Assembly (NCBI RefSeq): GCF_000280905.1
Contig: NZ_ALAP01000098.1
Span: 1-64,000, forward strand
Length of the DNA: 64,000 nucleotides
Direction of reading: 5' to 3'
Source: Streptomyces sp. AA1529
GTDB taxonomy: Bacteria > Actinomycetota > Actinomycetes > Streptomycetales > Streptomycetaceae
The notes beneath the pieces are model-generated. The model saw nothing but the letters and a program-made list of their open reading frames with translations. It ran no database searches and was not told the origin of the DNA. Position 1 is the first letter of the stretch, and each line of letters begins with the position of its first letter. The translations under genes were made by a program, and so were the position numbers. Shown piece by piece: positions 1 through 64,000 of this stretch.

Positions 1-1
1 G

Positions 2-268
2 GGTGCGGCGGGTGATGCGGCGGCGGCGCGGGATTTGTATGTCGATTTGGTGCGGGATTGCATACGGGTGTTGGGGGCTGACCATCCTGATGCTCTGTTT
101 GCGCGGGATTGGCATGCGTTCTTTACGGCTGAGGCGGGTGATGCGGCGGCGGCGCGGGATCTGTATGTCGATCTGGTGCGTGACCGCGTGCGGGTGTTCG
201 GCTCTGATCACCCCGATACCTTGCATGTGCAGAATCAGCATGCTCGCTACACTGCTGAGGCGGAGTGA
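2..268 (+). CDS. TPR-repeat protein, C-terminal end (partial)
   Basis: The reading frame is open from the window edge and stops at 266-268, so only the last 88 codons are present. Two repeat units of about 39 residues can be seen, each with the pattern AGDAAAARDLY-VDLVRD and a GxDHPDTL-like motif, which is typical of the tetratricopeptide repeats of large Streptomyces NTPase/TPR proteins. Such proteins usually act as signalling or regulatory scaffolds; nothing in the fragment fixes a specific role. The DNA of the two units is also nearly identical, so the repeat is recent. Confidence 0.7.
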   Translation, partial: GAAGDAAAARDLYVDLVRDCIRVLGADHPDALFARDWHAFFTAEAGDAAAARDLYVDLVRDRVRVFGSDHPDTLHVQNQHARYTAEAE

Positions 269-610
269 CGGGGGCCTGTTCGTACGGCCACTCATGTCCG
301 GAGTCAGAGCGTGAGGCTGCGACGAGGTAGACGTATCGGCGACTGCGTAACCCGTAGCCACTGCCTGAAGCTGCTTTTGCGGGGCCTGTGCGGACGGGAA
401 AGCGTCGACCGCCGCTACACGCGTCGTCGTCTTGCAAGGCGCGCACCTGGCGCGCCCGTCGGCAGGTGCGCTACCTCCATGGCAGCAGCGGCAGGGATCG
501 GCTCGTTCGGTTCTCGCGTGTCTCGACACCACGTGACCTCCACGCCACAGCGGAACTGATCCCCCACCTCATAGATGCATGCACTGGGCTGACCCGCTTT
601 CCCTAAACTC
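269..610. other. Intergenic stretch, no gene seen
   Basis: This is 342 nt between the end of the TPR gene and the end of the minus-strand ATPase gene, so two genes converge here. The short open frames in it have no ribosome binding site and no recognisable protein pattern. I see no clear terminator. Confidence 0.5.
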
Positions 611-1111
611 TCACCGTGTTGAGGTGGGCAGCGCCAACTCCGCCCAGAGGGTCTTGGTGATCCGGTCGTCCGTCCTGTCGCCCCAGCGGTCCGCCAGGGC
701 GTCCACCAGCAGCAGCCCGCGGCCGGACTCCTCCGCCGGGCCCGGCGGTTCGGCCCCCCGGGGCGGCAGCGGTTTGTCCGCGCGTGCGTCCGTGACCTCC
801 ACCCGCAGCCGCCGCCCGGCGGACGCCGTCCCGGTCAACGTCAGGCGCAGCCGGAAGTCCCGGCCGACGCTGCCGCAGTGCCGCACGGCGTTCGCCGCCA
901 ACTCCGCCACGACCAGCGCCGCATGGTGCGAGGACGTACTGCGGTACGGGACCGCGTGCTCGTCCAGCCACTGCGTCCCGAGCAGCCGCGCGAGCCGCGC
1001 GCCGCGCCGAGTCGAACTGAGCTGCATGCAGAACGTGGCCGACGGCACCTCCGATCCGGCCCCCACCTGGGGTGGCCCGGGCCGGCGAATTTCCTGTGTT
1101 CGCGGATTCAT
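611..1111 (-). CDS. ATP-binding protein, RsbW-like HATPase_c (anti-sigma/regulatory)
   Basis: The 166-residue protein is a stand-alone GHKL ATPase domain. The N box is AELAANAVRHCG, the G1 box is EVTDARADKPLP, and a late G-rich motif ESGRGLLLVDALADRWG completes the nucleotide pocket. Streptomyces has dozens of these; some act as anti-sigma kinases, but most have unknown partners. It is divergent from the XRE/DUF397 pair at 1292-2412, and such triplets recur in Streptomyces (the whiJ/abaA-type arrangement), which suggests a shared regulatory role. The start at 1111 gives a protein of normal family length. A perfect 6-4-6 dyad lies directly upstream at 1115-1130. Confidence 0.85.
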   Translation of the reverse strand: MNPRTQEIRRPGPPQVGAGSEVPSATFCMQLSSTRRGARLARLLGTQWLDEHAVPYRSTSSHHAALVVAELAANAVRHCGSVGRDFRLRLTLTGTASAGRRLRVEVTDARADKPLPPRGAEPPGPAEESGRGLLLVDALADRWGDRTDDRITKTLWAELALPTSTR

Positions 1112-1114
1112 AGC

Positions 1115-1130
1115 GTGACGGTCTCGTCAC
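1115..1130. promoter_or_regulatory. Inverted repeat between divergent ATPase and XRE genes
   Basis: The sequence GTGACG-GTCT-CGTCAC is a perfect 6+4+6 dyad located 3 nt upstream of the ATPase start codon on the minus strand. Its position suits an operator that controls the ATPase gene, possibly bound by the divergently encoded XRE protein. Binding is inferred only from position and symmetry. Confidence 0.35.
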
Positions 1131-1291
1131 CCGACTAGCGTGGCCCAGGTCAGGAGCGCGTCCCCCGGCCGTTGGTACGGCCACGCGCGCGCTCTTGCGC
1201 GGGGATGTACGGGCCGTCCGCCGTGACCGACCCACGGCATGACGGCGTTGACGCGGAGACCCGTAAGAGGGCGCACGAGGACGTGAGAGCG

Positions 1292-2200
1292 ATGACCGAC
1301 CCGAACCAGCACACCCCCTCCCCGGAGCCGGACCGGAAGAAGGACGGCCGTGCCGTCCCCGCACCCCGCACGGCCGCCACCCCGCAGCAGCGCAAACGCG
1401 AGGACGACCGCCCCGGCATCTGGGTCGGCTACGGCAAACTGCTGCGCAAGTTCCGGCTGGCCGCCGGGTACTCGCAAGAAGCCCTGGCCCCGCTCCTGGG
1501 CTACTCGACCGAACAGCTCGCCTCCGTCGAGCAGGGCCGACGCCCAGCGAAGGCGCCGCTCACCCTGGCGGCCGAGCGGGTGCTGGACGCTGGCGACGTC
1601 CTCTCGACCCTCCAGGAGGATGTGGACTTCGCCAAACTGCCGCCCTTCTTCCGTGACTTCGTGCTGCTGGAGATGGAAGCGGTCAGCCGGTTCGACTACG
1701 ACCCGCTGCTGATCCCCGGCCTGTTGCAGACCGAGGGGTATGCGCGTGCCCTGTTCGAGGGGCACGTGCCCATGCTGGACGAGGACGCGATCGAGGACAG
1801 CATCGATGCCCGGCTGAGCAGGCAGAAGATCCTCACCAAGCGGCCGATGGTGGACTTCTCCTTCGTCATCGGAGAGGCGGCTCTGCGGCAGGAGCTGGGC
1901 GGTCCGGACGTGATGAGGGAGCAGTACCGGCATCTGCTCGACCTGGGGGCGCTGCGCAACGTGGCCATCCAGATTGTGCCGATCGGGCGTGCTTTCCATC
2001 CCGGGCTCAATGGGGGCATGGTGATGGTGGAGACGGAGGAGCGGCAGCAGTTCGGATATTTCGAGTCGCAGGGCATCGGCCACGTGGTGAGTGACTCGAA
2101 GCACGTCAGTACATTCGCCCTACGGTATGGCAAGCTGCGGTCACAGGCGCTGAACGTCGAGGAGTCGGGCGCCTTCATCCGGCACTTGGCAGGAGAATGA
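1292..2200 (+). CDS. XRE-family transcriptional regulator with DUF5753 domain
   Basis: The 302-residue protein has an N-terminal helix-turn-helix of the XRE type around residues 45-100 (LLRKFRLAAGYSQEALAPLL, then a recognition segment ending in VEQGRRPAKAPL), followed by a DUF5753 domain with the typical QTEGYARALFEG and LPQT-like region. I chose ATG 1292 because GAGG at 1277-1280 and a purine-rich stretch precede it; longer in-frame starts back to 1172 exist without better signals. The next gene overlaps by 4 nt. WhiJ-like regulators of this type work with a small DUF397 partner in developmental control; target genes here are unknown. Confidence 0.9.
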   Translation: MTDPNQHTPSPEPDRKKDGRAVPAPRTAATPQQRKREDDRPGIWVGYGKLLRKFRLAAGYSQEALAPLLGYSTEQLASVEQGRRPAKAPLTLAAERVLDAGDVLSTLQEDVDFAKLPPFFRDFVLLEMEAVSRFDYDPLLIPGLLQTEGYARALFEGHVPMLDEDAIEDSIDARLSRQKILTKRPMVDFSFVIGEAALRQELGGPDVMREQYRHLLDLGALRNVAIQIVPIGRAFHPGLNGGMVMVETEERQQFGYFESQGIGHVVSDSKHVSTFALRYGKLRSQALNVEESGAFIRHLAGE

Positions 2201-2412
2201 TGACCAACGAGCAGCGACAGCCCCTGTTGCCATGGTTCAAGAGCAGCTACAGCGGCTCTGACGGCGGCAACTGTGTCGAGGTCGCGCAGGCCCCCGCCAC
2301 TGTGTACGTCCGTGACTCCAAGGACCGGCGCGGCCCCGTCCTCTCCGTCTCGTCCACCCAGTGGGCGGCCTTCGTCGCCCAGTTGGCGAGGCAGCGGCCC
2401 GAAGAAGTGTGA
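2197..2412 (+). CDS. DUF397 domain protein
   Basis: This 71-residue protein has the DUF397 signature WFKSSYSGSDGGNCVEVA followed by VYVRDSKDRRGP and an FVAQL end. The start ATG overlaps the stop of the XRE gene (ATGA), with AGGAG just upstream, so the two are translationally coupled. A second ATG at 2200 is also possible. DUF397 proteins are small partners of WhiJ-type regulators in Streptomyces; whether they act as antagonists is inferred from known members such as the bldB/abaA/whiJ families. Confidence 0.9.
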   Translation: MMTNEQRQPLLPWFKSSYSGSDGGNCVEVAQAPATVYVRDSKDRRGPVLSVSSTQWAAFVAQLARQRPEEV

Positions 2413-2509
2413 GACGGCGTGAACTTTCTCGGGTGGGCCGGCATCGAACTCCCTGCAAGTTGATCATTTGCACGTCGGTCATTCGGGCGTGCAGGCAGAG
2501 AGGGAGAGC

Positions 2510-2755
2510 ATGCGCAAGTTCAAGCGTGCAGCAGTTGTCGGTGCCGGTCTCCTGGCTTTCTCGGGAATCGCCGTCGGTGCGGCCCAGGCTGCTCCGGCGG
2601 TCCACCAGGGCGAGGACATCGTCGTTCCCGGCACCAGCATCCAGGACTGCCAGGAGGTCGGCGACGAACTGCAGAACGCGGGCTGGATCGAGGGCTACGC
2701 CTGCATGGTGAACTCGGACGGCACCGTCTCGGTCACCCCGTACTACCGGGACTGA
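2510..2755 (+). CDS. Small secreted protein
   Basis: The 81-residue product begins MRKFKRAAVVGAGLLAFSG and has a classic signal peptide that should be cut after AAQA (about residue 28). The mature part has two cysteines (in IQDCQEV and YACMVN) that could form one disulfide, and ends in PYYRD. ATG 2510 was chosen over upstream GTG 2468 because AGGGAGAG sits just before it and because the signal peptide starts there. I do not recognise the family. A strong hairpin terminator follows at 2774-2816. Confidence 0.75.
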   Translation: MRKFKRAAVVGAGLLAFSGIAVGAAQAAPAVHQGEDIVVPGTSIQDCQEVGDELQNAGWIEGYACMVNSDGTVSVTPYYRD

Positions 2756-2773
2756 GCACTACCAGGACAGACG

Positions 2774-2816
2774 CCGCCGTCCCCGCCACCGCGAAAGCGC
2801 GGGGCGGGGACGGCGG
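2774..2816 (+). terminator. Hairpin terminator, copy 1 of duplicated sequence
   Basis: A perfect 14-bp stem (2774-2787 with 2803-2816) closes on a smaller CGC-GAAA-GCG hairpin, 18 nt after the secreted-protein gene. The region 2778-2829 is repeated at 7214-7265 with one difference, so this is one of a pair of repeats flanking the 4.4-kb accessory block. Confidence 0.75.
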
Positions 2817-2829
2817 GTGTGGGGCCGGG
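2778..2829. repeat. 52-bp direct repeat, left copy
   Basis: Identical to 7214-7265 except for T versus C at 2820/7256. The two copies are in the same orientation, 4436 bp apart. The shared sequence includes the terminator hairpin and a GC-rich tail. Confidence 0.85.
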
Positions 2830-3036
2830 CACGTTCCAAGGGTCACCCGGCGAAGGAGAAGCTCAAGCGGACCGTCGAGGCATACCGGCAGTTCGAACAG
2901 GGCCGGATGCCCGCCGGTCCGGGAGCCGACGCGCTGCTGACTTCCTTCCGCGCCGTCGAGAAGAACCTGGCCGACCGCGACATCAGCCCCGGCTCGCCCC
3001 GACTCGCCCCGGGTCGATCCTGTCGTCGCGGCGCTC
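2830..3036 (+). pseudogene. Gene remnant left of the IS element
   Basis: An open frame here encodes AKEKLKRTVEAYRQFEQG and later DALLTSFRAVEKNLADRDI, which looks like genuine helical protein sequence, but there is no plausible start and it dissolves into proline/arginine-rich sequence near the IS end at 3037. The IS may have interrupted it; the family is not recognised. It could instead be a chance open frame in GC-rich DNA. Confidence 0.3.
3029..3036. repeat. Possible target-site duplication, left
   Basis: CGGCGCTC lies immediately outside the left IS end. CGGCGCCTC lies immediately outside the right end (4878-4886). They match apart from one extra C. IS256-family elements make 8-9 bp duplications, so this supports the element boundaries. 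Confidence 0.45.
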
Positions 3037-3061
3037 GAGCAATGCTCGGAACCTGTGGATC
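3037..3061 (+). repeat. IS left terminal inverted repeat
   Basis: GAGCAAT-N8-CCTGTGGATC, the inverse of 4853-4877 (17 conserved end positions, 20 of 25 in all). Confidence 0.65.
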
Positions 3062-3130
3062 GGCTCCGGGAGGAACGCAGAGGGCGTACCTTCCCGAATG
3101 ATCCTTTGACGGTCTCCGAATAGGCCCGCG

Positions 3131-4107
3131 TTGCGGTTCTCCTCCAAGATCCTGGCTCCCTGGTGCCGCAAGTCGCCGAAGGTCTCGGAGGTGCTGCCAC
3201 TGCTTTACCTGCACGGACTGTCGTCCGGGGACTTCGTCCCGGCGCTGGAGCAGTTCCTCGGCGGCACGGCCGGCCTGTCGCCCGCGACCGTGACCCGGCT
3301 GACGAAGCAATGGAGCGATGACCACGCCGCCTTCCAGGACCGCGACCTGTCCGACCGCGGCTTCCTCTACGTGTGGGCGGACGGCGTGCACCCCAAGGTC
3401 CGGCTCGGACAGGCCCACTCGTGTGTCCTGGTCCTGCTCGGCGTCCGCCTCGACGGCACCGAGGAACTGATCGCACTTGCCGAGGGACTGCGGGAGTCCA
3501 CCGATTCATGGGCTGACCTGCTGCGCGACTGCCGCCGCCGCGGCATGCGCGACCCCGAGCTGGTCATCGGCGACGGCGCGATGGGCCTGTGGAAGGCCCT
3601 GGCCGAGGTGTTCCCTGCCGCCCGCCACCAGCGCTGCTGGGTCCACAAAGCCCGTAATGTGACAAATTGTCTTCCGAAGTCCGCACAGTCGGGCGCGACG
3701 AAGGCGATGCAGGAGATCTGCAACGCCGAGGACCGCGTGCACGTGGAGAAGGCGATCGGGGCGTTCGCGAAAGCCTACGGCGCGAAGTGGCCCAAGGTCG
3801 TCGCGAAGATGACCGACGACCGTGACGAACTGCTGGCGTTCTACGACTTCCCGGCGGAGCACCGGGTGCACCTGCGGACCACGAATCCCATCGAGTCGAC
3901 GTTCTCCACGGTAAAGCTGGGGACCAAGGTCACCCGGGGGGGGCCGGCAGCCCCGCTGCGGCCCTGGCGATGGTGTTCAAGCTCGCCGAGTCCGCCCAGG
4001 CGCGCTGGCGTGCGATCACCGGCGCCCACCTGGTCCCGCTCGTCCGTGCCGGCGCCCGGTTCGAGAACGGCATCCTGGTCGAGCGAGAGGAGACGGCAGC
4101 AGCCTGA
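3131..4107 (+). pseudogene. IS256 (mutator) family transposase, truncated and frameshifted
   Basis: Family landmarks are clear: SSGDFVPALEQFLG, the first catalytic Asp region YVWADGVHPKVRLGQ, the second in VIGDGAMGLWKAL, RCWVHKARNV, and HLRTTNPIESTFSTVKL with the catalytic Glu. About 100 N-terminal residues are missing: the frame is stopped at 3107-3109 and only 69 nt separate the left repeat from codon 1. Near 3935-3945 a run of eight G replaces what should be six, shifting the frame. The correct C-terminus (ALAMVFKLAESAQARWR ... ARFENG) continues in another frame to a stop at 4105-4107; the shifted frame runs on to 4126. Either a 2-base insertion or a slippery-run frameshift explains this. 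Confidence 0.85.
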
Positions 4108-4162
4108 CACACGTGACCGGCCATAGGGTGTGCTCATATCACGAACCAGGGACGGTGGCAGC

Positions 4163-4849
4163 ATGGACGACGGCACCCGCAGCGAACTCCTGAGCCGCCT
4201 GGCCGAGACGATTGAGTCCGTCACGGCCGGGCACCCGTTGCGCGTCGCCATTGACGGGCCGCCTGCCGCTGGCAAGACGACACTGGCCGACGAACTTGCC
4301 GTTGTCCTGCGCGCCCAGGGCCGCGAAGTCATCCGCGCGACGATCGAGGGCTTCCTGTTCCCCAAGGTGCAGCGCTATCAGCGCGGCCAGTACTCGCCCG
4401 AGGGCTGCTACTTCGACAGCCACGATCACGACACGATGTGCCGGGTCCTGCTCGACCCGCTGGGCCCAAGCGGTGACCGAAAGTTCCAGCAGGCGGTCTA
4501 CGACCGAGGCACCGACACCGCATTGTGCCTCCCTGTCACTGAAGCACCCGCGGACGCTGTGCTGCTCTTCGACGGTGTCTTCCTCCTGCGCCCGGAGCTG
4601 GCTGACCGTTGGGACCTCAGCATCTTCGTGTCTGTCACGTTCGAGCGGACGCTAGATCGCGCCCAGACCCGAGGTGAAGCGTTGGCCGGATCCGCAGCCA
4701 GCGCAACCGAGATCGAGCGGGCCTGGCACAACCGTTACGTCCCGTCCCAGCAGCTTTACTTCGCCACGGCCCGCCCAACGGACCACGCCGACATCATCGT
4801 CCACAACGATGAGCTCCAGCGGCCGGCCTGGGAAATCCGATCACGCTGA
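4163..4849 (+). CDS. P-loop kinase, uridine kinase-like (IS passenger)
   Basis: The 228-residue protein has a Walker A motif GPPAAGKTT (about residues 32-40), then an acidic/arginine segment RATIEGFLF, a YDRGTD motif, and a hydrophobic strand ending LLFDGVFLLRPEL that resembles the Walker B/lid of uridine kinases and related nucleoside or small-molecule kinases. The substrate is unknown. ATG 4163 is preceded by GGTGG; an upstream ATG-like start at 4130 lacks a site. The stop codon lies 3 nt before the right inverted repeat of the IS, and the start 55 nt after the transposase end, so the gene fits exactly inside the element. It appears intact while the transposase is broken. Confidence 0.8.
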   Translation: MDDGTRSELLSRLAETIESVTAGHPLRVAIDGPPAAGKTTLADELAVVLRAQGREVIRATIEGFLFPKVQRYQRGQYSPEGCYFDSHDHDTMCRVLLDPLGPSGDRKFQQAVYDRGTDTALCLPVTEAPADAVLLFDGVFLLRPELADRWDLSIFVSVTFERTLDRAQTRGEALAGSAASATEIERAWHNRYVPSQQLYFATARPTDHADIIVHNDELQRPAWEIRSR

Positions 4850-4852
4850 TCA

Positions 4853-4877
4853 GATCCACAGGATGTGACAATTGCTC
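4853..4877 (-). repeat. IS right terminal inverted repeat
   Basis: GATCCACAGG-N8-ATTGCTC on the plus strand; the reverse complement matches 3037-3061. A possible target duplication follows at 4878-4886. Confidence 0.65.
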
Positions 4878-4886
4878 CGGCGCCTC

Positions 4887-5145
4887 ACCGCCCACTGCGC
4901 GCTCGATCACGGCCGTGATCACGGCCGCCCCCGATGACGCCGAGCTGCACCGGTGGCCGCTGCGCCGCCTGAAAGCCGCGAGCGATCCGCGCAGAGACGA
5001 GTACTTCCGGCTGTTCGCGCTGATCAACGACTGGCCGACACCGGAACGCCTCACCCCGGTGATCGACTGGTCCGTCACGGCTCTGCGGATACGGGCAGCG
5101 GGGCGCGCACCGCACGTCATCCGGAACCGTCGCATCGACGCCTGA
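4887..5145 (+). pseudogene. C-terminal remnant, possibly of a MerR-type regulator
   Basis: The frame encodes AVITAAPDDAELHRWPLRRL and then DEYFRLFALINDWPTPERL and VIDWSVTALRIR before stopping at 5145. This pattern, a Pro/Trp-containing helix near the C-terminus, resembles the ends of actinobacterial MerR-family regulators, but no DNA-binding domain is present. It starts immediately after the IS right end, which suggests that insertion removed or separated the front of the gene. A GTG at 4915 could allow a 76-residue product. Assignment is tentative. Confidence 0.35.
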
Positions 5146-5321
5146 CCGAACCGCGGCGGCCTCGCGGGCCATCCCACGGCCCGAAGTCCCCCGACTCGAC
5201 GGCCGGTGTCGCCGGGAGACCACCGCTCTCATGTCCTGCGGTCGGTGTTCAGGTGCGGGGATGTCCCGTCCGGCGCCTGCGTTTCGGATTCCACCGGTCC
5301 TCGTCGTGCACGCGTGATCTC

Positions 5322-5327
5322 TATGCT
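5322..5327 (+). promoter_or_regulatory. -10 box of a leaderless transcript
   Basis: TATGCT ends 6 nt before the ATG at 5334 and there is no Shine-Dalgarno sequence, the standard layout of a leaderless gene in Streptomyces. Confidence 0.5.
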
Positions 5328-5333
5328 GACGAC

Positions 5334-6323
5334 ATGGTGGACATACCTCTTTCGGCACTGGAAGTCGCGGTGGTCCAAGCAGGCGCCGCGGCGGTGGAAA
5401 CCCTGCGCGACACCGTGGACTTCGCACAGCACCTCGAACACCTGGGCTACCGACGGATCTGGTACGCCGAACATCACCATTCGCCCGCGATCGGCGCGTT
5501 CCCACCGGTCGTTCTGATCGCACACGCGGCCGCCTCCACCCGTACCGTCCGTCTCGGATCGGGTGGGGTCCTGGCTCCCCACCATGCGCCCCTGCTGCTG
5601 GCCGAACAGTTCGCGACGCTGGCCGCCCTGCACCCGGACCGGGTCGATCTCGGTATCGGACGCGGGCCAGGCACCTTCGACGAGGCCATCGCACGGGCGC
5701 TGCGCCGTGGAGCCGATCCGACGACGGACGCGGAGTACCGGAACGACATCTCGGCGACCCTGGCCCATCTGATGGACGACCAGGTGGCGCTCGGCCCGCT
5801 GCCGGAGCCGTGGCTACTGGCCTCCAGCACCGCGGGAGCCACCCTCGCGGCGGAACTCGGCCTGCCGGTCGCCGTCGCCCACCATATCCGGCCCGACAAC
5901 ACCGGTCCGCTCCTGGAGCGTTACCGGGCGGCGTTCACACCCTCACGCTGGTGCGAACAGCCGCGGGTGCTGGTGTGCGTGGAGACCATATGCGCCGAGA
6001 CGGAGGAGGAAGCCGCCTGGCGAGCCGGACCGATGGACGTCGTCAAGGCGGGGCTGCTCAAAGGCGCGAGTGAGAAGCCGTTCCCCACCCCTGCCCAGGC
6101 AGCCGCCCACCACTTCACACCGCAGGAGGAGGAGGCGCTGGCCGCCTTCCGTGCCCAGCAGGCGCGTGGTACACCCGGGACCGTCGTGCGGCGGCTGAGA
6201 GAACTGGCTGTTTCGACCGGAGCGGACGAACTGATGCTGACGGCACCGGTCCACGACCTCCGGGACCGCCTCAACTCCTTCGAACTGGTCAAGAGGCACT
6301 ACGAGGCCACGGCGGCACCGTAG
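5334..6323 (+). CDS. Luciferase-like (LLM class) flavin-dependent monooxygenase
   Basis: The 329-residue protein fits the bacterial luciferase-like family of FMN-dependent monooxygenases (MsnO8-type subgroup). Visible landmarks are IPLSALEVAVVQAG at the start, the GYRRIWYAEHHHSPAIG motif, VRLGSGGVLAPHHAPLLLAEQFATL and DLGIGRGPGT. A substrate cannot be named. ATG 5334 is used: it begins the conserved fold and is preceded by a TATGCT box at leaderless spacing. The upstream open frame (to 4953) is not coding for the family. The gene stands alone inside the accessory block. Confidence 0.9.
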   Translation: MVDIPLSALEVAVVQAGAAAVETLRDTVDFAQHLEHLGYRRIWYAEHHHSPAIGAFPPVVLIAHAAASTRTVRLGSGGVLAPHHAPLLLAEQFATLAALHPDRVDLGIGRGPGTFDEAIARALRRGADPTTDAEYRNDISATLAHLMDDQVALGPLPEPWLLASSTAGATLAAELGLPVAVAHHIRPDNTGPLLERYRAAFTPSRWCEQPRVLVCVETICAETEEEAAWRAGPMDVVKAGLLKGASEKPFPTPAQAAAHHFTPQEEEALAAFRAQQARGTPGTVVRRLRELAVSTGADELMLTAPVHDLRDRLNSFELVKRHYEATAAP

Positions 6324-6686
6324 GGCGTTCCGCGCACCGGCACGGGGCGGGCCCGGAGGAGGAGATATGCCTTCGCCGACACGGTCCGCACCGTGTCGGT
6401 CAGCCCGACTGCGCGACGCCCGGACCAGGTTGGAAAAGGCCCAGTGTCAGGTTCGTTCGTCACTACGCGGCGACCAGCAGGACCCGGTCCGCCATCGACA
6501 GGCTCCACGGTCGCCCTCCGCGGACCGCATCTGCGCCTTCGCGGCGCAGCGGGTGATCAGCTTGCTGAAGTGGCACAGGCCCAGCCCTGTGCACGGGGCT
6601 GTTCAGGACGGCTTGAGCACCGTGAACCCGCCGAACAAGACAAGGTCGTCTCACCCATGACCAGCAGTTGCGGAAAGTCCCTAGAT
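6324..6686. other. Intergenic stretch, no gene seen
   Basis: This 363-nt stretch precedes the orphan gene at 6687. Open frames cross it on both strands but none shows a ribosome site or recognisable protein features. It may contain decayed mobile DNA, which I cannot assign. Confidence 0.4.
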
Positions 6687-7160
6687 ATGGGCATGAGCGA
6701 AGAACCATTGCGGTACGACTTCATCTTCACCCCACCCGAAGAGGACGCCGCTGGCTGGAACCTCACTCTTTCCGGGTTCAGTCAGGCTCTGAGTCAGTCT
6801 TTCCCGGACTCTTCGGTCTCTCAAGAAGAGGGTACTCTGGGGCCCCGTGAGGCGCAGTCACTCAGCTTCGAAATCGAGCTCATGCCGGGTGAGTGGCTGG
6901 AAGGCATCGTGAGCACGCCCTTCCCCCGGACCGGCTCGGTCTTGCTCAGGCCGGCAACGCCCCTCCACGGTGCGGGGTTCGCGAAGTGGCTGCGAGACGC
7001 ATATGTCCCCCGGCCCGCTCGGATCGAGGCGGTCGTCTCCTTGGCCCTGGAGAACGGAGTGGACAATGTCCGGTCGATTCCCCCAGCGGGAGACCTCGGC
7101 GCCATTGTGGAGGTACTGCGGGAACATGTCGCCGTGGTGGAGCAGCAGCTCGGCGGCTGA
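6687..7160 (+). CDS. Hypothetical protein, about 157 residues
   Basis: The frame encodes a soluble acidic protein with PLRYDFIFTPPEEDAAGWNL near the start and segments IELMPGEWLEGIV, GFAKWLRDAY and GAIVEVLREHVAVVEQQL. I do not recognise the family; the composition recalls small immunity or regulatory proteins. ATG 6687 has GGAAAG 9 nt upstream; ATG 6693 and ATG 6657 are alternatives. It is convergent with citrate synthase and shares the terminator at 7214-7248. It is the last gene in the repeat-bounded block. Confidence 0.6.
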   Translation: MGMSEEPLRYDFIFTPPEEDAAGWNLTLSGFSQALSQSFPDSSVSQEEGTLGPREAQSLSFEIELMPGEWLEGIVSTPFPRTGSVLLRPATPLHGAGFAKWLRDAYVPRPARIEAVVSLALENGVDNVRSIPPAGDLGAIVEVLREHVAVVEQQLGG

Positions 7161-7213
7161 CCGGGCGGGTCGCCTTCGTCGGGCGGCGCCCGCATCGCTG
7201 AGCCGGCACACGA

Positions 7214-7248
7214 CGTCCCCGCCACCGCGAAAGCGCGGGGCGGGGACG
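7214..7248. terminator. Bidirectional hairpin terminator, copy 2
   Basis: A 10-bp stem (7214-7223 with 7239-7248) encloses a CGC-GAAA-GCG hairpin between the converging genes 6687-7160 and 7268-8359. It is the right copy of the sequence at 2774-2816. Confidence 0.75.
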
Positions 7249-7265
7249 GCGGGTGCGGGGCCGGG
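7214..7265. repeat. 52-bp direct repeat, right copy
   Basis: Matches 2778-2829 at 51 of 52 positions in the same orientation and lies next to the citrate synthase stop codon. Confidence 0.85.
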
Positions 7266-7267
7266 GG

Positions 7268-8359
7268 TCAGGCGGAGAAGCCGTCCACCGCGCGGGGGTC
7301 CCGGGGGCCGGGGCCGACATAGCGGGCGGAGGGGCGGACGAGGCGGCCGGTGCGCTTCTGCTCCAGGATGTGCGCCGACCAGCCGGCGGTGCGGGCGCAG
7401 GTGAACATCGAGGTGAACATGTGGGCCGGGACCTCGGCGAAGTCGAGGACGATGGCGGCCCAGAACTCGACGTTGGTCTCCAGCACCCGGTCGGGGCGGC
7501 GGGCGCGCAGCTCGGCGAGGGCGGCCTTCTCCAGGGCCTCGGCGACCTCGAAGCGGGGGGCTCCCAGCTCCTTGGCGGTGCGCCGCAGCACGCGGGCGCG
7601 GGGGTCCTCGGCGCGGTAGACGCGGTGGCCGAAGCCCATCAGCCGCTCGCCCTGGTCGAGCTGCCGCTTGACGAAGGCGTCCGCGTCGCCGGTGCGCTCG
7701 ATCTCCTCGATCATGCCGAGCACCCGGGAGGGGGCGCCGCCGTGCAGCGGGCCGGACATGGCGCCGACCGCGCCGGAGAGCGCGGCGGCCACGTCGGCGC
7801 CGGTGGAGGCGATGACGCGGGCGGTGAAGGTGGAGGCGTTCATGCCGTGCTCGGCGGCGGAGGTCCAGTAGGCGTCGACGGCGGCCACGTGCTTGGGGTC
7901 GGGCTCGCCGCGCCAGCGGCGCATGAAGCGCTCGACGACCGAGTCGGCCTTGTCGATCTCCTTCTGCGGCACCATCGGCAGGCCCTGGCCGCGCGCGGAC
8001 TGCGCGACGTAGGAGAGGGCCATGACGGCGGCGCGCGCGAGGTTGTCGCGGGCGGTGCGCTCGTCGATGTCGAGCAGCGGTTCGAGGCCCCAGACCGGCG
8101 CGAGCATGGCGAGCGCCGACTGGACGTCCACCCGGATGTCGCCCGAGTGCACCGGGATGGGGAACGGCTCGGCGGGCGGCAGGCCGGGGTTGAAGCCGCC
8201 GTCCACGAGCAGGCCCCACACGCTGCCGAACGACACGTGGCCGACCAGGTCCTCGATGTCGACCCCGCGGTAGCGGAGCGAGCCGCCTTCCTTGTCGGGT
8301 TCGGCGATCTCCGTCTCGAACGCGACGACTCCCTCGAGCCCGGGTACGAAGTCGGACAT
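7268..8359 (-). CDS. Citrate synthase (second, short actinobacterial type)
   Basis: The 363-residue enzyme condenses acetyl-CoA and oxaloacetate. Conserved pieces are AEHGMNASTFTARVIAST, PLHGGAPSRVLGM (active-site His), RLMGFGHRVYRAEDPRA (active-site His) and the C-terminal RTGRLVRPSARYVG. The position normally held by the catalytic Asp (NVDF in most family members) reads NVEF here, so a Glu stands in for it. ATG 8359 is preceded by GAGGGAGCC. The gene is divergent from pdxH, the same neighbourhood as the citrate synthase 2 gene of S. coelicolor. The upstream leader contains three tandem hairpin-forming repeats (8411-8493). Confidence 0.92.
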   Translation of the reverse strand: MSDFVPGLEGVVAFETEIAEPDKEGGSLRYRGVDIEDLVGHVSFGSVWGLLVDGGFNPGLPPAEPFPIPVHSGDIRVDVQSALAMLAPVWGLEPLLDIDERTARDNLARAAVMALSYVAQSARGQGLPMVPQKEIDKADSVVERFMRRWRGEPDPKHVAAVDAYWTSAAEHGMNASTFTARVIASTGADVAAALSGAVGAMSGPLHGGAPSRVLGMIEEIERTGDADAFVKRQLDQGERLMGFGHRVYRAEDPRARVLRRTAKELGAPRFEVAEALEKAALAELRARRPDRVLETNVEFWAAIVLDFAEVPAHMFTSMFTCARTAGWSAHILEQKRTGRLVRPSARYVGPGPRDPRAVDGFSA

Positions 8360-8811
8360 CTGGCGGCTCCCTCGTGAAGCGCCGTCAGTGCGGGCTGACG
8401 GCGGACGACCTCTGGCGTGGCTGCTCGGGGCAGCGGTCTGGCGTGGCTGCGCTGAGGCAGCGATTCGGCGTGAGCTGCGCTGAGGCAGCGTGGTCTGCGG
8501 TGCGGGCGCGGCTGAACGGTTCCGCTGCCGACCTCGCGGCTCACGGACCGGGCCGTCACCTCGGTCATGCCCGCCCCGACGGATGGTCACGCTCCCTTGC
8601 CTGTGGCCTGGAGCACGCTGGGCGGAGCGGCAACGATAGCTCTTGGTGTACGGCTGCCACAGCTCCCGGGGCAGGATTCTGGTGGTTCCGGCAGCTGCGC
8701 GGGAGGGTGAGATGAGGCACAGGGCCCGATTCCGGGCGTTCAGGTGTGCGACCCGCGTCCACCGGGCAGACTGTCCGACCGCGGCCGGGGTGGATGCTGC
8801 AAGATAGCGGC
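8360..8811. other. Divergent promoter region between citrate synthase and pdxH
   Basis: This 452-nt region separates two divergent genes and should contain both promoters. The only clear structure is the tandem repeat at 8411-8493. I could not fix convincing -35/-10 pairs for the citrate synthase side. Confidence 0.5.
8411..8493. repeat. Three imperfect tandem repeats, 26-30 bp each
   Basis: Units at 8411-8436, 8437-8463 and 8464-8493 share the core GGCGTG-GCTGC-CTGAGGCAGCG. Each unit can fold as a short GCTGC/GCAGC hairpin. They lie 52-134 nt upstream of the citrate synthase start, so they may be in its leader or operator. Confidence 0.6.
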
Positions 8812-9537
8812 GTGCCTCACGCCGATGACGTTGACGACGCTGCCGCCGACCCCGCCGACGCAACCGCCACCACGGATCCGACGGATCCGACCACCCTCGA
8901 TCCCGCCGCGATGCGGGCCCACTACCGGGACGAAGGGCTCAGCGAGAGTGAGCTGGCGCCCGATCCCTTCGCGCAGTTCACGCTCTGGTTCGCCCAGGCC
9001 ACCGCCAGCGGGCTGCACGAGCCCAACGCCATGATCTGCGCCACCGCCGACGAACACGGCCGCCCCAGCACCCGCACCGTCCTGCTCAAGCGCCACGACG
9101 AGCGGGGCTTCGTCTTCTTCACCAACTACGGCTCCCGCAAGGGCCGCGAGATCGAGACAAACCCGTATGTGTCGCTGCTCTTCCCCTGGCACGGCATCGC
9201 CCGCCAGGTGATCGTCTCCGGCACCGCGGAGCGCACCGGGCGCGACGAGACGGCCGCCTACTTCCGCACCCGCCCGCACGGCTCGCAGCTCGGCGCCTGG
9301 GCGAGTGAGCAGTCCTCGCGGGTGGCCTCCCGCCAGGAGCTGGACCGGATGTACGCGGAGCTGGCCGCGCGCTACCCGGAGGGCGAGGACGTTCCGGCCC
9401 CGGCGCAGTGGGGCGGCTACCGGGTGCGGCCGGAGTCGGTCGAGTTCTGGCAGGGCCGGGAGAACCGGCTGCACGACCGGCTGCGCTACAGCCGCTCGGA
9501 GGACGGCGGCTGGGAGATCGAGCGGCTCTGCCCGTAG
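8812..9537 (+). CDS. pdxH: Pyridoxamine/pyridoxine 5'-phosphate oxidase
   Basis: The 241-residue FMN enzyme makes pyridoxal 5'-phosphate, the last step of the salvage and DXP-dependent B6 pathways. Family motifs are present in order: [55 protein letters not shown] (FMN phosphate site), [14 protein letters not shown], and the C-terminal [16 protein letters not shown] with the substrate-binding Arg residues. The first 40 residues are a low-complexity Asp/Thr/Pro extension. GTG 8812 is preceded by an AAGATA-like box rather than a ribosome site, so translation may be leaderless. Confidence 0.95.
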
Positions 9538-9684
9538 CGGGCGGTCCCGCCCCTGCCGGTCCCGCGTGCTTCGTGGCGGCCCCCGGGCCCGGACGGGCCC
9601 GGGCCGCTGCCGGGCCTCCGCCGGACTTCCGCGCGGCGGCCGGACAGGCCGCGCGGGCGGCAGCACGGCAGGAGAACAGCAGAC

Positions 9685-9758
9685 GGCCCGTGGGCGACTC
9701 CCTCCGCCTGCGCGAGGCGGACGGCGTCGGTCGGACGAGTCCGACGAGCCCACGGGCC
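9685..9758 (-). terminator. Three-way-junction RNA structure ending the small minus-strand transcript
   Basis: An outer 11-bp perfect stem pairs 9685-9695 with 9748-9758. Inside it are two hairpins, 9704-9722 (7-bp stem, GCGCG-type loop) and 9729-9744. The fold can form on either strand. It lies 54 nt after the stop of the 12-codon frame at 9813-9851 on the minus strand and 148 nt after pdxH on the plus strand, so it may end both transcripts. There is no U tract. Confidence 0.55.
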
Positions 9759-9812
9759 GGGTGACTGCTGTGGATTGGCCGGCGAACCGGCGTCACGCTA
9801 GTGGCGTCGGCC

Positions 9813-9851
9813 TCAGGCCGCAGCCACCTCACACGTCCGGTGATTGATCAT
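9813..9851 (-). CDS. Very short ORF (12 codons) with perfect Shine-Dalgarno
   Basis: The frame encodes MINHRTCEVAAA and stops. It is preceded by a 15-nt stretch exactly complementary to the 3' end of 16S rRNA (9857-9871) and by a good vegetative promoter (-35 TTGCCG, 17-bp spacer, -10 TACGGT). No larger gene follows in the same direction before a strong RNA structure at 9685-9758, so this is not an ordinary leader peptide. The product could be a micropeptide, or translation of the ORF could serve RNA stability or ribosome binding. Coding function is inferred from the signals, not from homology. Confidence 0.55.
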   Translation of the reverse strand: MINHRTCEVAAA

Positions 9852-9856
9852 CAGCC

Positions 9857-9871
9857 GGATCACCTCCTTTC
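9857..9871 (-). promoter_or_regulatory. Extended Shine-Dalgarno, 15-nt match to anti-SD
   Basis: On the minus strand GAAAGGAGGTGATCC is fully complementary to GGATCACCTCCTTTC at the 16S 3' end. The GGAGG core is 11 nt from the ATG at 9851. Such full-length matches are rare in this window. Confidence 0.75.
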
Positions 9872-9884
9872 CTGTGTACTCCCC

Positions 9885-9913
9885 ACCGTAGGCACCGCCC
9901 CGAGGGGCGGCAA
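9885..9913 (-). promoter_or_regulatory. Vegetative promoter with palindromic spacer
   Basis: The -35 TTGCCG (9908-9913) and -10 TACGGT (9885-9890) are 17 bp apart. The spacer and -35 contain a 7-2-7 inverted repeat CCGCCCC-GA-GGGGCGG (9895-9910), and GGGGCGGCAA is repeated at 9904-9913 and 9923-9932. This suggests operator control of the small transcript. Confidence 0.6.
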
Positions 9914-10079
9914 TCGAATTTCGGGGCGGCAACGATTTCCGGGAACCCGCTGTGCGGTCCGTCACGTTCGAGTTGAATGATCCGTACACGTGTCGTGGCG
10001 CTCCGCGACGGGCGCCGCGCCGCGACCTGCGGGCGGACGCACAACCGACGGACAGCCACAGCGACAAGGGGGTGCCGAG

Positions 10080-11663
10080 GTGGCCGCTCGACCCGAGACT
10101 CACTCCGCGTCGTCCTCGGACGACGAGGGCGGGCCCGACGACGAACTCCTGCTCGCCGCGCTGCTCGACGGCATGGACGCGGCACTGTGCGCCTTCGACG
10201 CCGACGGCGTGGTCACCCACTGGAACCGCGAGGCCGAGCGGATGCTGGGCTGGACGCAGGAGGAGGCCGTCGGCCGCAAGGGGCTGGCCGGCTGGGCGGT
10301 GCGCCCGGCCGACGCGCCGGAGGTCGAGGGCCGGCTGCTCGGTGCGATGAGCTCGCCCGGCCGCCAGGTCCACGAGTTCGCGCTGCTGACCAAGGACGGC
10401 GGACGGGTGCTGGTGCGCATCCAGTCCTCCGGCGTCACCGGGGCCGACGGACGGCCCAAGGGGGTCTACTGCGCGTTCAGCGAGGTGCACGCGCAGATCG
10501 ACCTGGAGCGCTGCATCGCGCTGAGCGAGGCGCTGCTGGAGGACGCCTCGTGGGGCGTCGTCCTGGTCGACGCCGACCTGCGGCCCACCGTCGCCAACGC
10601 GTCCGCGGCCCGCGCCTTCCGGGTGCCGGCCCGGGCCGCCATGCTCGGGCGCCCGCTCGGCGAGCTGCTGGAGCAGGGCATGGAGGAGCTGGAGGGCGCG
10701 CTCCAGCATGTGCTGGGCGAGGGCGCGCCGCCCGGTCCCGCCGAGATCTGGGTGACGCTGCGCCCGCCCGCCGACCGCGCGGGCGGCGCTGCCGACGGGG
10801 CGGACACCGGTCAGGAGGACGGCGCCACCGCGCAGGACGGCTCCGGCGGCCCCGGCCGCAGCGGCGGCTCCGGACGCGCGGGCGCGGGGACCCGTGGGGA
10901 CGACGCGGGCGCCGTTCCCACGGAGTCGGCCCGCCGCCGCTGCTGGCGCAGCGGCTTCCTGCGGCTGGCGTCGCCGCTGGCCGAGGAGCCCGTGCCGCTG
11001 GGGGTCGCCTGGCTCTTCCAGGACGTCACCGCGCAGAAGCGGGCCGAACGGGAGGCCGCCCAGCTCCGCTTCCGGGACAGCCAGCTGCACCGCGCGGCGC
11101 GTGCGGCGGCCGAGTGCGCCGATCCCGCCGAGGCCGCCTGCCTGCATCTGGAGTTCGCGCTGGCCGGTTTCGCCGACCACGCGCTGCTCGACCTGGCCGC
11201 CGACCCCGGCCCCGAGCCCTCGCGCGCCCGGGACGCCTCGCTGGACGCGCTGCCGCCGAGCGACCCGCGGCTGGTGCGGGCCGCGCTGACCCCCGCGGTC
11301 GAACGCGGTCGGCCGCCGTTCATCGAACCGGGCACCGCCAGCGGCATCCCCGTCGCCTATCCGGAAGGGCATCCGGCGCTCCAGGCGTACCAGCGCTGCA
11401 CCTCGGTGCGGGCCAGCAGCGGCGAACACCGCGGTCCGGATGCGGTGGAGTGGGCCCGGTCGCGCAAGTGGCCGCGGGGCAGCGTGCACGGACTGTGCAC
11501 GGTGCTGCGCTGCCGCGGCCGGTCGCTCGGCGTGGTCACCTTCCTGCGGGACGCGGGCCGCCGCCCCTTCGACCGGGAGGACGCCGACTACGCGGAGCAG
11601 ATCGCCGCGCACGTGGCGGCCGCGGCCGATCTGGCCGGCGTGCTGGAGCACGGCCGGCGGTAG
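10080..11663 (+). CDS. PAS/GAF sensor protein (no kinase domain seen)
   Basis: The 527-residue protein has a PAS domain near residues 20-130 (ALCAFDADGVVTHWNREAER, then MLGWTQEEAVGRKG and VLVRIQSSGV), a second PAS-like region (GVVLVDADLRPTVANASAAR) around residues 155-320 interrupted by a Gly/Asp-rich insert, and a C-terminal GAF-like domain (GSVHGLCTVLRCRGRSLGVVTFLR, then REDADYAEQIAAHVAAA). No kinase, phosphatase or HTH follows, so it probably senses a ligand for a partner protein. GTG 10080 has AAGGGGG 7 nt upstream; longer starts (9990) run into the minus-strand promoter region. Confidence 0.8.
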   Translation: MAARPETHSASSSDDEGGPDDELLLAALLDGMDAALCAFDADGVVTHWNREAERMLGWTQEEAVGRKGLAGWAVRPADAPEVEGRLLGAMSSPGRQVHEFALLTKDGGRVLVRIQSSGVTGADGRPKGVYCAFSEVHAQIDLERCIALSEALLEDASWGVVLVDADLRPTVANASAARAFRVPARAAMLGRPLGELLEQGMEELEGALQHVLGEGAPPGPAEIWVTLRPPADRAGGAADGADTGQEDGATAQDGSGGPGRSGGSGRAGAGTRGDDAGAVPTESARRRCWRSGFLRLASPLAEEPVPLGVAWLFQDVTAQKRAEREAAQLRFRDSQLHRAARAAAECADPAEAACLHLEFALAGFADHALLDLAADPGPEPSRARDASLDALPPSDPRLVRAALTPAVERGRPPFIEPGTASGIPVAYPEGHPALQAYQRCTSVRASSGEHRGPDAVEWARSRKWPRGSVHGLCTVLRCRGRSLGVVTFLRDAGRRPFDREDADYAEQIAAHVAAAADLAGVLEHGRR

Positions 11664-11699
11664 CAGTCGGCGATGGCGGTCAGCGGTCGGCGGTGGCCG

Positions 11700-12479
11700 T
11701 CAGCAGTAGAAGATCCGGTCCGCGTACTCGGCCATCACGCGGGCGTTCCAGTCGTGTCCGCCGTCCACGTTCCCGGAGCGCAGCATGGGCGGCTCCACGC
11801 CGCTGCGGGCCAGCGCCCCGGTGGCGGTGGCGACGATGGCCTGCATCACCGCGCTGGTCACCACCGTGGAGGCGGGCGCGAACGGTGCGTCGACGCCCTC
11901 GGCGGTCAGTTCGGCGTCGCCGAGCGGGATCCGGCTGTCGACGACGAGGTCGCAGTGGTCCTTGAGGAAGGTGCCGGTGGTGTGCCGGGACCGGGTCTGC
12001 TCCGCGTACGCGACCGAGGTGACGCCGATGACCTTGAGGCCGAGCGCCCGCGCGTTGAGAGCCAGCTCCACGGGGAGCGGGTTGCGGCCGGAGAGGGAGA
12101 TGATGATCAGTACGTCGCCCGCGCGGGCCGGGCTGGAGTCCAGCGCTGCCGCCGCCAGCCCGGAGACCCGCTCCAGGGCGCTGCCCAGAGTGGCGGGACG
12201 CACATCCACGCCGACCGCGCCGGGGACGTTGAGCAGGTTCATCACCGCGAGGCCGCCCGCCCGGTAGACGGTGTCCTGCGCGGGCAGCGAGGAGTGGCCC
12301 GCGCCGAAGGCGAAGATCCGGCCGCCCTCGGCGACCGTCTGCGCGAGCAGCTCGCCCGCGGCCTCGATCCCGGCCGCCTCCCCGTCCCTGACCTCCTGGA
12401 GCAGCGCGACGGCCGCGTCGAAGAAGTCCTCGGCCAGCTTCCTGTGCGCCTGCTTCGGCAGCTCGGCCTTCTCGCCCAT
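11700..12479 (-). CDS. SIS-domain protein (UPF0309 family)
   Basis: The 259-residue protein is a sugar-isomerase (SIS) fold: GGRIFAFGAGHSSLPAQD near residue 52, and GDVLIIISLSGRNPLPVELA with the phosphosugar-binding Ser near residue 125. The family is annotated UPF0309 (S. coelicolor SCO4393) and is thought to bind phosphorylated sugars, perhaps as an isomerase. It sits divergently next to the DtxR-type gene, as in S. coelicolor. ATG 12479 starts MGEKAELPKQAHRK. Confidence 0.88.
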   Translation of the reverse strand: MGEKAELPKQAHRKLAEDFFDAAVALLQEVRDGEAAGIEAAGELLAQTVAEGGRIFAFGAGHSSLPAQDTVYRAGGLAVMNLLNVPGAVGVDVRPATLGSALERVSGLAAAALDSSPARAGDVLIIISLSGRNPLPVELALNARALGLKVIGVTSVAYAEQTRSRHTTGTFLKDHCDLVVDSRIPLGDAELTAEGVDAPFAPASTVVTSAVMQAIVATATGALARSGVEPPMLRSGNVDGGHDWNARVMAEYADRIFYC

Positions 12480-12724
12480 CGCGCGCCCTTCGCGTCCGTG
12501 GTCCCCGCGGCCCTCGTCCGTGGTCCCCGCGGCCCGGTTCCGTTGTGTAGTACGCCGCTCACGTTGCGGTTCGTACGGCGCTCACGTTGAGGTCCGGACC
12601 TTTCTTCTGTCAACCGCCGGGCACCTGCCGCCGGTCCCGGCTCGCGGGCGGGACGGCGCGGTTGTCGGTGCGATGCGTCAGAATTGCTCGAGGGCCACCG
12701 CACGAGCTGACTAGGGGCTACGCA
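12480..12724. other. Divergent intergenic region, SIS gene / dmdR1
   Basis: The region separates the SIS gene and dmdR1. It has a repeated TACGGCGCTCACGTTG-like pair (about 12550-12590). No perfect DtxR iron box was seen. Confidence 0.4.
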
Positions 12725-13420
12725 ATGTCAGGACTCATCGACACCACGGAGATGTATCTCCGCACCATCCTGGAGCTTGAGGAGGAAGGTGTGGTCCCGA
12801 TGCGTGCCCGCATCGCCGAGCGCCTGGACCAGAGCGGTCCCACGGTCAGCCAGACCGTGGCGCGGATGGAGCGGGACGGGCTCGTCACGGTCGCCGGGGA
12901 CCGCCACCTGGAGCTGACGGACGAGGGCAGGCAGCTCGCCAAGCGCGTGATGCGCAAGCACCGGCTCGCGGAGTGCCTGCTGGTCGACGTCATCGGCCTG
13001 GAGTGGGAGCAGGTGCACGCGGAGGCGTGCCGCTGGGAGCACGTGATGAGCGAGGCGGTCGAGCGCCGGGTGCTGGACCTGCTGCGGCACCCCACCGAGT
13101 CGCCGTACGGCAACCCGATCCCGGGCCTGGAGGAACTGGGCGAGCCGGCCGAGGCCGACCCGTTCCTCAACGAGGGCCTGGTCAGCCTCAACGACGTGGA
13201 GACGGACGGCGACGGCAAGACCGTCGTGGTCCGCCGGATCGGCGAGCCGATCCAGATGGACGCGCAGCTGATGTACACGCTGCGGCGGGCCGGTGTGCAG
13301 CCCGGCGCGGTCGTCAGTGTGAACGCGGGCTCCGCGGGCGGCGTCCAGGTGGGCAGCAGCGGCGAGGCGGCGGAGCTCGGCACGGACATCGCCGCGCACG
13401 TGTTCGTGGCCAAGCGCTGA
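12725..13420 (+). CDS. dmdR1: Iron-dependent repressor DmdR1 (DtxR family)
   Basis: The 231-residue regulator has the DtxR layout: winged helix ([40 protein letters not shown]... in separate segments), the dimer/metal domain with [20 protein letters not shown] and [29 protein letters not shown], and a C-terminal SH3-like domain. With Fe2+ such proteins repress siderophore and iron-uptake genes. The position next to the SIS gene matches SCO4394 (DmdR1) in S. coelicolor. The complementary strand is open for 223 codons (12728-13399), as for the adm gene described opposite dmdR1. Start ATG 12725 follows a short AGGGG. Confidence 0.93.
12728..13399 (-). CDS. Antisense ORF opposite dmdR1 (Adm-like, uncertain)
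   Basis: A 223-codon frame runs antiparallel to dmdR1 over almost its full length. In S. coelicolor an antiparallel gene called adm was reported opposite dmdR1, with a role in siderophore and antibiotic control. The frame here has no clear ribosome site, and long antisense frames are common at this GC content, so I list it only because of that precedent. Confidence 0.3.
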
Positions 13421-14107
13421 GCGTCGCCTCCCGGGCGTCGGGCGTCGGGCCTCGGCCGGTGCCGGGCGTCGGCCGTCGCTGTCGAGCGTCCGGGTGGTGC
13501 GCCGGGGCCGGCTTTTCGGGGTCGTGGCGCCGTGCGGCCTGCTGTGCCGGCGTTGCCCGCTGACCAGGATGCCCGTGCCGGTCGTGCCGGTCGTGCCGGT
13601 CGTGCCGGTCGCCCGGCGCGTGGACTGGGCGTGCTCGTGCCGGGACAGCGGCCCGGTGTGCCGGGCCGCCGCGGGGGCGCGTCCGGCCGCGAATGCTCCG
13701 GTTCCGGTTCGTCGCGCCCCGGCGCTGACCAGTGCGCCCTGCCGCCCGCTGAGCGCCGGGCGCCGCCCGCGGGGAGGGGCGTCTTCCCAAAATCTCCCCG
13801 CCGTACCAGAGTTGCCCGGACATGAGCGGTCGCGTGGGTACCGTGCGACGCTGTCGCTGCCGGGAGGGGAGCCATCGATGCAGTGTTCCGCGGGCTCTGC
13901 GGCGCCCCGCTCGGGCGGACCGAGCAGGCGGGACTCCGGTGCCTTCGGCTTCCGGAGCCCCGCCTCCCCATGTCCCCCCGCGGCGACCCGGAGCCCCGAG
14001 CTCTCAGGGTTTGCCGCCCTCCCGGTTCCTGTCTCCCCCGGGGAGGGACGGGCAACCCCGCGACGATGTCACTCGAAGGTGGGGTATTCGCCGTGAGTCC
14101 CGACTGT
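13421..14107. other. Intergenic stretch with tandem 9-bp repeats
   Basis: About 690 nt downstream of dmdR1. It contains a GGGCGTC-type repeat near 13431-13470 and a 9-bp tandem repeat (GTCGTGCCG, four copies) at 13574-13610. Frames such as 13494-14096 are open but consist of low-complexity Arg/Ala/Pro and have no ribosome site, so I do not call genes. Confidence 0.5.
13574..13610. repeat. Tandem 9-bp repeat, about four copies
   Basis: Unit GTCGTGCCG. The same tandem array occurs inside afsS at 38425-38458, where it encodes TTG repeats on the minus strand. Confidence 0.75.
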
Positions 14108-14123
14108 TCGAATAAGGGTTCGA
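14108..14123 (+). promoter_or_regulatory. LexA (SOS) box-like dyad
   Basis: TCGAAT-AAGG-GTTCGA differs from the actinobacterial SOS box TCGAAC-N4-GTTCGA at a single base. It abuts a -10-like TAGTCT (14124-14129) and lies 30 nt before the hydrolase start, the right place for LexA repression. Confidence 0.6.
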
Positions 14124-14153
14124 TAGTCTGACGCGGCGGTCACGGGAGTGGGG

Positions 14154-15107
14154 GTGTCACGACGCATGGTGCGACGGATCGATGTGACGGGTGTGGACGG
14201 AATCCACCTGGCGGCCTGGGAGTTCGCCGACCCGCCCAAGGCCGGTCCCGAGGCCGTGGCCGGGAGCGCCCCCGGGCCCGGTGCGGCGTCCCGCGCGCCC
14301 GGCAGCAGCCGGGGCGGGACACAGCGCCGCAAACCGCCCGGAGTGCTGTTACTGCACGGACTCATGGGCCGTGCGTCGCACTGGGCGAGCACCGCCCGCT
14401 GGCTCACCGACCGCTACCGCGCGGTCGCCCTCGACCAGCGCGGCCACGGCCGGAGCGACAAGCCGGACGAGGCCCGCTACGACCGGGAGGCGTATGTCGC
14501 GGACGCGGAGGCCGCGCTCGAACAACTCGACCTCGCCCCCGTCGCCCTCGTCGGTCACGCCATGGGCGCGCTGACCGCCTGGCAACTCGCCGCCAAGCGG
14601 CCCGACCTCGTCCAGGCCCTGGTGATCAGTGACATGCGGGCCTCGGCGCTCGGCGAGCAGTCCCAGCGCGAGTGGGAGGAGTGGTTCACCTCCTGGCCGG
14701 TGCCCTTCGCGACCCTCGCCGACGTCCGCAGATGGTTCGGTGAGGACGACCCCTCGCTGGAGCGCTCCCGCGCCTCACGCGGTGAGTTCTTCGCCGAGGT
14801 GATGGCCGAGCGCGAGGACGGCTGGCGGCCCGTGTTCTCCCCCGAGGTGATGATGCGGGTCCGCGAGGCGTGGGTGCACGACGCGCACTGGGATGAACTC
14901 GCCCAGGTCCGCTGCCCCACCCTCGTCGTCCGCGGTCTCGACGGCGAACTGGGCCGCGCCGAGGCGCAGGAGATGGTGCGGGTGCTGCCGCGCGGCATCT
15001 ACGCGGAGGTCACGGAGGCCGGGCACCTCATCCACTACGACCAGCCCGACGACTGGCGCCGCGTCGTGGAGCCCTTCCTCCAGGCGGCCCTCCCCGCAGG
15101 CGCCTGA
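14154..15107 (+). CDS. Alpha/beta hydrolase lacking the nucleophile
   Basis: The 317-residue protein has the alpha/beta hydrolase fold: VLLLHGLMGRASHWAS (oxyanion HG), AVALDQRGHGRSDKP, and the nucleophile elbow VALVGHAMGALTAWQLA. The elbow reads G-H-A-M-G, so Ala136 occupies the place of the catalytic Ser. The acid (RGLDGEL, about 262) and the His (TEAGHLIHYDQP, about 291) are kept. The protein may be a non-catalytic binding protein or use different chemistry. GTG 14154 has GGGAG 5 nt upstream; ATG 14166 and GTG 14148 are alternatives. A LexA-like box overlaps the promoter. Confidence 0.88.
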   Translation: MSRRMVRRIDVTGVDGIHLAAWEFADPPKAGPEAVAGSAPGPGAASRAPGSSRGGTQRRKPPGVLLLHGLMGRASHWASTARWLTDRYRAVALDQRGHGRSDKPDEARYDREAYVADAEAALEQLDLAPVALVGHAMGALTAWQLAAKRPDLVQALVISDMRASALGEQSQREWEEWFTSWPVPFATLADVRRWFGEDDPSLERSRASRGEFFAEVMAEREDGWRPVFSPEVMMRVREAWVHDAHWDELAQVRCPTLVVRGLDGELGRAEAQEMVRVLPRGIYAEVTEAGHLIHYDQPDDWRRVVEPFLQAALPAGA

Positions 15108-15215
15108 CCGGTCCGCCCCACCGGCTGCCCCGCGTTCCGCGGGGGCAGGCGGGATCCGGGGCCCGGGACCTGCTTCCCGGACCCGGACCCGGCCCGTGAC
15201 TCGGCCCCGGGTCCG

Positions 15216-16190
15216 TCAACGCGCCGCCGCGGCGGTTCCGGCCACCCGGTACGGGGCTGCGGCCGGGCCGTTCCGGGCCGGGTGCGCGCGGGGGCCCGCT
15301 CCCGGCACCGGGCCGGGTGGCGGGCCGCCGGGTGCACCCGGGGCGGGGCCGGTGGCGGTGGGCGAGCCGGTCGTCGTGCGGTCCGCCGGCCCGGCCGGCC
15401 CCGCTGCCGTGCGGCCCGGGCCGTCCGCCGCCGACCGGGCCGCGCTGTCCGGCGCGGTGCGGACCGCGCGTCCCGCCGCCTCCCGGCCGCAGGCGTAGGC
15501 GAGCGTGGGGAGCAGTTCGTCGACGTCCGGCAGCCAGCGGTTGGCGGCGTTGGGCTCGCGGGCCCACTGGACGGCCCCACGGGTGCCCAGCCGGGTGGGC
15601 GGCGCCGCCACCCAGTCCCCGGCGCTCTTGGTGCGCAGGTCCAGTGCGGAGGGGGACCAGCCCAGGCGGCGCAGCGTGGCGGGCGCCTTCGCCGCGACGC
15701 CGGGCAGTACGAAGAAGAGCATCCTGCCGTCCGGGGTGCAGGTGACCGGCCCCAGCGGCTGCGCCATCCGCTCCAGCCGGGTGAGCGCGAGACAGCCGGC
15801 CGTCTCGGGCACCTCCAGCGCGTCGAAGGCGCGTCCGGTCGGCAGCAGCACGGCGGCGCGCGGTTCGGTCGCCCACAACCGGCGCACGGTCGTCGCGCTC
15901 CCCGTCGTCTCGTCCGCCCAGCGGGCGCGCGCGGGATGTGCGCCGGGCGCGGGGCAGGTGCGCTCCCCGCAGGAGCAGCGCGGCACGCCGTCCACCGTCT
16001 CCAGCCAGGTGCCGGGGAAGACGTCCCAGGCCCGCTCCTGGGCGTAACGCACCGCGTGTTCCAGGGGAGTGGCCTGCGGTGCCGTGCGCTGCCCCGGGAT
16101 GCGCGGGCGCGTGGTCGCTCCGGTGGCGTCAGAGGTATCCGAGGTATCAGAGGTATCCGAGGTAAGCGTGATGGTCTCTTCCACGACCAT
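15216..16190 (-). CDS. Bifunctional DNA primase/polymerase N-terminal domain protein
   Basis: The 324-residue protein resembles the Prim-Pol domain proteins of actinobacteria: HAVRYAQERAWDVFPGTW, CSCGERTCPAPGAHPA (a Cys/His cluster typical of this group), AVLLPTGRAFDALEVPE with the acidic motif, and a terminal SALDLRTKSAGDWVAAPP. The final 90 residues are a disordered Pro/Ala/Gly tail. In phage and plasmid proteins this domain primes replication; stand-alone chromosomal copies have no known role. ATG 16190 (or GTG 16193) has GGGGGA upstream. The N-terminus has a short (DTS) repeat encoded by tandem 9-mers. Confidence 0.75.
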   Translation of the reverse strand: MVVEETITLTSDTSDTSDTSDATGATTRPRIPGQRTAPQATPLEHAVRYAQERAWDVFPGTWLETVDGVPRCSCGERTCPAPGAHPARARWADETTGSATTVRRLWATEPRAAVLLPTGRAFDALEVPETAGCLALTRLERMAQPLGPVTCTPDGRMLFFVLPGVAAKAPATLRRLGWSPSALDLRTKSAGDWVAAPPTRLGTRGAVQWAREPNAANRWLPDVDELLPTLAYACGREAAGRAVRTAPDSAARSAADGPGRTAAGPAGPADRTTTGSPTATGPAPGAPGGPPPGPVPGAGPRAHPARNGPAAAPYRVAGTAAAAR

Positions 16191-16488
16191 CACAACTTTC
16201 GTCCCCCGCAAGGGTTACGGGCGCGGAGCGGAGCGGCTCGGGGCACGACGGCGCATACGCCGGTCGAGCCGTCGCTGTTTCCGCAGCCCAGGGGGGGCAG
16301 CCCGCGCTCGGAACGGCGCATAGGGGCATGTGTAGGGGCGCGTACCCAGAAGGGCGGTCCTGGGTGGGTAGTCCCCCTGCGGTGCATTGCGCTGTGAAGG
16401 GCGGGGTTCGAGGGAATCACGGGCATATGCGCCGCGCACGCAGCAGTGATCGGGCCCGGTCAGCACGGAAACCACGGAGGGGGATCTC
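16191..16488. other. Divergent intergenic region
   Basis: 298 nt between the primase-like gene and the TPR regulator. It must hold both promoters; no motif stands out. Confidence 0.4.
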
Positions 16489-17880
16489 ATGGCCGCCAGG
16501 CCGCTCGTCGCGAGGCAGCCCAACGAACGCCTGCAAGCGCTCATCCAGGAAGCCGGGTGCTCGAACGCGGGCCTGGCCCGCCGCGTCAACATGTGCGGGT
16601 CCGAGCACGGACTGGACCTGCGCTACGACAAGACCTCCGTGGCCCGCTGGCTGCGCGGGCAGCAGCCGCGCGGCCGGGCACCCGGCATCATCGCCGAGGC
16701 GCTCGGCCGCAAGCTGGGCCGGACCGTGACGATCGACGAGATCGGTATGGCCAACGGCAAGAACCTCGCCTCCGGAGTGGGGCTGCGGTTCGCGCCCACG
16801 GTCGTCGGCGCCGTCGAGCAGGTCTGCGAACTGTGGCGCAGCGACGTGGGCCGCCGGGACTTCCTGACGGGTTCGACCGTGGCGGCCTCCGCACTGGTCG
16901 AGCCGAGCCGTGACTGGCTGATCACGCAGCCCGACCATCAGGTCTCCCGCTCCTCCGGGGCCCGGGTGGGCGAGCCGGACGTGGCCGCCGTGCAGGCGAT
17001 GACCGAGGCGCTCTCCGACCTGGACCACCGCTACGGCGCCGGCCATATCCGGCCCGTCGTGGTGCACTACCTCAACAGCGTGGTCTCCGGGCTGCTGGCC
17101 GGCTCCTACAAGGAGGCGGTCGGCAGGTCGCTGTTCGCCGCCGTCGCCCGGCTGACCGAACTGGCCGGCTACATGGCCGTGGACACCGGGCAGCACGGGC
17201 TGGCGCAGCGCTACTACATCCAGTCCCTGCGGCTGGCCCAGGCCGCCGGGGACCGGGCCTACGGCGGCTATGTGCTCGCCGCGGGAATGAGCCACCTCGC
17301 CGCGTCGCTCGGCAACCCGCGGGAGATCGCGCAGTTGGCGCGCGCGGCACAGGAGGGCGCGCGGGGGCGGGTGACGCCGCGGGCCGAGGCGATGTTCCAC
17401 GCGGCGGAGGCCCGCGGGCACGCACTGATGGGGGACGAGCGGGCCTGCCAGGGGTCCGCGTCCCGTGCGCTGACGGCGATGGACGGTGCCGAGTCGGCCG
17501 CCGGGGCCGGCGACGACCCGCCCTGGATCGCGCACTTCGACCGCGCCTACCTCGCGGACGAACTCGCCCACTGCCACCGCGACCTGGGGCAGGCCGAGCG
17601 TGCGGCGGCCCGCGCGGAGGAGGCCGTCACCGGCCACCCGGAGGGGCGGGCGCGGCGGCGCGCGATCGGACTGTTCCTGCTGGCGGACGCACAGGTCCAG
17701 CAACGCGAGGTGGAGCGCGGCTGCCACACGGCCGGCGAGGCCGCGCGGCTGCTGGCCGGGCTGCGGTCGGACCGGGGAGCGGAGTATCTGGAGGACTTCC
17801 GGCTGCGGCTGGAACCGTACGGGGCGGAGCCCGTGGTGCGGGAGTTCAACGAGAGTCTGGAGCCCACCCCCGCGGCGTGA
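16489..17880 (+). CDS. Regulatory protein with N-terminal DNA-binding-like and TPR-like region
   Basis: The 463-residue protein belongs to a conserved Streptomyces regulator family (NsdA-like in layout). The N-terminal 90 residues (QPNERLQALIQEAGCSNAGL, then LDLRYDKTSVARWLRGQQPRG) form an HTH-like region; DVGRRDFLTGSTVAASAL follows; the remainder is helical with TPR-like repeats (ELAGYMAVDTGQHGLAQRYY, QLARAAQEGARGRVTPRAEA, DELAHCHRDLGQAERAAARA). Members influence sporulation and antibiotic production, but the target here is unknown. ATG 16489 has GAGGGGG 5 nt upstream. Confidence 0.85.
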   Translation: MAARPLVARQPNERLQALIQEAGCSNAGLARRVNMCGSEHGLDLRYDKTSVARWLRGQQPRGRAPGIIAEALGRKLGRTVTIDEIGMANGKNLASGVGLRFAPTVVGAVEQVCELWRSDVGRRDFLTGSTVAASALVEPSRDWLITQPDHQVSRSSGARVGEPDVAAVQAMTEALSDLDHRYGAGHIRPVVVHYLNSVVSGLLAGSYKEAVGRSLFAAVARLTELAGYMAVDTGQHGLAQRYYIQSLRLAQAAGDRAYGGYVLAAGMSHLAASLGNPREIAQLARAAQEGARGRVTPRAEAMFHAAEARGHALMGDERACQGSASRALTAMDGAESAAGAGDDPPWIAHFDRAYLADELAHCHRDLGQAERAAARAEEAVTGHPEGRARRRAIGLFLLADAQVQQREVERGCHTAGEAARLLAGLRSDRGAEYLEDFRLRLEPYGAEPVVREFNESLEPTPAA

Positions 17881-18131
17881 GGAGCGGGCGCCCACATGTG
17901 AGCCGAATGTGGCGCGACACATGCACCGGCGTGGATGCCGGCGCGTGAGCCGACGTGCGTACCGAGGTCCGGGACCCCTCGAAGAAATGCCGCATGCATC
18001 CCCTTCCGGGTGCTTCATGCCGACATCAGGTGAAGGAAGGGTGTCCGCACATCTGGGTGCGTGGTCGCCCGTTGGGGTGACCCGGTAGCGTGACCCGACG
18101 CTTCCGCTAGCCATGCGATCGAGGAGTCTTG

Positions 18132-20075
18132 GTGACAACGCACAACGGACGCGGACAGGACGGGACTTCCGGCTCTCCCGGCTCTCCCGGTGACGCCCTG
18201 CCCGCCTCCACGACCCCCTACGAGGGAGTCGTGCTGCCGTCCAACGGCGACCCGTGGACTCCTCAGCAGCAGCGCCAGGTCCAGTCCGAGCGCGACCGTG
18301 TGCAGCCGCCGGCCGGGCAGCCGTGGGGCCAGCCCTGGGGTCCCGGCTCCGAAGCGGCCGGGGGCGGGGCCCCGGAGGCCGGAGCCGGGCCCGGCTACTG
18401 GGGTGCCCCGCAGGACGGCGACCGCCCCGGCGCACTGCCCCTGCCGCCGGAAGGCACCCCCGCCCGCCCGCCGCACCCCCCTTCGCTGCCGCCCGAGGGC
18501 GCGGGACCGCAGCCCGGGCCCGGAGACTTCGGTCCGGGAGGACCGCAGGCGCCGGGCCCCGGCGCACTGCCGCCCGAGGGCGCCCAGGGCTACGGCCGGC
18601 CCGGCCCGGACGCCTACGGCCCCCCGGCACCGGACGGCGGCGCGGGGTATCCGCAACCGGGAGCGGCCGATCCGTACGGGTCGCCGGGGCAGGGCGGCGC
18701 CCACGCGCTGCCCCAGCAGCCGCCGGCGTACCCGCCGGCATACCCGCCGTCGACCGGCTCGACGGACGGCTCCGGGTGGCATGCCGCGCCCGCGGCGCCG
18801 CCCGCGCCACCCGCGGCACCGCCCGGCCCGCCGCAGGCCGGGGGAGCGGACGGCGACGCCACCCAGATGCTTCCGCCCTTCCCGGCGGACCTGCCGTCCG
18901 CAGCCGGTGCCGCTCCCGGCGGGCCCGCCGGCCACGGCGGTGCCGTCGGCCCCGACGACGGCACGCAGCTGCTGCCGCCGCAGCCCGCCGGGCCGGTGGG
19001 CGCCGGTCCGGACAGCGAGGCCACCCAGTACATGGCGCCCGTTGCGGGCGGCGACTCCGAGGCCACCCAGATGCTGCCGCCGATGTCCGCCGACGCGGGC
19101 CCGCCCGACGGCGGAGGCCACGGCCAGGGAGAGCCCGAGGCGCGCAAACCCCTCCCCGAGTTCGAGAACCTCTTCCGCTCCGACGCCCCGCGGTCCGGCG
19201 GGCCGGGGCGGGCCCCCGCGGGCCGGGACGAGCCGGGCTCCACGCAGAACCTGCCGGTGTTCGACCCGGCGGCGGGGCCGCAGGGACCCGGCGGCGGCTA
19301 CGGCTATCCGCAGCCGGGCTCCCAGGGCGGCGGCTACGGCTATCCGCAGCCCGGTTCGCAGGGCGGCGGCTACGGCTATCCGCAGCCCGGTTCGCAGCAG
19401 TCCGAGCCGCAGCCGGGTGGCCGGGCGGCGCGGCGGGACGCCGGCCGCGGCCGCCGCCGCACACCTCCGTGGCTGCTGATCGGCGGCGGTCTGGCGGGGG
19501 TCGCCGTGGTGGGGCTGGTCGTCGGCCTCCTCCTCGCGGACGGCGGCGACAGTTCGGACGGCGACAAGCCGAAGGCGTCCACGGCTCCCGCGGGGGAGGA
19601 GTCGAGCGCTCCGGCCGACCCGGCCGAGGCGCAGGCCAAGAAGCTGGACGCGCTGCTGGCCGACAGCAACAACAGCCGCTCCCAGGTCATCCGTTCCGTG
19701 CAGAACATCAAGAACTGCACACAGTTGGGCAAAGCGGCCACCGATCTGCGGTCGGCCGCCAAGCAGCGGACCGGTCTGGTGCGGCGGCTCGGCGAGCTGG
19801 AGACGGACAAGCTTCCCGACAGCGCGGAGCTGAACTCCGCGCTGAAGAGCGCCTGGCGCTCCTCGGCCTCCGCCGACAACCACTACGCGGCCTGGGCGGA
19901 CCAGGCGGCGGGCAAGAAGGGCTGCCACAAGGGCAAGGCCAAGACGACGCGGCAGCTCGCGGCGGCCAACCGCGCCAGCGGCTCCGCGACCACCGCCAAG
20001 AAGAAGGCCGCGGGACTGTGGAATCCGACGGCGAAGAAGTACGGCCTCAAGGAGCGCCCCTTCGGTTCGCTGTGA
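18132..20075 (+). CDS. Proline/glycine-rich single-pass membrane protein
   Basis: The 647-residue protein has a 440-residue disordered cytoplasmic N-terminus with several (D)ATQMLPP-type motifs and three perfect GGGYGYPQPGSQ repeats (19290-19397). A basic stretch RRDAGRGRRRTPP precedes one transmembrane helix WLLIGGGLAGVAVVGLVVGL (about residues 454-474). The outer 170 residues contain two cysteines and a helical LDALLADSNNSRSQVIRSVQ region. It resembles conserved Streptomyces membrane proteins of unknown role. GTG 18132 follows GAGGAG at 18121-18126. Confidence 0.8.
   Translation: MTTHNGRGQDGTSGSPGSPGDALPASTTPYEGVVLPSNGDPWTPQQQRQVQSERDRVQPPAGQPWGQPWGPGSEAAGGGAPEAGAGPGYWGAPQDGDRPGALPLPPEGTPARPPHPPSLPPEGAGPQPGPGDFGPGGPQAPGPGALPPEGAQGYGRPGPDAYGPPAPDGGAGYPQPGAADPYGSPGQGGAHALPQQPPAYPPAYPPSTGSTDGSGWHAAPAAPPAPPAAPPGPPQAGGADGDATQMLPPFPADLPSAAGAAPGGPAGHGGAVGPDDGTQLLPPQPAGPVGAGPDSEATQYMAPVAGGDSEATQMLPPMSADAGPPDGGGHGQGEPEARKPLPEFENLFRSDAPRSGGPGRAPAGRDEPGSTQNLPVFDPAAGPQGPGGGYGYPQPGSQGGGYGYPQPGSQGGGYGYPQPGSQQSEPQPGGRAARRDAGRGRRRTPPWLLIGGGLAGVAVVGLVVGLLLADGGDSSDGDKPKASTAPAGEESSAPADPAEAQAKKLDALLADSNNSRSQVIRSVQNIKNCTQLGKAATDLRSAAKQRTGLVRRLGELETDKLPDSAELNSALKSAWRSSASADNHYAAWADQAAGKKGCHKGKAKTTRQLAAANRASGSATTAKKKAAGLWNPTAKKYGLKERPFGSL
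19290..19397 (+). repeat. Three tandem 36-bp repeats inside the membrane-protein gene
   Basis: Units 19290-19325, 19326-19361 and 19362-19397 are nearly identical and encode GGGYGYPQPGSQ. Units 2 and 3 are identical, which indicates recent expansion. Confidence 0.9.
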
Positions 20076-20154
20076 GCACCCCGCGCACGGGTGCCGCCGG
20101 GGAGCGAGGGCCCGCGCCCGGACGTCCGGCAGGCGGAACGTAGGGTCGGTGACC

Positions 20155-20655
20155 ATGCAGCAAGCAGGTTCGGTGAAGTCTTCCCGACGTGGGCGTCGTT
20201 CCACCACCATGGACGGCATGCCTGTCAACGACGTGCCCTGGTGGCGCTGGCGCAGCAACGTGCGCTCCGCGCTGCACATGCTCTCCGACCAGACCTTCCA
20301 GCACGAGTGCTGGCTGGCCGGACGTCCCGGATACGGCGATGTCACGGACGCCGTCTACCGCCTGGTCGAGGACACCTGGCTGGACAACTGGTCCGCGGAG
20401 AAGTATGTCGGGACGATCTTCCGTGACGTGCAGGAGGCGCAGGCGGTGGACGCGGCGGTGCTGCGGGTGCTGCGCATCATGCACCAGGTCGGCGCCGACG
20501 CACCGGTCGCCTCGTATCTGGAGCATCCGGAGTGGCCGGAAGCCGTCCGGGCCGCGCGGGAGGCGCACACCCTGCTGGCCGGCAACGACGGCGACGACCC
20601 CGACGAGCCGCCCCGCTCGCTGGAGGTCCTGGCGATCACGCTCAGGGCGGTGTGA
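20155..20655 (+). CDS. Conserved actinobacterial protein, SCO4402 family
   Basis: The 166-residue soluble protein contains PWWRWRSNVRSALHMLSDQ, FQHECWLAGRPGYGDVTDAV, RLVEDTWLDNWSAEKYVGTI and LRIMHQVGADAPVASYLEHPEW. This pattern matches the family named after S. coelicolor SCO4402, whose function is unknown. ATG 20155 has AGGG 9 nt upstream; GTG 20149 is possible. It is followed by purU, the same order as in S. coelicolor. Confidence 0.8.
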   Translation: MQQAGSVKSSRRGRRSTTMDGMPVNDVPWWRWRSNVRSALHMLSDQTFQHECWLAGRPGYGDVTDAVYRLVEDTWLDNWSAEKYVGTIFRDVQEAQAVDAAVLRVLRIMHQVGADAPVASYLEHPEWPEAVRAAREAHTLLAGNDGDDPDEPPRSLEVLAITLRAV

Positions 20656-20789
20656 CGGGAGGTACCGGGCGGGCGTGACCGGGCCCGGGGGCCGGGCGTG
20701 CCCGGGATCCACGGGCCGGGTGCGACCGGACGCACCGGCTGCCCGCACCGGATGCGGGAGCACGTCCGCGATGTGCCAATCTTGGGGCC

Positions 20790-21716
20790 ATGAGCCAGTC
20801 GCACCCCGCTCCCGACCGTTCCGCCGAAGCCGCCGGGGGCACCGAAGCCGCCGGAGCCGCCGAGAGCGGGCAGCCGGGTCAGTTCCTCCTCACCCTCTCG
20901 TGCCCGGACAACCAGGGCATCGTGCACGCCGTCTCCAGCTATCTGTTCATGACCGGCTGCAACATCGAGGACAGCCAGCAGTTCGGGGACCGCGACACCG
21001 GGCTCTTCTTCATGCGCGTCCACTTCACCGGGAACACCACCGTGGAGAAGCTGCGCGCCAGTTTCTCCGCCATCGGTGAATCCTTCCGGATGGACTGGCA
21101 GATCCACCGGGCCGAGGAGCGGATGCGGGTCGTCCTGATGGTCAGCAGGTTCGGGCACTGCCTCAACGACCTGCTCTTCCGCTCGCGGATCGGTGCGCTC
21201 CCCGTCGAGATCGCCGCGGTGGTCTCCAACCACACCGACTTCGCCGAGCTGGTCGCCTCCTACGACATCCCCTTCCACCACATCCCCGTGACGAAGGACA
21301 CCAAGGAGGCGGCCGAGGAGCGGCTGCTGGAACTCGTCGAGGAGGAGCGGGTCGAGCTCGTCGTCCTCGCGCGCTACATGCAGGTCCTCTCCGACAACCT
21401 GTGCAAGCGGCTGTCCGGGCGGATCATCAACATCCACCATTCGTTCCTGCCGAGCTTCAAGGGCGCCAAGCCCTACCACCAGGCGCATGCCCGCGGCGTC
21501 AAACTCATCGGCGCCACCGCGCACTACGTGACCGCGGACCTCGACGAGGGCCCGATCATCGAGCAGGAGGTCGAGCGGGTCAGCCACGACGTCACCCCCG
21601 AGCAGCTGGTGGCCGTGGGGCGGGACGTGGAGTGCCAGGCGCTGGCCCGCGCGGTGAAGTGGCACAGCGAGCACCGCGTGCTGCTGAACGGCCACCGCAC
21701 CGTCGTCTTCACCTGA
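20790..21716 (+). CDS. purU: Formyltetrahydrofolate deformylase
   Basis: The 308-residue enzyme hydrolyses 10-formyl-THF to THF and formate, balancing one-carbon pools. It has an N-terminal ACT domain (LTLSCPDNQGIVHAVSSYLF, GCNIEDSQQFGD) and a C-terminal formyltransferase fold with VSNHTDFAELV, INIHHSFLPSFKGAKPYHQA (Asn-His motif) and TADLDEGPIIEQ (active-site Asp). A 30-residue low-complexity Ala/Glu/Gly extension precedes the ACT domain. ATG 20790 starts the frame. Confidence 0.96.
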   Translation: MSQSHPAPDRSAEAAGGTEAAGAAESGQPGQFLLTLSCPDNQGIVHAVSSYLFMTGCNIEDSQQFGDRDTGLFFMRVHFTGNTTVEKLRASFSAIGESFRMDWQIHRAEERMRVVLMVSRFGHCLNDLLFRSRIGALPVEIAAVVSNHTDFAELVASYDIPFHHIPVTKDTKEAAEERLLELVEEERVELVVLARYMQVLSDNLCKRLSGRIINIHHSFLPSFKGAKPYHQAHARGVKLIGATAHYVTADLDEGPIIEQEVERVSHDVTPEQLVAVGRDVECQALARAVKWHSEHRVLLNGHRTVVFT

Positions 21717-21846
21717 CGATCCGACGCCGGACCACCTGACGGCCTCAGCCCCCGGCGCCCCGATGACGCGGCGCCCTGCCGCCCCGGCGCCCGGACGGCC
21801 CGGCCCGGCACCGCTTCCGGCGGGCCCGCTTCCGGTTCCGGGGCCG

Positions 21847-23091
21847 TCAGAGGCGGGAGAGCGAGGCCGTGGCGTAGAGGACGTCCTGGATGGCCTGTGG
21901 GTCGCCGTCCTGGCCCGCGGCGGCGTCCAGCGGCGGGACATGGCCCGCGGCGAGCTGGCAGAACTCCAGGTCGTCCAGCGCGATGTGGGCGACGGTGCGC
22001 TCGGGCGAGGCGCGGGTGCCGGGGGAGTCCAGCGGGATGTACCAGTCGCCGCCCCCGCTGCCCTCGACCTCCAGATGCAGCGTGCGCCCCGGTGCTCCGG
22101 CGGCGGCCAGACCGCGCACCGGCGGTGCGAGACCGCTGCGCCGGCGGGCCGCGATGGCCCCGGGCAGCTGCCGCGCCGCGAGGTCGACGAGCTGGTTCAG
22201 ATGTGCCGGGCCGGGCGGTTCGTACGGGTAGTCGACGGCCTGTGCGACGTCCCCGGCGTGCAGCCAGCACTCGAAGGCCCGGTCCAGGAAGGCGTCCCGG
22301 AGCGGGAGCGTGAAGCCGCCGTAGTCCACGCGCCGGTCCGGCGCGGCGGGACGCTCGCCGCCGGAGCCGGCGTCCTCGGCGGCGAGGAACGACACATCGC
22401 GGATCAGCGCGTGGCTCTGCTCGCGCCAGCGCTCGCGGGCGGCCTGGGCGCGCTGTCCGGCGTCGTCCAGCGCCCAGTAGACCTCCGTCCGGGTCTGCGG
22501 TCCGGCGCCGGGACCGGTGGGCAGGGCGCCCGAGGGCATCGGGTCGGGCAGCCCGATACCCGTCGCGACCAGCCCGTCCACCGCGAGCAGATGGCCCAGG
22601 ACACCGGCCACGGTCGTCTCCCGCGCGGCCTGCCGCTCGCCGTCGAACCAGCGCAGCCGCACCGGAGCGCGCCACTCCGCCTCGGCCATGTCGCGCAGCA
22701 GTGCGTCCAGCCGGGCCGTCTCGGCGTCGTACGGAGCCGCCCAGGCGGGTGTCGGTATACGGGCCGGGCGGCGGTCGAGGCACCCCTCCAGGACCCGGGA
22801 GCGCAGCATCGGGTCCAGATCGAGGCTGTCTTCGGCATGCAGCAGGCCGACCGCGTCCCGCAGCCGCAGCGCCTCCTCGGCGCAGGGCGCGCAGTCGGTC
22901 AGATGCGCTTCGACGGCGGCCGTCTCCGCCGGGGAGCAGGCCGCCAGCGCCCAGGCCCCGAGCAGCGAGGTGAGCACCCGGTGCTCGTGCGGGCCGGGCG
23001 GGGTGTCCGCGGTGCCGGTCGCGGGCGCCCGCCCGCTCGGCTCTGGCCCGGCGGGCTGTTCCGGACCCGGTCGGGCCGGTGGCCGGCTCAC
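21847..23091 (-). CDS. Zinc-binding anti-sigma domain fused to MDMPI-like domain
   Basis: The 414-residue protein begins with a ZAS-type anti-sigma domain: His35/His37 then HLTDCAPC (H63, C67, C70). The rest is a maleylpyruvate isomerase/DinB-like fold (DALLRDMAEAEWRAPVRLRW, GVLGHLLAVDGLVATGIGL, ECWLHAGDVAQAVDYPYEPP, and a C-terminal MDMPI-like half). MDMPI-family proteins use mycothiol, the main thiol of actinobacteria. The gene overlaps the ECF sigma gene by 4 nt and is downstream of it, so it is very likely its anti-sigma factor. Fusion to a thiol-cofactor domain suggests redox or electrophile sensing; that is inference. Confidence 0.85.
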   Translation of the reverse strand: MSRPPARPGPEQPAGPEPSGRAPATGTADTPPGPHEHRVLTSLLGAWALAACSPAETAAVEAHLTDCAPCAEEALRLRDAVGLLHAEDSLDLDPMLRSRVLEGCLDRRPARIPTPAWAAPYDAETARLDALLRDMAEAEWRAPVRLRWFDGERQAARETTVAGVLGHLLAVDGLVATGIGLPDPMPSGALPTGPGAGPQTRTEVYWALDDAGQRAQAARERWREQSHALIRDVSFLAAEDAGSGGERPAAPDRRVDYGGFTLPLRDAFLDRAFECWLHAGDVAQAVDYPYEPPGPAHLNQLVDLAARQLPGAIAARRRSGLAPPVRGLAAAGAPGRTLHLEVEGSGGGDWYIPLDSPGTRASPERTVAHIALDDLEFCQLAAGHVPPLDAAAGQDGDPQAIQDVLYATASLSRL

Positions 23092-23663
23092 GGCCGGTGC
23101 CCCGTGCCGGGTGGCGCCACGGCGGGCCGGGGCATCGCGGAGGAGAGGAGCTGGAGGCCCAGCCGCAGCCGGCGCCGGGCCTCGTCCTCGGTCACACCGA
23201 GGGTGCGCGCGGCCTGCCGGTAGTCGTGCCGCTCGAAGTAGGCCAGTTCGAGGGCGGCACGCAGCGAGGAGGGCATGGAGGTGACGATGTAGTCGGCCCG
23301 GGCCGCGGCTGCGGCCGCACGGACCTGTTCCTCGAACCGTTCGGCCTGCTCCGGGGAGTCCGGGTCCGCGTCCCGCCGCTGCTGCCGGCGGAGTGCCGCG
23401 GTCGCCGTCCGCTGGGTCAGCGCCGCCACCCAGGCCCGCATGGGTCCTTCGCGTGGATCGAAGGCGCGCGGGTGCTCCCAGATGTAGGCGAAGACCTCCC
23501 GCGTCGTGCTGTCGGCCGCCGCCTCGTCGGCCAGCACCCGGTGGGCGAGGCCGTGCACCAGGGAGGCGAAGCGGTCGTAGAGCTCGCCGAGCGCCGCGGC
23601 CTCACCGCGCGCGAGCCGTTGCTGCATCTTCCGGTCCCAGCGCGGTGATGTGTCGTTCGCCAA
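23088..23663 (-). CDS. ECF RNA polymerase sigma factor
   Basis: The 191-residue protein has region 2 at about 17-88 (ALGELYDRFASLVHGLAHRV, TREVFAYIWEHPRAFD, MRAWVAALTQRTATAALRR) and region 4 at about 125-178 (LRAALELAYFERHDYRQAAR, TLGVTEDEARRRLRLGLQLL). There is no C-terminal SnoaL extension. The coupled zinc-binding anti-sigma gene follows with a 4-nt overlap (ATGA). The position, next to a STAS protein, corresponds to the SCO4409-SCO4410 region of S. coelicolor. ATG 23663 is the start; a low-signal region precedes it. Confidence 0.9.
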   Translation of the reverse strand: MANDTSPRWDRKMQQRLARGEAAALGELYDRFASLVHGLAHRVLADEAAADSTTREVFAYIWEHPRAFDPREGPMRAWVAALTQRTATAALRRQQRRDADPDSPEQAERFEEQVRAAAAAARADYIVTSMPSSLRAALELAYFERHDYRQAARTLGVTEDEARRRLRLGLQLLSSAMPRPAVAPPGTGHRP

Positions 23664-24065
23664 GGTGGCCCCCAGTCCTCCGGTTCCGCCGTCCGCTTCC
23701 GCTCCGCGTCCGTTCCGCGCGCTGCGGTGGCGCGTCCGGCGGTTTCCCTTCCGCTCCTGTGATGCCCGTCAACCCCTCGAATGTAGTGCGAGCCGCCGAC
23801 AACGCACGCCCCTTTTGACGCAACGCGCGCCCCGATGCTGTCGCCGAGGGTGTGTATCGCGTCACGCTGTGCGTGGGCCGGGTGGGAAGTGAGAGATTGG
23901 AGGGGTGGCTGCGGTCCGGCGTTATGGGGGCGTGACCACAAGTTCCCGCAGGTTCCCGCGGGTAAGAGCAGGGGAACGCATAGGGTCGGTTCCCCGGGAC
24001 CAGTTTTGGAGGGGTGGGCCAGGGCAGCCGACTGCTGTAGGCGATCGACGAAGGGGTTGCGGGGC
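23664..24065. other. Divergent promoter region, ECF sigma / STAS
   Basis: 402 nt. The part at 23940-24010 is rich in GTTCCC/GGGAAC elements, including a spaced inverted pair (GTTCCC-N14-GGGAAC). It may contain the sigma factor's own promoter, but I could not define one with confidence. Confidence 0.45.
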
Positions 24066-24446
24066 GTGTCGTTGAAGGTGCTGGAGGAGGAGCGGGACGG
24101 GTGGGCCGTGCTCCGGGTCTCCGGTGAGCTGGACCTGGTCACCTCACCCGCGGTGCGGCAGCATGTGCACGATGCCGTCGCGGAAGGGCGCAGGAGCCTC
24201 GTGCTCGACCTGTCCGACGTCCTCTTCTGCGATTCCAGCGGAGTGGGCGTCCTGATCGCCTCCCGCCGGCTGATGCGCTCCTGCGCGGGGCGGCTCCGGC
24301 TGATCCTGCCCGCGCGCGGTGCCGAGGACGGCTCCCACGTCAACCGGGTGCTCTCCGCGCTGGGCGTACGGCGGCTCTTCGACTGCTACCCGGATCTGGC
24401 CGCGGCCACCGACGCGCACACGACCACCGGCCCGCTCACGGCGTGA
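24066..24446 (+). CDS. STAS-domain anti-sigma factor antagonist
   Basis: The 126-residue protein is a SpoIIAA/BldG-like STAS domain: WAVLRVSGELDLVTSPAVRQ, SLVLDLSDVLFCDSSGVGVL. The Ser pair in CDSSG is the usual phosphorylation site of these antagonists, which bind HATPase anti-sigma kinases when dephosphorylated. GTG 24066 follows AAGGGG and a GCGGGGC stretch. The next HATPase gene downstream at 25232 is a possible partner. Confidence 0.9.
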   Translation: MSLKVLEEERDGWAVLRVSGELDLVTSPAVRQHVHDAVAEGRRSLVLDLSDVLFCDSSGVGVLIASRRLMRSCAGRLRLILPARGAEDGSHVNRVLSALGVRRLFDCYPDLAAATDAHTTTGPLTA

Positions 24447-25231
24447 TCCTCCCGTCGCGCGGTGTGACAGCACCGCGTGCGCAGGAAGCCGTTCCCCCGC
24501 ACCCCGCCCCGCGCCGCCGCACCCCTTCCCCTGGCTCCCCCTCCCTCCCGGCCGCCTCGGCGGCTCCCGGGAACCGCTCCCGCAGCCCGTACGTGAGCAC
24601 TTGCGCAGCGTTCCGTCGCGCGGCAGCGCCTCCACCCTCTCCGGCACCGCCACCCGCTCGGGCAATGGGCAGGTGGCCGGCCCCGCCGCGCGCGGATACG
24701 CGGCCACCTGCCGAACCGTGAGCCGTGCCGCTCCCGCGGGCTGCTCCACCACCGCGCACACCCGCCCCTCCGGTTCGGGTCCGGATGGCCGCGGCACATC
24801 GCCTCGTCGCGCAGCGGCCCCGCACCCCGGGGGCATCCCAGGGGGTGAGGGTCGTTACGCAGGGTTATGACTGTCTTGTGTGTGACTCTTGGCCACCGTG
24901 AGCGGAAGATCGTATTCCACTCGGATACGCTCCCTGGGTGCGAGCACGGCGGCGGCGGGTCGCCGGCGGAAGGCGCGGGCCGCGCCGCCGAGCGGTGTCG
25001 GCCCCGACGGCCAAGGGGAGCAAGGGTGTCCACGAGATACGGGCGCGGTCGTTCGAGTCTCCGGGCTCGGCGTCGCACAGTATGCCGTGCGTCTACTCCT
25101 TTGCGCCGGAATATGCCTGAAGCGCTTGTTGGCTTCACTACGAGTCAACCATGCTGTTCTCGCTGGAGTCACAATCCGTGACTACATGGAGACGCGAGGC
25201 GATGTGTCCGCCAGTTCGGATGGTGTGAGCG
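24447..25231. other. Long intergenic stretch with a possible promoter and operator
   Basis: 785 nt before the HATPase gene. No convincing gene: frames such as 24889-25341 lack ribosome sites and recognised motifs. The last 110 nt hold a plausible promoter (TTGTTG 25126-25131, 18-bp spacer, CATGCT 25150-25155) and a perfect dyad (25167-25183). Confidence 0.45.
25167..25183. promoter_or_regulatory. Inverted repeat upstream of the HATPase gene
   Basis: AGTCAC-AATCC-GTGACT is a perfect 6-5-6 dyad just after a -10-like CATGCT and 48 nt before the GTG at 25232, which fits an operator. Confidence 0.4.
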
Positions 25232-25795
25232 GTGCAGGTGCTTCTGGAGCAGTTGGAGATCGGATCCGATCCGACGGAGGTGGCCCGTGCCCGGAGGTGG
25301 GCCCGGGCCCGGCTGGCGGGATCGGGGGTGAACGCCGATGAGCCGCTGGCCGAGACGTTGATTCTGCTGATCTCGGAACTCGTCACCAACGCGGTGGTGC
25401 ACACCGGCTGTCCGGCCGTCCTGTGCATGCTGCTGCCGCGGCGCTGCCCGGCCGGGGCCGCGCACGAGGTGGCCGGGTCGGTCCGGGTCGAGGTGGCCGA
25501 CGCGAGCAGCCGCGCGCCGCGCCGCCGCCTCGCCGAGGGAGAGGACACCGGAGGCCGTGGCCTCGAACTCGTCTCGGGTCTGGCCGACCGCTGGGGCTGG
25601 GAGCACGAGCCGGGCGGCAAACGTGTCTGGTGCGAGCTGGACACCGCGCCGCTGGGGGCGGCGGATCCCGGGCCGGCCAACGGCCGGGAGCCGGGCACCC
25701 GTCGGGAGGCCCGGGCGAACGGTGAGCGGCGTGCCGGGGTGGACGTGGGTGCGCGCGTCAATGTGGCCGGTGCGGGCGCTGGCGCGTTCGGCTGA
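25232..25795 (+). CDS. ATP-binding protein, RsbW-like HATPase_c
   Basis: The 187-residue protein has the GHKL ATPase motifs: LLISELVTNAVVHTGCPAVL (N box), VRVEVADASSRAPRRRL (G1) and DTGGRGLELVSGLADRWGW (G2). The 50 C-terminal residues are a disordered tail. It is probably an anti-sigma-type kinase; the STAS protein 785 nt upstream is a candidate partner. GTG 25232 is one of several possible starts (others at 25226 and upstream). Confidence 0.85.
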   Translation: MQVLLEQLEIGSDPTEVARARRWARARLAGSGVNADEPLAETLILLISELVTNAVVHTGCPAVLCMLLPRRCPAGAAHEVAGSVRVEVADASSRAPRRRLAEGEDTGGRGLELVSGLADRWGWEHEPGGKRVWCELDTAPLGAADPGPANGREPGTRREARANGERRAGVDVGARVNVAGAGAGAFG

Positions 25796-26104
25796 GCGCG
25801 CGCCGGGCAATACGGGCATAACTCCCAAAGTCCAGACCAGGTGTTGACGTCTCGTACCGGTTTGATCACCCTTGGGTGGAGCGATTCGTCGTGAGGGGAC
25901 GACGAGGTACCTGAGGTTCCTCGGCGAGTGCGGGTCGCGTTCCGGCGCCGACCTCCGTCCGAGGACGGGTCCCCGAGCGCCGGAGTCGGGTGGCGGTATC
26001 CCGTGCCGTGCTCGGGGCGCGCACCGGAGCGCCGCCACCCGACTGTGCCGGGCCCAGCAGCCGTCCGCTGCCCCGCGGCCGGTCGCCCGCCGTCGCGCGA
26101 TCCG
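25796..26104. other. Intergenic stretch between converging genes
   Basis: 309 nt. A TTGACG hexamer occurs near 25843 but no matching -10 or gene follows. Nothing else is supported. Confidence 0.4.
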
Positions 26105-27139
26105 CTACGCCGCGTCCTCCGCGTCCTCTGCGGCCTCCGCGGTCCCTGCCGCCGCCGTCTCCGCCCGGAACGTCCGGCGGTAGGCGCGGGGGGAGACGCC
26201 CAGCGCCGCGTGGAAGTGCTGGCGGAGGGAGGCGGCCGTGCCGAAGCCGGCGCGTGCGGCGACCCGTTCGACGGGCAGGTCCGTCTCCTCCAGCAGTTGG
26301 CGGGCGCGTTCGATGCGCTGCTGGGTCAGCCAGCGCAGCGGCGTGACGCCGACCTCCTCGCGGAAGCGCCGGGTGAAGGTGCGCACGCTCATGGACTCGC
26401 GCGCGGCGAGTTCGCGGAGGGTCAGCGGGCGGTCCAGGTGATCCAGGGCCCAGGAGCGGGCCGTTCCGGTGGAGGAGCGGCGGGGCTCGGGTACGGGGCG
26501 GCGGATGAACTGGGCCTGCCCGCCGTCCCGGTGCGGCGGCACGACGGTGCGCCGGGCCACTGTGTTGGCGACGGCCGCGCCGTGGTCCTCCCGCACGATG
26601 TGCAGGCACAGATCGATCCCGGCCGCCTCGCCGGCGGAGGTCAGCACGGAGCCCTCGTCCACGTAGAGCACGTCCGGGTCCAGTCGCACGGCCGGATACA
26701 GGGTGCGGAAGCTGTCGGTGGACATCCAGTGGGTCGTCGCCCGCCTGCCGTCCAGCAGTCCGGCGGCGGCCAGGACGAAGGCACCCGTGCAGATGGATGC
26801 CACCCGGGTGCCGGGGCGGACCCGTGCGAACGCCTCGCGGAGCGGTGCGGGCAGGGTGCCCTCGGTCTCCGTCTCGTCCGGCTCGTGGGTGGCGGGGACG
26901 ACGACCGTGTCGGCCTCCGCCAGCGCTTCGGGTCCGTGCGCGACGTGGATGGGGAAATCGGCGTCCGTACGGACGGTTCCCGGGGTGACGGCGCAGGTGA
27001 GGACCTCGTACAGCGGGTCGCCCTGCGCGGTGGCGGCGCGGCCGAACACCTGGTGCACCAGCCCCAGCTCCATCGGCAGCACTCCGTGCCTGACCAGCAC
27101 GGCCACCCGGTGCAGTCCGGGGCGGGTGAAGGCAGCCAT
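26105..27139 (-). CDS. GlxA-type transcriptional regulator (DJ-1/PfpI + AraC HTH)
   Basis: The 344-residue regulator has an N-terminal amidotransferase-like domain (RVAVLVRHGVLPMELGLVHQ, VVVPATHEPD, GTRVASICTGAFVLAAAGLL with the nucleophile-elbow Cys) and a C-terminal AraC HTH (LTLRELAARESMSVRTFTRR, then LEETDLPVERVAARAGFGTA and a RAYRRTF end). Such proteins often sense metabolites. It is divergent from the flavodoxin-fold oxidoreductase, a likely target. The C-terminal tail is a short Ala/Glu repeat. Start ATG 27139. Confidence 0.9.
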   Translation of the reverse strand: MAAFTRPGLHRVAVLVRHGVLPMELGLVHQVFGRAATAQGDPLYEVLTCAVTPGTVRTDADFPIHVAHGPEALAEADTVVVPATHEPDETETEGTLPAPLREAFARVRPGTRVASICTGAFVLAAAGLLDGRRATTHWMSTDSFRTLYPAVRLDPDVLYVDEGSVLTSAGEAAGIDLCLHIVREDHGAAVANTVARRTVVPPHRDGGQAQFIRRPVPEPRRSSTGTARSWALDHLDRPLTLRELAARESMSVRTFTRRFREEVGVTPLRWLTQQRIERARQLLEETDLPVERVAARAGFGTAASLRQHFHAALGVSPRAYRRTFRAETAAAGTAEAAEDAEDAA

Positions 27140-27346
27140 GGCCTGATCCTCGCACACGGTGCTCCTCGGGCCACCTGATCCGCCGGGCCCCCCGAGCACC
27201 CGGTCGGCCCGGTCGCCGGGGCCGCGAACTGCCCGCTCCCGTGCCGCGGGCCGGTTCGAGGGCGCCCGCGGAGCTGGCCGGATTCTTGCACTCGTCGTCC
27301 ATCCGGCCACTCGTTCCGGTCCCCGGCCGGACGCAGGATCGGTGGC

Positions 27347-28219
27347 ATGCAGACGACGAAGACGACGAAGACGACGAAGACGATGAGGGCGACGAAGACG
27401 ACGAAAGCGGCTGAGGCGGCTGAGGCGACAGGGGTGCCGGAGACGCCGAGGAAGACCCTGTGGATCTTCGCCCATCCCGAGGCGCGCTCCCTGAACGCCG
27501 CCCTGCGGGACACCGGCGTCGCCGCGCTGCGGGAGCAGGGGCACCAGGTGCGGGAGTCAGATCTGTACGCGATGGGCTGGAAGCCGGTCGTCGACGGTGC
27601 GGACTTCCCCGGCAGGGCGCCGGCCGGGGAGCGGCTGCTGGTCGGCGACGCGCAGGAGCACGGATACGTCACGGGCGGGCTCAGTGCGGACATCCGGGCC
27701 GAGCAGGAGAAGATCGAGTGGGCCGACACCGTGGTCTTCCACTTCCCGCTGTGGTGGTTCGGACCGCCCGCCATCCTCAAGGGCTGGTTCGACCGGGTGC
27801 TGGTGCAGGGCTTCGCGTTCGGCGTACGGGACGCGCGGGGCGCCGTCCGCCGGTACGGGGACGGGGGACTGGCGGGCAAGCGCGCCATGGTCGTCACGTC
27901 GGTCGGGGCGCGTGCCTCCGGTTTCGGGCCGCGCGGCGTCCACGGGTATGTGAACGACGTGCTCTTCCCGCTGCACCACGGCACGTTCTGGTACACGGGC
28001 ATGGCGGCGCTCCCGCCGTTCGTGGTCTACGGGGCCGACCGGGCGGGCGCGGCGGACGTCAAAGAGCGCCAGGAGGAGCTGCGCGAGCGGCTGCGCACCT
28101 TGGACTCGCTCGCCCCGCTGCCCTTCCGGTACGAGGCGGGCGGCGACTACGACGCCGATCTGGTGCTGCGACCGGAACTCGCCCCCGGCCGGACCGGGCT
28201 GGAGGTGCACTCCAGGTGA
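27347..28219 (+). CDS. NAD(P)H dehydrogenase (quinone)/MdaB-like flavoprotein
   Basis: The 290-residue protein has the flavodoxin-like NQO fold: TLWIFAHPEARSLNAALRDT (FMN phosphate loop), SDLYAMGWKPVVDGADF, ADTVVFHFPLWWFGPPAILK and GWFDRVLVQGFAFG. It should reduce quinones or related electrophiles with NAD(P)H. The first 25 codons are a Lys/Thr-rich repeat (KTTKTTKT) made by tandem ACGACGAAG units at 27353-27410, unusual for the family; ATG 27383 is an alternative start that would skip half of it. It is divergent from the GlxA-type regulator. Confidence 0.88.
   Translation: MQTTKTTKTTKTMRATKTTKAAEAAEATGVPETPRKTLWIFAHPEARSLNAALRDTGVAALREQGHQVRESDLYAMGWKPVVDGADFPGRAPAGERLLVGDAQEHGYVTGGLSADIRAEQEKIEWADTVVFHFPLWWFGPPAILKGWFDRVLVQGFAFGVRDARGAVRRYGDGGLAGKRAMVVTSVGARASGFGPRGVHGYVNDVLFPLHHGTFWYTGMAALPPFVVYGADRAGAADVKERQEELRERLRTLDSLAPLPFRYEAGGDYDADLVLRPELAPGRTGLEVHSR
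27353..27410 (+). repeat. Tandem ACGACGAAG-type coding repeat
   Basis: Four to five imperfect copies of a 9-bp unit right after the start codon of the oxidoreductase gene. Confidence 0.8.
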
Positions 28220-28292
28220 CCGCGGGTCCCGGTGGCGGGGACGGGCGACCGGCGACGGGTCCGGGCCGCCGTGGCCGTCGTGGCCGCCGTGC

Positions 28293-29057
28293 TCAGTCCC
28301 GGCCGTCGGCCGGTGCGAAGGTGCCCAGCCGGCCGCGGTGGAAGACCAGCGGGTCCCCGGCGTCCTCGGCCGCGTCCAGGGCGCGCACCCGGCCCACCAC
28401 GATGAGGTGGTCGCCGCCGGTGTGCACGGCGTGGATCTCGCAGTCGATCCACGCCGCCACGCCCGCCAGCAACGGCGACCCCGTGACCGGTGCGGGGCGG
28501 TGCGGGACCCCGGCGAACTTGTCGGCGCCGCTCACCGCGAAGGCCCGGCACAGCTCGCCCTGATCGGCGGCCAGCACGTTGACGCAGAAGACGCCGGCCC
28601 GTGCGATGCGGGGCCAACTGGTGGAGGTACGGCCCACCATGAACGACACCAGGGGCGGGTCCAGCGACAGGGAGGCGAAGGACTGGCAGGCGAACCCGGC
28701 CGGCCCCGGCGTCCCGCCGGACTCCGCCGTGGCGGAGCCACCCGCCGGGTTGTGCTCCGCAGGGTCCTCCGCCGCGGGTGCGGTCACCACGGTGACACCC
28801 GAGGCGAAGCCGCCGAGCACGCGCCGGAAGTGGGCCGGATCGACGGGGGCGCGCTCGCCCTCGCGCACGGCGCGCAGACCGGCCGCGGGGAGCGTGCCGG
28901 ATGCCGCTTCCGGTCCGGTGCCCGGCCGCTGTGTGCTCTGCCGCTCCGCGCCCGGTCGGTCCGCGCCGGACCGTCCGGTGCCGGGCCGGGTGTTGCGGGT
29001 GCCGCGGGCGGCGGGTGCGCCCGCGGCGCGCAGATAGCGCGCCGCTGTGGCTGCCAT
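28293..29057 (-). CDS. Flavin reductase-like domain protein (FMN-binding)
   Basis: The 254-residue protein has the flavin-reductase-like fold: FRRVLGGFASGVTVVTA, FACQSFASLSLDPPLVSFMV, SWPRIARAGVFCVNVLAADQ and a final HTGGDHLIVVGRVRAL. It probably supplies reduced flavin to a monooxygenase. The first 70 residues are disordered and Arg/Thr/Gly-rich. ATG 29057 is preferred because GAGGGG lies 10 nt before it; ATG 29075 lies ahead of that site. Confidence 0.85.
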   Translation of the reverse strand: MAATAARYLRAAGAPAARGTRNTRPGTGRSGADRPGAERQSTQRPGTGPEAASGTLPAAGLRAVREGERAPVDPAHFRRVLGGFASGVTVVTAPAAEDPAEHNPAGGSATAESGGTPGPAGFACQSFASLSLDPPLVSFMVGRTSTSWPRIARAGVFCVNVLAADQGELCRAFAVSGADKFAGVPHRPAPVTGSPLLAGVAAWIDCEIHAVHTGGDHLIVVGRVRALDAAEDAGDPLVFHRGRLGTFAPADGRD

Positions 29058-29278
29058 TCCAGCGTGTCCCCTCATGGATTCATCGCACCTGATGTTCCGT
29101 CAGTTCGAGAGTTGCGGACGTTTCCTCGCTGTCGTGCCGACGCGCACGGCAACTCCAGAGTAACCACGGTGCTCCACCCCGCCTCGAAGCCGGGTCCACG
29201 GCACCGGGAGGCGCGGGGCGGCCGGCGAGGACCCGGGCTTCCCCCGCGGCGCCCGCTCCGCCGCCTGCGGCGGCCGGC

Positions 29279-30454
29279 TCAGCGTGCGGCGCGCGCCACG
29301 GCCCTGGCGATCCGGCGGGCGTCCAGCGAGAGTTCGCGCAGGGTGCCGCTGAGCGGGTTCGAGAAGCCCGTGAAATAGAGGGCCGGGGCGGCCGCGTGGG
29401 TGCGGCGGCCGTGTGCGCGGGGCAGCCCGCGGGAGTCGAGGACTCCCAGATGGCCGACCAGGTCCTCCAGGCCGCGCCGGTATCCGGTGGCGGCGACGAC
29501 CACCTCCGGGGAGAGCGTCTCGCCGTCCGCGAGCCTCACCTTGCCGCCGTCGAACGACTCCACGGCGGCCACCGGCTCCACTTTGCCGCGCCGCACCGCG
29601 GCCACGAGCCCCACGTCCAGAACCGGGGTGGCGCCCTGCCGGGCCCGGGTGTAGAGGCCCGTCTCCGGGCGGGGCAGCCCGTGCCGGGTCAGGTCCGGAC
29701 CGGATGCCCTGACGACCTGCGCGGCCAGCCCGTCGCCGAGTCGCACCGGCAGCCTGCGGCCCAGGATCGCGCTGAGTTGCGAGGGCCAGCCGAGGGTGGA
29801 GCGGCGGAGGATGTGCGGAGGGGTGCGCACGGCCAGCCGGACGCGTCCGGCGCCGCCCTCGGCCAGGTCGGCGGCTATCTCGGCGCCGGTGTTCCCCGCT
29901 CCCACCACCAGTACGTCGCGACCGGCGTAGGGCGCGGGGGAGCGGTAGCGGGAGGCGTGCAGCAGTTCCCCGGTGAAGTCGTCGCGGCCGGGCCAGTCGG
30001 GTAGGTGGGGGGTGTGGTTGTAGCCGGTCGCGACGACGACGGCGGGTGCGGTCAGCCGCCGTCCGCCGTTGGCGTGCAGGATCCACCGTGCGCCGCCCGC
30101 GGGGGCCGGTGCGCCCTCCGGGCCGTCGGCCCGCTCCAGCCTGTGCACCGCGACGCCGGTGGCCAGTTCGATCCGGTGGTGCGCCGCGTACTTCTCCAGG
30201 TAGCGCACCAGGTCGTCGCGGGCTACCCAGCGCCCGTACGCGCGGGGCAGGGGCAGTCCGGGGAGCGCGGACCGGGCCCGGGTGGTGTGCAGGCGCAGCC
30301 GGTCGTAGTGGCCGCGCCAGGAGGAGCCGACGGCGTCGCTCCGCTCCAGTACGACGGAGCTGATGCCGCGCTCCCGGAGGGCCGCGGCGGTGGCCAGGCC
30401 CCCGGGGCCGGCCCCGAGAATGTGGACGGGTGTGCCGCTTTCGGACATGGGCAT
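29279..30454 (-). CDS. FAD/NAD(P)-dependent monooxygenase-like oxidoreductase
   Basis: The 391-residue protein carries two Rossmann motifs: HILGAGPGGLATAAALRERG at the N-terminus (FAD) and RDVLVVGAGNTGAEIAADLA near residue 170 (NADPH), plus the VVVATGYNHTPHLPDWPG ATG motif. This is the layout of flavin-containing monooxygenases and related YUCCA/CzcO-like enzymes. The substrate is unknown. It is followed 221 nt later by the flavin-reductase-like gene on the same strand. ATG 30454 has AGGA upstream; ATG 30448 is also possible. Confidence 0.9.
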   Translation of the reverse strand: MPMSESGTPVHILGAGPGGLATAAALRERGISSVVLERSDAVGSSWRGHYDRLRLHTTRARSALPGLPLPRAYGRWVARDDLVRYLEKYAAHHRIELATGVAVHRLERADGPEGAPAPAGGARWILHANGGRRLTAPAVVVATGYNHTPHLPDWPGRDDFTGELLHASRYRSPAPYAGRDVLVVGAGNTGAEIAADLAEGGAGRVRLAVRTPPHILRRSTLGWPSQLSAILGRRLPVRLGDGLAAQVVRASGPDLTRHGLPRPETGLYTRARQGATPVLDVGLVAAVRRGKVEPVAAVESFDGGKVRLADGETLSPEVVVAATGYRRGLEDLVGHLGVLDSRGLPRAHGRRTHAAAPALYFTGFSNPLSGTLRELSLDARRIARAVARAAR

Positions 30455-30772
30455 GACCACAATCCTAGGGCGGGTCTGCCGACTCCTGCGGGCGAGTGCC
30501 CGGAAGCCGCGTGAGCACGTGGCGTCGGTTGCGGGGACGCCCGGTCCCGGACCCGTCGCTCCCCACGAGTTCACCCCGGCCCTCTCGGCGGCGCATCGAG
30601 CGCGTGGCGGCACCGGCGTCGGCGCGCTTCGTGCGCGGCGGAGCCGGACTGCGGATGTCGACCGGACACAACCGCCCGGCCGGGCCCGCGACAGCCCTGC
30701 GGCCCGCCGCGGAACAGCCGCTCCGGAGGTAATCGCTGGTGCGAAGGGGGACACCTGCCGCATGCTGGCCGG
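30455..30772. other. Divergent intergenic region
   Basis: 318 nt between the oxidoreductase and the GNAT gene. It contains the leaderless-type -10 box at 30761-30766; nothing else is supported. Confidence 0.4.
30761..30766 (+). promoter_or_regulatory. -10-like box of a leaderless transcript
   Basis: CATGCT ends 6 nt before GTG 30773 and no Shine-Dalgarno sequence is present. Confidence 0.4.
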
Positions 30773-31261
30773 GTGCAGATCCGAACCGCCACCGAGGCCG
30801 ACTGGCCGGCCATCAGCCCCTTCCTCCTGCGTATCGTCGCCGCGGGGGAGACCTACACCTATCCCCGCGACATGGACGCGGACACGGCCCGCGGCACCTG
30901 GATGCTCCCGCCGCCCGGCCGCACCGTCGTGGCCGTGGACGACGACGGAACGGTGCTCGGCTCGGCCAAGATGAACCCCAACCACATGGGCGGCGCCGCG
31001 CACATCGCCGGCGCGAGCTTCATGGTCGACCCGGACCACGCGGGGAAGGGCGTCGGCCGGGCACTGGGGGAGCACGCCCTGGAGTGGGCGAGGCGGGAGG
31101 GCTACCGGGCGATGCAGTTCAACGCCGTGGTGGAGACCAACACCGCCGCCGTGGGGCTGTGGAAGTCGCTCGGTTTCGAGATCGTCGCCACCCTGGAGGA
31201 GGGGTTCCTGCACCCTCGGCACGGGTATGTGGGGCTGCACATCATGTACCAGCGGTTCTAG
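30773..31261 (+). CDS. GNAT-family N-acetyltransferase
   Basis: The 162-residue protein shows the GNAT fold: MQIRTATEADWPAISPFLLR at the start, VVAVDDDGTVLGSAKM, FMVDPDHAGKGVGRALGEHA (acetyl-CoA pyrophosphate loop) and TNTAAVGLWKSLGFEIVATL. It acetylates an amine of unknown identity. GTG 30773 has leaderless promoter spacing. The gene stands alone between divergent and convergent neighbours. Confidence 0.9.
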   Translation: MQIRTATEADWPAISPFLLRIVAAGETYTYPRDMDADTARGTWMLPPPGRTVVAVDDDGTVLGSAKMNPNHMGGAAHIAGASFMVDPDHAGKGVGRALGEHALEWARREGYRAMQFNAVVETNTAAVGLWKSLGFEIVATLEEGFLHPRHGYVGLHIMYQRF

Positions 31262-31576
31262 CCGGTACCGACAGTTCCGGCCCGGGTCCGGTACGGGTCC
31301 GGAGACGGCGGCGGGGGGACGGTGGAGCCGCTGCCCGGTGTCGTACCGACATCGGGCGCCAGGAGCCGGTGGCCGCCGCACACGCGACGGGCGGGTCCGC
31401 TCCGGCCGGGGGGCCGGGGAGCCGCGGCTGCCGGCGGGCAGCAACTTCGGCAGGCCGGGTCATCCTGCCTGGACCGGCGATCCGCGCAGTGAACCCGGAG
31501 AGGTGGGCCGGCTGCCGGGGGCCGGACATCGCGGCAGGGGCGCGGCAGTCGGAGAGGGCGGAACGCAAGCGAGGGG
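31262..31576. other. Intergenic stretch, no gene seen
   Basis: 315 nt between the converging GNAT and TetR genes. No clear terminator or gene. Confidence 0.4.
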
Positions 31577-32224
31577 CTACTTGGCGGGCTTCTTCCCCGT
31601 CACCCCGAGGTGCACCAGCAGCGCCAGGCTCGGCTTCAGCTCCGCCTGCTTGACGCCCCAGCTCTGGAAGCCCTTCTGGTGCCCGGCCACCGAGGCCAGC
31701 ATGGCGACCAGGGAGCCCGCCACCGCGGCGGCGTTGACCTCCTTGTCGACCCTGCCCCGGGACTGGAGGTCCTTGATCGCGTCGGCGAGGGAGCCGTTCA
31801 CCGAGTTGAGGACCTTCATGCGGATCTTGTAGAACCGCTTGTCGCCCTCGGCGGCGCCCAGGTCGACCACCCGCAGGATCGCGTCGTTCTTGCGCCAGAA
31901 CCCCAGGAAGCCCTCGACCAGGTCCTCGGCCGTCTGCCGGCCCGCCTTGCCGGTCCAGGAGCGCCCGGCCACCAGGTCGGTGAGGGCCGTACCCTCCTTG
32001 GCCATGGCTTCCGCGATCTCCAGGACGGCGCCCTCGACATCGGGAAAATACTGGTAGAAGGTCGCCGGAGAGGTGCCCGCTCTCCGCGCCACATCGATGA
32101 CCTTGACGTCGCGGTAGGGCGAGGAGCTGAGCATCTCGCCGAGGCAGTCGAGCAGCTTCTGCCGTGTCGCCTGACCGCGGCGTCCGGCCACCCGGCCGTC
32201 GACGGTTCGCACTTGTCCTGTCAT
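31577..32224 (-). CDS. TetR-family transcriptional regulator
   Basis: The 215-residue regulator has an N-terminal HTH (GQATRQKLLDCLGEMLSSSP, YRDVKVIDVARRAGTSPATF, YQYFPDVEGAVLEIAE) and a helical ligand domain. It lies directly upstream of afsK on the opposite strand, as does the TetR gene SCO4421 in S. coelicolor, so it may regulate afsK or itself. ATG 32224 is the start. Confidence 0.92.
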   Translation of the reverse strand: MTGQVRTVDGRVAGRRGQATRQKLLDCLGEMLSSSPYRDVKVIDVARRAGTSPATFYQYFPDVEGAVLEIAEAMAKEGTALTDLVAGRSWTGKAGRQTAEDLVEGFLGFWRKNDAILRVVDLGAAEGDKRFYKIRMKVLNSVNGSLADAIKDLQSRGRVDKEVNAAAVAGSLVAMLASVAGHQKGFQSWGVKQAELKPSLALLVHLGVTGKKPAK

Positions 32225-32530
32225 GCCGTCAGCTTACCGAGGGGTGATCGGCCCGCGATTCGTCAGCGGGCAAACGGGGTGCGCTCACTTCTCCGGCGGG
32301 GGTGAGGGCAATCGGGGTGATACTCGTGCGAGGGGGCAAGCCGGATTCTCCGGCCCATCCGGGCCTTTGTCCGCCCGCGGCGACACGTACGTGCCGCCCC
32401 CGGGTTCGCAACCGGGGCGTTCGCCAGGAAGAATCAGCGTCCGGACCGCCAGGTCCGGCACGGCAGTGAGAGGCTGCACGGGGTGGGAACGGGCAGATTT
32501 TACGGCCCCTACGGGGAGGTGGCAGGACAA
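32225..32530. other. Divergent region TetR/afsK; kbpA not seen
   Basis: 306 nt. It contains a CCCCGGGTT-CGC-AACC-GGGG near-dyad (about 32398-32417). In S. coelicolor the AfsK-inhibitor gene kbpA lies next to afsK; there is no room for it here. Confidence 0.5.
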
Positions 32531-35368
32531 GTGGTGGAGCAGCTCACACAGCACGATCCGCGGCGGATCGGCCCGTTCGAGGTGCTGGGTCGTCTCGGTT
32601 CCGGCGGTATGGGGCTGGTCTACCTCGCCCGCTCGGCGTCCGGCCGCCGGGTCGCGATCAAGACGGTGCGCACCGAACTGGCCGAGGATCAGCTCTTCCG
32701 GGTGCGCTTCACCCGCGAGGTCGAGGCGGCCCGGGCCGTGAGCGGCTTCTACACCGCCGCCGTCGTGGACGCCGACCCGCGCGCCGCCGTGCCGTGGCTG
32801 GCCACCGCCTATGTGCCCGCGCCCTCCCTGGAGGAAATAGTCACCGAGTGCGGACCGGTGCCCGTGCAGGCCGTGCGCTGGCTGGCGGCGGGGGTCGCCG
32901 AGGCGCTCCAGTCCATCCACGGCGCGGGCCTGGTGCACCGCGACCTCAAGCCGTCCAACGTGCTCGTGCTGGAGGACGGCCCCCGCGTCATCGACTTCGG
33001 CATCGCCTCGGGCGTCTCCAACACCCGGCTGACCATGACGAACGTCGCCGTGGGCACCCCCGCCTACATGTCCCCCGAGCAGGCGCGGGACTCCCGCAGC
33101 GTCACCGGGGCCAGCGACATCTTCTCGCTCGCCTCCACCCTCGTCTTCGCCGCTACCGGCCACGCGCCCTTCCACGGGGCCAACCCGGTGGAGACGGTCT
33201 TCATGCTGCTGCGCGAGGGGCCCGACCTGGAGGGGCTGCCGGAAGCGCTGCGGCCGCTGATCGACTCCTGTATGCGGATGGCCGCCGAGGAGCGGCCCAC
33301 GCCCGCCGATCTGCAGGCGCAGCTCGCCCCGCACCTCTTCGGCGCCGGGAGCGACGACAGCGGCACGGTGTCGGCCTGGCTGCCGTCCACGGCCGTCTCG
33401 CTGATCGAGCGCCGCAGAGGGGGCCGCACGATGCGGCGGCAGAGCGCGGCCGCGGCCGACGCGGCACCCGCCGGGTCCGGGCCCGGGCCCGGCGCGGCCG
33501 CGGCCGGTGGCGGAGGCTCGGCCCTCGGGTCCGTGGGACCCGGCGGGCCGCCCGCAGCCGGACGCGCGGCCGGCGGACCGGACCCGGCGGCCTCCGGACC
33601 GGCGGGACCCGGCGCCGCCGTGGCGGAGTGGGACCAGGGCATTCCGCCGGGGCCGCGGGCCGTCGGCTCGACCGGACCGTCCGGCGTCCCGGGCGGTTCC
33701 GCGTCCGACGGGGTGCCGGGTGGTCCGGCCTCCGGCGCGGCCCAGGGCCCGGACGCGGGGCCGGTCGTCTCGCGTCCCGCCGCCCAGCCCGGAACCCCCG
33801 GCGCCGGGTCCGTGCAGTTGCCCGGCGCGCAGGTGCCGATCGGACCGGGGCCCCGGCGCCCCGACGAGACCGGCCGGGACGCCGAGGCGGCCGCCACCTC
33901 CGGCTGGGTGCGTCCGCCCGCCGGCCAGGACGGCGCCCCGCAGGCCGCCGCCCAGCCGTATGCGCAGCAGCCTCCCAGGCCCGCCTCGGCGGCGGTGCCG
34001 TCGCTGTCGTCGGCCGAACCGGCGGCGCCGGCGCCGCCCGCGCCGCACCCGCTGGCCCGCCCCTACGGGGCTCCCGGTCCGCGGCATGCCGGGAACTCCG
34101 ACCACGGTCCGGGGCAGCCCTCGACCGTGCCCCCGCCCACCGGACCGCCGCTCCAGCAGCACTCCGGGGTGCCGCAGGCGCCGCCGTCCGCGGGGCCGGG
34201 GCAGGCCGGCGGCGGCCCGCACCCCGACGGTCCGCAGCGCTGGCGTCCGTGGCGGTTCCGGATGTCGAACGACGTGTGGGGCTCGCCCGTGGTCGCCGAC
34301 GAGCTGGTGTACGTGACCTCCTTCGAGGTGCACGCGCTGGACGTGGCGAGCGGACGCAGGCAGTTCAAGACCCGGGAGGTCGCCTGGTCGATGGCGGTCT
34401 CCGGGGGCCGGGTGCACGCCTCGGACGGGCCCAGCCTGTACGCGCTGGACGCCACCGACGGCTCCGAGCGGTGGCGGCTGGCCACCGACGGCTGGGTCTA
34501 CTCGCTCCAGGTCGACCGCGGCACCGTGGTCACCGGTACCCGCGGCGGCGGGATCCAGGCGTGGGAGGCGGCCAGCGGCGAGAAGCTGTGGGAGCTGACG
34601 GGCGCGCAGGCCGACTTCGAGACCCCGGAGGCGGGGCCGGTCATCGCCGACGGTGCCGTCTGCACCTGGGCCGACGGGCGGCTGTACGTGCTGGAGGCGC
34701 GCACCGGCGCGGAGCGCTGGACCTACCCGGTGGGCGACGCCTCCGCCACCGGCGGGGTTCCCGTGCGGGTGACGTCGGCGCCGGACGGAGCACTGTACGT
34801 GTGTGCGGGCTCCCGGGTGTTCGCGCTGGACGCCGCGACCGGGCGCGAGCGGTGGCGGTTCGACGCCCCGGCGGCCTTCCTCTGCCCGCCCGCGTTCGTA
34901 CCGGGCCCCGGGGTGACCGGCGGGGGCATCTACCTCGCCGACTACCTGGGCACCGTCTACGCGCTGGACTCCGGTACGGGCCACGACCGCTGGCGGATCG
35001 CCACCGAGCCGCGGCACTCGACCGAGCCGGTCGTCACCGCGGACGGGCTGGTGCACCTCGGCAGCGGCAGCGCCCTGTACACGCTGGACGCGGTGAGCGG
35101 AACACCCCGCTGGCGCTTCGCGACCGGCGCCGACGTGGTGGGTGCGCCCGTCGTCGCCGACGGGCGGGTGCACTTCGGGTCCGCGGACCACTGCCTCTAC
35201 ACGGTCGATGCGGTGGGCGGGCAGCTCCGCTGGAAGCTGGCGACCGGCGGCGAGATCACCGGTTCGCCGGTGGCCGTCGGCGGGGTGGTGTACGCGTGCA
35301 GCAAGGACCGCTGCGTCTACGCGCTGGACGCCACGAAGGGCACCGGCCAGGCCCGCCACTCCGCCTGA
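32531..35368 (+). CDS. afsK: Serine/threonine protein kinase AfsK with PQQ-like propeller
   Basis: The 945-residue kinase phosphorylates AfsR in S. coelicolor and so controls secondary metabolism. The kinase domain is at about 10-265 (LGRLGSGGMGLVYLARS, RRVAIKTVRTELAEDQ, GLVHRDLKPSNVLVLEDGP, RVIDFGIASGVSN, VGTPAYMSPEQARDS). A long Pro/Gly/Ala linker follows (about 300-570), then a PQQ-type beta-propeller with repeats such as VYVTSFEVHALDVASGR and LYALDATDGSERWRL. The N-terminus (VVEQLTQHDPRRIGPFEVLG) matches AfsK closely. S. coelicolor AfsK is about 799 residues, so the linker here is longer. GTG 32531 aligns with the AfsK start; GTG 32534 and 32483 are alternatives. Confidence 0.95.
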   Translation: MVEQLTQHDPRRIGPFEVLGRLGSGGMGLVYLARSASGRRVAIKTVRTELAEDQLFRVRFTREVEAARAVSGFYTAAVVDADPRAAVPWLATAYVPAPSLEEIVTECGPVPVQAVRWLAAGVAEALQSIHGAGLVHRDLKPSNVLVLEDGPRVIDFGIASGVSNTRLTMTNVAVGTPAYMSPEQARDSRSVTGASDIFSLASTLVFAATGHAPFHGANPVETVFMLLREGPDLEGLPEALRPLIDSCMRMAAEERPTPADLQAQLAPHLFGAGSDDSGTVSAWLPSTAVSLIERRRGGRTMRRQSAAAADAAPAGSGPGPGAAAAGGGGSALGSVGPGGPPAAGRAAGGPDPAASGPAGPGAAVAEWDQGIPPGPRAVGSTGPSGVPGGSASDGVPGGPASGAAQGPDAGPVVSRPAAQPGTPGAGSVQLPGAQVPIGPGPRRPDETGRDAEAAATSGWVRPPAGQDGAPQAAAQPYAQQPPRPASAAVPSLSSAEPAAPAPPAPHPLARPYGAPGPRHAGNSDHGPGQPSTVPPPTGPPLQQHSGVPQAPPSAGPGQAGGGPHPDGPQRWRPWRFRMSNDVWGSPVVADELVYVTSFEVHALDVASGRRQFKTREVAWSMAVSGGRVHASDGPSLYALDATDGSERWRLATDGWVYSLQVDRGTVVTGTRGGGIQAWEAASGEKLWELTGAQADFETPEAGPVIADGAVCTWADGRLYVLEARTGAERWTYPVGDASATGGVPVRVTSAPDGALYVCAGSRVFALDAATGRERWRFDAPAAFLCPPAFVPGPGVTGGGIYLADYLGTVYALDSGTGHDRWRIATEPRHSTEPVVTADGLVHLGSGSALYTLDAVSGTPRWRFATGADVVGAPVVADGRVHFGSADHCLYTVDAVGGQLRWKLATGGEITGSPVAVGGVVYACSKDRCVYALDATKGTGQARHSA

Positions 35369-35369
35369 A

Positions 35370-35434
35370 CCCGCTCCTCCCCGTCCGCGTCCCGGGCGAC
35401 CACCGGGCACAGCCCGCCGGGGGCCGGGAGCGGG
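35370..35434. terminator. Possible convergent terminator after afsK
   Basis: CCCGCTCC (35370-35377) pairs with GGAGCGGG (35427-35434) with a long GC-rich interior, between the converging genes afsK and 35448-36326. Confidence 0.35.
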
Positions 35435-35447
35435 GTGGGGCGGTCGC

Positions 35448-36326
35448 TCAGGCCGCGTCCCGTCCACGGTGCGGCCAGGTGTCCTCGTCGCCTGGGTCGC
35501 CGGGGCTGCCGGGCCGCCTGCTCCCGGAGGACGGCCCCTCGTCCCCGGGCCGCCGCTCGTACGGCTCGTCCAGCGGGGCCCCCTGGGTGCCGGGCTGCGG
35601 CTCGTACGGTTCGGGGCCCTCGGGCAGCGGCGGCTCCGTGCCCATCTCCCGGGGTCCGCCGTACGGTTGCTGCGGCGGCGGTGCCCCCGGCTCGGGCGGC
35701 TGCGGCCCCGGGTACCCCTGTGGCGGCGGAGGGGGCCCGCCCGCGCCCGGCCCCGGCGGGGGCTGCTGCCACCGGGGATCGGCGTGCGGCCGTTCCGGCG
35801 GCGGAGGTCCCACGAACGGCTGCTCCAGGGTGTCCTCGGTGCGGTCCGGTGCCCCGTGGAAGGGCGGTGCAGCGGCCGCGGGTTCGGCCGCGTGCCGTCG
35901 TCGGGCCGCGGCGCGGCGGCCCGACATCAGGGCCCCGGCGAGCAGCAGCAGGAATCCGCCGCCCAGGGCCAGCCAGGCCCCGGAGGCGAGCCCGCCGGTG
36001 TTGCCGGCGGAGAGGCTGCCGGCGGCCTGTCCCTGCCGCACCATCCACAGGATGGTGACGCCCAGGCCCAGCACGCCCGCCAGCGCCACGGTCAGCCGCG
36101 AGCGCAGCAGCACGCCGAGCACGGCCACCACCGCCACGACCAGCATCAGCACGAACAGCCCGGTGAACAGGGCCGCACCGGCGGTGGTGACGCCGGTCCC
36201 CGTGAAGAGGTCGTCGATGCGGAAATCACGCCCGAGGCGGCCGTCGTACCACGGTCGGAAGGGGCTGTATACGGCGGCCGCCGCTCCGATGAGGGCGAGC
36301 AGGGACCCGAGAAGGTTCCGGATCAT
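35448..36326 (-). CDS. Membrane protein with proline-rich tail
   Basis: The 292-residue protein has four predicted transmembrane segments (residues about 5-20, 48-70, 78-98, 118-135, for example ALFTGLFVLMLVVAVVAVLG and LTVALAGVLGLGVTILWMV) followed by a 150-residue Pro/Gly/Glu tail (PPPPQGYPGPQPPEPG and similar). No known family. ATG 36326. It lies between afsK and afsR in the afs region. Confidence 0.75.
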   Translation of the reverse strand: MIRNLLGSLLALIGAAAAVYSPFRPWYDGRLGRDFRIDDLFTGTGVTTAGAALFTGLFVLMLVVAVVAVLGVLLRSRLTVALAGVLGLGVTILWMVRQGQAAGSLSAGNTGGLASGAWLALGGGFLLLLAGALMSGRRAAARRRHAAEPAAAAPPFHGAPDRTEDTLEQPFVGPPPPERPHADPRWQQPPPGPGAGGPPPPPQGYPGPQPPEPGAPPPQQPYGGPREMGTEPPLPEGPEPYEPQPGTQGAPLDEPYERRPGDEGPSSGSRRPGSPGDPGDEDTWPHRGRDAA

Positions 36327-36550
36327 GGTCTCGCCTCGCTTTCCGGCGCCGCTCCCGGCGCCGCACGGGTGCGTGATCCGCGTTCGACGCTACGCCGCCG
36401 GGAACCCCCTCGCCACCGCGCGCGTCCTGAGCCGATGATAGGAGTTGTACTGCACGCGACAACTGCCCGGACGGGTGCCTGGCGCCCCGGGTGCCGTGTG
36501 CGCGCGGCGCGCACCGACCGTCGCGGAACGATGTCTCGGGGGAGTCCCAT

Positions 36551-37102
36551 ATGCAGCGGATGCGTCATCTCAAGCTGATCGCCGCCGTCACGCTCGTGCT
36601 GGTGGCGTTGAGCGGCTTCAGCCCGGCCCGGTCCTCCGGCGGCCGCGGCGGCAGCAAGAGCCACAGCAAGAGCCGCAGCGGGCACGGCGGCGGCGGTTGC
36701 AGCAGCAAGAAGTCCAGCAGCCACAGCTCCAGCCGGCACTACGACAACGACTACGACAACGACTACGACAGCGACGACAGCTCCGGCACCACCACCTCCG
36801 GCAGCTCCCGCCAGAACCGGGCCAGGGGCTCGGGCACCGTCACCGAGTGCGCCGCGGCCAAGGGGAAGAAGCTGAAGAACCGGGACGAGCCCGGTGCCAC
36901 CGTGCGGGTCCGCAACTCCGGCGGCAGCAAGGGCACTTTCGACGTCGAGGTGGCCTTCCGCGACGGCGACAGCGAGATCGTCGACACGGGTTCGGCCTTC
37001 GCCGTGGTGCGCCCGGGCCGCAGCAAGACGGTCCAGGTGCCGATGGACCACCCCGACCAGCTGCGCAAGGTCCGCGAGTGCGAGGTCACCTCGGTCTCCT
37101 GA
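36551..37102 (+). CDS. Secreted protein with Ser/Lys and Asp-Asn-Tyr repeats
   Basis: The 183-residue protein has a signal peptide or N-terminal anchor (HLKLIAAVTLVLVALSGFS), a basic Ser/Lys/His-rich low-complexity stretch, and a YDNDYDNDYDSDD repeat, followed by a folded C-terminal part (GTVTECAAAKGKKLKNRDEP, VRVRNSGGSKGTFDVEVAFR, SKTVQVPMDHPDQLRKVREC). The last part resembles small CARDB-like beta domains; two cysteines could pair. ATG 36551 has GGGGGAG 7 nt upstream. Confidence 0.75.
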   Translation: MQRMRHLKLIAAVTLVLVALSGFSPARSSGGRGGSKSHSKSRSGHGGGGCSSKKSSSHSSSRHYDNDYDNDYDSDDSSGTTTSGSSRQNRARGSGTVTECAAAKGKKLKNRDEPGATVRVRNSGGSKGTFDVEVAFRDGDSEIVDTGSAFAVVRPGRSKTVQVPMDHPDQLRKVRECEVTSVS

Positions 37103-37173
37103 GCCGATCGGCCCCGGGGCGACCGCCTCCGGGGCCGGCCCCCGGGGTCGGCCGGCTTTCGGGGCGGCGCCGC

Positions 37174-37332
37174 TCAGGGGGTGGAGTGCCCCCACAGGAA
37201 CAGGCCGCCCAGAACGACGAACACCGTGATGACGATCAGGGCGAGGCCGACCGGGTTTCTCGGGTTGTACACGTACCGGCTGGTTCCCCAGCGGCTGCGG
37301 ATGAGGACGGGCTCGTGGTCGCGCTTGTGCAT
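37174..37332 (-). CDS. Small single-pass membrane protein
   Basis: The 52-residue product starts MHKRDHEPVLIRSRWGTSRY and ends in a helix VGLALIVITVFVVLGGLFLW. No family known. ATG 37332 has a TACTGT box 6 nt upstream (37339-37344) on the minus strand and no ribosome site, so it is probably leaderless. Confidence 0.7.
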   Translation of the reverse strand: MHKRDHEPVLIRSRWGTSRYVYNPRNPVGLALIVITVFVVLGGLFLWGHSTP

Positions 37333-37861
37333 GCCGGAACAGTAGAAGGTGCGACCCGCCGCTGTGGGGGGTCGCACCCGGCAGTCTCGGCCGCCCGCAC
37401 CCTGCCGGGCTGCGCCGCCCGCACCCTGCCGGGCTGCGCCGCCCGCACGCCGGTCGGCACCCGTCGGCGGCGACCGCCTCGCCCGGCAAGGTCAACCGCC
37501 GGTCTTCCCCGCCCGGTTGCCGGGGAACAGTGCGTACGGCGCGCCGATGCGCAGCCTGCCGCCGGGCTCCGCGGCGCCGCGCTCGGAGAAGTGCCGTGGA
37601 GCTGCGCGATGTCCACACCCTGTGGACACGGATCCGCGTGCATCCGGAGCTGCTGCGCCGCCGTCCGGGCCGGGCCGCGCAGCGGGCCCCGGCCCGGTGG
37701 TCGACCCTGCCACGGCGCCGTGCCGGGTATGCGCGGACACGCGCCCGGCACGGAGACGGATCCGCGCCGGGGCGGACGGTGCGGCCCCGGCGCGGAACCG
37801 GACCGGGTACTCACCCGGCCCGGGTGCGGCGGTCGTTCTGCCGCGTGAGCGGCACCGGCGA
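37333..37861. other. Intergenic stretch with a 24-bp tandem repeat
   Basis: 529 nt. Contains the repeat at 37391-37449. No gene is supported. Confidence 0.45.
37391..37449. repeat. 24-bp tandem repeat, about 2.5 copies
   Basis: Units 37391-37414 and 37415-37438 are identical (CCGCCCGCACCCTGCCGGGC then TGCG); a partial third copy follows. Confidence 0.85.
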
Positions 37862-38020
37862 TCAGGTGGAGTGGTTGTTCTCCGTGTGGGCGGCACCGGC
37901 GGTCAGGTGGTGCCCCACGGACGGCTGATCGGCGGTGGCGGCCAGAGAGGGTCCCGCCAGCAGGCCGACGAGGCCGAAGGCGAGCGCCGTTGCGGCAAGA
38001 ATGCTTCTTACACGACTCAC
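37862..38020 (-). CDS. Small secreted peptide with AfsS-like NNH tail
   Basis: The 52-residue product starts VSRVRSILAATALAFGLVGL and has a signal peptide ending at PSLA. The predicted mature peptide is about 25 residues and ends in AAHTENNHST. The DNA for that end (37871-37886) is identical over 16 bp to part of afsS, whose product repeats the same ENNH(G/S)T motif. GTG 38020 has GGAG 5 nt upstream; a longer frame reaches 38206 but has no signals. The gene lies 250 nt downstream of afsS on the same strand, behind two hairpins (38100-38144 and 38193-38245). Confidence 0.65.
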   Translation of the reverse strand: MSRVRSILAATALAFGLVGLLAGPSLAATADQPSVGHHLTAGAAHTENNHST

Positions 38021-38099
38021 GGTGACTCCAAGTCGGTTCGGGATCGAATGCTTGTGCCTTGACTGTTCAGTACCCAACTCCGGGCGTTCTGCCCGGACA

Positions 38100-38144
38100 A
38101 CCGGCGACGGGTCCGCACCGGTCCCGTGCGGGCCGGTCGCCGGT
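38100..38144. terminator. Hairpin between afsS and the small peptide gene
   Basis: A 9-bp perfect stem (38100-38108 with 38136-38144) with an inner CCGCAC/GTGCGG stem. It is a second possible stop for the afsS transcript, or part of the promoter region of the peptide gene. Confidence 0.45.
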
Positions 38145-38192
38145 GGGCGTGGCCGCCGGGTGCGGGCCCGGGCCCGCACCCTGGCGGTGAAG

Positions 38193-38245
38193 GCGCGGGT
38201 TGCCATCGACGACTCCCCCTCTACGCCGTCGATGGCGACCCGCGC
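38193..38245 (-). terminator. afsS terminator hairpin
   Basis: A 19-bp stem with one mismatch or G-U (38193-38211 with 38227-38245) and a 15-nt loop, starting 26 nt after the afsS stop codon. Confidence 0.75.
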
Positions 38246-38271
38246 TTCTTCCCCCTGCGGTGATGGTCTCG

Positions 38272-38529
38272 TTACCGGGCGCCGACTTGGGCCTGCTCCG
38301 GCTCCCCGGACTCCTCGGATATCCGGGAGTCCCCGGACGTCCCGGGCTGCTGCGACGCCTCAGGAAGGATGGTGCCGTGGTTGTTCTGGGCGACCATCGG
38401 CGTGCTGGTGCCGTGGTTGTTCTCCGTGCCGGTCGTGCCGGTCGTGCCGGTCGTGCTGGTGTCGTGGTTGCTCTGGGTCCCCGTTGTGGACTCTTCCTGC
38501 TCGTCCACGGTCTGCTCGTGAGTGGCCAT
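38272..38529 (-). CDS. afsS: AfsS, small activator of secondary metabolism
   Basis: The 85-residue protein has three copies of a xNH(G/D)T motif (NH at 21-22, 38-39, 50-51) in a Thr/Gly-rich chain, the repeat style of AfsS (AfsR2). S. coelicolor AfsS is 63 residues; this one is longer, with an extra TTG repeat (26-34) and an acidic tail. AfsS stimulates antibiotic genes by an unsolved mechanism. It lies downstream of afsR on the same strand, as in S. coelicolor, and the intergenic region carries an AfsR-like direct repeat. ATG 38529 has GAGGAG 9 nt upstream. Confidence 0.85.
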   Translation of the reverse strand: MATHEQTVDEQEESTTGTQSNHDTSTTGTTGTTGTENNHGTSTPMVAQNNHGTILPEASQQPGTSGDSRISEESGEPEQAQVGAR

Positions 38530-38710
38530 GGTGGCTAGCTCCTCGTTCTAGGGCGTTGAATCCCTGGTGGAAACCCGCCCGGCAGCTCCCCCGAGGACCG
38601 CCGGACGGGTCTGTTGCGGCCGCTCACCGTACCGGGGCCAGCGGCTTCCTCCCCCTGACCCGCCTGCCCCCCGACGCGGCGGATCGTTGAGTAAGAGCAT
38701 CGCCGAGAGC

Positions 38711-38729
38711 GATAAACGATTGATGAACG
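38711..38729 (-). promoter_or_regulatory. AfsR/PhoP-like direct repeat upstream of afsS
   Basis: On the minus strand CGTTCATC and CGTTTATC are spaced 11 bp apart, between the afsR stop and the afsS start. AfsR and PhoP bind overlapping 11-bp direct repeats in the afsS promoter of S. coelicolor. A -10-like GATGCT lies downstream. Confidence 0.6.
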
Positions 38730-38757
38730 CCTGATAATCGAGGCCGCGAGGCGCCTC

Positions 38758-41703
38758 TCAGTGCTCGGCCACCTGCGTCAGCAGCTCTCTGACCTCGGCG
38801 CTTTCGGGCGATCCGAGTGGCTCGAAGATGGCCAGCGCCTCCTCCAGGCAGGCCCGTGCCCGCCGGGCCTGGCCCAGCCGGGCCAGCGCCTTGCCCAGGA
38901 CGACGAGGACCGTCGCCTTCCGCCACTCGCCGCCGATGACGCGCAGCGCGATGGCCTGCTCGGCGTGTTCGGCGGCCCGGGCCGCGTCCCCGGACAGCAG
39001 GTGCGCCTCGGCGATCCGGAAGTGGGTGACGCCCTCCCAGCGGGACTGCCGGCTGACGTGGAAGATCTCGCGCGCCTCCGTGAGATGCCGCAGCCCCTCC
39101 TCGCTCCGCCCGGCCGCCGACAGCGCGGAGCCCAGCGTGTAGAGCGCGTTGGCCATCCGCAGCGTGCTGCCCATCTCCTCGTAGACGGCCACGCCCTGCA
39201 TGGCCAGCTCCACCGCGCTGTCGTGCCGCCCCAGCGCGGTGTGGACCCGCGAGAGGTTGCACAGCGCGCTCGCCTCCGAGGGCCGGTTCTCGTCGGTACG
39301 GAAGGCCAGGATGGCCGCCTCCAGATGGCTCTCCGCCTCCTCGTGCCGGCCGAGGTAGGTGGCCAGGATGCCGAGGTCGTTCGGCGCGTAGGAGCAGGAG
39401 AGCGGGTCGCCCGCGGAGCGGCCCAGGTCCAGGGCGCGCACCGCCTCCGCCTCGGCCTGCGGGAACCGCCCGCCGAGCGCGTGGGCATGGGTCAGCATGA
39501 TGCCCGCGCGCGCTCCCGGGAGGGCCTCGTGCGCCCGCTCCGCGGCCTCCCGTACCGCTGCCGCCGCCCGCTCGTAGCGGAGCGAGTGGACGCCGGAGTC
39601 CGCGAGGTCCTTGGTGGCCACCAGCAGATCGGCGGCCGGACGCAGGGCTCCGAGGGAGGCCGCCTGCCCGATCGCCGCCATCAGGCACTCGCCTTCGGTG
39701 AACAGCCACTCCAGGGCGCTCTCCTGGCCGGGGAACGCCAGCCCCTCGCCCACCGGAGGGCCGAGATGGTCGACGGTCCGGTCGCGGGGATGGTCCCAGG
39801 CGAACACGTGTCTCGCCGTCGCCAGACAGAAGTCCAGCAGCCTGGCCCGCGCCGCCTCGCACTCGCCGCCGGGCTGCTCGTCCCGCTCGGCGCACGCGCG
39901 CGCGAAGAGGCGCACCAGGTCGTGGAAGCGGTAGCGGCCGGGCGCTGCGGACTCCAGCAGGGAGGTGTCCACCAGAGATTCCAGCAGGTCCTCGCTCTCC
40001 TCCGGGGCGCGGTCCAGGAGGGCCGCGGCGGCGTCCAGGGAGATGTCCGGCCCCTCGGCGAGGCCCAGCAGCCGGAAGGCGCGGGCCTGTTCGCTGTCGA
40101 GCTGGCCGTAGCCGAGTTCGAAGGTGGCCTTCACGGCCTGGTCGCCGACCTGGAGCTCGTCCAGCCGGCGGCGCTCGTCGCCGAGCTTGGCGGCGAGCGC
40201 GGAGACGGTCCAGGTGCGGCGGGCCGACAGCCGGGCCGCTGCGATCCGGATGGCCAGCGGCAGGAACCCGCAGGCCGCCACCACGTCCATGGCGGCCTCG
40301 CGTTCGGGGAGCACCCGCTCCGCGCCGACGATCCGGGTGAAGAGGGCGAGGGCCTCCTCGGGGTTCATCACATCCAGGTCCACCAGGTGGGCGCCGGCCA
40401 GGTCGACCATCCGCGCCCGGCTGGTCACCAGGGCCGCGCACCCGGAGGTGCCGGGCAGCAGGGGCCGCACCTGGGCGGCGTCCCGGGCGTTGTCGAGCAG
40501 CGTCAGCACCCGGCGCCCGGCCAGCAGCGAGCGGAACAGCGCGGAGCGCTCCTCGGTGCCGCTGGGGATGGCCGAGTCGGCGACGCCGAGCGCGCGCAGG
40601 AACGAGCCGAGCACGGTCTCGGGGTCGACCGGGGCCGCTCCGGCGCCCTGCAGGTCGACGTAGAGCTGGCCGTCGGGGAACCGGTCGGCGGCGGCGTGCG
40701 CCACGTGGATGGCGAGGGTCGTCTTGCCGACACCGCCGATGCCCGCGACGGCGGAGACCGCCATCACCGTCCCGTCGGTCTGCGCCAGTTCGTCGCCGAG
40801 TTCGGCCACGAAGGAGGCCCGGCCGGTGAAATCGGCCACGGTCGCCGGGAGCTGCGCCGGCCGGGTGGCCTCGGCGCCGGATGCGGACGGGTCCTCGGTC
40901 GACTGGTAGGCCAGCTCGTCGTCGGCCTCCAGGATGCGCTGCTGGAGTTCGGACAGCTCGGTGCGCGGGTCGACGCCGAGTTCGTCGGCGAGCAGCTTGC
41001 GGGTGTCGGCGTAGACGGCCAGTGCCTCGGCCTGCCGTCCGCTGCGGTAGAGAGCGAGCATCAGCAGCTCCCGCAGCCGCTCGCGGAGCGGGTGCGCGGC
41101 GGTGAGCGCGGTCAGTTCGCTGACGGCCTCGGCGTGGCCGCCGACCTGGAGGTCGAGGTCGAGCCGCAGCTCCAGCAGGCCGAGCCGCCATTCGCCGAGC
41201 CGGACGCGCTGGTGTTCGGCGTAGGGGCCCGGGACGTGGGCGAGCGGTTCGCCGGCCCACTGGGCGAGCGCGGAACGGTACAGCTCGCGGGCCGCTTCAC
41301 GGTCACCCGCCGAGGCCGCCTTCTCGGCACGCACGGCGAGTTCGTGCGCCTGCTCCGCGTCCAGCGTGGCCTCGGGGCCGGTGCGGACGGCATAGCCGCC
41401 GGATTCGCTGACCAGGATCCCGGCGGCGGAGCCGAGAGCTTTGCGGATGCGCGAGGCGTAGGTGCGCAGCGCGGCCTTGGCCCGCTCGGGCGGGTCCTCG
41501 CCCCAGATGGCGTCGATGAGCTCCTCGGCGGTGCAGGTGCGGCCGCCGGGTAGCAGCAGCGCCGCCAGCAGCGCCTTCTGCTGGGGTGAGCCCATGGTCA
41601 GCTGCTGGTCCCCGCGCCAGGCGCGGACTGGACCGAGCACAGTGAAGTGAAGCTGGTTCCCCCGACGCTCCGTTCCGACCTGTTCCTGGTCCCCGGCGCC
41701 CAT
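38758..41703 (-). CDS. afsR: AfsR, SARP-type regulator with NB-ARC and TPR domains
   Basis: The 981-residue protein has a SARP winged helix (about 15-115: LHFTVLGPVRAWRGDQQLTM, LIDAIWGEDPPERAKAALRT), a BTAD domain (about 120-265: PLRERLRELLMLALYRSGRQ, ADELGVDPRTELSELQQRIL), an NB-ARC ATPase (PATVADFTGRASFVAELGDE, VAGIGGVGKTTLAIHVAHAA, LLPGTSGCAALVTSRARMVD) and C-terminal TPRs. It matches AfsR over its length. AfsR is phosphorylated by AfsK and others and activates afsS. ATG 41703 has AGGGGG 7 nt upstream; ATG 41745 is less good. Confidence 0.97.
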   Translation of the reverse strand: MGAGDQEQVGTERRGNQLHFTVLGPVRAWRGDQQLTMGSPQQKALLAALLLPGGRTCTAEELIDAIWGEDPPERAKAALRTYASRIRKALGSAAGILVSESGGYAVRTGPEATLDAEQAHELAVRAEKAASAGDREAARELYRSALAQWAGEPLAHVPGPYAEHQRVRLGEWRLGLLELRLDLDLQVGGHAEAVSELTALTAAHPLRERLRELLMLALYRSGRQAEALAVYADTRKLLADELGVDPRTELSELQQRILEADDELAYQSTEDPSASGAEATRPAQLPATVADFTGRASFVAELGDELAQTDGTVMAVSAVAGIGGVGKTTLAIHVAHAAADRFPDGQLYVDLQGAGAAPVDPETVLGSFLRALGVADSAIPSGTEERSALFRSLLAGRRVLTLLDNARDAAQVRPLLPGTSGCAALVTSRARMVDLAGAHLVDLDVMNPEEALALFTRIVGAERVLPEREAAMDVVAACGFLPLAIRIAAARLSARRTWTVSALAAKLGDERRRLDELQVGDQAVKATFELGYGQLDSEQARAFRLLGLAEGPDISLDAAAALLDRAPEESEDLLESLVDTSLLESAAPGRYRFHDLVRLFARACAERDEQPGGECEAARARLLDFCLATARHVFAWDHPRDRTVDHLGPPVGEGLAFPGQESALEWLFTEGECLMAAIGQAASLGALRPAADLLVATKDLADSGVHSLRYERAAAAVREAAERAHEALPGARAGIMLTHAHALGGRFPQAEAEAVRALDLGRSAGDPLSCSYAPNDLGILATYLGRHEEAESHLEAAILAFRTDENRPSEASALCNLSRVHTALGRHDSAVELAMQGVAVYEEMGSTLRMANALYTLGSALSAAGRSEEGLRHLTEAREIFHVSRQSRWEGVTHFRIAEAHLLSGDAARAAEHAEQAIALRVIGGEWRKATVLVVLGKALARLGQARRARACLEEALAIFEPLGSPESAEVRELLTQVAEH

Positions 41704-42062
41704 TGGTGTGCCCCCTGCGAATCCGCACTCCTCCGTTCCCCGCACGGGTCAGTCTGCCTTGTTCTCGTCAATTCCGTCAGCCGAGTGGCGGCCTCTCTAC
41801 GAACCCTTCGAATTCGGAGGGGCAACGGACGGTCGCGGAAGGTGTCGGGCGCAGGGCACCCGGAGGCCGGACCGGAGTCGCCACGGCGGCGGGAACTCCG
41901 GCTGCACGCCCGTTCCTTCGACGGCGGCACCCGCCCGCGGACCGTGTGGAGCGCCTCGCCCGGGGCAGCGCCGGCGGTCTGCTCGCGCCGAGGGCCGACA
42001 CACCGCGGCCCGGACCCTGGACGGGCCCGGGCCGGTGCGTGCGGGACCGCGCCGCCGCCGCG
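41704..42062. other. afsR upstream region
   Basis: 359 nt between the conservon P450 gene and afsR. It contains AATTGACGAG (a -35-like TTGACG on the minus strand) but no convincing -10. Nothing else is supported. Confidence 0.4.
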
Positions 42063-43349
42063 CTAGCGGGGGACGCCCGCCTGGTCCGGGCTGACGGGGC
42101 TGAACCGCGCCGGCAGCGAGACCAGCCCGCGCTGGAACGGGCCCGGACGCCAGCTCAGCTCGTCGTAGCGCACGGTCAGCTCGATGTCCGACAGCCAGGC
42201 GGTGAGCCGCTCGATCGCGGTCGTCGCGATCAGCAGCGCGGGCTGCTGCGCGGGGCAGGCGTGCGGGCCCGCCGCCCAGGCCAGATGCGCGCCGCCCCCG
42301 GAGCCGGCGGCGCCCGTGCTCTCGCCCGGCGCGGACCGCCCGCTCTGCGTGGACGCCGCCGCGTAGGAGACCAGCACGAGCTGGCCCGCACGCAGCCACA
42401 CCCCGTGGAAGTACACGTCGCGACGGGGGTAGTGGGCCGAGTAGTTGGCCATCGGCGGCTCGTTGCGCAGCACGTCGTGCAGCGCGTCGCGGGCCGTGAG
42501 CGCACCGCCGGAGAGGTTGCCGTAGTAGCGGTCGTCGACCAGCATCCGGCTGAGCGAGTTGCCGATCAGGTTGGACAGCGGCTCGTAGCTGGCGGCCAGC
42601 GTCAGCACGATCTGCTGGACGACCTCCTCGGCGCTCAGCCCGGCCGGGTGCTGCATGAACCAGGACGTCAGGTCCTGCCCGGGCTGCCGCTGCTTGAGCT
42701 GGGTCAGCTCGGTGACGTAGCGGGTGTAGGCGGCGTCGGCGGCTGCCGCCTCCTCGGGGGTCTTGCTGTCGAACATGCCCATGATGCCCTGGATCAGCAG
42801 CTCGCTCTCCTCGTCGGGCATGCCGAACGCCCGGTTGAAGTAGAGCAGCGGCAGCAGCCGGGCGAACTGCCCGATCAGGTCCGCCTCGCCGTCCCGCGCG
42901 AAGTTCGCGATCAGGTTGTCGGCGACCTCCTGGACGTCCCGCCGCATCTCGTGCGGCTCCTGCCGGCCGAAGCTGTCGGAGATCACCTTCCGGTAGCGGG
43001 CATGCGTCTCGCCGTCGGTGAACAGCGCGTTGGGTCTGCCGCGCAGCATCGGCATCACGGCCGAGTCCTCCGGCACGCTGTCCAGCCAGATGCTGGAGTC
43101 CTTCGACCAGGTGGCGGAGTCGTGCAGCAGGTCGAGCGCGGCCCGGTAGTCGATCACCAGCATGGCGCCCACCCCGGGGGCGATCTCCACGGGGGCGAGG
43201 GCGCCGTACTTGCGCAGCCGGTCGTAGACGGCGTACGGGTCCGCCGCGAACTCCTCCCCGTACAGCGGGGTGACCTCGTGGTTGGGCCGGGAGAGCGGCG
43301 GCGGCATCTGGCCGGAGGACGGGTGCCCCGGCGCTGGGACGGTGCTCAA
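42063..43349 (-). CDS. cvnE: Cytochrome P450, CYP157-like (CvnE)
   Basis: The 428-residue P450 is the last gene of the conservon. The heme loop reads AWAAGPHACPAQQPA with the Cys ligand but no usual Phe. In the K helix the invariant E-x-x-R reads DVLR (ALHDVLRNEPP), as in CYP157 members, which lack the classical EXXR motif. The I helix is LTLAASYEPLSNLIGNSL. The natural role is unknown. The start is an unusual TTG at 43349, overlapping the GTPase stop codon (TTGA), with AGGAG 5 nt upstream. Confidence 0.9.
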   Translation of the reverse strand: MSTVPAPGHPSSGQMPPPLSRPNHEVTPLYGEEFAADPYAVYDRLRKYGALAPVEIAPGVGAMLVIDYRAALDLLHDSATWSKDSSIWLDSVPEDSAVMPMLRGRPNALFTDGETHARYRKVISDSFGRQEPHEMRRDVQEVADNLIANFARDGEADLIGQFARLLPLLYFNRAFGMPDEESELLIQGIMGMFDSKTPEEAAAADAAYTRYVTELTQLKQRQPGQDLTSWFMQHPAGLSAEEVVQQIVLTLAASYEPLSNLIGNSLSRMLVDDRYYGNLSGGALTARDALHDVLRNEPPMANYSAHYPRRDVYFHGVWLRAGQLVLVSYAAASTQSGRSAPGESTGAAGSGGGAHLAWAAGPHACPAQQPALLIATTAIERLTAWLSDIELTVRYDELSWRPGPFQRGLVSLPARFSPVSPDQAGVPR

Positions 43350-44017
43350 GAAGGCTCCTGGGAGGGCTGCGGCTGGCTCTGCTGTTGCTGGTCGAGGGCT
43401 TCCAGGACGTGGCTGACGAGGGCGATCAGCGCGTCCGCCGACTGGCTCCGGTCCCGCGCGTCGCACACCACCAGCGGGGTGTCCGGGTGCAGATCGAGGT
43501 GGTCCCGCAGGGTCTCGGCCTGGTGCAGCGGGGAGTCCGGGAAGGAGTTGACGGCCACCGCGTACCGCAGCCCCGCCTCCTCGATCATGTCCATCACCTC
43601 GAAGGAGTCGGCGAGGCGACGGGTGTCCGCGAGCACCAGGGCGCCCAGCGCGCCCCGGGCGATGTCCTGCCACAGCGGGCGGAACCGGCGCTGCCCCGGG
43701 GTGCCGAACATGTACAGCACCAGATCCCCGGGCAGGGTCAGCCGCCCGAAGTCGATGGCGACCGTGGTGGTGGTCTTGTCCCGCACCCCGGCCAGGTCGT
43801 CGACCAGCGCGCCGGTGCGGGTCATCACCTCCTCGGTGTGCAGCGGCTGCGTCTCGGACAGCGAGCGGATGAAGGTGGTCTTGCCCACCCCGAACGGCCC
43901 CGCGACCAGCAGCTTCACCAGCGTCTGCGGCTTGTCGTCCAGGTATATGGAGCCTGCCGGCGCCGCGGAGCCCGACGGGGTCTCCGGACTAGGAGGACTT
44001 GAGAGTGCGGAGTCCAT
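43346..44017 (-). CDS. cvnD: Ras-like small GTPase (CvnD)
   Basis: The 223-residue GTPase has the P loop LLVAGPFGVGKTTFIRSL and the switch II region PGDLVLYMFGTPGQRRFRPL, in which the usual Gln is shifted. Base specificity of VAVNSFP matches the conservon family. CvnD proteins act as the output of the conservon complex in membrane-associated signalling. It overlaps cvnC (29 nt) and cvnE (4 nt). ATG 44017. Confidence 0.95.
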   Translation of the reverse strand: MDSALSSPPSPETPSGSAAPAGSIYLDDKPQTLVKLLVAGPFGVGKTTFIRSLSETQPLHTEEVMTRTGALVDDLAGVRDKTTTTVAIDFGRLTLPGDLVLYMFGTPGQRRFRPLWQDIARGALGALVLADTRRLADSFEVMDMIEEAGLRYAVAVNSFPDSPLHQAETLRDHLDLHPDTPLVVCDARDRSQSADALIALVSHVLEALDQQQQSQPQPSQEPS

Positions 44018-44357
44018 TGAGAACTTTCTCCAGAATCTGCCGCTCCGGCAGTTCGGCGTCGGGAATCGGGGCGCGGGCCATCAGCCGGCCCGCATCCACC
44101 AGGTCGGCCACCAGGACCTTGACCACACTGACCGGGAGCCGCAGATGCGCGGCGGCCTCGGCGAGCGACAGCGCACCGCCGCGCAGCAACTCCAACAGCC
44201 GGATCTCCTCCGGGCGGAGCCCGGAGACCGTCGCGGGATCCGCCGCGCCGTGCAGCACGGTGAGGCGGTCGAGAGTGTTGCGGCTGGGCCGGGCTCGTCC
44301 GGTCGTCGCCAGATACGCAGGCACCAGGCGCCTGCCGTCACGGGGCGGCGGAGTCAT
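43989..44357 (-). CDS. cvnC: DUF742 protein (CvnC)
   Basis: The 122-residue protein contains the DUF742 core (RPEEIRLLELLRGGALSLAE, LRLPVSVVKVLVADLVDAG) with a winged-helix-like appearance. It connects the Roadblock protein and the GTPase in conservon complexes. It overlaps cvnB by 4 nt and cvnD by 29 nt. Confidence 0.95.
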   Translation of the reverse strand: MTPPPRDGRRLVPAYLATTGRARPSRNTLDRLTVLHGAADPATVSGLRPEEIRLLELLRGGALSLAEAAAHLRLPVSVVKVLVADLVDAGRLMARAPIPDAELPERQILEKVLNGLRTLKSS

Positions 44358-44779
44358 GTGGTCGTGTCGTTCCTCGCCGGGCTGCTCATGGTCTTCGCAC
44401 CCAGCGACGCGACCTGTACCTGCATCTGGTGAGTGACCACGCCCATGTTCACGTCGGGGCCGGCGAAGACGGCCAGCGTGGTGTTCTCACCCGCGGGGAT
44501 GGCGAAGACCCAGCCGTGGTCGGACTCCACCACGGTCTGGCGCAGCCGTGCCTCGAACGACCCGGCGAACGCCGCCGTCGTCGTCCGGGCCGCGCCCTGG
44601 AGTGCGGAGAGCATCGCCGCCACACCCTCCGCGGCGTCCCGCTCCAGGTGCGGCGAGCGCCCCTCGATGAGGCCGTCGCCGGAGATGACGGCCGCGTGGA
44701 CGACGTGCGGCAGCTCCAGCAACGGACCCAGCACCCATGAGGTGTCGTCCCGGAGTGCCCTGCGTGCGGGGATTGTCAT
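44354..44779 (-). CDS. cvnB: Roadblock/LC7 protein (CvnB)
   Basis: The 141-residue protein is a Roadblock/LC7 domain (VLGPLLELPHVVHAAVISGD, GLIEGRSPHLERDAAEGVAA, VESDHGWVFAIPAGENTTLA), the GTPase-interacting module of conservons. It is coupled to cvnA and cvnC by 4-nt overlaps. Confidence 0.95.
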   Translation of the reverse strand: MTIPARRALRDDTSWVLGPLLELPHVVHAAVISGDGLIEGRSPHLERDAAEGVAAMLSALQGAARTTTAAFAGSFEARLRQTVVESDHGWVFAIPAGENTTLAVFAGPDVNMGVVTHQMQVQVASLGAKTMSSPARNDTTT

Positions 44780-46374
44780 TCCTGCGGATTCCCTTCAGCG
44801 GAACGGGGATCGGCGTAGTGGTCGTCGGCGACCGCGGAGCCGTGTCGGGGGGACGGTGCTGCGGACGCCGGGCGCACGCCACCCGCCTCGGTGCCCTCGT
44901 CGACCGCCGCGCGGCCCGAGTTGGTGCCGCGCTGGAAGGCCGCCCAGCGCTCCGCGCTCTGCTCCGGCGACGCCTGCGGCTGCTGCGGGGCCTGCGGCGG
45001 CTGCGCGTGCCGCCCGGTCGACTGCGGTGCTTCGGCGGCCGGCGCCTGGCCCGAGGTGCCCGACGGGGTCCCCAGGGTGACGTCGGGCACCGGCCTGCGG
45101 CGCCTGCGGCGCGGCAGGTCCTCGTCGGCGGGCGCGTCCTGCTGGACGGGGTCCGGCCCGGACTGCGCGTACGCCGAGGCGGTGGTGCCCGCCGCCGGTT
45201 CGGCCTGGGGCGGACGCGGCGGCACGGCGTGCCCGGGCAGCGCGGAGGGGACCGGCGGGGCGGCGCTCGTGTTGCTGCGCGGCACCGGGGCCATGGGGGA
45301 CATCGGCTGCTCCTCCTCGTCGAGCAGCGTCAGCAGCGGGTCGCCGGGGATGTGGACGATGGCACGTACACCGCCGTACGGGGACGGCTCCACGGACGTC
45401 GTGAAACCGTACTGCCGGGCGAGCTGCCCCACCGCGGCGAAACCGGTCTTGGGCGGGTCGCCCAGCTCGGTCAGGAGCGTGTTCTCCTGGCCGGACATCA
45501 TGCGCTGGGCACGTTCCAACTCCTCGGCGTGCATGCCGACACCGGCATCATCGATGATCACCGAGGCCCCGCGGTTGCCCTGCTGGATCGTCACCGCCAC
45601 GGGGAGCTCGGGGTGCGAGTAGTGCAGCGCGTTGGCGAGCAGCTCGGTGAGGACCACGGCGCCGGGCTCCACGGCCCGCGCCACCACGCCCACCGGGTCC
45701 CGGAGCTGGTTGGTCACCTGGACGCGCTCGTAGCCGCTGAGCCGGGACATCGCGCCGACGACGATGTCGCCCAGGTGCGAGTTCTGCCGGGTCAGCCCGG
45801 GCCAGGCACCGCAGACGATCGCGGTGGACTGGATGCGGCGCAGCGCCTGTTCGTTGAGGAAGTCGGCGGCCAGCAGGTCCTCGGCCACGAACGGGTCGTC
45901 GTAGCGCTCCTGCATCGTCTGCAGCCGCGTCTGCAGCTGGTAGAGCAGCGCCTGGATGGTCGTCGTCGCGCCCCGCATGGAGGCCTGGGCCGCGCCGTCC
46001 ACGCGCAGCCGCTCCTTGGTGACCGCGTCGCTGACCTGCTCCAGCACCGCGGTCAGCGCACGGTCCAGCTCGGTGCCCTGGAAACCCGGGTCGAGCAGGC
46101 CCCGTACGGGGACGTTGGGGTGGGCGAGCGCGGCGGTCAGGTCCGGGACGCGGGCGGCCGCGAGGTGCCGGACCTCCGCCTCGGTCGCCTGCGCCCGTCC
46201 GGCGAAGGCCGCCTGCTGGCGCAGCGCTTCCTGCAGGTCCTTCTCGGCGGCGGCGGAGCGCTGCCGCAGCCGCTTCGCCTCCCGCGCCGAACGCGCCAGC
46301 AGGAGGGCGAGTGCCACGGCCGCCGCCGTCCCCACGGACAGGATGACGGTCAGCGCCACCGGTATCTCGGTCAT
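44776..46374 (-). CDS. cvnA: Membrane-bound sensor ATPase (CvnA)
   Basis: The 532-residue protein starts with a transmembrane helix (VALTVILSVGTAAAVALALL), a coiled linker (AREAKRLRQRSAAAEKDLQE), a nitrate/sulphonate-sensor-like region, and a HATPase_c domain (LTELLANALHYSHPELPVAV, VIIDDAGVGMHAEELERAQR, GDPPKTGFAAVGQLARQYGF). The C-terminal 150 residues are Pro/Ala-rich. It should perceive a signal and talk to CvnB-D. ATG 46374 has AAGGA 5 nt upstream; ATG 46461 would add 29 residues but has GAGGGA too close to it. Confidence 0.93.
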   Translation of the reverse strand: MTEIPVALTVILSVGTAAAVALALLLARSAREAKRLRQRSAAAEKDLQEALRQQAAFAGRAQATEAEVRHLAAARVPDLTAALAHPNVPVRGLLDPGFQGTELDRALTAVLEQVSDAVTKERLRVDGAAQASMRGATTTIQALLYQLQTRLQTMQERYDDPFVAEDLLAADFLNEQALRRIQSTAIVCGAWPGLTRQNSHLGDIVVGAMSRLSGYERVQVTNQLRDPVGVVARAVEPGAVVLTELLANALHYSHPELPVAVTIQQGNRGASVIIDDAGVGMHAEELERAQRMMSGQENTLLTELGDPPKTGFAAVGQLARQYGFTTSVEPSPYGGVRAIVHIPGDPLLTLLDEEEQPMSPMAPVPRSNTSAAPPVPSALPGHAVPPRPPQAEPAAGTTASAYAQSGPDPVQQDAPADEDLPRRRRRRPVPDVTLGTPSGTSGQAPAAEAPQSTGRHAQPPQAPQQPQASPEQSAERWAAFQRGTNSGRAAVDEGTEAGGVRPASAAPSPRHGSAVADDHYADPRSAEGNPQE

Positions 46375-47195
46375 CGGCGTCCTTGAGCGATTGGATTGTC
46401 GTGCGGGCCGGCCAGTCCGCGGACTGCTCGCGAACTGATCAGTGAACAGCAGTCGTGCCATGTTCCCTCAGTGGCGCAGCGCGCGCAGCCAGATGCGGAA
46501 TCAGTCCTCCTGATTACCGAGCGCAAAGGCGCCACGCGGCGCTGAGGCTAGCACCCCTGAGCGATTCTCAGGCATGCGGTCCATCCGCCGGGTTCCCGGA
46601 CCCCGGTGCACAGGCCGCCGCCTGACGTCGCGTCATGCCGACAGATGCGGATGCCGTGGGCTGTCCGGCCCGGGCGGGAAGAGCAGCCCCGCACCACCCG
46701 TTCCTCCTTCACGTATGGAACGTCAGCGCCTGCGCAGGTGGCAACCCGCCGGATTTTGCCCGGAAGACTTCGCAAGTCCTCCCGGTGGCGGTGATCGACC
46801 CTTCACCTTTCCTTCACGTGTGCGACGCACCCGTCCGCGTCCCGCCGTGACACGGAGACCGCCGGTACCCGGTTGTGGGATCCCGCAACCGGGCACCGGC
46901 CTTCAGCGCCGCCGCAGCGCCGCGTCCGCGAGCGCCGGCGGGGCGCGCCGAGGCCGAGTACGACGGCTGTTCGGTGCGCGGCCGCACCTGACCGCCCCGC
47001 AGCGCCCTCGGGCTCCGAGGTGAAGGTGCTGCGCACCCTGGACGACGAGCGCGGTACCTGTGATCCGGGACTCCGGGCCACGGCGTACCGGAGCGCGCGG
47101 GCGTGCCGTCCGGCCCCTCCCGGCGCGCGGAGGACCGCCGGAGTCCGCAGGTCACCCCGCTCCCGGCCGTCCGCGTCGCGGGCTACGCTCGGAGG
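46375..47195. other. Intergenic region upstream of the conservon and of fbiC
   Basis: 821 nt. It includes a -10-like TAGCCT on the minus strand (46545-46550) and a 6-5-6 dyad (46556-46572) upstream of cvnA. The middle, about 46580-47150, holds no supported gene. A TACGCT box precedes fbiC at 47184-47189. Confidence 0.5.
46556..46572. promoter_or_regulatory. Inverted repeat upstream of the conservon promoter
   Basis: CCTGAG-CGATT-CTCAGG, a perfect 6-5-6 dyad, 5 bp upstream of a -10-like TAGCCT. It could be an operator of the cvn operon. Confidence 0.4.
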
Positions 47196-49784
47196 ATGAC
47201 CTCACACGGACAGACGCCGACGGCCAACGCGATGCGGCGGGCCCTGAAGCGGGCGCGGGACGGGGTCGCGCTCGACGGGACGGAAGCCGCGGTGCTCCTC
47301 CAGGCGCGGGGCGACGACCTCGCGGACCTCACCGCGTCGGCGGCCCGCGTGCGGGACGCGGGCCTGGCGGCGGCGGGGCGGCCCGGAGTCATCACGTACT
47401 CCAAGAGCGTCTTCCTGCCCCTCACCAGGCTGTGCCGCGACAAGTGCCACTACTGCACCTTCGTCACCGTGCCCGGCAAGCTGCGCCGTGAGGGGCACGG
47501 GATGTACATGTCGATGGACGAGGTCCTCGACATCGCCCGCCGCGGCGCCGAACTGGGCTGCAAGGAAGCGCTGATCACTCTCGGGGACAAGCCCGAGGAC
47601 CGCTGGCCCGAGGCGCGCGCCTGGCTGGAGGCCGAGGGGTACGACGACACGCTCGCCTACGTCCGTGCGGTCGCCATCCGCATCCTGGAGGAGACCGGCC
47701 TGCTGCCGCATCTCAACCCCGGGGTGCTGTCCTGGACGGACTTCCAGCGGCTCAAGCCCGTCGCGCCCTCCATGGGCATGATGCTGGAGACCACCGCCGA
47801 ACGGCTGTGGAGCGAACCGGGCGGCCCGCATCACGGCTCGCCCGACAAGGAGCCGGCGGTGCGGCTGCGGGTGCTGGAGGACGCCGGCCGCTCCAACGTG
47901 CCGTTCACCAGCGGAGTGCTGATCGGGATCGGCGAGACGTATGAGGAGCGCGCCGATGCGCTGTTCGCGCTGCGCCGGGTGCAGCGGGCCTACCACGGGG
48001 TCCAGGAGCTGATCATCCAGAACTTCCGCGCCAAGCCGGACACCGCGATGCGCGGCATGCCGGACGCGGAACTGGACGACCTGGTCGCCACCGTCGCCGT
48101 GGCACGGCTGCTGCTGGGCCCCTCCGGCTGCCTCCAGGCCCCGCCCAACCTGGTGGACGCCGAGTACGCGCGGCTGATCGACGCGGGCATCGACGACTGG
48201 GGCGGCGTCTCCCCGCTCACCCCCGACCACGTCAACCCCGAGCGCCCCTGGCCGCACATCGACGAGCTCGCGGAGCACAGCCGGACGGCCGGGTTCGAGC
48301 TGCGCGAGCGGCTGGCCGTCTACCCCGAGTTCGTCCGGCGCGGCGAGCCCTGGCTGGACCCGCGGGTGCTGCCGCACGTACAGGCGCTGGCCGACCCGGA
48401 GACGGGGCTGGCGCGCGCCGGGGTACGCCCCCAGGGGCTGCCCTGGCAGGAGCCGGACGAGGGCTTCACCCCGATGGGCCGCACCGATCTGCACCGCAGC
48501 ATCGACACCGAGGGCCGCACCGGTGACCGCCGGGACGACTTCGACGAGGTGTACGGCGACTGGGAGGAGCTGCGCGAGCGCGCGGCGCCCGGGATGGTGC
48601 CCGAGCGGGTCGACGCGGATGTGCGCGAGGCGCTCGGCCAGGCCGCCGAGGACCCCACGCGGCTCACCGACGAGCAGGCCCTCGCCCTGCTGCACGCCGA
48701 CGGACCGGCGCTGGACGCGCTCTGCCGCACGGCGGACGACGTGCGCCGCGACGCGGTCGGTGACGACGTGACGTACGTGGTCACCCGCAACATCAACTTC
48801 ACCAATGTCTGCTACACGGGCTGCCGCTTCTGCGCGTTCGCGCAGCGCCGCACCGACGCCGACGCCTTCACCCTCTCGCTGGAGCAGGTCGCCGACCGTG
48901 CCCAGCAGGCGTGGGACGTGGGCGCCGTCGAGGTGTGCATGCAGGGCGGCATCCACCCGGACCTGCCGGGCACCGCCTACTTCGACATCGTCCGCGCGGT
49001 CAAGGAACGCGTCCCGGGCATCCATGTGCACGCCTTCTCCCCGATGGAGGTGGTCAACGGCGCCTCCCGCACCGGCATGTCCGTCCGCGAGTGGCTGACG
49101 GCCGCCAAGGAGGCGGGGCTGGACTCCATCCCGGGCACGGCCGCGGAGATCCTGGACGACGAGGTCCGCTGGATCCTCACCAAGGGCAAGCTGCCCACCG
49201 CGACCTGGCTCGACGTCGTCACGACGGCGCACGAGGTGGGGCTGGGCTCGACGTCCACGATGATGTACGGGCACGTGGACCAGCCCCGGCACTGGCTGGG
49301 GCATCTGCGGCTGCTGGCCCGCACCCAGCAGTCCGCGCGGGAGAAGGGGCTGGCCGGCTTCAGCGAGTTCGTGACGCTGCCCTTCATCCACACCAACGCG
49401 CCCGTCTACCTCGCCGGTATCGCCCGCCCCGGACCCACGGCCCGGGAGAACCGCGCCGTCACCGCCATGGCCCGGCTGCTGCTGCACCCGTGGATCCCCA
49501 ACATCCAGACGAGCTGGGTCAAGCTCGGCACCGAGGGCGCCGCGGAGATGCTCCGCTCCGGCGCCAACGACCTGGGCGGCACCCTCATGGAGGAGACCAT
49601 CTCCCGGATGGCGGGCTCCTCCTACGGCTCCTACCGGTCCATCAAGGACCTGGTCGCCATCGCGGACGCCGCGGGCCGCCCGGCGCGTCCGCGCACCACC
49701 GGTTACGGCGCGGTCCCGGCCGAGCGCGTCGCCGCCGCGCACGCCTCGGACGGCCGGCTGCCGGAGCTGCTGCCGCTGGTGTGA
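47196..49784 (+). CDS. fbiC: Bifunctional FO synthase (7,8-didemethyl-8-hydroxy-5-deazariboflavin)
   Basis: The 862-residue enzyme fuses CofG and CofH radical-SAM domains and makes FO, the chromophore of coenzyme F420. The first Fe-S site is C80-x3-C84-x2-C87 (CRDKCHYC) and the second C539-x3-C543-x2-C546 (CYTGCRFC). Other pieces are [20 protein letters not shown] and [20 protein letters not shown]. Such full fusions are typical of actinobacteria. ATG 47196 lies 6 nt after TACGCT; a GGAGG abuts it too closely to act as a ribosome site, so it is probably leaderless. A 10-bp hairpin terminator follows. Confidence 0.97.
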
Positions 49785-49794
49785 CGCCGCGCCG

Positions 49795-49822
49795 CCGGTC
49801 CCGGCCCGGAATCCGGGACCGG
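49795..49822 (+). terminator. fbiC terminator hairpin
   Basis: A 10-bp perfect stem (49795-49804 with 49813-49822) with an 8-nt loop, beginning 11 nt after the stop codon. Confidence 0.7.
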
Positions 49823-49908
49823 GACCGGACGGCGCCCGCGGCCCTCCTCCGTCCGGCCGGATCCTTGACTAGAGTGCGGGGCCACGAACGGAGGAGGGGC
49901 AGCGGATC

Positions 49909-51042
49909 GTGACAGGCGCGGGCGGCGGGGACGGTGGCGTGACGGCCATATGGGGCCGGTCCGAACAGCAGGACTTCCGCAGCCGGGTGCGCGGCTGCCT
50001 GCTGGGCGGGGCGCTGGGCGACGCGCTCGGCGCCGGGGTCGAGTTCGACTCACTGGCCGCCATCCGCGAGAAGTGCGGCCAGGAGGGCGTCACCGACTAT
50101 CTGCCCGCCTACGGGCGCAGAGGAGCGGTCACCGACGACACCCAGATGACGCTGTTCACCGTCGACGGCCTCATCCGCGCCCATGTGCGCCGGGACACCG
50201 GAGCGTGGCATCCGCCGACCGACGTGCACGCCGCCTACCGCCGTTGGGCCGCCACCCAGCGCGACTGGGGCCCGGACGAACGCCGCGCGGACGACGGCTG
50301 GCTCGCCCGCCAGGAGTGGCTCTACGCCCGCCGGGCACCGGGCAACGCCTGCCTCAGCGGGCTGGCGGACGCCCGCATGGGCACCCTGGAGCAGCCGAAG
50401 AACCCGGAGTCCAAGGGCTGCGGCACGGTCATGCGCTCGGCGCCGTTCGGGCTGCTGGTCGGCTGGGAGCCGGGGCTGGTCTTCCAACTCGCGGTGGAGT
50501 GCGCCGCGCAGACGCACGGGCACCCCACCGGCTGCCTGGCCGCCGGGGCCTTCGCCGCGATCGTCCACACCCTCGCCCGGGGCGAGGACCTGGACACCGC
50601 CGTCCAGCGCGCTCTGGTGCAGCTGGCGGCCCGGCCGGGACACCAGGAGACGACCGATGCGCTCAAGCGCGCACTGGGCGCCGTGCGCCAGGGCATGCCC
50701 TCGCCGGAGCGGGTGGCGGCGCTGGGAGAGGGCTGGACGGCCGAGGAGGCGCTGTCCATCGGGGTCTACTGCGCGCTGGTCGCCGAGGATGTCCGGCACG
50801 GTCTGCTGCTGGCCGTCAACCACGGCGGGGACAGCGACTCCACCGGTTCCGTCTGCGGGAACCTGCTGGGCGCCATGCATGGGGAAACGTCACTGCCGCC
50901 GGGCTGGGTGGCCGAGATCGAGGGCCGCGCGACGATCCTGGAACTGGCCGACGACTTCGCCATGGAGATGACCCAGGGCCCCGCGCTGCACGAGCCCGGC
51001 ACCGCCTCCCCGGGGTGGCTGACCCGCTACCCGCGCGCGTAG
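49909..51042 (+). CDS. ADP-ribosylglycohydrolase family protein
   Basis: The 377-residue protein has the DraG/ARH fold: RVRGCLLGGALGDALGAGVE, RGAVTDDTQMTLFTVDGLIR (metal-binding TDDTQM), KGCGTVMRSAPFGL and VNHGGDSDSTGSVCGNLLGA (second metal site). It removes ADP-ribose from proteins or small molecules; the target is unknown. GTG 49909 has GGAGGAGGGG upstream. Confidence 0.93.
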   Translation: MTGAGGGDGGVTAIWGRSEQQDFRSRVRGCLLGGALGDALGAGVEFDSLAAIREKCGQEGVTDYLPAYGRRGAVTDDTQMTLFTVDGLIRAHVRRDTGAWHPPTDVHAAYRRWAATQRDWGPDERRADDGWLARQEWLYARRAPGNACLSGLADARMGTLEQPKNPESKGCGTVMRSAPFGLLVGWEPGLVFQLAVECAAQTHGHPTGCLAAGAFAAIVHTLARGEDLDTAVQRALVQLAARPGHQETTDALKRALGAVRQGMPSPERVAALGEGWTAEEALSIGVYCALVAEDVRHGLLLAVNHGGDSDSTGSVCGNLLGAMHGETSLPPGWVAEIEGRATILELADDFAMEMTQGPALHEPGTASPGWLTRYPRA

Positions 51043-51070
51043 CCCGCCTGCCGGAGGCTGTCGGCCGGAG

Positions 51071-51997
51071 TCACCCGGCGATCGGCACGGCGTGGCCGCT
51101 GACCCGCACCCGGGTGTCGTCCGGCGCGGTGCGGACGGTCAGATCGCTCGGCCGCCCCATGTCCTCGCCCTGCCGCACGGCGACCTCGCCCGAGGCGGGC
51201 AGCAGCCCGAGGGTGCGCAGATAGCCGCCGAAGGCGGCCGCCGCGGCGCCGGTGGCCGGGTCCTCGACGACCCCGCCGACGGGGAACGGGTCCCGGGCGT
51301 GGAAGCGCTCGTCGCTCTCCCGCCAGACCAGGTGCACCGTCGTCCAGCCGTGCTGCCGCATGATGCCGGTCAGCGCGTCGAAGTCGTAGTCCAGGTCGGC
51401 CAGCCGGGCCCGGGAGGCGGCGGCGAGCACCAGGTGTTCGTTGCCGCCGAAGGCCACGTGCGGGGGCAGCGCCGGGTCCAGATCGCCCCGGTCCCAGCCC
51501 AGCGCCGCGAGCGTGGCGTCCACCTCGGCGTCCCGTGCGGGGCGCGACCTGGTGGGGACGCTGGTGAGCGCCGCCCGCACGGCACCGCCGTCGTCCGCCG
51601 CCGTCGCCACCCGGATCTCGCCCGCGGGCGTCTCGAAGACCAGTTCGCCGGGGCCGAGCAGCCCGGCGAGGGCCACCGAGACGGCGACGGTGGCGTGCCC
51701 GCAGAACGCGACCTCGGCGAGCGGGCTGAAGTAGCGGAGCGTGAAGTGGCGCCGCTCGTCGTCGCGGGCGGTGACGAACACCGTCTCGGAGTACCCGACC
51801 TCGGCGGCGATCGCCAGCATCTGCCGCGCGTCGAGGTGTGCGGCGTCGAGGACGACCCCGGCCGGGTTCCCGCCGTCGGGGTCGGAGGTGAACGCGGAGT
51901 AGCGGAGCACGTCCGCACCGGCTGTGGCTGCGGAGGGCGCGGAGACCGAGGAGGGCGCTGAGGCTGCGGAAGGCGCGGAGGCCGCTGAGGAAGTCAT
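51071..51997 (-). CDS. PhzF-family isomerase
   Basis: The 308-residue protein fits the PhzF/diaminopimelate-epimerase-like fold: FTSDPDGGNPAGVVLDAAHL, AEVGYSETVFVTARDDERRH (catalytic Glu), RYFSPLAEVAFCGHATVAVS and a second half with EDPATGAAAAAFGGYL. The reaction is unknown. The N-terminus has a low-complexity SAASAPSAA repeat after ATG 51997. It is divergent from a LysR regulator, which may control it. Confidence 0.92.
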   Translation of the reverse strand: MTSSAASAPSAASAPSSVSAPSAATAGADVLRYSAFTSDPDGGNPAGVVLDAAHLDARQMLAIAAEVGYSETVFVTARDDERRHFTLRYFSPLAEVAFCGHATVAVSVALAGLLGPGELVFETPAGEIRVATAADDGGAVRAALTSVPTRSRPARDAEVDATLAALGWDRGDLDPALPPHVAFGGNEHLVLAAASRARLADLDYDFDALTGIMRQHGWTTVHLVWRESDERFHARDPFPVGGVVEDPATGAAAAAFGGYLRTLGLLPASGEVAVRQGEDMGRPSDLTVRTAPDDTRVRVSGHAVPIAG

Positions 51998-52054
51998 GCC
52001 TGAACTTTTGCACCCGCACGTCATTATTACCAACGATAGTTATGCATGAGTGCG

Positions 52055-52069
52055 ATCGAATATCTCGAT
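52055..52069. promoter_or_regulatory. LysR-type operator candidate
   Basis: ATCGA-ATATC-TCGAT in the AT-rich divergent region between phzF-like and LysR genes, 21 nt upstream of the LysR start. The T-N11-A symmetry fits LysR regulators. Confidence 0.5.
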
Positions 52070-52089
52070 GGCATTGCTAGGGTCCGGGA

Positions 52090-53016
52090 ATGGACACCCG
52101 GCTGCTGGAAACCTTCGCCGCGCTCGCCAGAACCGAGAGCTTCACCGGTGCCGCCGCCGAACTGCGGCTCGCCCAGTCCACGGTCACGGTGCAGATCAGA
52201 TCCCTGGAGAAGACGCTGGGCACCCGGCTCTTCGACCGGCTCGCACGAGGAGCGCTGCTCACCGACGCGGGGCGGCGGCTGCTCACCCACGCCGAGGAGG
52301 TCCTGGAGGCCGAGTCCCGGCTGCTGGCGGCCGCCACCGAGGACGGCCCGGTCAGCGGCACCGTGGTGGTCGGCGCCGGCGAGACACTCTGCTCGGCCCA
52401 TCTGCCCGCGGTGATCGTCGCACTGCGCCGCCGGCACCCGCGGGTGGAGGTACACCTGGAGCCGCACGGGACCGCGGACGCCGTGGCGGCACTGCGCGCG
52501 GGCCGACTGGACTGCGCCCTGCTGCTGGAGGACGTGGTCGACCAGTCCGGCGTCACGGCCGAACGCGTCGCCGAACAGCCCCTGGTCCTGCTCTGCGCCC
52601 CCGGCCATCCGCTGGCCGGCCGCGAACAGGCGGCGACCTGGCAGGAGCTGGCACGGGAGAGCTTCTTCCTCCACGAGCAGGGCTGCTCCTACAGCGACCA
52701 ACTGGCCGCGCGCCTCCACGCGGTCGCCGGTACCCCGCCGCGGCTGACCCGGTTCGGCAGCATCGAGGCCGCACGCTCCTGCGTGGCGGCCGGGCTCGGG
52801 CTCACCGTCCTGCCCCGCGCCAATGTCACCGCTGCGCTGCGCGACGGCCGCCTCGCCGAGGTACCCGGCCCCTCCCTCCCGCACATCTCCGTCCATCTCG
52901 CCCGCACCCGGCGCCGTCGGCCCACTCGCGCGGCACACGCCGTAGCGGCCCAGATCGTGCGGCACTTCCAGGACGAGGGAGCGGCCCCGGCCGCCGGCCC
53001 CGAGCCGTCCGGCTGA
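52090..53016 (+). CDS. LysR-family transcriptional regulator
   Basis: The 308-residue regulator has the N-terminal HTH (RLLETFAALARTESFTGAAA, LAQSTVTVQIRSLEKTLGTR, LFDRLARGALLTDAGRRLL) and a substrate-binding-type effector domain. It probably controls the divergent PhzF-like gene; the effector is unknown. ATG 52090 starts the HTH. Confidence 0.93.
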   Translation: MDTRLLETFAALARTESFTGAAAELRLAQSTVTVQIRSLEKTLGTRLFDRLARGALLTDAGRRLLTHAEEVLEAESRLLAAATEDGPVSGTVVVGAGETLCSAHLPAVIVALRRRHPRVEVHLEPHGTADAVAALRAGRLDCALLLEDVVDQSGVTAERVAEQPLVLLCAPGHPLAGREQAATWQELARESFFLHEQGCSYSDQLAARLHAVAGTPPRLTRFGSIEAARSCVAAGLGLTVLPRANVTAALRDGRLAEVPGPSLPHISVHLARTRRRRPTRAAHAVAAQIVRHFQDEGAAPAAGPEPSG

Positions 53017-53159
53017 CCCCGCGCCGGTTCCTCCGGCGGCGCCGAGCCCCCTCGGCCGGGACGGGCGGGCCCGTCGAGAGGGCTCCGGTGCACGGGTGCG
53101 GCACGGTCCAGCACGGGGCGGTCCCGCCGCCGGCGCCGTCCGGACCGCCGCTGCCGGCC

Positions 53160-53375
53160 TCAGGCCAGGCCGGTCGCGGAGCCCCCGGAGCTCACACGGG
53201 CCACGAACGCGTCCCACGCCTCCGGCAGGAAGCTGAGCGCGGGTCCCTGCGGCTCCTTGGAATCCCGTACCGCCACCGTGCGCACCGCCGGCGACTTCAC
53301 CTCCACGCAGGCCCCGTTGCCCGTGGAGTAGCTGGACTTGGTCCAGGAATGGGTGGTTCCTTGCTGAATCGGCAT
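53160..53375 (-). CDS. DUF397 domain protein
   Basis: The 71-residue protein has SWTKSSYSTGNGACVEVKSP and VAVRDSKEPQGPALSF, the DUF397 signature. It lies downstream of the XRE/DUF5753 gene on the same strand, the second such pair in the window. ATG 53375 has GGAG 5 nt upstream. A hairpin at 53552-53585 separates it from the XRE gene. Confidence 0.9.
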   Translation of the reverse strand: MPIQQGTTHSWTKSSYSTGNGACVEVKSPAVRTVAVRDSKEPQGPALSFLPEAWDAFVARVSSGGSATGLA

Positions 53376-53551
53376 GTCTGCTCCGGTTCTTCCGGGTTGT
53401 TCCTGACGTGCGAACGACATTACGCGGCGATTCGGGCGCGCGACGTTGTCGTTCACTCAACCGGATGGCATATTCCAAGCAGCTCTTCACATCGCGGTGC
53501 GCTGCGGTGTAGCCTCCCCGCTTTTTTCTGCACTTCCTCCCGGCACATGCC

Positions 53552-53585
53552 GGACGGCCCGGCAGCTCCAGCCGCCGGGCCGTCC
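53552..53585. terminator. Hairpin between the XRE and DUF397 genes
   Basis: A 12-bp perfect stem (53552-53563 with 53574-53585) with a 10-nt loop. It can attenuate read-through from the XRE gene into the DUF397 gene. Confidence 0.65.
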
Positions 53586-53661
53586 ATTCCGCGACACCGT
53601 GTTCCCGGTCCTCCCCGTGCGCGGGGGCTCGCGCTCGGCGCTCAGCCCGCGCGTACTCCGC

Positions 53662-54522
53662 TCAGCCCCGCGCGTACTCCTTGGCCACGTCCTCGATGAA
53701 CTCGCGCGTCTGGTCCGGGTTCAGCGCCTGCGCCCGCAGGTGCTCGTACATGACGCTGTAGTTCTGCACGTCGTTCGCCTTCTCCAGGTAGAGGTCACTG
53801 GTGACGCCCTCCAGGTAGATGACGGTCGAGTCCGTCGCCTCCGGGAACTCCAGAATGGCGTACTGCCCGTTCACGCCCGGATGCGCGCCCATCGAGAACG
53901 GCATGACCTGGAGCGTCACATGGGGCTGCTGCGACATCTCGTTGAGGTACTCGAGCTGCTCGGCCATCGTGTGCCTGCCGCCCACCTCGCGGCGCAGCAC
54001 CGACTCGTCCAGCACCGCCCACAGCCGCAGCGGGGTGCGGTCCTCCCGGATGCGCTCCTGGCGGCGCATCCGGACCTGCACCCGGCGCTCGATGTCCGCC
54101 GCACCGGCCTCCGGGAGGGCACCGGCGACCACCGCTTCCGCGTACGGCCGGGTCTGCAGCAGGCCCGGCACGACCTGGGGCTCGTAGACGCGCAGCGAGG
54201 CGGCGTCCGTCTCCAGGCCGATGTAGACGCTGTAGGGGATGTCCCCGAACGCGTGCCACCAGCCCTGCTGGCGCGACTCCTTCGCCATCTGCATCAGCGA
54301 GTCGACTATCCGCCGGTCCTCGACCTCGTAGACGCCGCACAGATCGCGCACGTCCCGCTGGCTGATGCTGCGGCGGCCGTTCTCCAGCCTGCTGATCTTC
54401 GACTGGGAGACCAGCAGCCGGTCCGCGACCTCCTCCGCCGTCATGCCCCGCTGCTCGCGCAGACGGCGCAGTTCCTGGCCGAGTCGGCGACGCCGGACTG
54501 TGGGGTTGACGTTCGACGCCAC
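53662..54522 (-). CDS. XRE-family regulator with DUF5753 domain
   Basis: The 286-residue protein has an XRE HTH at about 10-70 (LGQELRRLREQRGMTAEEVA, DRLLVSQSKISRLENGRRSI) and a DUF5753 domain (VYEPQVVPGLLQTRPYAEAV, LRLWAVLDESVLRREVGGRH). It resembles S. coelicolor SCO4441. GTG 54522 follows GGAGG at 9 nt. It forms a module with the DUF397 gene at 53160. Confidence 0.92.
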   Translation of the reverse strand: MASNVNPTVRRRRLGQELRRLREQRGMTAEEVADRLLVSQSKISRLENGRRSISQRDVRDLCGVYEVEDRRIVDSLMQMAKESRQQGWWHAFGDIPYSVYIGLETDAASLRVYEPQVVPGLLQTRPYAEAVVAGALPEAGAADIERRVQVRMRRQERIREDRTPLRLWAVLDESVLRREVGGRHTMAEQLEYLNEMSQQPHVTLQVMPFSMGAHPGVNGQYAILEFPEATDSTVIYLEGVTSDLYLEKANDVQNYSVMYEHLRAQALNPDQTREFIEDVAKEYARG

Positions 54523-54947
54523 GGGACCGCACCTCCGTGTAAGTACGACTACTCCAGCAGATTGCCACCAACCTGTGTGCTCGCGCTGGAAAATGACAAC
54601 AGAGAGTGCGGATTCGAGTACAGCGTCGGGCGGGTGGGGGGACGAAAACGCATGCGCGGGGACGCGGATCCGGTCGTCGCCGTGGGACGGCCGGACCGCG
54701 AGCCCGCGCCTGCGTACTGGTACCCGTACCGCTCCGAGCCGCACCGACGACCCGCGCGGCGGTCCGCGGCCTGCCGCGGGCGTCGGACGCCCCCGCAGGC
54801 GCGCGGCGTCCGCCGCCCCCGTGCGGTGCCGTGCGTGCTCGGGTGCCGTGCTGTGCTCGTGGTGCCGTGCGTGCTCCGGAGGATGCCCTGCCTCCGGCTG
54901 GTGCCGTGCCTCCGGCCCGTACGGAACGGCCCGGACAGCGGCGACGG
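54523..54947. other. Intergenic stretch with GTGC-rich repeats
   Basis: 425 nt between the XRE and GPP34 genes. Around 54820-54915 it has imperfect copies of GTGCCGTGCGTGCTC. No gene is supported. Confidence 0.45.
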
Positions 54948-55727
54948 TCAGCGTGCTCCCGCTCGGACCATGCCGCCCGCCATGTGCCGGGGCTGCTCCG
55001 GCAGATGCCGGGCCGGACCCGCGGTGGACGCCGTCGCACGCGTGGCCGGGCGCCCCGGCGAGGGTCCGCTCGCCGCGCTCGCCTGAGCTCGGCGCGGCTG
55101 CGCCCCGACGCCGTTCTGGACGTCCATCACCGCGTGCGCGACGAGGCCGCCCATCGGATCGTGCCTGATCAGGTCCCGCAGCCGGGAGCGGCAGGACCGT
55201 CCCTCGTTGCCGGGGTAGAGGTGCTTGCCGAGTCCGACCGCGTGGGCCAGCGCGGCGAGCGCCGCTGTCCGTGGGTCCGGTGGGACCCCGGTGCGGATCG
55301 CGGTGTCGAGCCGGGCCCTGATCTCCCGGCTGATGGCTGTCTCCGTCGCCTGGTAGCGCGTCGTCGGCAGCACTCCGCACATCTGGCCGGAAACGGCGTG
55401 CACCATGCCACACCGTTCCAGATGTGTGAGATAGGTTTGGCGCAGCCCCAACCGGGGCCCGCCGATCCAGTGGACCGCGCGCACCGGGCTGCCGCGCCTG
55501 CGCAGCAGTTCCAGCGCCGAGTCCAGCGTCGGATCTCCGGTCGGCCGTGGCAGCACCACGGCGATACGATCCCCATCAGGGGCTATCCGTCCGGCCAGAG
55601 CCAGCTCCACTAGCTGCGCTCCGGCCAGGCCGAGGTCGAGCGACTGCGGCTGCGCCGTGGTACCCGTGGCCGGGTCCAGGGCGAGCAGCAGCAGCTCCTC
55701 GGGAATTGTTCTGCGGCTCCTGCCCAT
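54948..55727 (-). CDS. GPP34 (GOLPH3-like) family protein
   Basis: The 259-residue protein matches the GPP34 family (Golgi phosphoprotein 3-like): TIPEELLLLALDPATGTTAQ, LDLGLAGAQLVELALAGRIA, and a LRQTYLTHLERCGMVHAVSG segment. In eukaryotes the family binds phosphatidylinositol 4-phosphate; bacterial members have no known role. ATG 55727 has GGGGAGG 5 nt upstream. The C-terminal 70 residues are a disordered Ala/Pro tail. Confidence 0.88.
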   Translation of the reverse strand: MGRSRRTIPEELLLLALDPATGTTAQPQSLDLGLAGAQLVELALAGRIAPDGDRIAVVLPRPTGDPTLDSALELLRRRGSPVRAVHWIGGPRLGLRQTYLTHLERCGMVHAVSGQMCGVLPTTRYQATETAISREIRARLDTAIRTGVPPDPRTAALAALAHAVGLGKHLYPGNEGRSCRSRLRDLIRHDPMGGLVAHAVMDVQNGVGAQPRRAQASAASGPSPGRPATRATASTAGPARHLPEQPRHMAGGMVRAGAR

Positions 55728-55958
55728 CCATGCCTCCCCGCGTGGATGAATGACAGGGTGACCCCTCTCACAATGGTCTGTCGAGAGTGCGCGGACCTTA
55801 TGGGAGGGAACCAGTAGGTATGTCGTTCTCGTCTGCTGCAAGGGGAGGCCCAGGAGGCCACCCTCCGGGGGAGTGCCGCCACGCCGGTGGCGCCCTCGGT
55901 GCATAGGACACTGTTAACTGGTATAGCGAGCGGCGAGCAGCAGCATCAGGAGGCATCG

Positions 55959-58652
55959 GTGGCGGGCGAATCCCCCGACAGGTCGGAGCGGGAGAGGTCG
56001 TCGGGGGAGACGACGGGGAGCGGCGGGTCGGTTGCGCGACCCGACGAGACGGCTGAAAAGAAGCCGTCACCGGGCTCCGCAGGGCAGAACGGCGCGGGTA
56101 CGACGACCCAGGACGCCGCACCCTCGGTGATTCCCTCCCCTGCGCCCCCCGCCGGGGAGCCGGACAGCACGACAGGAGCGGACGAGCCGAGCGGGGCGTC
56201 CGGGCCCGCTGAGGATGCTGCGGACTCGGAGGATTCGGCGGAGCCGGACGAGACCGCGGACTCCGACGGCGCCGCGGCGCGGGGCGACGCCAAGGACGAG
56301 CGGCTGAAGTCCGCCGTGGCCGCCTGGGTGTCGGGCGACAGCGCTCCGGAGCGGCCGGACGGCACCTCGGACGGCGCAGGCGATGCCCCGGACGGTGCCT
56401 CGGACGGCGGGGACCGCGACGCCGCCGGGAGGGCCGGGAAGGCTGCCGACGGTGTTTCCGGCACCGATCTGCCCCACCGGCCGAAGCCGGAGGGCGAGAC
56501 GGCCGCGGACGCCTCCGCGGGCACCGCCTCGGGAGCTGCCGCGGACAAGGGCGCCGACGCGGCGGCACCGGCCGCGCAGGGCGACGCGCCGACCGCCATG
56601 TTCGGCGTCGTCCGGCGCGCAGGCGACACCGCGGACAAGAGCGACGACACCGCGGCCGCCGACCGTGCCGAGCGGTTGACCTCGGCCTTCTTCGGGTCCT
56701 CCAAGGGCGCCGGAGAAGCCGGGGACGGCGGCGAGGCCGACGGGGCCGACGGGGCCACCGGGAACGGTGGCCGCGCGAAGGCCGTCGACCAGCCGACCGC
56801 CGTCTTCCGCACGCCGGACACGAAGCCGGGCGAGGGGCCCGCCGGTGTCGACGGCGGCAAGAGAGCGGCCCGGCCCGAGCAGCCCGGAGGAAAGGGTTCG
56901 GCTGCCCCCGCGGGCGCCCCCGACCCCCGCGCACGGGGCGGCGAGAGCGACACGGCCGGCGAGAACGGCAAGGCCGACGAGGGCAAGGCCGACGAGGACC
57001 GCAAGGCCGCGAAGGGCGACGGGGAGGCCCGGCGGGACGGATCCGCCGAGGGCCGGACCGGCGCCTCGGAGCCGGACGCCGAGCGGACCAGCCAGTTCGT
57101 GCCGCTCCGGTCCACGGACGAGCCCCGGACCGCCGCCCAGCCGGCCCCGCCGGAGGCGGAAGCCGCCGCGGCGGCTCCCGGCAGACCGGCGTCGCCTCCG
57201 GCGCCCCCCGCCGCCACCACGGCGAACCCGTGGGCGACTGCCTCGGCCGCGCCGCCCGCCGCGGGCACGTCCGGCACGCAGGCACCGGCACCGAGCCCGG
57301 CGGAGAGCGAGCCCGAGCGCACCCGGCAGCAGCCGATGCCGGGCAGCCCGGAGGCGGCGGGGAGCGGTGGCGGTCAGCAGCAGCCGCTGGACCTGCTGGC
57401 GCAGCTCACCAACAGCCCGCCGCCGCCCGAGACGCCGATGCGCACCTTCACCCGCCGGTTGAAGATCTGGACGCCGCTGGTGCTGCTCCTCGTCGTGGTC
57501 TTCGTCGTCGTGCAGGCGGTGCGCCCGCTGCCGGATCCGGAGCTGTCGATGACGGCTTCCGGCACGTACACCTTCAAGGGCTCCGAGCCCGCCATGCCCT
57601 GGCCCTCCGAGGGGCAGGCGGTGATCGACGTGGACGGTCTCGGTTCGTTCGGCAGCCACGGCAAGCAGAAGCCGGTGCCGATCGCGAGCGTCGCGAAGGT
57701 GATGACCGCCTACGTCATACTGCGCGATCACCCGGTCAAGAAGGGCTCGAAGGGCGAGATGATCCCTGTCGACCAGAAGGCCGAGGACGAGGCGGGGCTG
57801 AGCGCGCAGAACGAGTCGACCGTCAAGGTCGAGGCCGGTGACAAGATCACGCAGCGCGAGGCGCTCGACGCCATCATGATCGCCTCCGCGAACAACGTGG
57901 CCCGGCTGCTGGCGCGTTGGGACGCCGGGTCGGAGAAGGCGTTCGTGAAGAAGATGAACGCGGCCGCCGAGGACCTGGGCATGACCAACTCGCACTACAC
58001 CGACCCCAGCGGACTGACCGCCTCGACGGTGAGCACCGCCGCCGACCAGGTCAAGCTGGGCAAGAAGGTGATGGAGAGCCCGCTGTTCCGCGAGGTGGTG
58101 CGGCAGCCCTCCTACCAGGACGCCAACGGCAAGAACCAGTCCAACTGGAACAGGCTGGTTCCGATGGACGGTGTCGTGGGCATCAAGACGGGCACGACGA
58201 CCAAGGCGGGCGGCAATCTGCTGTTCGCGGCGGAGAAGGAGATCGGAGGCACCAAGCAGTTGATCATCGGCGCGGTGCTGGGCCAGTACCAGCCCTCGAT
58301 CCTGGACACCGTGCTCGCAGCGAGCAAGAAGCTGATCGATGCCGGCCAGGACGCGCTCACCGCGCGGAAGGTGGTCGAGAAGGGCCAGGTCGTCGGCTAT
58401 GTGGACGATCAGTTGGGCAATCGGACCCCCGTGGTGGCCACCAAGGACGTGACCGCCGTGGGCTGGCCCGGCCTCAAGGTGAAGCTCGCACTGACCGACA
58501 GCGGGAAGGCGATCCCGCACGAGGCCGGTCCGGGCACCAAGGTCGGCAGCCTGACCGCCGGTGACGGTCCGGGCCAGGTCAAGGTGCCCGTCGCGCTGCA
58601 GGACGACCTGACGGAGCCCGGGTTCGGGGACAAGCTGGCCCGCGTCGGCTGA
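55959..58652 (+). CDS. D-alanyl-D-alanine carboxypeptidase (S11) with long cytoplasmic extension
   Basis: The 897-residue protein is an SxxK peptidase that trims peptidoglycan stem peptides. The SxxK motif is S577-VAK (PIASVAKVMTAYVI), the SxN motif is IMIASANNVARLLARW and the KTG motif is VVGIKTGTTTKAGG. A single transmembrane helix WTPLVLLLVVVFVVVQAV lies near 502-523, so the peptidase is outside and the N-terminal 500 residues, very rich in Gly/Ala/Asp/Glu/Ser and apparently disordered, are cytoplasmic. GTG 55959 has AGGAGG upstream. This long extension is unusual for the family. Confidence 0.9.
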   Translation: MAGESPDRSERERSSGETTGSGGSVARPDETAEKKPSPGSAGQNGAGTTTQDAAPSVIPSPAPPAGEPDSTTGADEPSGASGPAEDAADSEDSAEPDETADSDGAAARGDAKDERLKSAVAAWVSGDSAPERPDGTSDGAGDAPDGASDGGDRDAAGRAGKAADGVSGTDLPHRPKPEGETAADASAGTASGAAADKGADAAAPAAQGDAPTAMFGVVRRAGDTADKSDDTAAADRAERLTSAFFGSSKGAGEAGDGGEADGADGATGNGGRAKAVDQPTAVFRTPDTKPGEGPAGVDGGKRAARPEQPGGKGSAAPAGAPDPRARGGESDTAGENGKADEGKADEDRKAAKGDGEARRDGSAEGRTGASEPDAERTSQFVPLRSTDEPRTAAQPAPPEAEAAAAAPGRPASPPAPPAATTANPWATASAAPPAAGTSGTQAPAPSPAESEPERTRQQPMPGSPEAAGSGGGQQQPLDLLAQLTNSPPPPETPMRTFTRRLKIWTPLVLLLVVVFVVVQAVRPLPDPELSMTASGTYTFKGSEPAMPWPSEGQAVIDVDGLGSFGSHGKQKPVPIASVAKVMTAYVILRDHPVKKGSKGEMIPVDQKAEDEAGLSAQNESTVKVEAGDKITQREALDAIMIASANNVARLLARWDAGSEKAFVKKMNAAAEDLGMTNSHYTDPSGLTASTVSTAADQVKLGKKVMESPLFREVVRQPSYQDANGKNQSNWNRLVPMDGVVGIKTGTTTKAGGNLLFAAEKEIGGTKQLIIGAVLGQYQPSILDTVLAASKKLIDAGQDALTARKVVEKGQVVGYVDDQLGNRTPVVATKDVTAVGWPGLKVKLALTDSGKAIPHEAGPGTKVGSLTAGDGPGQVKVPVALQDDLTEPGFGDKLARVG

Positions 58653-58842
58653 ACCATTCCGTGCCGCACTGCGTCCCCCGTTCCGGTCGGCATTTCCGGC
58701 TCACGGCTCGCCCGAGCCCCGCGCGACCCGCGGCGTATGCGCCGCAGCGCGTGGGGCAGGGGGCGAGCGCGGGGGTGTCGTCCGGTAACGTCGTGCGGAT
58801 CTGTGCCGCACATCCGTACGGGGAGGACTGGGAGAGAGCGCA

Positions 58843-60990
58843 GTGGCCACTGTGCACCCATCGCGGACGCCGGAGTCGGAGCCTGACCCCGGCGCCGGTG
58901 AGATAGCCGGGAGTCCGGGCGTGGACGACGCCACGGGCACCGTTCGCACACCCGTTCCCGGGCAGCGCCCGGAGCGGAAGCAGCCGGTGCCGGAAGGCGA
59001 AACGGCCGAGAGCGCGGCGGTTGCGGACCGGTCCGCAACCGCCCCGGAGACCTCCGGCGGCGGGACGGACGAGACCTTCGGGGCCGCGGCCGGCCGCGAG
59101 GACTCCGCAACCGGGACCGGCGGCGAGGACTCCGGGACCGGTTCGGGGACGGGGCCCGGCGCGGAGACGCGCACCGCCTCGGAGCCCCCCGGGCACGGCA
59201 CGGACACCGCGTCGCCGGGCGGGGCCCGGCAGCGTCGCCGCCAAGCGGTCACCCGGCCGCTCCCCGTCGTCGGCATCACGCTGGCCGTCGCGGTGCTCCT
59301 CCATCTGCTCTGGCTGTGGTTCCTCGCCAGCGGCGGCGGCGACCTGGCCGCGCAGGACGCCTGGGCCGAGTTCGCGGGCGAGCACCCGGGCTCCGCCTAC
59401 AACCTCGCCTGGTACGGCGGGCTGCACCCCTTCTCCTACAGCGTCATCTCGCCCTACCTGATGGCCGTCATCGGGGTCCGCACCACGCTGATGGTCTCCG
59501 GAGTGCTGTCGGCGGGCCTGCTGTCGCTGCTGCTCGCCCGCACGGTGTCTCGGCCGCTGGTGCCCTCGCTGTGGGGCGCCTTCGCCTTCGCGTGCAACGC
59601 CGCCTCCGGGCGGGTCACCTTCGCGCTCGGGGTGCTGTTCGGGCTCGGGGCCGTGGCGGTCGTGTGGACCTGGCCGGCCCGCTGGCGCGGCGGGCGGGCG
59701 AGCCGGCCCGCGCGGTACACGCGGGCGGCGCTCGCGGTGCTGCTGGCCGCGCTGGCGACGGCGGCCAGCCCGGTCGCCGGGCTGTTCCTGGAGGTGGTGG
59801 CCGCCTCGCTGCTGCTGGCCCGCCGGCCCGCCGCGATGTTCGCGGTCGCCCTCCCGCCCCCGGCGGTCGTGGCCTGCTCGGCGCTGCTCTTCCCGTTCAC
59901 CGGTGTGCAGCCGATGCCGTTCGTGTCGCTGATCTTCCCCGTCCTGGGCGCCGTCGCCGTCGTCCTGCTGGTCCCCAGGAGCTGGACGGCGGTGCGGGTC
60001 GGGGGCGCCATCTACACCCTGGGCATCGTGCTGACCTGGGCGATCCCCTCGCAGGTCGGCTCCAATGTGGAACGGCTGGGGCTGCTGTTCGGCGGTGTGG
60101 CGCTGCTGGCGGCCGTGCCGATCGTGGTGGGGCAGGGATGGCAGCCGTGGAAGTCCCGCCGCGGACTGGCCATGGCGCTGGCGCTGCTGGTGACGTTCGG
60201 CTGGCAGATCGGCAAGCCCACCTGGGACGTACTGCACACCACGCCCGACACCGACTGGTCCCGCGAGCTGAAACCGCTGCTCACCCAGCTCAGGAAGGCG
60301 GAGGCCGACCGGGCCCGGGTCGAGGTCGTGCCGGTCAACAGCCATCGGGAGGCGTCGGCCCTCGCGCCGTACGTCAACCTGGCCCGCGGCTGGAACCGGC
60401 AGGCCGACCTGGAGCGCAACCCGCTCTTCTACGAGAAGGACCTCAGCCCCGAGCGCTACCACGCCTGGCTGCGGCGCTGGGCCGTGCACTACGTCGTCCT
60501 CCCCGCCGACCCGCCCGACATCGCCGGGGGCGTCGCCGAGGCCAAGCTGGTGGGGGAGGGCCAGCCGTATCTGAAGGAGATCTGGTCCGACGACAGCTGG
60601 CGGCTCTTCCGGGTCAAGGATCCGGTGCCGCTGGTCGACGCCTCCGCGTCGGTGGAGCGCGCCGACGCGGAGAGCGTGACCGTGCGGGTGCGGGAGAGCG
60701 GGCGCGTGCTCGTGCGGGTGCCCTACTCGCCGTGGCTCGGACTCGTCGACGCGGACGGCGACCGGGTGGCGCCGCCCTCCCACGACGGCGAGAACCTCAA
60801 CGGCTGCCTGCGCAAGGCCGAGCCCACCTTCGGCGGCCCGCCCCCGGAGGGGCAGGACAAGCCGGTCCTGGACACCTGGACGGTGCTGGACGCGCCGCGC
60901 CCGGGGGTCTACCGGATCGCGGCCCCCTACAAGCTGCCGCGCGGTACACCGTGCCCCGAGAACGAGGACGACGGGGACTCCGGCGACTGA
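58843..60990 (+). CDS. Large polytopic membrane protein, MFS- or GT-C-like
   Basis: The 715-residue protein has a 130-residue disordered N-terminus, about ten transmembrane helices (for example VVGITLAVAVLLHLLWLWFL, LMVSGVLSAGLLSLLLART) with short loops including an HPFSYSV segment, and a soluble C-terminal part of about 250 residues with a VHYVVLPADPPDI segment. The layout resembles GT-C glycosyltransferases or related mannosyltransferases more than classical MFS transporters, but I cannot assign a reaction. GTG 58843 has GGAGAGAG upstream. Confidence 0.75.
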   Translation: MATVHPSRTPESEPDPGAGEIAGSPGVDDATGTVRTPVPGQRPERKQPVPEGETAESAAVADRSATAPETSGGGTDETFGAAAGREDSATGTGGEDSGTGSGTGPGAETRTASEPPGHGTDTASPGGARQRRRQAVTRPLPVVGITLAVAVLLHLLWLWFLASGGGDLAAQDAWAEFAGEHPGSAYNLAWYGGLHPFSYSVISPYLMAVIGVRTTLMVSGVLSAGLLSLLLARTVSRPLVPSLWGAFAFACNAASGRVTFALGVLFGLGAVAVVWTWPARWRGGRASRPARYTRAALAVLLAALATAASPVAGLFLEVVAASLLLARRPAAMFAVALPPPAVVACSALLFPFTGVQPMPFVSLIFPVLGAVAVVLLVPRSWTAVRVGGAIYTLGIVLTWAIPSQVGSNVERLGLLFGGVALLAAVPIVVGQGWQPWKSRRGLAMALALLVTFGWQIGKPTWDVLHTTPDTDWSRELKPLLTQLRKAEADRARVEVVPVNSHREASALAPYVNLARGWNRQADLERNPLFYEKDLSPERYHAWLRRWAVHYVVLPADPPDIAGGVAEAKLVGEGQPYLKEIWSDDSWRLFRVKDPVPLVDASASVERADAESVTVRVRESGRVLVRVPYSPWLGLVDADGDRVAPPSHDGENLNGCLRKAEPTFGGPPPEGQDKPVLDTWTVLDAPRPGVYRIAAPYKLPRGTPCPENEDDGDSGD

Positions 60991-61074
60991 GCCGCACCGA
61001 GATGTACTGAGCCGTACCGAGCCGTACCGAGGCCTATCGCTGCGGGGAGCCGGCGGGGACGGCGTCCCGGGCCG

Positions 61075-61458
61075 TCATTCGCCGCCGTAGTGCCGGGTGA
61101 TGATCTCCAGGACGTGTCCGTCCGGGTCGAGCCAGTAGACACCGCGGCCCCCGTCGTTGCGGTTGATCTCACCGGGGCGGGTGCGCGTCGGGTCGGCGTA
61201 GTAGGTGAGCCCCGCCTCCTCGATCCGGCCGAAGACGAGGTCGAACTCCTCCTCGGAGACGAGGAAGGCGTAGTGCTGCGGCGTGATCGGGTTCTTCCCC
61301 GCGTCGGCGAAGTCGAGCGCCACGTCGTTCGCGGTGACCACCGGCAGGAACGGGCCGAACTGGGGCCGCACCTCCAAGCCCAGCAGATCGGCGAGGAACT
61401 GCGCGGACCGCTTCTTGTCGCTGGCGTACACGATCGTGTGGTTGAGCTGGACCGGCAT
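61075..61458 (-). CDS. VOC-family protein (glyoxalase/bleomycin-resistance fold)
   Basis: The 127-residue protein shows the VOC fold: VQLNHTIVYASDKKRSAQFL, ADLLGLEVRPQFGPFLPVVT and VYWLDPDGHVLEIITRHYGG with the metal-ligand Glu. The first His-type ligand is in NHT. The substrate is unknown. ATG 61458 has AAGGAG 7 nt upstream. Confidence 0.9.
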   Translation of the reverse strand: MPVQLNHTIVYASDKKRSAQFLADLLGLEVRPQFGPFLPVVTANDVALDFADAGKNPITPQHYAFLVSEEEFDLVFGRIEEAGLTYYADPTRTRPGEINRNDGGRGVYWLDPDGHVLEIITRHYGGE

Positions 61459-61594
61459 CCCGTGTCTCCTTCTGGATCGGGTATGGGCCGGGGCCCGGTG
61501 TCCGGTACCCGGTAGGCCCCTCGCCCGGTACAACTCCGGTTCCGGCGCCGGAATGCCGGGGTCCGCCCCGGACCTTGGTCGTAGGACCGCGGAC

Positions 61595-62347
61595 TCAGCC
61601 TCCGCCCGCGCGGCCGTGCCCCTTCCCGCGCTCGTCCCCGTTCCCGCGCTCGTCCCCGTTCCCGTGCCCGTCCCCGCTCCTGCGCTCGTGCTCGTGCTCG
61701 TCCCCGTTCCCGTGTCCGTCCCGGCCCCCGCCCTCGGCCAGCCGGCGGACGATCCGGCGCAGCTGTTCGGTGTAGAACTCCCGGAACTCCGAGGACGCCG
61801 GGTCCATGCCGAGCACCGAGCGGACCGTCTGCGGGGTCACCGCGGGGGTGGCGACGGCGCCCATCAGCAGCAGGAGGACGGCGCCGGGATCGAGCTCCGC
61901 CGCGATCTCGCCCGCCTGCTTGCGGCGTTCCATGTCCGACAGGTCCTCGCGTTCGGCCTCCGGCTCCGCGCCCGTCAGCCCCGTCCAGGCGGACAGCCGG
62001 GGGCCGCGGGGGTCGTCGAGGGCCAGGTGCAGATAGCGCGCCATCACCTCGTCCAGCGGTGCGTCCGGCCGGTTGAACGTCTCCTCGCGCCGGGCCCAGC
62101 GCCGGTTCAGCGCGTTCCACAGCCCTTCCTTGCCGCCGAAGTGGTAGGCGATCAACTGCTTGTTGAGTCCCGCCCGGTCGGCGATGTCCTGGACCCGGGC
62201 GCCGGCGTACCCCTTGGCGGCGAACTCGTCCATCGCCGCGTCCAGCAGCCGTCGGCAGGAGCGCTCGGGGTCGAGCTTGCGCTCCTCGGCGCGTGGCGCA
62301 CGGCGCGGGCGGCGGGAGTCGGGCGGGGGTGCGGATGCGTCGCTCAC
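61595..62347 (-). CDS. TetR-family regulator with repetitive C-terminus
   Basis: The 250-residue regulator has a TetR HTH (CRRLLDAAMDEFAAKGYAGA, RVQDIADRAGLNKQLIAYHF, GGKEGLWNALNRRWARREET). The C-terminal 40 residues repeat (D)GHGNGDE and GNGDERG, encoded by short tandem repeats at about 61612-61735. It is divergent from an NmrA-type gene, with an inverted repeat between them. GTG 62347 has TACGCT 7 nt upstream (62355-62360), leaderless style. Confidence 0.88.
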   Translation of the reverse strand: MSDASAPPPDSRRPRRAPRAEERKLDPERSCRRLLDAAMDEFAAKGYAGARVQDIADRAGLNKQLIAYHFGGKEGLWNALNRRWARREETFNRPDAPLDEVMARYLHLALDDPRGPRLSAWTGLTGAEPEAEREDLSDMERRKQAGEIAAELDPGAVLLLLMGAVATPAVTPQTVRSVLGMDPASSEFREFYTEQLRRIVRRLAEGGGRDGHGNGDEHEHERRSGDGHGNGDERGNGDERGKGHGRAGGG

Positions 62348-62395
62348 GAGGTCCAGCGTAGCCGCAGCTCCAGCTGGTTCATCTATTCGGTTGAT

Positions 62396-62419
62396 TTCTT
62401 CATCCAGTTGGTTGAAGAA
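62396..62419. promoter_or_regulatory. TetR operator candidate between the divergent genes
   Basis: TTCTTCA-TCCAGTTGGT-TGAAGAA, a 7-10-7 inverted repeat in an AT-rich spacer, upstream of both genes. Confidence 0.5.
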
Positions 62420-62540
62420 TGTGTGGCGGGGCGTCCCGCTGCCGCAGGAGCCGGAACGGGCCCCGTGTCGGAAGCCAACGCCGTACGGCCGCCGAGGTGT
62501 CGGCAGCGCCGTACGAGCCGTCGTAGCAAGGGGGAACAGC

Positions 62541-63392
62541 ATGATTCTGGTGACCGGAGCGACCGGGAACGTCGGCCGACCGCTCGTCGAGCGCCTCACC
62601 GCCACAGGACACAAGGTCCGCGGTCTGACGAGGTCCCCGGACCGCGCCCGGCTGCCCGACGGCGCCCTACCGGTCGCGGCCGACGACCTCGGCGCCGCAC
62701 TGGACGGCGCAGACGCCGTCTTCCTGAACCCCGCCGCGTTCTGGCGCGGCACCGGCGAACTGCTGCGGCTGGCGTCCGAACGCGGAGTGCGGCGGGTGGT
62801 GACCCTGTCCTCGTCCTCGGTCGTGTCCTCGGCCATGCCGCTGGAGCCGGACAACCCCATCGCCGAGCACCACCGGACGATGGAGGCCGAGGTGGAGGAG
62901 GCCGCGGCAGCCGCCGGTATGGCGTGGACCCACCTGCGGCCCGGCGCGTTCGCCACCAACACCCTCGCGTGGGCGGAGTCCCTGCGGCGGGACGGCGTAC
63001 TGCGCGCCGCCTACGCCGGAGCGCACGCGGCGCCCCTCCACGAGGACGACATCGCCGCTGTCGCCGCCCTCGCGCTCACCGGGGAGCTGGCGGGCGACGG
63101 CCCCACCCCCGTGCTGACCGGCCCCGAATCGCTGACCCAGGAGGACCAGCTCCGACTCCTCGCGGAGGCGACCGGGCGGAGTCTGCGGTTCGAGGAGATT
63201 CCGCACGCGGAGGCCCGCGCCGACATGATCGCCGCCGGTACGCCGGGTGAGTTCGCCGATGTCCTGCTCCAGCTCGCCGCGTGCTCGGTCGACGTCCCCG
63301 CGGAGGTGTCACCGGGAGTCGAGCAGCTCACCGGCAGCCCCGGACGCAGCTTCGCGCAGTGGGCCCGCGACCACGTGGCGGACTTCCGCTGA
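62541..63392 (+). CDS. NmrA-family NAD(P)-binding protein
   Basis: The 283-residue protein starts with the Rossmann motif MILVTGATGNVGRPLVERL and continues as an NmrA/SDR-type fold (GADAVFLNPAAFWRGTGELL, RRVVTLSSSSVVSSAMPLEP, MAWTHLRPGAFATNTLAWAE). Members are NAD(P)H sensors or quinone oxidoreductases. It is probably controlled by the divergent TetR. ATG 62541 has AAGGGGGAA upstream. A 11-bp hairpin terminator follows. Confidence 0.9.
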   Translation: MILVTGATGNVGRPLVERLTATGHKVRGLTRSPDRARLPDGALPVAADDLGAALDGADAVFLNPAAFWRGTGELLRLASERGVRRVVTLSSSSVVSSAMPLEPDNPIAEHHRTMEAEVEEAAAAAGMAWTHLRPGAFATNTLAWAESLRRDGVLRAAYAGAHAAPLHEDDIAAVAALALTGELAGDGPTPVLTGPESLTQEDQLRLLAEATGRSLRFEEIPHAEARADMIAAGTPGEFADVLLQLAACSVDVPAEVSPGVEQLTGSPGRSFAQWARDHVADFR

Positions 63393-63487
63393 CCCGTGGA
63401 GGGCTTCCGCCGAAGTGCGCCGTCGCCTCCCGTGCGGGGCGCGCGGAGGCGGCGGGCACCTGCGGCCGGTACCCGTGCGGCCACTTG

Positions 63488-63513
63488 TGCGGCCACCCGT
63501 GCGGGTGGCCGCA
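63488..63513. terminator. Bidirectional hairpin between converging genes
   Basis: An 11-bp perfect stem (63488-63498 with 63503-63513) with a GTGC loop, between the NmrA-like gene and the minus-strand VOC gene. Confidence 0.7.
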
Positions 63514-63522
63514 GGCCGCCGC

Positions 63523-63927
63523 TCAGCCCTGGAGGGCAGCCGGGTCCATCCACATGACCTCCCAGATGTGGCCGTCCGGGTCGGTGAAGGAGCGCCCGTA
63601 CATCGGGCCCTGCTCCATCGGGTCACCGTGCGCCGCCGCCCCGGCCGCCAGAGCGGAGTCCACCAGCGTGTCGACGTCCGCGCGGCTGTCGGCCGACAGG
63701 CACACCAGCACCTCGCTGGTCCGCGCGGTGTCGGGGATCTCCCGCTGCGAGAAGGACGTGAAGAACGGCTCCACCAGCAGCATCACGAAGATGTCGTCGC
63801 TCACCACCATGCAGGTGGCGTTCTCGTCCGTGAACTGCGGGTTGAAGGAGAAACCGCATGCGGTGAAGAACTCGACGCTGCGGTCCAGGTCCTTCACCGG
63901 CAGGTTGACGAAGATCTTCCGGGACAT
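63523..63927 (-). CDS. VOC-family protein
   Basis: The 134-residue protein begins MSRKIFVNLPVKDLDRSVEF and shows FTACGFSFNPQFTDENATCM and GRSFTDPDGHIWEVMWMDP. This glyoxalase-like subgroup is common in Streptomyces; the substrate is unknown. ATG 63927 has AGAGG 7 nt upstream. It is the last complete gene in the window. Confidence 0.9.
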   Translation of the reverse strand: MSRKIFVNLPVKDLDRSVEFFTACGFSFNPQFTDENATCMVVSDDIFVMLLVEPFFTSFSQREIPDTARTSEVLVCLSADSRADVDTLVDSALAAGAAAHGDPMEQGPMYGRSFTDPDGHIWEVMWMDPAALQG

Positions 63928-64000
63928 GGTGTGCCTCTTCTCTGCGCTGCTCCGCGCGTTCGGGCGCCACTCGGCGACGCCCCTCGGGACCGTCCCTCCT

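Follow-up and report, generated by a model that had tools for sequence, protein, structure and literature searches.

Locus and Parts

The window, as the whole analysed stretch of 64,000 nt from Streptomyces sp. AA1529 is called here, carries on its minus strand a small RNA gene that lies between a plus-strand ORF at 8746-9537, which converges on it and which we take to be pdxH (the name used in the preliminary description), and a divergent plus-strand ORF from 9990. As that description had stated, no gene on the same strand follows the RNA in the window. It had further pictured a gene for an RNA of roughly 200 nt that has a promoter of its own, a ribosome-binding site, a short ORF and a three-way junction, and this picture is supported; in Rfam the element falls in family RF02471 (Ms_IGR-5). 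The cmscan match covers 9877-9678 of the minus strand at full length (77.8 bits vs a cut-off of 45, E 1.7e-15), and the element is an ordinary member of this known actinobacterial sRNA family, a membership decided by the score and not by the helix that Rfam draws between the SD region and the end of the ORF. The parts are listed below; counts of loci refer to a set of 141, made up of the window, 50 more loci from the same genus and 90 that belong to other genera and classes.

9908..9913, minus strand: -35 element TTGCCG, read directly (TTG with a spacer of 15-19 in 111/141 loci)
9885..9890, minus strand: -10 element TACGGT (TAnnnT exactly at -13..-8 in 85/141 loci)
9678..9877, minus strand: whole RNA, RF02471 Ms_IGR-5 (cmscan, model positions 1-184 complete)
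9873..9876, minus strand: 5' strand of helix H1, nt 2-5 of the predicted RNA (covariation with 9833-9830)
9857..9871, minus strand: SD GAAAGGAGGTGATCC, complementary to the 16S rRNA tail over all 15 nt (sequence match)
9813..9851, minus strand: 12-codon ORF MINHRTCEVAAA, ATG 9851 to TGA (start and stop conservation)
9834..9839, minus strand: 5' strand of the pseudoknot, CGGACG, codons 5-6 (comparison of loci)
9830..9833, minus strand: 3' strand of H1, codons 7-8 (covariation with 9873-9876)
9820..9828, minus strand: 5' strand of helix H3, GGTGGCTGC, codons 8-11 (covariation)
9760..9768, minus strand: 3' strand of H3, GCAGTCACC (covariation)
9684..9759, minus strand: terminal three-way junction, likely terminator (last part of the Rfam match)
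9759-9748 / 9695-9684, minus strand: outer stem of the terminal junction, 12 bp, enclosing hairpins T1 and T2
9732..9737, minus strand: 3' strand of the pseudoknot, CGTCCG, in hairpin T1 (comparison of loci)
9721-9703, minus strand: hairpin T2 in the terminal junction (predicted fold)

The minus-strand promoter of the preliminary description is present at 9913-9908 and 9890-9885 with its 17-nt spacer between TTGCCG and TACGGT, and the position of the -10 element predicts 9877 as the +1 of the RNA. The 7-2-7 palindrome noticed in the spacer is real in the window (9910-9895) but not conserved, with 7-nt arms in 2/141 loci; it is identical in one other locus (L138), and a local operator is possible. 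In the terminal junction the two hairpins were found as described, whereas the outer stem has 12 bp and not 11. The 12-codon ORF, from ATG 9851 to TGA 9813, also stands; its stop lies between GGCC and GGCC (9819-9809), which could pair as a hairpin whose loop holds the stop. The 15-nt match to the 3' end of 16S rRNA is exact at 9871-9857. In the 7.28-Mb assembly of the window's genome this 15-mer has a single occurrence and the 16S tail itself was not seen; each of the 10 other genomes searched has the tail GGATCACCTCCTTTCT, in 1 to 6 copies.

Family Distribution and Previous Reports

The RNA was already known before the preliminary description, as Rfam RF02471 and from transcripts in three species. 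In the passages seen of the respective papers, the family is supported by RNA-seq in S. lividans, where it is called SLIV_16488 (PMC8079986), is one of two sRNA transcription units matching Rfam in S. avermitilis (PMC8780764), and in M. smegmatis is overlapped by ncMSMEG15794c, the IGR-5 named there being taken to be the same RNA as Ms_IGR-5 (PMC10454040). Homologues in M. abscessus and M. smegmatis carry ribosome reads, with the caution, in the same passages, that noncoding RNAs and RNPs can yield such reads too (PMC4974804). The literature passages searched, which take in few subscription papers and lie outside the original description of Ms_IGR-5, assign it no function and contain no description of its ORF; a word search of PMC3828370 and PMC4046766 returned nothing on Ms_IGR-5. 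The RNA is not scr2736, which the S. lividans passage lists as another family, RF02831.

Members of RF02471 are present in 148 of the 150 genomes of the window's genus and in 249/394 genomes of its class, nearly always as one copy per genome. In two genus genomes (G008 and G138, draft assemblies with about 740 and 1010 contigs) the RNA is missing both by Rfam's model and by R1, a covariance model of the 5' domain that contains H1 and whose best E values there are 0.18 and 0.21. In a sample of 396 genomes of the phylum, Rfam's model matches 70 (E <= 0.001), 35 of them over the cut-off, vs 148 for R1 (E <= 1e-4), so that about half of the members found by the 5'-domain model are missed by Rfam's. 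R1 was also run on 40 listed genomes without an Rfam match: the best E was 0.0017 in the 30 that belong to the genus (2) or the class (28), which is read as absence or divergence, and among the 10 labelled 'same phylum' three were clearly rescued (E 1.1e-11, 8.4e-11, and 1.3e-10) and one was borderline (E 1.1e-4). One locus of the window's genus (L123, genome G144) keeps the ORF core and the terminal domain and has no SD, and may be a degenerate copy or have a rearranged 5' end. A mobile-element origin was considered and rejected, with no plasmid match (blastn, E 0.01) and no exact pattern match in viral contigs. A full Ms_IGR-5 copy of 76.9 bits (L262 613-788) occurs in an unannotated 'Bacteriophage sp.' scaffold from human faeces (MT835602.1, 14761-16040), possibly a bacterial contig or a prophage flank.

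The promoter, SD, ORF, and stems, whose lack in relatives would have spoken against the element according to the preliminary description, are conserved in them. The loci compared were located by covariance models, which favours conserved copies; 126 of the 141 have distinct 5' domains, and all shuffle tests below are inflated by the relatedness of the loci. All 141 were anchored on GAGGT[GA], which every one has. An alignment of 76 sequences was hand-picked for diversity, with 10/51 of the genus, 4/22 of L032-L053, and 62/68 of L054-L121, from which L068, L071, L073, L096, L098, and L105 were left out by choice. In addition, 60 new loci were fetched from R1 matches outside the 141, and 57 were parsed; the others are L292 and L337, with GGGGG as SD core, and L303, without the anchor.

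Evidence for a Pseudoknotted Fold Built on the ORF

Compared across the loci, three elements absent from Rfam's structure covary, namely H1, H3, and a pseudoknot with the terminator loop, and the helix that Rfam draws does not. H1 joins nt 2-5 of the RNA to codons 7-8. Its pairs 2 and 3 are each standard in 140/141 loci and each occur in four Watson-Crick forms (means after shuffling 101.4 and 117.0 of 141), and pair 4 is standard in 117/141 only (shuffled 86.7). On the 76-sequence alignment 95.9% of its cells are paired, vs 78.1 when shuffled and 7.5-65.2 when slid, and 42 cells are double-changed vs 6.7 shuffled; one of five measures, the number of pairs changed on both sides, gives no excess in these 76 sequences (3 vs 2.6 shuffled). 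Among the 57 parsed new loci, 52 have a standard pair 2, 55 a standard pair 3, and 53 a standard pair 4 (shuffled 27.0, 37.9, and 27.5), a test that is favoured because the model R1 contains H1.

H3 is formed by GGUGGCUGC in the ORF and GCAGUCACC just 5' of the terminal domain. The latter strand was found from the position of the terminal stem, with ACC as its anchor, a choice that favours pairs 1-3. Pairs 5, 7, 8, and 9 lie above shuffles, pair 6 does not, and pairs 1-4 are nearly invariant. Bulges interrupt the helix outside the class; they make pairs 6 and 8 mostly fail there, and the gapless count is weak.

The pseudoknot pairs nGGACn of the ORF with nGUCCn in the first terminal hairpin. 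Over 139 loci (L073 and L096 were dropped, the rule having found no loop) 90.0% of cells are paired vs 19.2-41.4% when slid, with 80 double-changed cells vs 2-18; in the 76-sequence set the values are 85.7% vs 22.6-41.4% and 49 vs 4-11. The core is almost invariant (136/139) and partly selected, because the loop was picked via GUCC, which does not apply to the flanks. In place of this core three distant loci have CGAC or CGAU with GUCG, noticed by eye, and the loop rule for them (GGUCGA) was written after the sequence had been seen. The +1 flank is paired in 100/138 loci (L073, L096, and L117 without a loop under the rule) vs 56.7 shuffled, in the genus in 45/51 vs 25.1 and in other genera of the class in 34/52 vs 23.3, with no excess in L032-L053 (12/22, shuffled 13.9) or outside the class (9/13, shuffled 9.0). 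The -1 flank is significant over all loci, with no excess among the class's other genera (14/52, shuffled 12.8). In the window RNA the predicted minimum-energy stem of T1 buries part of CGUCCG; an alternative six-pair stem found by eye, CGTCGG/CCGACG (9746-9741 / 9730-9725), exposes the pseudoknot strand in the loop.

With H1, H3, and the pseudoknot together, most of the stretch from codon 5 to codon 11 would be base-paired, with three partners in all. In Rfam's structure nt 1-13 are unpaired and the SD region pairs with the ORF end. This drawn helix has 86.7% of cells paired in 140 loci and no pair above shuffles, in the window 4/6 of its pairs are standard and 2/6 are broken, and the ORF nucleotides that it uses covary, in H3, with a downstream strand. 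A further candidate, helix H2, in which GGUCC from the SD region would pair with GGAC from the ORF, was rejected, as its four core pairs are standard in 110/140 loci and show no covariation beyond shuffles; its inner two pairs covary weakly, and H2 is retained at most as an alternative that might compete with the pseudoknot. Folding energies, computed with a model that has no pseudoknot, give H1 a probability of at most 0.03 in 10 of 11 hand-picked RNAs and make H3 likely in 8/11 but not in the window's RNA (0.01), while forcing H1 and H3 together costs 0 to 9.0 kcal/mol, with 2.1 in the window and 9.0 in L024.

Conservation of the ORF, Apparently Without Its Peptide

Judged by its complementarity, the stretch between H1 and the pseudoknot is a ribosome-binding site; if wobble pairs are counted, it is able to pair with the 16S tail over most or all of the tail's length. 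When G-U pairs are allowed the run reaches 16 nt in 113/141 loci; with Watson-Crick pairs only it is 7 in 44/141 and at least 11 in 57/141. The long exact match of the window does not extend to the family, since at least 14 contiguous Watson-Crick pairs occur in 11/141 loci only. The start region that follows has a G+C content of 0.40 vs 0.71 for the loci overall (47% in the window).

The alignment of loci indicates that the ORF is conserved as an ORF, with start and stop kept in frame. Counted over 140 loci (L123 was excluded because it has no SD), an NTG start lies 9-13 nt after the SD core GGAGG and in frame with the fixed stop in 133, compared with 1 and 0 for frames +1 and +2. The starts of these 133 loci are ATG (57), TTG (50), and GTG (26), and the remaining 7 have ATT, ATC, CTG or ACG near the start position. 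The stop stands at +15 relative to GAG in 139/140 loci and at +18 in one, as TAG in 113, TGA in 21, and TAA in 6, and the ORF has 12 codons in 124 of the 133, 13 in 4, and 14 in 5. The locus with the later stop (L136) has an in-frame extension by one codon and a peptide ending ...EVAAGR.

The peptide, on the other hand, looks unconstrained in sequence. In codons 2-4 there are 6 synonymous vs 29 nonsynonymous one-base differences, which in this small sample of 35 pairs fits a neutral synonymous share of 0.20, and within the genus the numbers, again small, are 1 and 15. GAG GTG shows no silent change in any of the 141 loci, which were anchored on GAGGT[GA], and this points to a constraint on the RNA and not on a protein. 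When each frame was tallied separately in the 57 new loci, 39 were open in frame 0 only (stop at +15), 9 in frame +2 only (stop at +14), none in +1, and 9 in no frame; 8 of the last have a near-cognate start and one has nothing. In the 9 frame +2 loci, which are distant ones from families f61, f86, f92, and f108, the frame is shifted against the conserved GAGG core, the start lies in the new frame too, and the peptide resembles LHSTSGGGSS instead of ...TREVAAG. Such shifted loci with a matched start and stop are the strongest single sign that reading from start to stop is selected and the peptide is not. Read separately, the unparsed new loci have a TTG ORF in frame 0 (L292), an ORF starting at ATT (L303), and, by eye, a TTG ORF in the shifted frame (L337).

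Taken over some 200 relatives, the comparison suggests an RNA that is kept readable by ribosomes, with its start, stop, and knotted fold, while the tiny peptide is free to change. Two points are new relative to the literature passages searched: the view that the family is a translated RNA with a free peptide, and the pseudoknotted structure. A named RNA of 148/150 genus genomes, reported in Streptomyces and Mycobacterium, thereby becomes a testable case: selection seems to keep its translation as such and to leave the peptide free, and the coding strand would be the core of a pseudoknotted fold.

A Proposed Opening of the Fold by Ribosomes, and Its Alternatives

Comparison of the loci shows the RNA family, its helices and pseudoknot, the kept start and stop, and no sign of peptide constraint. 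The reading that we favour, and that we hold with as much doubt as confidence, is of a stand-alone RNA built for ribosome binding and translation, whose fold is opened by each ribosome and whose peptide is a by-product. The 5' site would pair with the 16S tail and be followed by the A/U-rich start region and an ORF of 10-15 codons, the second half of which would also be the core of the fold, joined to the 5' end by H1, to a downstream strand by H3, and to the terminator loop by the pseudoknot. A ribosome going from start to stop must open H1, H3, and the pseudoknot, so that the fold would be reset in each round and gated by translation. The activity of the RNA, be it target pairing, protein binding or stability, may then depend on whether the RNA is knotted and free of ribosomes or has been opened by one, and the RNA might thereby report or respond to ribosome availability. 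Gating by ribosome passage, if it takes place, would give this phylum, which includes antibiotic producers and pathogens, a general means of sensing ribosome availability. Short ORFs inside pseudoknotted RNAs are known from tmRNA. The window RNA is like tmRNA in this respect and unlike it in having no tRNA-like domain, and ARAGORN found no tmRNA or tRNA genes in the window.

The main rival of translation gating is a ribosome decoy or trap, in which the strong SD holds 30S subunits or initiation complexes, the pseudoknot sits at the mRNA entry side, and free ribosomes are lowered or buffered while translation is incidental or slow. We regard it as possible but unlikely. The long wobble-tolerant run to the 16S tail would suit such a role, as would the pseudoknot strand of the window, which starts at +13 from the start codon, and the ribosome reads on homologues in the passages seen (PMC4974804); a pure trap, however, needs no in-frame stop, and start and stop are in frame in 133/140 loci and, through a frame shift, in 9 others. 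An ordinary trans-acting base-pairing sRNA with a secondary or neutral ORF appears improbable. The own promoter and the terminal stem are what such an sRNA would have, and the conserved C-containing strand GCAGUCACC could serve for pairing with targets, but H3 already accounts for that strand, and the conservation of start and stop is unexpected for an incidental ORF.

A more specific proposal is that the RNA acts as a test message: the 5' site would pair with the mature 3' tail of 16S rRNA, translation of the ORF to its stop would unlock the knot, and the cell would gauge its supply of competent, properly completed 30S subunits, or damaged 16S tails, and convert this into an RNA signal; the RNA would then be a ribosome sensor kept since early in Actinomycetota. 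This we consider speculative and rather improbable.

Dual-function sRNAs of the SgrS/SgrT type have a peptide that is a conserved functional product. The window RNA resembles them in being stand-alone and structured with a short ORF, and differs in that its family's peptide appears unconstrained, the synonymous share being 6/35 vs 0.20 expected in this small sample. A micropeptide gene with the 12-aa peptide as its product, which the preliminary description had considered, is disfavoured for the same reason and is in our view very improbable. The ORF is conserved and the residues R-T-R/C-E-V-A-A recur; these residues, however, sit on paired nucleotides, GAG GTG lacks silent changes in all 141 loci (anchored on GAGGT[GA]), codons 2-4 fit neutral change as far as 35 one-base pairs can tell, and the 9 loci with a shifted frame encode an unrelated peptide.

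Gene Context

An ORF for pdxH converges on the RNA within 1.5 kb in 33/51 genus loci and in 12/52 loci of L056-L107, and lies upstream in one (L056); at the other 38 loci, outside these groups, pdxH was not found. With neighbour genes called by simple codon bias in 1.5-kb flanks, the closest downstream gene is on the opposite strand in 95/141 loci (40/51, 16/24, 31/52, and 8/14 by group) and on the same strand in 37, with none seen in 9; in 23/141 a same-strand gene begins at most 150 nt away. The downstream neighbours vary between lineages, and together with their strands this argues that a leader role is not general and is absent in the window. In Mycolicibacterium litorale the RNA lies between two ORFs, all three on one strand, the upstream ORF presumably aminodeoxychorismate-lyase-like and the downstream one transporter-protein-like.

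In leader-peptide attenuators (trp; actinobacterial Cys), a ribosome reading a short ORF competes with base pairs that form near a terminator-like stem, and the window RNA is similar in that translation of its short ORF would compete with pairing beside such a stem. That the RNA is a leader-peptide attenuator of a neighbouring gene, or a remnant of one, is nevertheless hardly credible, for although the short ORF, alternative pairings, and terminal stem resemble attenuator anatomy and the same-strand neighbours, as well as the arrangement in M. litorale, would suit it, pdxH converges as the next gene in the window, most loci have an opposite-strand neighbour that differs between lineages, and the ORF has no run of regulatory codons.

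A parallel may exist in Caulobacter, where the consensus of the sRNA CC2171 (RF01867) has GAAAGGAGGUGAUCC near its 5' end and a 3' hairpin. Its match at 9801-9879 of the window's minus strand is at chance level (E 0.16, 17.8 bits vs a cut-off of 75), and the same 15-nt SD-like sequence in that consensus is possibly, and at most, a parallel in another phylum.
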